Source: Microcaldota archaeon
GTDB taxonomy: Archaea > Micrarchaeota > Micrarchaeia > Micrarchaeales > Micrarchaeaceae
Reading direction: 5' to 3'
DNA length: 13,991 nt
Assembly: GCA_021816645.1 (NCBI GenBank)
Contig: JAKAXF010000008.1
Location: 1 to 13,991, forward strand
The notes under the pieces were generated by a model. The model did no database searches. It was not told the DNA's origin and worked only from the letters and a program-made list of their open reading frames with translations. A program made the translations under genes and the position numbers. Positions 1 through 13,991 of the stretch are shown piece after piece (within the stretch, counting starts at the first letter, position 1; each line of letters begins with the position of its first letter).

Positions 1-2
1 CC

Positions 3-239
3 GGAGCCGATGCGGTGGTATTCGGCAACACTACACCCAGCGGATCTTCGCTGCCGATCGCCAGCATGACACACGCACAGATATTATCGCAATTCTCAAA
101 ATTCAACGACCAGTTCGCGTGGAGTGAGTATGCGGGCGCTGACGTTTACATAAGCATGGTTTGCCCGACAATAAACAACTCTGCCAGCATATGCCAGCTG
201 CCAGCCATACAATCCATTGAAAAAATAGAAGGACTTTGA
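3..239 (+). CDS. C-terminal part of a DUF929-like, probably extracytoplasmic protein (5' truncated by window edge)
   Basis: An open frame runs in from the left edge, reading Gly-Ala-Asp-Ala before the first possible internal start (GTG at 15), and ends with TGA at 237-239. About 78 residues are visible, so the true start lies outside. The visible part has no membrane helix. Its tail carries two cysteines about eleven residues apart (around VCPTINNSASIC), an arrangement I associate from memory with the C-terminus of the archaeal DUF929 family, secreted proteins with a thioredoxin-like fold. The family call is therefore tentative, and the catalytic part, if any, is not in view. Its stop overlaps the start of the next gene (TGATG), so the two are translationally coupled. 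It could instead be another small secreted protein with a disulfide. Confidence 0.5.
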   Translation, partial: GADAVVFGNTTPSGSSLPIASMTHAQILSQFSKFNDQFAWSEYAGADVYISMVCPTINNSASICQLPAIQSIEKIEGL

Positions 240-721
240 TGAAATCATTAAGCACACTCAAATCAATATACAAGCCCAAGTATATTTTGCTAAACTTGGT
301 TGTTTTTGCTGTGTATTATCTGCTTATAAGGTCCATAGTGGTGGCGCAGGAAAAGGTGTTCCTGATCGTAAATCCTTTTCTCTACTACATGATCTACCCG
401 CTCGCCATTACCTCTTCGATTCTGCTGACTATAGCCGTATACTCGATTGGCAATACCAGAAGGAATATGGCAAAAGTGACCGCGAGCGGTTTGAGTGCGG
501 TAACGGCACTGTTGGGCAGCGTTATAGTGTCGTGCGGCTGCGCAGTTCCTATCCTGTTCTCTCTAGCAGCAATAGGTATAAGCAGCGCTGACATAATATA
601 CCTGAATGACTTTTTCTCTGCTTATTCGGTTGAACTGGTCCTGATATTCATCTTTTTAAATCTGTTCCTAACAATATATTATCTGAACAAGCTTTCAAAA
701 CCTTCGTGCAGGATAAAGTGA
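239..721 (+). CDS. four-helix membrane protein with an intramembrane Cys-Gly-Cys motif
   Basis: The protein has 160 residues when started at the ATG at 239, which overlaps the preceding stop (TGATG). A TTG one codon upstream is also possible. GGA lies five bases before the TTGATG junction. Four hydrophobic segments are seen at about residues 16-36, 46-70, 82-113 and 130-149. The third contains SCGCAVPILFSL: two cysteines separated by one glycine and followed by a proline, inside or at the edge of the membrane. This suggests a redox or metal role, but I do not recognise a named family. The tail is short and basic with one more cysteine. Coupling to a possible DUF929 protein hints at a joint job at the outer face of the membrane (inference). 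The V4R gene follows 24 bases later on the same strand. Confidence 0.75.
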   Translation: MKSLSTLKSIYKPKYILLNLVVFAVYYLLIRSIVVAQEKVFLIVNPFLYYMIYPLAITSSILLTIAVYSIGNTRRNMAKVTASGLSAVTALLGSVIVSCGCAVPILFSLAAIGISSADIIYLNDFFSAYSVELVLIFIFLNLFLTIYYLNKLSKPSCRIK

Positions 722-745
722 AAGTTTTGAAGCGAAGATGGTCAG

Positions 746-1828
746 ATGCCTGGTAATAAGCGGCCGGCCAGAGCAAGCAAAAAGGTTAGGGCGCGGCTAA
801 AAGCGCGCTTCAGCAGTGCGAAGAGGACAAAAACCAGAACGTACACAAAAGCTGAGAGACACGTTGAACGATTTTCATACCCTACAGCACCTTATTCTTA
901 CGAAGAAGCGATGCTCGACAACGTGATTAGCGGCGCAAAGGCTACACCGATACCAGAAGAAGCGGTTACATTCGGTGAAATACTCTCAAACCTTACAAAG
1001 AACATGAAGACTATTACGTACAGGTTTGGAATAAACGTTGGCCGCGATCTGTACAGGGCCCTCAATTCCAAAAAACACTACTACTGGTACGAGGAGTCTA
1101 TCCCCGATCTAGTTATGTTCCTAGAGAAGTCTGGGTACAAGGACGTAACATACACACTTACCGCCAAGGGGCTTCGTTTAAGGATATACAATGCGGATGG
1201 TGCGTTCGTTGGCGCACCGGTGCACACCTTTGAGTCAGGACTTATGTCAGGTTTCCTATCAGCGGCGAGCAGGCAGATGATCCACGTCAACGAGGAGAGA
1301 TGTGTGAAGAACGGCGCAGATTACTGCGAATTCGTATCATCGCAGAAGAGGGACGAGGGAAACGAGGTCGACATGAGCGCAGCGGTGGAAAGCTTCGCGC
1401 AGCATCTTAAAATGGCGATGCACGGCAGGAAGAATCCTAAGAGAATAAGCTCTCTGTACCACGCGATCAGCATATCCCCGTTGCTAAACCGCAGATATTC
1501 CGGTGCGATAAACAACATAGCCGAGCACATGGGATACAGATTCGGTGATTACGTTTTCGATAACAGGAAAGTAACGTCCAAGAAAATCAGCGACTGTATC
1601 TCGAAAACCGCAAGCTTATTAAACTTTGGCGAACCCTCAATTAGAGACTCCAAAGAAATAGACATGAAATTTTCATTTAGCCCCGAGCTTTCCAGAAAGG
1701 AATACCTTGATCTTTCCATTTCTTTCATGAACGGAATAGCGAGCAAGGCCGAGATGAAGAACAGCATATATCCTACTATGCAGAACAGGGGAGGCAGATA
1801 CGTTCTTCACATAAAAGAAAAACGCTGA
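746..1828 (+). CDS. V4R-domain protein with basic N-terminal tail, upstream of secY
   Basis: The product has 360 residues. The first 43 are strikingly basic (16 Lys or Arg) and look disordered. Residues about 65-198 fit a V4R (4-vinyl reductase) small-molecule-binding domain: FGINVGRDLY, the FESGLMSGFLSAA helix, and the closing EERCVKNGADYCEF, with Cys186 and Cys194 in the family's usual Cys positions. Residues about 210-360 repeat the same order of elements (RFGDYVFDN, LDLSISFMNGIAS, a final RYVLHI strand) without cysteines, so a second, degenerate V4R-like domain is possible (inference). V4R domains occur in archaeal regulators, in bacteriochlorophyll-related proteins and in the Bet3-type TRAPP subunits. 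The ligand here is unknown. The gene ends nine bases before secY and the two are probably cotranscribed. The ATG at 746 has only a weak ribosome site. Confidence 0.8.
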   Translation: MPGNKRPARASKKVRARLKARFSSAKRTKTRTYTKAERHVERFSYPTAPYSYEEAMLDNVISGAKATPIPEEAVTFGEILSNLTKNMKTITYRFGINVGRDLYRALNSKKHYYWYEESIPDLVMFLEKSGYKDVTYTLTAKGLRLRIYNADGAFVGAPVHTFESGLMSGFLSAASRQMIHVNEERCVKNGADYCEFVSSQKRDEGNEVDMSAAVESFAQHLKMAMHGRKNPKRISSLYHAISISPLLNRRYSGAINNIAEHMGYRFGDYVFDNRKVTSKKISDCISKTASLLNFGEPSIRDSKEIDMKFSFSPELSRKEYLDLSISFMNGIASKAEMKNSIYPTMQNRGGRYVLHIKEKR

Positions 1829-1832
1829 GGTG
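1829..1832 (+). promoter_or_regulatory. ribosome binding site of secY (GAGGTG)
   Basis: GAGGTG immediately follows the V4R stop codon. Its GGTG core is five bases before the secY ATG. This is the clearest example of the GGTG-N5-start pattern found throughout the window. Confidence 0.75.
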
Positions 1833-1837
1833 CGCCG

Positions 1838-3298
1838 ATGGCCTTAAACTTCATGGATAAAATACTTCCATTTATACCTACGATAAAGAAGCCGGACAGG
1901 CCCCTCTCCCTGAGGGAGAAGATGCTGTGGACCGGCGTAATAATATCGGTCTATTTCCTGCTGTACAATACTTACGCTACCGGTGTAAACCCGCAGGCGG
2001 TTACCCAACCGTTCCTGCAGCTGGTAAGTATAATATTCGCCGCAAAGATAGGAAGCATAATAACCATAGGCATAGGCCCCATAGTCCTTTCAAGCATAGT
2101 TCTGCAGCTTCTGAACGGATCGGGCCTTATACACCTGGACATGAACAATACCGAGGACAAGGCTAGGTTCCAGGGAGTGCAGAAACTCTCCGCCATCGGA
2201 ATAGGGCTTATAGAATCGTTCATATTCGTGTCTACAGGGTACGTCCCGATAGCATCGGCTGCCTATTTCCCGATAGTGGTGCTGCAGCTGTTCATGGGCA
2301 GTCTGATGATAATATATATGGACGAAATGATGACAAAGTACGGCATAACTTCCGGTATAAACTTATTCATAGCCAGCGGAGTATCGTACGCCATAATAAC
2401 AGGAACCGTAGGCATACTGCTTCCAGAGGCCGCTGCCGCGATAGGCGCCGGAGGTGCCGCGGCAATATCAAACGCCATACTTGCGTTCGGGCCTCTATTC
2501 TTTGCCGTAATAGTCTTCATTGCAAGCATATACGCCTACGAGATGAAAGTAGAATTGCCGCTGGCGTTCGGAGACATAAGGGGCGTAGGTGGCCGGCTTC
2601 CGATACCGTTCTTGTACGTAAGCGTGCTTCCCGTGATACTCGCTTCTTCGCTAGAGCTCAGTCTCGCCGTATGGTTCAGGTTCATAGCCAACGTGCATGG
2701 GAGCCTGGCAAATCTTGCTAAGTTCATAGCATATTACGTTCCTGTTTCGGGAGGATCCCCGCAGCTGGCCGGGGGTCTAATCTACCTGATATCCCCCTCG
2801 TTCCCGTTGCCATATTCTGCCGCTTACGGAGGCATAGGCGGCTACGCAGCGTACTTCACCTACCTTGCATCGCACACGACGCAGCTATTCCTGCCGTGGG
2901 GTGGCATGGTTCTCGTGCCCGAGTGGATACACATAATAATATACACGCTCGTACTGGTGGGCCTGTCAGTCGTATTCGGGAAGTTCTGGATAGAGATGAC
3001 CGGGCAGAGTCCCAAGGAGTTGTCCAAGCAGATAGGCGATATGGGGTGGCAGATACCTGGGTTCAGACGTGATCCTAGGATAGTGGAAAGCATACTCAAC
3101 AAGTACATACCTTCGGTTACGGTGCTCGGCAGCATATTTGTAGGGCTCTTGGCTGCCCTGGCAACACTCACCGGTGCGGTTGGTACGGGGATGGGCATAC
3201 TGCTTACCGTAGGTATAATCTACATGCTGTATCAGCAGCTGCAGCAGGAGCGTCTTTTTGAGTCGTATCCTATACTGGACAAGCTTACCGGAGGCTGA
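1838..3298 (+). CDS. secY: preprotein translocase channel subunit SecY
   Basis: SecY forms the protein-conducting channel in the cytoplasmic membrane, with SecE and Sec-beta, and receives SRP-targeted ribosomes. The 486-residue protein has the multi-span hydrophobic profile of the family (about ten helices). Archaeal SecY hallmarks include the amphipathic N-terminus with PDRPLSLREKMLWT, the GSIITIGIGPIVLSSI segment of helix 2 beside the plug region, the cytoplasmic MTGQSPKELSKQI loop between helices 8 and 9, the IPGFRRDP segment, and a C-terminal ESYPILDKL tail. It is slightly longer than many SecY proteins, partly through an Ala/Gly-rich loop around residues 190-210. The start is the ATG with GAGGTG five bases upstream. 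Here secY follows a V4R gene rather than ribosomal protein uL15, its usual neighbour in archaea, and is the last gene of its run. Confidence 0.97.
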   Translation: MALNFMDKILPFIPTIKKPDRPLSLREKMLWTGVIISVYFLLYNTYATGVNPQAVTQPFLQLVSIIFAAKIGSIITIGIGPIVLSSIVLQLLNGSGLIHLDMNNTEDKARFQGVQKLSAIGIGLIESFIFVSTGYVPIASAAYFPIVVLQLFMGSLMIIYMDEMMTKYGITSGINLFIASGVSYAIITGTVGILLPEAAAAIGAGGAAAISNAILAFGPLFFAVIVFIASIYAYEMKVELPLAFGDIRGVGGRLPIPFLYVSVLPVILASSLELSLAVWFRFIANVHGSLANLAKFIAYYVPVSGGSPQLAGGLIYLISPSFPLPYSAAYGGIGGYAAYFTYLASHTTQLFLPWGGMVLVPEWIHIIIYTLVLVGLSVVFGKFWIEMTGQSPKELSKQIGDMGWQIPGFRRDPRIVESILNKYIPSVTVLGSIFVGLLAALATLTGAVGTGMGILLTVGIIYMLYQQLQQERLFESYPILDKLTGG

Positions 3299-3357
3299 AG
3301 CTTTGCAATGTCCTCCCTAGCGTGTAGTATAGCGCTTACGCTGAATGCAAGCGATAC

Positions 3358-3370
3358 AAAATAAAAAGGG
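3358..3370 (-). terminator. T-run terminator of the eL41 gene
   Basis: On the minus strand the stop codon of eL41 is followed within ten bases by CCCTTTTTATTTT. This is a typical archaeal oligo-T intrinsic termination signal without an obligatory hairpin. Confidence 0.55.
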
Positions 3371-3376
3371 CAGAAA

Positions 3377-3490
3377 TCAGAGCTTACCTACTCTGCGCTT
3401 CTGGGCTCTCCTGAGCCTCTTCCTTCTTTTTTTAAGCCACTTCCAGCGCATCCTTCCTTTCTTCTTCCATTTTCTGGGTATGCTTCCCAA
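3377..3490 (-). CDS. rpl41e: ribosomal protein eL41 (very short, highly basic)
   Basis: This reading frame encodes 37 residues from a TTG at 3490, or 24 from an internal ATG at 3451. The 24-residue part, [20 protein letters not shown] and four more residues, lines up without gaps with the 25-residue eukaryotic/archaeal eL41: shared Met-Arg-x-Lys-Trp start, Lys-Lys-Arg, and Arg-Leu-(K/R)-Arg. eL41 is a single helix that lies at the interface of the two ribosomal subunits. I prefer the TTG start because GGTG stands exactly five bases before it, as for other genes here, and a TATA box sits at the right distance upstream. That gives a 13-residue, Trp- and Lys-containing extension unusual for the family. 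The gene lies alone on the minus strand between secY and a surface protein gene, and a T-run follows the stop. Confidence 0.85.
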
Positions 3491-3532
3491 ATTAACACCA
3501 CTATAAACGTTTAGAGTCTCTTAAGAAAGAAT

Positions 3533-3542
3533 CTATAAATAC
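3533..3542 (-). promoter_or_regulatory. TATA box of the eL41 gene
   Basis: The minus strand reads GTATTTATAG here, a good archaeal TATA element. A start about 26 bases downstream (near 3510) would give a leader of roughly 18 bases containing the GGTG ribosome site at 3497-3500. The same bases read TATAAAT on the plus strand, but nothing on that strand fits downstream. Confidence 0.6.
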
Positions 3543-3612
3543 CTTTTCTAAGTCATCAATAGTCCGAACTAGCGACCGAACGATGTTTGCGCGGAGCCGT
3601 AAATCAAAAACC

Positions 3613-3619
3613 TATAAAT
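3613..3619 (+). promoter_or_regulatory. TATA box of the surface protein gene
   Basis: CCTATAAATAG lies 39-42 bases before the ATG at 3655. The expected transcription start near 3640 leaves a short leader that includes the GGTG ribosome site at 3646-3649. Confidence 0.6.
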
Positions 3620-3654
3620 AGTTGAGTGGCAAAACACTATAACATGGTGCGCGC

Positions 3655-4677
3655 ATGCACAAGGGAATAATAGCTTACATAGCGATAATAATTATTGTGG
3701 TCATAATCGCGTACATCGCAACAGGGTTCAGGACACCTCTGGCCACTACTACGACTACAACTTCAAAGACTACTCAGACAACTACGATATCGGGAGGTGG
3801 AACTGGAAACAATACCTCTCCAGTATACTATCCGTGCAACAAGTACAGCCTATACAACGAGTCGAATAATGCCACAGTTAGCGAACGGTGCTATTGGACA
3901 GGAGGTATGCTTGGCTTCTGGATCGCGGCCGGAAATACCGGTTCGGCCCACGCTACCGTAGTCGGACCAGGCAATACAACGTACATCAACGCCACTTCAA
4001 CCACAGGATGCATAACATTCTACCAGAATTTTTCCGCACCGGCTGGAGTATATAATATGACTCTGCGTACGGGTCCTGGAGGCGGAAACTGCGGCTACGC
4101 GATAGCAAAGCTCAACGTGACCACTATTCCTCCCCAGCAGATCTACGATTCCGTGTTCAATGGAGATTTTCATACCGGCAGCTACATCGGATGGAACGTG
4201 ACCGGAAAGGGGTTCGGAACTAAGCCCGGCAACATAACTTATTTCGATGCAAACAGGTGCTATCTCGGTCAGCCGTGGACCGGATACAACGGCACATACT
4301 TCGCGACTACCTACAACTGCGGACTTTCAAACGCTCCCGGCAACATAACGTCATCGCCTTTCTACGCACTTAACTCCTTCCTCAACTTCAGGATAATAAG
4401 CCCCGCTGACTATTACCTCTACGTGGAAATACTTCACAACGGCACCCCTGTAATAATAGCGCACTACAACACATACAACTCCTCATTCGGGGCTACTGCC
4501 TCCTACACCTTCAGGAACGCGAGCATACCCCTCACCACGGTAATAGGCGAGCCGATACAGGTAAGGATTGTTGCCGATACGCTTTCAAAGCAAAGATTCA
4601 TCGCTGTGGGTGACATAGCTCTTTCATCAACTCCGAACCAGCAGGCCGGAATATTGCAGAACCTTAGCATAAACTGA
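3655..4677 (+). CDS. membrane-anchored, heavily sequon-bearing surface protein
   Basis: The 340-residue protein begins with one hydrophobic segment (about residues 3-23, IIAYIAIIIIVVIIAYIA), read as a signal anchor. A Thr-rich linker follows (about 30-46), then a long extracytoplasmic region with roughly 17 Asn-X-Ser/Thr sequons, suggesting dense N-glycosylation. Cysteines occur in spaced pairs that could form disulfides. From about residue 165 the pattern NGDFHTGSYIGWNVTG, later GYNGTYFATTY, resembles beta-sandwich, carbohydrate-binding-like domains, though no binding residues can be assigned. The start has GGTG exactly five bases upstream, and a TATA box precedes it. The gene is probably monocistronic. 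An S-layer-associated or attachment role fits the sequence, but the function is not shown. Confidence 0.85.
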   Translation: MHKGIIAYIAIIIIVVIIAYIATGFRTPLATTTTTTSKTTQTTTISGGGTGNNTSPVYYPCNKYSLYNESNNATVSERCYWTGGMLGFWIAAGNTGSAHATVVGPGNTTYINATSTTGCITFYQNFSAPAGVYNMTLRTGPGGGNCGYAIAKLNVTTIPPQQIYDSVFNGDFHTGSYIGWNVTGKGFGTKPGNITYFDANRCYLGQPWTGYNGTYFATTYNCGLSNAPGNITSSPFYALNSFLNFRIISPADYYLYVEILHNGTPVIIAHYNTYNSSFGATASYTFRNASIPLTTVIGEPIQVRIVADTLSKQRFIAVGDIALSSTPNQQAGILQNLSIN

Positions 4678-4711
4678 TTTCAATATACCGCTCCGCGATT
4701 GTGCAAAGCAC

Positions 4712-4719
4712 TTATAATT
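4712..4719 (+). promoter_or_regulatory. TATA box of cysS
   Basis: CTTATAATTT is centred near 4715. A start about 26 bases downstream falls near 4741, after the upstream ATG at 4730 and before the GGTG-preceded ATG at 4751, so it supports the shorter CysS. Confidence 0.55.
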
Positions 4720-4750
4720 TTAACCTGACATGCTTTACATAGGTGCGTCA

Positions 4751-6199
4751 ATGCAGGTGTACAACACACTCGTGCGCAGGAAACAGACGTTCAAGCCTAT
4801 ATCTGACAAGGAGGTGGGAATCTACACTTGCGGTCCTACTGTGTACTGGTTCGCGCACATAGGCAACATGAAATCGTACGTCAGCGAGGACGTGATAAAG
4901 AGAACGCTGATCCACTCTGGTTATAAGGTAAAGCACGTAATGAATATAACCGACGTGGGCCACCTTGTGGGGGACGCCAACCTCGGAGAAGATAAGGTAA
5001 AGATGGAGGCCAGGAAGGAGCACAAGAGCGCGTTGGAGGTATCACGATTCTACACTCGCGCTTTCATGGAAGACATGGAAAGGCTGAACATAATAAAGCC
5101 CGACGTAATATGCAAGGCGACAGAGCACATACCAGAAATGCTGGACCTCGTGAAAAGGCTTGACGACAAGGGGTACCTATACAAGGTTGAGACCGGGATG
5201 TACTACGACACTTCAAAATTCAAGGATTACGGTGCGCTCGCGGGTATGGATTTCGAAAAACTGAACAAGTACCTGAAAGCAGGAGCCAGGGTAGAGAGAG
5301 CAGCGGGGATAAGGAATACAACTGACTTTGCCGTCTGGCGTTTCTCCAAGGGCGATGAAAAGGAGATGGTCTGGGATAGCGAATGGGGCCGTGGCTTTCC
5401 GGGATGGCACATCGAATGCAGCGCCATGAGTATGAAATACCTGGGTAATCATTTCGACATACACATGGGCGGAATAGATCACATACCCGTGCACCATACG
5501 AACGAGATAGCGCAGTCTGAAGGAGCTACGGGCGAGAAGTTCGTAAACTACTGGATGCACATGGCGTTCCTTAAGGTCAACGGGAAGAAGATGGCCAAGT
5601 CCCTCGGCAACATATACACAATAAAGGAGCTTGTGGAGAGAGGCTTCGACCCGATAGCGGTGAGGCTGCTGTTCATTTCGGGGCACTACAGGCAGGAGCT
5701 CAACTTTACCATAGAGTCGCTGAAGAACATGGCCAATACTCTGTCAACACTCTATTCATTCATAGACAGAATAAAAGAGATATCGAAGAGCGGCGGCGAT
5801 TCCAAAGACAAGGGTTTTCTGGAATTCATAGACGGGTCTAGGAAAGATTTCTTCTCGGCTATGGAGGACGATTTCTCAACCCCAGAGGCGCTCGCGAGCA
5901 TGTACTCGCTCGTCAAGGAATCTAACAAGAGAGCGGAAAGCGGAATGGGTGCTGAAGAGGTGAAGCACGTCCTTGATACGATGCTCGAATTCGATTCGAT
6001 ACTGGGTCTGGGGTTCGAAAAAAGGCTGTCTAGAAGTAGTAAGCTTTCAGAAGAGGTGGAGAAACTTATAAAGGAAAGGAACGATGCCAGAAAGCGCAAG
6101 GACTTCGAAGAGGCTGACAGGATAAGGCGCGTGCTGAAGGAGAGGGGTGTGATACTCGAAGATACCGCACACGGAACGCTTTGGAAGAGCAGCGACTAA
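4751..6199 (+). CDS. cysS: cysteinyl-tRNA synthetase
   Basis: This class I enzyme charges tRNA-Cys with cysteine in the cytoplasm. The 482-residue protein, of normal length, shows the family landmarks in order: CGPTVYWFAHIGN with zinc ligand Cys27 and the HIGH-type signature HIGN at 36-39, NITDVGH, GFPGWHIECSAMS with the second zinc cysteine, the HHTNEIAQSE region with the remaining zinc ligands, and the nucleotide-binding loop as KMAKSLGN instead of the common KMSKS. A helical C-terminal part ends with the ERNDARKRKDFEEADRIR motif of CysRS. The ATG at 4751 is preferred over the in-frame ATG at 4730 because GGTG lies five bases before it and the family's typical N-terminus (QVYNTL) begins there. 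The gene converges with the minus-strand block, leaving six bases between stop codons. Confidence 0.97.
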   Translation: MQVYNTLVRRKQTFKPISDKEVGIYTCGPTVYWFAHIGNMKSYVSEDVIKRTLIHSGYKVKHVMNITDVGHLVGDANLGEDKVKMEARKEHKSALEVSRFYTRAFMEDMERLNIIKPDVICKATEHIPEMLDLVKRLDDKGYLYKVETGMYYDTSKFKDYGALAGMDFEKLNKYLKAGARVERAAGIRNTTDFAVWRFSKGDEKEMVWDSEWGRGFPGWHIECSAMSMKYLGNHFDIHMGGIDHIPVHHTNEIAQSEGATGEKFVNYWMHMAFLKVNGKKMAKSLGNIYTIKELVERGFDPIAVRLLFISGHYRQELNFTIESLKNMANTLSTLYSFIDRIKEISKSGGDSKDKGFLEFIDGSRKDFFSAMEDDFSTPEALASMYSLVKESNKRAESGMGAEEVKHVLDTMLEFDSILGLGFEKRLSRSSKLSEEVEKLIKERNDARKRKDFEEADRIRRVLKERGVILEDTAHGTLWKSSD

Positions 6200-6205
6200 G
6201 TGCCG

Positions 6206-6736
6206 TTACTTCTTCTCTTCGTTATTCTCTTTCCCCTTTCCCTCGCTGTTCTTATTTATGAGTTCCTTGCCTATCCTCGCCCTGTTTTCCATGTCCCTGT
6301 TTATCTTTTCGATGTCTTCGGGCTTTAGCACCTTGTCGAGCACATACTTCGAGTAGTTTATCGATATCTGTGACAGGTCTATAAGTATAGCCTGCATGTC
6401 CCCGGCCTTTAGCACAATGCCCTGCTCCGGCCTGAGCACCTCTATTCCGGCTGGCGCATAGTTGAACGCTATTCCAATGAGTGGTATAAAGTTCTCTACA
6501 AGGAGGGTTATTACGGCGTTAGTGCTCCATAAACCCTTAACTTCTATAGGTTCATCTACCGAACCGTAGCAGTACACCACGCCCTTCTCCTTGAGTAGAT
6601 GGTCGTTTATAAGGTTTGTCAGAAAAGGCTGAAGCTTATCCTTATCCTTGTCCTGCATGTCAAAATACAGCTTTACGAGCACGCCACCCTTCTGTATCTT
6701 CTCCTCTGTAACCCTGTCGAGTTCTGATTTTGCCAT
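6206..6736 (-). CDS. conserved archaeal protein of unknown function, coupled to hisS
   Basis: The protein has 176 residues with a clear globular core (about 15-145) and a Lys/Glu-rich charged tail (about 146-176). The core has alternating strands and helices: GGVLVKLYFDM, EKGVVYCYGSV, AVITLLVENF, then a conserved-looking stretch with NYAPAGIEVLRP. There is no signal peptide and no membrane segment. The sequence resembles a small archaeal protein family of unknown function that I recall only vaguely, so no function is assigned. Its ATG immediately follows the hisS stop (TGAATG, no gap), so the two are cotranscribed and translationally coupled. That suggests a role near tRNA charging or translation (inference only). 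Its only strong neighbour link is hisS. Confidence 0.8.
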   Translation of the reverse strand: MAKSELDRVTEEKIQKGGVLVKLYFDMQDKDKDKLQPFLTNLINDHLLKEKGVVYCYGSVDEPIEVKGLWSTNAVITLLVENFIPLIGIAFNYAPAGIEVLRPEQGIVLKAGDMQAILIDLSQISINYSKYVLDKVLKPEDIEKINRDMENRARIGKELINKNSEGKGKENNEEKK

Positions 6737-8008
6737 TCACTCATTCCTTATAGTTTTCAATGCGTCATCGAAGCTCACGATACTTTCATCTCCGCTGACC
6801 AGGTTTCTTAGTTTTACCTTGCCTTGCCTCTCCTCTTCATCTCCTATGATAATGGCGTAGCCGAGCTTGAGGGAGTTGGCGTAAGTCAGCTGGTTTGCGA
6901 GATTTCTTTTTGCAGTGTTAAGTTCCGTATTTATTCCATTGGCGCGGAGTGATGTCGCGATCTTGGTGGCGTAGCCGAGATTGTTCCCCTTAACGAACGC
7001 TACGAACACTTTCGAGTAAGTATATTTTGTAGAAGATTTGTAATCCAGAAGGTCGAGGACCCTGTCGATTCCGATCGAACCCCCAACCGCGGGCATGGGC
7101 TTGCCGCCATAAGCACCTATGAGATTGTCGTACCTGCCTCCACCGCAGATGGAACCCTTTACATCACCAACCCCCATAAATTCGAACACCGTACCTGTAT
7201 AGTAGTCTAATCCCCGCATCACGCTGAAATCTAGAACTACGCTGCCTCTTATCTTATACAAGGCGAGCAGCTCTAGGGTTTTTCTTAACCCTTCTATTAT
7301 GGTGTTGTTTTTCAGTGTGGTTCCGGCGTAGTCGAGCTTATCTGTGTTGTCACCCTGTTTTGTTATGAAGGCGTTTATCTGTTCTATCGCGCTCTTGTCA
7401 AGCTGCAGTCCTGTAAGGAGTTTGTTGACTTCGTCTACGCCTATCTTATCGAGCTTGTCTATTACGCGTATTACATCTATGTAACGCTCTTGCGCGATGC
7501 CAAATTCTTTCAGAACAGCGTCTATAAGCTCCCTGTTGTTTATGTGTACGCTGTAGTTTATTCCGAGTTCGTCAAACGCTGTAGCTATTGCGGCTATAAC
7601 CTCGGAGTCACACACGGATCTCTCACCTCCAACTATATCAACGTCGGCCTGCGTGAACTCCCTGTACCTGTTTTTCTGGGGCTCTTCCTTCCTCCACGCC
7701 TTGCCTATATAGTATCGCTTGAAAGGGAGTGGAAGCGACTGATGCATCGCCATATATCTGGCCAAAGAAACGGTGTGGTCATACCTCAGGCCGAGATCCT
7801 CATCCTTTATCTCAAATATTTGTTTGGTGCCCTCTCCGATGCCTCCCTTTGCGTCAAGTACCTTGATATGTTCAAAGGTTGGGGTATCTATGGTGAGGAA
7901 ACCAAACCTCTGGTAAATGTTCTCTATCTTCTTTATAATCTCGTTCCTAAACAGCGCCTCGTTAGGCATCAGGTCTTTGACCCCGCGCGGAAAAGGAATC
8001 TCTGGCAT
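6737..8008 (-). CDS. hisS: histidyl-tRNA synthetase
   Basis: This class II synthetase charges tRNA-His. The 423-residue protein has the normal length and order of domains: PRGVKDLMP at the N-terminus; motif 2 at about 97-127 (FKRYYIGKAWRKEEP then YREFTQADVDIVG); the insertion domain at about 170-245; the histidine-binding signatures RGLDYYTGTVFE (265-276) and GGGRYDNLIG (289-298); motif 3 as GGSIGIDRV (309-317); and a C-terminal anticodon-binding domain from about 330. All key motifs are intact. The ATG at 8008 starts the conserved N-terminus, although it lacks a good ribosome site. A TATA element about 35 bases upstream implies a very short leader. The trxA gene lies 84 bases upstream on the same strand, and the gene downstream abuts it. 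Confidence 0.97.
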   Translation of the reverse strand: MPEIPFPRGVKDLMPNEALFRNEIIKKIENIYQRFGFLTIDTPTFEHIKVLDAKGGIGEGTKQIFEIKDEDLGLRYDHTVSLARYMAMHQSLPLPFKRYYIGKAWRKEEPQKNRYREFTQADVDIVGGERSVCDSEVIAAIATAFDELGINYSVHINNRELIDAVLKEFGIAQERYIDVIRVIDKLDKIGVDEVNKLLTGLQLDKSAIEQINAFITKQGDNTDKLDYAGTTLKNNTIIEGLRKTLELLALYKIRGSVVLDFSVMRGLDYYTGTVFEFMGVGDVKGSICGGGRYDNLIGAYGGKPMPAVGGSIGIDRVLDLLDYKSSTKYTYSKVFVAFVKGNNLGYATKIATSLRANGINTELNTAKRNLANQLTYANSLKLGYAIIIGDEEERQGKVKLRNLVSGDESIVSFDDALKTIRNE

Positions 8009-8040
8009 TGCAACGCACTTTGAAGATGAAACACAAGTAG

Positions 8041-8047
8041 TATAAAA
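8041..8047 (-). promoter_or_regulatory. TATA box of hisS
   Basis: The minus strand reads ACTTTTATACT here. A start about 26 bases downstream (near 8018) would give a leader of about ten bases before the ATG, consistent with the absence of a clear ribosome site. Confidence 0.5.
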
Positions 8048-8092
8048 GTGGAAGAATTAATATTGTTATCTAAAATGCGAAAGTATAGCGAA

Positions 8093-8413
8093 TCAGAGAT
8101 TGCTGTCTATCCACTTCTTAAGGTAGGCTTTCGGCACCGCACCTATGTTCACCGCCTTTAGATTACCTTTTTCAATAAGCAGTGTGGTTGGTATGCTCAT
8201 TATGTTAAACTTGGTGACCGTTGCCTCATTCTCATCAGCGTTCATCTTGAAGAATTTTATTTTACCTTCGTATTCCTTAGAAGTCTCGTCTATTATGGGC
8301 GAATACATATTGCACGGTCCGCACCACGGTGCCCATACGTCTATGATTACGGGCTTGTCCGACTTGATTACTTTCGTCTCAAAATCTCCATCGTTTATAT
8401 CTTCTAGGGTCAT
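8093..8413 (-). CDS. trxA: thioredoxin
   Basis: Thioredoxin is a small cytoplasmic dithiol protein that reduces disulfides, normally recharged by a thioredoxin reductase. The 106-residue sequence is a single complete thioredoxin fold with no signal peptide. The active site WCGPC is at 30-34 in the classic VIIDVWAPWCGPC context, a cis-proline lies at Pro75 (SIPTTLL), and the KMNADEN turn sits between them. The gene lies alone on the minus strand, upstream of hisS and divergent from the orphan gene at 8590. A TATA box is centred near 8461. The ribosome site (GAG a few bases before the ATG) is weak. Its partner reductase is not in the window. The function is secure, the precise substrates are not. 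Confidence 0.93.
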   Translation of the reverse strand: MTLEDINDGDFETKVIKSDKPVIIDVWAPWCGPCNMYSPIIDETSKEYEGKIKFFKMNADENEATVTKFNIMSIPTTLLIEKGNLKAVNIGAVPKAYLKKWIDSNL

Positions 8414-8454
8414 ATGACTCAGCCTTCAATAAGCAGTATTATTACCTACCAATC

Positions 8455-8466
8455 AAATATAAATAT
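8455..8466 (-). promoter_or_regulatory. TATA box of trxA
   Basis: The minus strand reads AATATTTATATTTG here, about 48 bases before the trxA ATG. The expected start near 8434 leaves a leader of about 20 bases. Confidence 0.5.
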
Positions 8467-8533
8467 TAGGTCAAGAAGCAAAGCAAAAAACTACAAGACA
8501 GTGCAACATTTATGCGTACAACCTGCACGAAAG

Positions 8534-8544
8534 TAATAAATATT
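8534..8544 (+). promoter_or_regulatory. TATA-like element of the orphan gene at 8590
   Basis: TAATAAATATT lies about 50 bases before the ATG at 8590. A start near 8566 would include the TGGG ribosome-site candidate and the ATG. The 176-base gap between the divergent genes holds this element and the trxA promoter, and I see nothing else in it. Confidence 0.4.
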
Positions 8545-8589
8545 CCGTAAACTCACCCTTATTGGCAAAAGCCGCATGTGTGGGATACG

Positions 8590-9744
8590 ATGATTCCCAG
8601 AAACAGGGAACTGGAAAAGATCGACTTTGACAATCTTCCTGAAGGAGACTATACTCCTCTTACTCGTATTTTTAACTATTCAAAACAAACAAAGCCGGTG
8701 GGACCGCTGAGATTAGCCGCAGAAAGCTTCAATCATATCATATTCGTAAAAAACGAAAAGGAGTACCACACGATTTTTGAGGACGATAAGTACGTAGAAC
8801 ACTTTCTAGACGCAGCCCAGAAGAACGGCATAACTATAACAATACGTGACGATCAAAAGCCCGATGATGCAGCGTTTGATTTCAACTCAGACGCATCCAT
8901 GCTGTTCTTCTCAAGGATAGACAGTCATCAGGCCTACCTGCTGCCAGGCATAGACTATACTATAGTTGGCAGGCCTGAAACTCACGACAACTTGCAGGGT
9001 GCGGATATCATTCTTTCATTTGAGGATCCTTCGGATAAAAGGCACAAATTGCTGGCGTTTACTTTGTTTACCTCTCAGAGAGTTCCAAACCTAAAACGTT
9101 TCTACGAATACGTCTCTTCGAGAAAAGATATCCCTATACGGGTTACGAAACCAATTGCATCGGTTGTAGAGACCAATGATCTCAATACGCTGTTTAGCCA
9201 TTTCCATTCCTTGGCCGAGGCGCCAATAATGGAACGAAACGAGGTCTATGTTCTGGATGACGTATCACGATCGGGTTACAACAAGGTTAATTTGAGCTTT
9301 CATAAATACTCTCTCGACGCATCATTCATAAACAAAGACGCTTTCGAACAAAATTTCGTGCGTATCCTTAGCAACAGGGGCGGTATAAGACCAGATATGG
9401 ACATTGCAATAAAGACATTTACAAACGCTTCGGATGCTCCCGAGGCATTTGGAAGAAGACAGGATGATATATACTCATTCTTTAAGGACCGTCTTGATAA
9501 AGGCATGCGCCTCTTCAGATCTATAGATGACTTGTATAACAACTCCCTGGACTTCATGATAAATCCAAATTCCAACGTTACGACACCGCACATCATCAAG
9601 TTCAGAGTGTACAGTTCAGATGCAGAAATAACCAGGGATAATGCAGAGGTGCTAGGGCGCGAGAGTTTTGACATGAAGTACAACATACGAATTTTGGGCT
9701 CGGGAAAGGATCAATACCTGATTAATCCATCAACGACGCCGTGA
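8590..9744 (+). CDS. unrecognised cysteine-free soluble protein
   Basis: The 384-residue protein resembles no family I know. It has no signal peptide, membrane helix, P-loop, metal-binding cluster or coiled coil, and contains no cysteine at all. Composition is mixed and acidic-leaning with frequent Asp and Phe. Secondary structure appears to alternate strands and helices, with hydrophobic strands such as ADIILSF, LLAFTLF, MLFF and IIKFRVY. A run of FNYSK, AAESFNHIIFVKNEKEY and YTIVGRPETHDN lies in the first half. Two possible starts exist: GTG at 8578, which has no ribosome site, and ATG at 8590, preferred because TGGG lies five bases before it. The gene stands alone between divergent trxA and tmk, with a tRNA and 7S RNA nearby. 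It could be lineage-specific or acquired; nothing in the sequence assigns a function. Confidence 0.8.
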   Translation: MIPRNRELEKIDFDNLPEGDYTPLTRIFNYSKQTKPVGPLRLAAESFNHIIFVKNEKEYHTIFEDDKYVEHFLDAAQKNGITITIRDDQKPDDAAFDFNSDASMLFFSRIDSHQAYLLPGIDYTIVGRPETHDNLQGADIILSFEDPSDKRHKLLAFTLFTSQRVPNLKRFYEYVSSRKDIPIRVTKPIASVVETNDLNTLFSHFHSLAEAPIMERNEVYVLDDVSRSGYNKVNLSFHKYSLDASFINKDAFEQNFVRILSNRGGIRPDMDIAIKTFTNASDAPEAFGRRQDDIYSFFKDRLDKGMRLFRSIDDLYNNSLDFMINPNSNVTTPHIIKFRVYSSDAEITRDNAEVLGRESFDMKYNIRILGSGKDQYLINPSTTP

Positions 9745-9781
9745 CCGTTTACGCCGTATTTCAACTCGGCAGCACAGTAAC

Positions 9782-9837
9782 GTTCATACGTCTGTTAAAT
9801 TGTAACCGCATATACATATGTTACGCTAAGTTCATAC
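9782..9837 (+). repeat. direct and inverted repeats in the gap before tmk
   Basis: The 8-base direct repeat GTTCATAC occurs at 9782-9789 and 9830-9837. Between the copies is an imperfect dyad at 9802-9824, with GTAAC and GTTAC arms and an inner ATAT-AC-ATAT. The element lies 54-109 bases before the tmk start. It could be an operator, or chance in an AT-rich gap. Confidence 0.4.
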
Positions 9838-9881
9838 CGCAATGCTATAGGAATAAGAACCCTCTGCAATACATTTTCAAA

Positions 9882-9885
9882 GGTG
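9882..9885 (+). promoter_or_regulatory. ribosome binding site that fixes the tmk start
   Basis: GGTG stands exactly five bases before the GTG at 9891. The frame remains open for 150 bases upstream, but that part has no ribosome site and no family similarity. Confidence 0.65.
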
Positions 9886-9890
9886 GTGTG

Positions 9891-10505
9891 GTGACGCGTG
9901 GTAAATTTATAGCCTTTGAGGGAATAGATGGGAGTGGAAAATCCACGCAGTCAAAGCTCCTCTACGAGTACATGCTAAGAAAAGGATACAACTGCGTACT
10001 TACCACAGAACCTTCAGATACCGCGATAGGGCAGTTTATACGCTCAAATCTTTCAGACCTTAAACTAGACGAATACGCCATCCAACTGTCTTTTACAGCG
10101 GACCGTGCAAATCACGTGGAAAAAGTAATACTGCCAGCACTTAAAAACGGTGTTCATGTAATAAGCGATCGGTATAAGTATTCCACCCTGGCTTACGGCG
10201 TGCTTACTTCTCTGCCAGAAAACAAGCTTAATGCTCTTTACGCTGCAAATGAACCCTTCCAGAATCCGGATCTTATCCTGCTTTTCGATATGGATCCGCG
10301 TAACGCCTTTCTTAATGGTCGCAAAAATCTTGACTCCTTTGAAAAGAAGCATTTTGCAGACAAGGACAGGATGGCAAAGGCGTATCTGGAGTTGTGCGCC
10401 GCGGACAAAAACTGCGTGAAAATAGACGGCTATCAGAGCGTAGAAGCTGTACACACCATTGTGGTAAAAGAAGTTCTCAAGATGCTCAGAGATAGTCCCG
10501 AATAG
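9891..10505 (+). CDS. tmk: thymidylate (dTMP) kinase
   Basis: The enzyme phosphorylates dTMP to dTDP with ATP, an essential step towards dTTP. The 204-residue protein has the usual length. The P-loop GIDGSGKST is at 11-19, TTEPSDTAIG supplies the conserved Glu-Pro of the substrate site, FTADRANHV follows, the DRY-type motif is SDRYKYSTLAYG at about 91-102, and the LID region contains NGRKN with several basic residues. A P-loop without arginine plus a basic LID resembles the bacterial type II arrangement (inference). The start is the GTG at 9891, with GGTG five bases upstream; a GTG at 9741 in the same frame would add 50 residues unlike any kinase. The stop lies 16 bases from the 3' end of the convergent tRNA gene. 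Confidence 0.95.
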   Translation: MTRGKFIAFEGIDGSGKSTQSKLLYEYMLRKGYNCVLTTEPSDTAIGQFIRSNLSDLKLDEYAIQLSFTADRANHVEKVILPALKNGVHVISDRYKYSTLAYGVLTSLPENKLNALYAANEPFQNPDLILLFDMDPRNAFLNGRKNLDSFEKKHFADKDRMAKAYLELCAADKNCVKIDGYQSVEAVHTIVVKEVLKMLRDSPE

Positions 10506-10521
10506 ATGCATAATCATAATA

Positions 10522-10636
10522 CGCCGGGAGCGGGAATCGAACCCGCGGAGGCCTATTCGGCCAAACAGCTTAGCAGGCTGCCGCCCTTTCGTGCATCGGT
10601 GCACGCGCATTCAATGTACCACTAGGCGATCCCGGC
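10522..10636 (-). tRNA. tRNA-Ser (anticodon GCU) with a large D-loop insertion
   Basis: The minus strand folds as a class II tRNA of 115 bases. The acceptor is GCCGGGA/TCCCGGC with discriminator G; the anticodon stem GCAGC/GCTGT closes the loop CTGCTAA, giving anticodon GCU for Ser AGC/AGU; a long variable arm has a GGCC/GGCC stem; and the T arm is GCGGG-TTCGATT-CCCGC. CCA is not encoded. The D stem GCC/GGC encloses TAGTGGTA followed by about 28 extra bases (10589-10616). These hold a perfect 6-bp hairpin, CGTGCA-CCGA-TGCACG (10590-10605). Without them the arm has a normal size, so an intron is likely, but I found no canonical bulge-helix-bulge. The gene follows SRP RNA on the same strand and converges with tmk. 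Confidence 0.9.
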
Positions 10637-10660
10637 ATTTTACTTCATTTGTTACACTGT

Positions 10661-10923
10661 GTGGCAAAAGCAGGAATTGCATCAAAACACAAGACAAAGT
10701 TTGTCACGCGTCCGTTCGATTTTGTATCCTAGAAGCGCAGTCCTGTATGCTTAAGGTTGCTCCTTCCGGCCTGGCCTGGTTCACACACAAATCCTGCCCA
10801 CTAGGGCAAAGTCTCATCACTTCCGCGCGGGCTTTGAAACATGCCTTGACACGCATCCTGCATTGGCCCGCCGTAAAGGGATTTGCGTTCAGGAAACCCT
10901 TAGCTTCCCGGCCTATTTGCCAC
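10661..10923 (-). ncRNA. signal recognition particle (7S) RNA
   Basis: SRP RNA scaffolds SRP19 and SRP54, which target ribosomes making membrane or secreted proteins to SecY. The minus strand contains the hallmark helix 8 with GTGAACC, AGGCC-GGAA-GG tetraloop and GAGCAACC (10755-10784). Next to it is helix 6, GCCC-TAGT-GGGC (10796-10807). The termini pair perfectly over eight bases, GTGGCAAA with TTTGCCAC (10916-10923 with 10661-10668), as archaeal helix 1. The Alu part has GGCC/GGCC (helix 2), a GGGAA/TTTCC hairpin (helix 3), then TGAAC, and loops AAGGG and CCCTT able to form the loop-loop contact. Helix 5 starts with GCAGGA/TCCTGC; its middle is only partly traced. At about 263 bases it is slightly shorter than many archaeal SRP RNAs. 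Confidence 0.92.
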
Positions 10924-10940
10924 TATATTATATTTCAAAT

Positions 10941-10952
10941 CAATTAAATAGG
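10941..10952 (-). promoter_or_regulatory. TATA box of SRP RNA (and perhaps of tRNA-Ser)
   Basis: The minus strand reads CCTATTTAATTG, centred near 10947, about 24 bases before the helix-1 5' end at 10923. A second AT-rich run, AAATATAATATAG, lies closer but would start the RNA inside helix 1. No promoter of similar quality precedes the tRNA. Confidence 0.55.
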
Positions 10953-10994
10953 TTGTTGTTAAGACGTCGTATTGTATACCGTGCGATTAGATAA

Positions 10995-11003
10995 GATTAT
11001 AAA
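10995..11003 (+). promoter_or_regulatory. TATA box of the aIF2-beta/aIF1A operon
   Basis: GATTATAAATC lies here. Transcription would start near 11027, so the in-frame TTG at 11006 cannot be in the message and the TTG at 11060 can. Confidence 0.6.
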
Positions 11004-11050
11004 TCTTGAATACGAGATATATCCAATCAGTTGCAGCACGCGCTTTTTCA

Positions 11051-11054
11051 GGTG
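11051..11054 (+). promoter_or_regulatory. ribosome binding site that fixes the aIF2-beta start
   Basis: GGTG is followed by five bases and then TTG at 11060, the same geometry as secY, cysS and tmk. Confidence 0.65.
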
Positions 11055-11059
11055 TACCA

Positions 11060-11476
11060 TTGGAAGACAACGAGTATGAAAGGCTTCTTGACCGCGCTCT
11101 TTCAAAAGCGTCAGCTCTCGCTGTGCAGAACGTGGACTTCGTAATCCCGAAAGTAGATTCGATAAACGAGGGAACGAAGACGATAGTGAGCAACATAACC
11201 GTGATAGCAGACAAGGCGAGGAGGAAAGCGGAGGAGATAGCCAGGTACCTGAGCAAGGAGCTCGGCGTGCCTGTCTCGATAGAGGGGCAGCGAATGATAG
11301 TAAACGGCAGATTCAGCTACAAGGATCTCGATGCCAAGATAACAAACTATTTCAACACCTACGTAATATGCAAGGAGTGCCACAAACCCGATTCACACCT
11401 GGAGAACGCGGGCAGGGGTATGCTGTACTTTGTATGTGAAGCTTGCGGAGCCAGGTACGCCGTTAAGAATTATTGA
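11060..11476 (+). CDS. eif2b: translation initiation factor aIF2 subunit beta
   Basis: aIF2 is the heterotrimeric GTPase that brings initiator tRNA to the small subunit. The beta subunit contacts gamma and helps tRNA binding. The 138-residue protein has the archaeal size and order: an N-terminal helix (EYERLLDRALSKA), the VPKVDS-like linker (IPKVDSINEGTKT), an alpha/beta core with NFxxIA-like SNITVIADKARRKAEEIARYL and the VNGRFSYKDL strand, and a C-terminal zinc ribbon with Cys104, Cys107, Cys126 and Cys129. The start is the TTG at 11060, supported by GGTG five bases upstream; an upstream TTG at 11006 overlaps the TATA box. The aIF1A gene follows nine bases later in the same operon. Confidence 0.95.
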   Translation: MEDNEYERLLDRALSKASALAVQNVDFVIPKVDSINEGTKTIVSNITVIADKARRKAEEIARYLSKELGVPVSIEGQRMIVNGRFSYKDLDAKITNYFNTYVICKECHKPDSHLENAGRGMLYFVCEACGARYAVKNY

Positions 11477-11485
11477 GGCATATTT

Positions 11486-11809
11486 ATGAGAGGAGAATCA
11501 AGATTTCACGATGCAAGAAGGGGTGCACCAATCGCATATTCCACCAAACGCCCTGGTCCGGGGGAGGTGGTCGGCATAGTGGACAAGGCCGCCGGCGCTA
11601 CGAACTTCATAGTCAGATGCAGCGACGGCAACGAGAGGACGTGCACGATACCCGGAAGGCTGAGGAGGAGATTCTGGATAAAGGTAAACGACGTCGTACT
11701 GGTAAAGCCGTGGGTTGTGCAGTCGAATGAGAGGGGAGATATACTCTGGAGGTACAGCAGGATGGACGCAGATGTGCTGCGCAGGGACGGCTTTATGAAC
11801 AACCTCTGA
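11486..11809 (+). CDS. eif1a: translation initiation factor aIF1A
   Basis: aIF1A (homologue of eIF1A and bacterial IF1) binds the ribosomal A site and helps scanning and subunit joining. The 107-residue protein is a single S1-like OB fold: GEVVGIVDKAAGATNFIVRCSDG, then the characteristic CTIPGRLRRRFWIKVNDVVLVKPWVVQ and the ILWRYS strand at about 86-91. A basic N-terminal arm precedes it (residues 1-20). Length and motifs match the archaeal family. The ATG at 11486 has GAGG at the position expected from the other ribosome sites. The gene follows aIF2-beta by nine bases. No terminator is obvious, and a 7-bp inverted repeat 46 bases after the stop might serve as one. Confidence 0.95.
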   Translation: MRGESRFHDARRGAPIAYSTKRPGPGEVVGIVDKAAGATNFIVRCSDGNERTCTIPGRLRRRFWIKVNDVVLVKPWVVQSNERGDILWRYSRMDADVLRRDGFMNNL

Positions 11810-11841
11810 CCGCATCTTTCGTCAGTAAATCCACCTAATCT

Positions 11842-11881
11842 GTTGTGTATCCAAATATCTTCGTGTAGTGGAAGATACAAC
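11842..11881 (+). repeat. nested inverted repeats upstream of orc1/cdc6 (origin-box candidate)
   Basis: TATCTTC and GAAGATA (11856-11862, 11871-11877) form a perfect 7-bp dyad around an 8-base spacer. An overlapping pair, GTTGTGTATC and GATACAAC (11842-11851, 11874-11881), matches with one extra base. The segment CTTC-N5-GTGGAAG is loosely like archaeal origin recognition boxes (CTTCC-GTGGAAAC), and an AT-rich stretch lies at 11895-11922. It could instead terminate aIF1A. Confidence 0.4.
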
Positions 11882-11892
11882 CAGAAAAAAGG

Positions 11893-11907
11893 AACCAATT
11901 TAAATAA
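11893..11907 (+). promoter_or_regulatory. TATA region of orc1/cdc6
   Basis: AATTTAAATAAATT lies about 35 bases before the ATG at 11937. The ribosome site is GGAGGT at 11927-11932, the strongest in the window, four bases before the ATG. Confidence 0.55.
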
Positions 11908-11936
11908 ATTATCCACAATATAACACGGAGGTACTG

Positions 11937-13166
11937 ATGTCGAATCTTAGCGACCTGCTTGTAGAATCAAAGATTTTTGCGGAGCGGGAAGTCTTGTCAC
12001 CGCATTTCGTGCCTCACAAGCTACAATTCAGGGACAAGGAAATAAACAACATAGAAAGAAACATAGCACCAGCGCTAAAGGGCGAGAAGGGAAGGAACCT
12101 ATTTATATACGGTAAGACGGGTACCGGAAAGACCTCGTGCACAAGATACGTGATCGAGGAGGTAAAAAAGATACCCAACACCAAGGCGAAGATATCCTAC
12201 GTTAACTGCAGGATTTACAACTCGAGGTTCAGGGTGCTAAACAAGATAATAAGCGACCACATACCTACGTACGCAAAGCGCGGCTACGGGGCCGTGGACC
12301 TGTACGAAAAGCTGGCGAGCTGGATAGAGGAAGACAACAAGATACTTGTTGCGGTGCTTGACGAGATAGACGTGGTAAAGGACCTCGACGACCTGATATA
12401 CACACTCACCAGGATAAACAGCGATATAAAGGCTGGAGGAGTGTCGATAATAGGAATATCCAACAAGATATCGTTCAAAGAGGATCTCGACCCAAGGAGC
12501 CTTTCGGCGCTGTATGAGAACGAGCTCGTCTTCGCGCCTTACAACGCCAACGAGCTTTACGCTATAATCAAGGACAGGGCCGAGAAGGGGTTCAAGCAGA
12601 ACACCATAGACGAAGAGGTTCTGAGGTTTGTCGCTGCCTCTTCAGCTAGGGAGGGCGGGGACGCCAGGTTCTCGCTTACCGTACTCTCCAAGGCGGGCGA
12701 GATAGCCGAAGAGGATGACTCCAACAAAATAACAATAGAAGAGGTCCAGCGCGCTCTCAAAATAGCTGAAAACGAAGTAGTTTATGATCTTATTTCAACA
12801 CTGCCGGAGCACCAGAAGCTTCTCCTATACTCGTTGGCGGTGCTCAGCAACAGCGGCGGAACGTACAAGAAGCTGACCGACGGGGTGGACACCTACCTGT
12901 TCAGCGGAGAAGTCTACAACAGGTACAAATCCATAGCCGAGGGTATGCACAGGGAGTGCAAGAGCGAGAGGTGGTACAGGAAGTATCTATCAGAACTTCA
13001 GATGCAGGGCCTCATAATCTCATACGAATCCGGCAAGGGCATACGCGGCCACACCAAGCTTATAAAACTCCTCTATCCCGCGAAGAAGATAAAGGACGTG
13101 CTGGATAAGGACCTTTTTGAGGTTAAATCCGAGCACAGTGAGCCTGATCAGGGTGACGCGGCCTGA
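11937..13166 (+). CDS. cdc6: replication initiator Orc1/Cdc6
   Basis: This AAA+ protein recognises archaeal origins and loads the MCM helicase. The 409-residue protein has the expected length. Walker A is GKTGTGKT at 59-66, Walker B is LDEID at 141-145, sensor 1 is in GISNK near 174-177, the segment DLDPRSLSALYENELVF around 184-198 carries the conserved initiator motif, and sensor 2 is in EGGDARFSL near Arg244. A winged-helix DNA-binding domain spans about 290-390. The whole ATPase core is intact. Its strong GGAGGT site and own promoter region suggest independent expression. Archaeal origins often lie directly upstream of this gene, which makes the repeats in the preceding gap relevant. Its downstream neighbour is Rpp30, nine bases after the stop codon, probably in the same transcript. 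Confidence 0.96.
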   Translation: MSNLSDLLVESKIFAEREVLSPHFVPHKLQFRDKEINNIERNIAPALKGEKGRNLFIYGKTGTGKTSCTRYVIEEVKKIPNTKAKISYVNCRIYNSRFRVLNKIISDHIPTYAKRGYGAVDLYEKLASWIEEDNKILVAVLDEIDVVKDLDDLIYTLTRINSDIKAGGVSIIGISNKISFKEDLDPRSLSALYENELVFAPYNANELYAIIKDRAEKGFKQNTIDEEVLRFVAASSAREGGDARFSLTVLSKAGEIAEEDDSNKITIEEVQRALKIAENEVVYDLISTLPEHQKLLLYSLAVLSNSGGTYKKLTDGVDTYLFSGEVYNRYKSIAEGMHRECKSERWYRKYLSELQMQGLIISYESGKGIRGHTKLIKLLYPAKKIKDVLDKDLFEVKSEHSEPDQGDAA

Positions 13167-13170
13167 GGTG
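13167..13170 (+). promoter_or_regulatory. ribosome binding site that fixes the Rpp30 start
   Basis: GAGGTG overlaps the end of orc1/cdc6 (its TGA gives the GA). Its GGTG core lies five bases before the TTG at 13176. The adjacent TTG at 13173 and the ATG at 13182 fit the spacing less well. Confidence 0.6.
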
Positions 13171-13175
13171 CTTTG

Positions 13176-13697
13176 TTGGAAATGTACGATATTGTCGCGG
13201 CCGGTTGCGGCGTTGATGAAAAAACAATCGCTTTGCTAGGCTACAAAAAGATATTTGTCGGAGGGAAGGATTTTAGGATATCGGATCTGGACGAAGGTGC
13301 CGGCAGGAATAATGATTCAGCAATGTTCACCGGCTCAGACGAGAACGGTCTCGCTGCGAGCGCCAAGTACGGCAAGTTCATACTGCCGAAGCGGCTTGGA
13401 GTGAGTAGATCCCTGCTCGCCAGGATAAAAGACAACGATGCGGTCCTGTGCCTTCCAATGGAGAGAATAACCTCTACATACGGCCTTGTCAGAAGCAAGA
13501 ACATCTACTTTATGAGGAAAACATTTTCCGAGGCGAGAAGGTTCGGAACCAAGGTTTCCCTGGCCAGCATGGCGCCCTCGGCTCCATTCATGCTGTCTGC
13601 CGGACAGCTTTTGGAACTAGGCAAAATGATAACAGGCAAGGAAGCCTACGCCCTGGAAAGCATAAGCGTCGTAAACAGGTCAATAGCGGGTGTTTGA
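13176..13697 (+). CDS. rnp3: RNase P protein component 3 (Rpp30/p30)
   Basis: Rpp30 pairs with Pop5 in the archaeal RNase P that trims tRNA 5' leaders. The 173-residue protein is shorter than the usual 200-240 residues but retains the TIM-barrel-like order: MYDIVAAG, then LLGYKKIFVGG, and the later half, with a strand and helix region around DNDAVLCLPMERITSTYGLVR, SLASMAPSAPFMLSAGQLLELGKMITG and a closing ALESISVVNRSI that matches the family's final helix. Alone the similarity is moderate; the Pop5-like next gene, abutting it with no gap (TGAATG), makes the call much stronger because the two are often adjacent in archaea. The start is the TTG at 13176 with GGTG five bases upstream. Confidence 0.8.
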   Translation: MEMYDIVAAGCGVDEKTIALLGYKKIFVGGKDFRISDLDEGAGRNNDSAMFTGSDENGLAASAKYGKFILPKRLGVSRSLLARIKDNDAVLCLPMERITSTYGLVRSKNIYFMRKTFSEARRFGTKVSLASMAPSAPFMLSAGQLLELGKMITGKEAYALESISVVNRSIAGV

Positions 13698-13991
13698 ATG
13701 AAGGAGAAGAGACGTTACATATTGGTGAAGTACTCTGGCAGGGTAGCTCCGGAAGCCGCGAAGGACTTCGAGCACGGCCTATACCGCGAGCTGCTGAAGA
13801 TGCTCGGTGAGCTGCACTACGCCGACGCGAATCCCAAGATTGCAAAGATGCTGGAAGACGGCTACTTTGTGCTAAGGTCAAGCCTATCCGGAGCTGGCGA
13901 TTGCATACTGGCGTTGTCGATGATAAAGAAGCTCAACGGAGAGGATGTGTTCTTCTACACCACCAAGAGTTCTGGGACGATAAAAGCGCTA
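13698..13991 (+). CDS. rnp2: RNase P protein component 2 (Pop5/Rpp14), 3' truncated by window edge
   Basis: Pop5 forms the RNase P heterotetramer with Rpp30 and stabilises the catalytic domain of the RNA. The visible 98 residues show the Rpp14/Pop5 pattern: RRYILVKYSG at the start, a helix region ending LLKMLGELHYADANPKI, the strand GYFVLRSSL, a central helix ILALSMIKKLNG, and the family-defining SSGTIKAL at the edge. Nearly all of a typical 110-130-residue protein is therefore present; only the last part is missing. The ATG follows the Rpp30 stop directly, and GGTG lies five bases before it, inside the Rpp30 end. Coupled translation with Rpp30 fits their equal stoichiometry in the complex (inference). 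Confidence 0.9.
   Translation, partial: MKEKRRYILVKYSGRVAPEAAKDFEHGLYRELLKMLGELHYADANPKIAKMLEDGYFVLRSSLSGAGDCILALSMIKKLNGEDVFFYTTKSSGTIKAL

Follow-up and report, generated by a model that had tools for sequence, protein, structure and literature searches.

A 30-nt insert in the D loop of a Micrarchaeota tRNA-Ser(GCU) gene, probably an intron with a relaxed bulge-helix-bulge motif

Introns in the D arm of archaeal tRNAs, with motifs resembling the bulge-helix-bulge (BHB), have been confirmed experimentally in the Crenarchaeota Aeropyrum and Sulfolobus, and the cuts fall between the second and third bulge residues, according to the available portion of PMC4307357. Canonical and relaxed D-loop motifs, together with the broad specificity of the ARMAN-2 splicing enzyme, are reviewed in PMC6379350, and that enzyme and the noncanonical introns are also treated in PMC4033280 and PMC12397907 (excerpts of each). 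The accessible section of the tRNAscan-SE 2.0 paper counts 673 noncanonical introns across 217 archaeal genomes (PMC8450103), while nothing on archaeal D-loop introns was found in the excerpt of PMC4090602. Here we describe an insert in the D loop of a tRNA-Ser(GCU) gene, of which no earlier report was found in the open-licence literature.

The gene lies in a stretch of 13,991 nucleotides of a contig (JAKAXF010000008.1) from an uncultivated Micrarchaeota archaeon with tiny cells, here called the window. Among ten proteins scanned Pfam names SecY, thymidylate kinase, an eIF2-beta/eIF5 domain protein, a V4R domain protein and Cdc6, and this Cdc6 is 97% identical to that of a Micrarchaeota MAG (locus L001, JAKAOQ010000034.1). 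The named relatives listed are mostly Micrarchaeota, Micrarchaeia or Micrarchaeaceae, some being filed as Marsarchaeota. Just upstream of the tRNA gene, and on the same strand, is an archaeal SRP RNA (RF01857, 10923..10661 minus, 89.3 bits against an Rfam cut-off of 96.5). The tRNA-Ser(GCU) gene itself, 10636..10522, is made up of 85 nt of exon and the 30-nt insert (Table 1). The energy minimum of the spliced form is a class II cloverleaf whose stems pair, and the complete class II tRNA-Ser(GCU) with extra D-loop bases that an earlier note on this DNA had described is thus borne out. The anticodon loop, CTGCTAA, is without interruption and the insert lies in the D loop, so that this is not the canonical 37/38 intron. 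ARAGORN reported no tRNA gene in the window, and none in the unspliced gene under any of four option sets; with the 30 nt deleted it reports tRNA-Ser(gct), 87 bases including one flanking pair, and it is because of the D-loop insert that the program overlooks the gene. Rfam at its gathering score found nothing across the window, and at a relaxed threshold, over 10400-11100, it places weak misfit matches on the tRNA gene (tRNA-Sec at 22.7 bits and two plastid UTR families). Searched against plasmids, the tRNA gene had no match.

Table 1. Features of the tRNA-Ser(GCU) locus, in window coordinates
Feature	Position	Strand	Evidence or remark
pre-tRNA-Ser(GCU) gene, class II	10522..10636	minus	coordinates; ARAGORN on the spliced form; homologues upstream of cdc6 in relatives
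5' exon of tRNA-Ser(GCU)	10636..10618	minus	
30-nt putative intron, presumably between positions 20 and 21 in tRNA numbering	10588..10617	minus	absent in 39 of 60 D-arm-matching genomes, present in 21 of 60; exact removal restores the intronless sequence
3' exon of tRNA-Ser(GCU)	10587..10522	minus	
anticodon of tRNA-Ser(GCU)	10574..10572	minus	
outer helix h, 5' strand GCCT (D stem)	10624..10627	minus	
outer helix h, 3' strand GGGC (D stem)	10583..10586	minus	
central helix H, exon strand AGTG	10620..10623	minus	
central helix H, intron strand CACG	10590..10593	minus	3 of 4 pairs, A.G mismatch at outer end; strict relatives have CACT or CTCT
intron helix h', 5' strand CATTG	10612..10616	minus	pair probability 0.97, first three pairs
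intron helix h', 3' strand CGATG	10594..10598	minus	pair probability 0.97, first three pairs
hairpin CGTGCA-CCGA-TGCACG	10590..10605	minus	overlaps and competes with H and h'; probability 0.029; such a hairpin in 3 of 24 variants
5' bulge GTA	10617..10619	minus	predicted cut between 10618 and 10617 (second-residue rule, available portion of PMC4307357)
3' bulge AAA (GAAA with the mismatch taken as open)	10587..10589	minus	predicted cut between 10588 and 10587

That the insert interrupts an otherwise complete tRNA is seen from the relatives. We searched 196 genomes from the phylum with D-arm patterns allowing inserts of 0-30 and 31-60 nt, which matched 53 and 7 genomes respectively, 136 of the 196 fitting neither. 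Among the 60 matching genomes 39 are without an insert, and in the other 21 its length runs from 15 to 59 nt. Many relatives without the insert read GCCTAGTGGTA joined directly to GGGC, which is the exact product of deleting 30 nt from the window, and the commonest intronless form, GCCTAGTGGTAGGGCGGCAGC (33 of the 39), is the window sequence minus those 30 nt. Removal therefore restores the sequence of an intronless homologue, as is expected of an intron. The earlier note had put the insertion at 28 bases and at 10589..10616; the intronless relatives and the exact removal give 30 nt, and the splice motif moves each end by one base, to 10617..10588, a one-base register ambiguity allowing 10616..10587 as well.

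A second sample consists of the best 80 of 161 loci from one collection scan with a Cdc6 alignment. With the window included, 16 of 81 loci have an insert of at least 10 nt and 14 have no insert; in the remaining 51 the pattern found none, though L007 among these is visibly intronless and a number are too short to tell. Where found, tRNA-Ser(GCU) sits upstream of cdc6, at a distance of a few kb at most. GCT stands at the anticodon place in all 72 D-arm matches in the collected loci, and the loop is (C/T)TGCTAA in 67 of them; at L126, L127, L166 and L169 the anticodon loop is CCGCTAA, with C for the usual T before the anticodon. The window and its 97% relative, L001, differ at 3 of 30 intron positions and at 0 of 85 in the exons, whereas the comparison with L002 (6 of 30 in the intron, 7 of 85 in the exons, one of these a gap) makes for a weak contrast in divergence.

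Does the insert carry the marks of a splicing substrate? We compared 24 distinct inserted variants, five of them taken from the genome pattern search. All can be set out in one order: from h (GCCT/GGGC) through H and a bulge of 3 nt (GTA, in one case GAA) to the intron, and from there through H' and a second 3-nt bulge (AAA or AGA) back to h. A strict BHB, with four of four pairs in H and two 3-nt bulges, is present in 19 of the 24, and in the other five (the window, L001, L002, L128 and L165) H has three of four pairs, all with CACG instead of CACT. The window thus lacks the 4-bp central helix between two 3-nt bulges, and the statement of the earlier note that there is no canonical BHB holds in this strict sense, but a near-canonical one had been overlooked. 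The flanking helices are both there, h as GCCT/GGGC and h' as CATTG/CGATG, and their pairing is maintained over the 24 variants. The window, L001, L002 and L128 have 30-nt introns with an h' of 5 or 6 pairs and compensated changes among them; L165 has a 32-nt intron with an h' of 2 pairs, and in the strict variants L166 and L169 a single h' pair directly adjoins the bulge. The CACG variant of the central helix occurs without a hairpin of the CGTGCA-CCGA-TGCACG type in L165 (G119) and L128 (G176).

The pairing across the whole set can be put in numbers. H covaries, as AGTG/CACT and AGAG/CTCT, and over the 24 variants standard pairs make up 91 of 96 in H and 66 of 72 in the first h' pairs. These counts fall to 12 to 55 and 14 to 30, respectively, once the 3' side is displaced by 1 to 3 bases. 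When 3' arms were shuffled among variants, h' averaged 34.9 and peaked at 48, none of 2000 shuffles reaching 66, and for H the mean was 85.7, with 3 of 2000 reaching 91. As H shows hardly any variation, its shuffle is a weak test. For h' the result is strong, though the shuffles ignore the relatedness of the variants.

From this comparison the insert is very probably an archaeal tRNA D-loop intron with a relaxed BHB, which the splicing endonuclease EndA would cut and whose exons would be ligated to a normal tRNA-Ser(GCU); this supports the first possibility raised in the earlier note, an intron whose splice motif is relaxed. The relaxed motif of the precursor would consist of h, supplied by the D stem, H, in which exon AGTG pairs with intron CAC(G), and h', CATTG/CGATG. 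Each bulge would be cut behind its second base (GT^A and AA^A) by EndA, probably the three-unit enzyme of Micrarchaeota. Excision of a tRNA intron is followed by a ligation step. A ligase would accordingly join the exons, giving a tRNA-Ser(GCU) of normal form whose D loop reads AGTGGTA, and we infer that the mature tRNA is used.

One might suppose instead that the 30 bases are never removed and that the mature tRNA carries them as an additional hairpin arm of its D loop, an idea also raised in the earlier note. The 6-bp stem with its tetraloop does exist, and its counterpart has 7 pairs in L001 and 5 pairs in L002. However, well over half of the matching genomes have no insert, its length is far from constant where present, and it is the pairing of the splice helices that is kept among the 24 variants, the hairpin having a counterpart only in the window, L001 and L171; the L002 hairpin ends one base earlier and falls outside the criterion behind this count of three. 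Free folding of the window's D arm gives h' a probability of 0.97, versus 0.029 for the middle pair of the CCGA hairpin. Because many homologues are insert-free and the hairpin is rarely conserved, we regard a retained arm as very improbable. The 6-bp stem with a CCGA loop is real as sequence, at 10605..10590, but it is probably not the operative fold.

Folding energies are less instructive. One would expect free folding to favour the BHB, but the splice register of H is not chosen: its probability is 0.003 in the window, L001, L002 and L128, a shifted register with single mismatches being preferred. Among seven D arms folded the BHB is the energy minimum only in L038, and even in L042, a relative with the strict motif, the minimum is another fold, at -12.4 versus -9.2 kcal/mol for the BHB. 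Constrained folds of the window come to -9.9 kcal/mol with the hairpin and -9.7 with the BHB, and the free minimum, -13.6, contains neither. Energy alone thus leaves the fold undecided, and it is the comparison with the relatives that decides. Might the intron of this subgroup switch between a splice-competent BHB and a hairpin in which the central helix is hidden, making the tRNA-Ser that decodes AGC/AGU mature in response to temperature or another signal? The two folds are within 0.2 kcal/mol in the window, but not in L001 or L002, and we consider such a switch a most unlikely proposition.

The same near equality, and a free minimum with neither fold, might be taken to favour cutting in another register, for example with the CCGA hairpin as the core and a large open loop. 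We hold this to be very improbable, as the BHB has the advantage over the hairpin in L001 (4.0 kcal/mol) and in L002 (2.3 kcal/mol), and a 3' side slid by up to 3 bases gives less pairing across the 24 variants. Nor do we give any real credence to a pseudogene or damaged copy, a reading suggested by ARAGORN's failure on the unspliced gene, since the exons match L001 at 85 of 85 bases, the stems pair, homologues lie upstream of cdc6 in relatives, and the second, normal tRNA-Ser(GCU) that the earlier note would have taken as a sign of a pseudogene did not appear in about 0.7 Mb of the closest relative's genome, where a single match is full-length and the only other one spans 14 bases.

If the insert is removed as an intron, an EndA should be at hand. 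The EndA family is present in 8 of 10 relatives' genomes, the exceptions being G001 and G002. The relative A_DKE carries an EndA of the ARMAN-2 type (L118), the sole EndA compared with solved structures, which matches the ARMAN-2 EndA 4fz2 over 4fz2 residues 10-389 (E 9.7e-167) and has a catalytic domain, a sen54-like N-terminal domain and an EndA N-terminal domain. A protein search with this enzyme found full-length relatives in G176 and G166, a shorter one in G003 and, in G002, a fragment close to the end of a contig. In the roughly 0.7 Mb of G001, the genome of L001 and the closest relative, neither the family search nor the protein search found EndA; as the completeness of this sequence is unstated, the absence is probably a gap in the assembly. 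We infer that the organism of the window has an EndA as well.

How does this intron compare with the described ones? Like the introns of S. tokodaii tRNA-Glu and A. pernix tRNA-Thr, it would be a D-arm intron with a BHB-like motif, cut between bulge residues 2 and 3 and removed by EndA (PMC4307357, available portion); unlike them it is in another tRNA and another phylum, has one mismatch in H, and its splicing is predicted. It also resembles, in archaeal group and in having a relaxed motif, the introns with relaxed BHB forms (hBH, HBh', bulge-helix-loop) that are cut by the three-unit ARMAN-2 EndA (excerpts of PMC6379350, PMC4033280 and PMC12397907). It differs from these in keeping both bulges, the 3' one enlarged by an A.G mismatch, and in that cleavage is predicted here. 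The window's intron thus appears to be an ordinary noncanonical archaeal tRNA intron with a relaxed BHB at an unusual but known type of site, and the general picture of archaeal tRNA introns is unchanged by it. What the comparative set adds is 24 distinct inserts at one site, along with intronless homologues, from which one can follow the drift of a strict splice motif into a relaxed one and the appearance and disappearance of such introns in Micrarchaeota.

A Cdc6 tree bears on this coming and going. Its 32 rows comprise 15 with the insert, 15 without and 2 unknown, L017 having been dropped as a fragment. The insert label requires at least six changes on the tree, three of them forced by well-supported branches, where shuffled labels average 10.4. 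At least six changes of label imply that gain or loss of the intron took place more than once at this site. The window clusters with L001 and L002 (100/100), all three having 30-nt introns.

Other tRNAs of the closest relative carry inserts too, despite EndA not having been found in G001. Eight tRNA loci of that genome, chosen mostly by length, were inspected; several resemble anticodon-loop introns by eye, and one, tRNA-Phe(GAA) (L181, G001:C14:11035-11147), bears a D-loop insert of its own, in which the BHB is strict and H is AGTG/CACT. Of 40 genomes searched for the strict D-loop motif on a D stem GCTC, 1 has it, that of the closest relative, so that D-loop introns with exactly this stem are uncommon in the sample.
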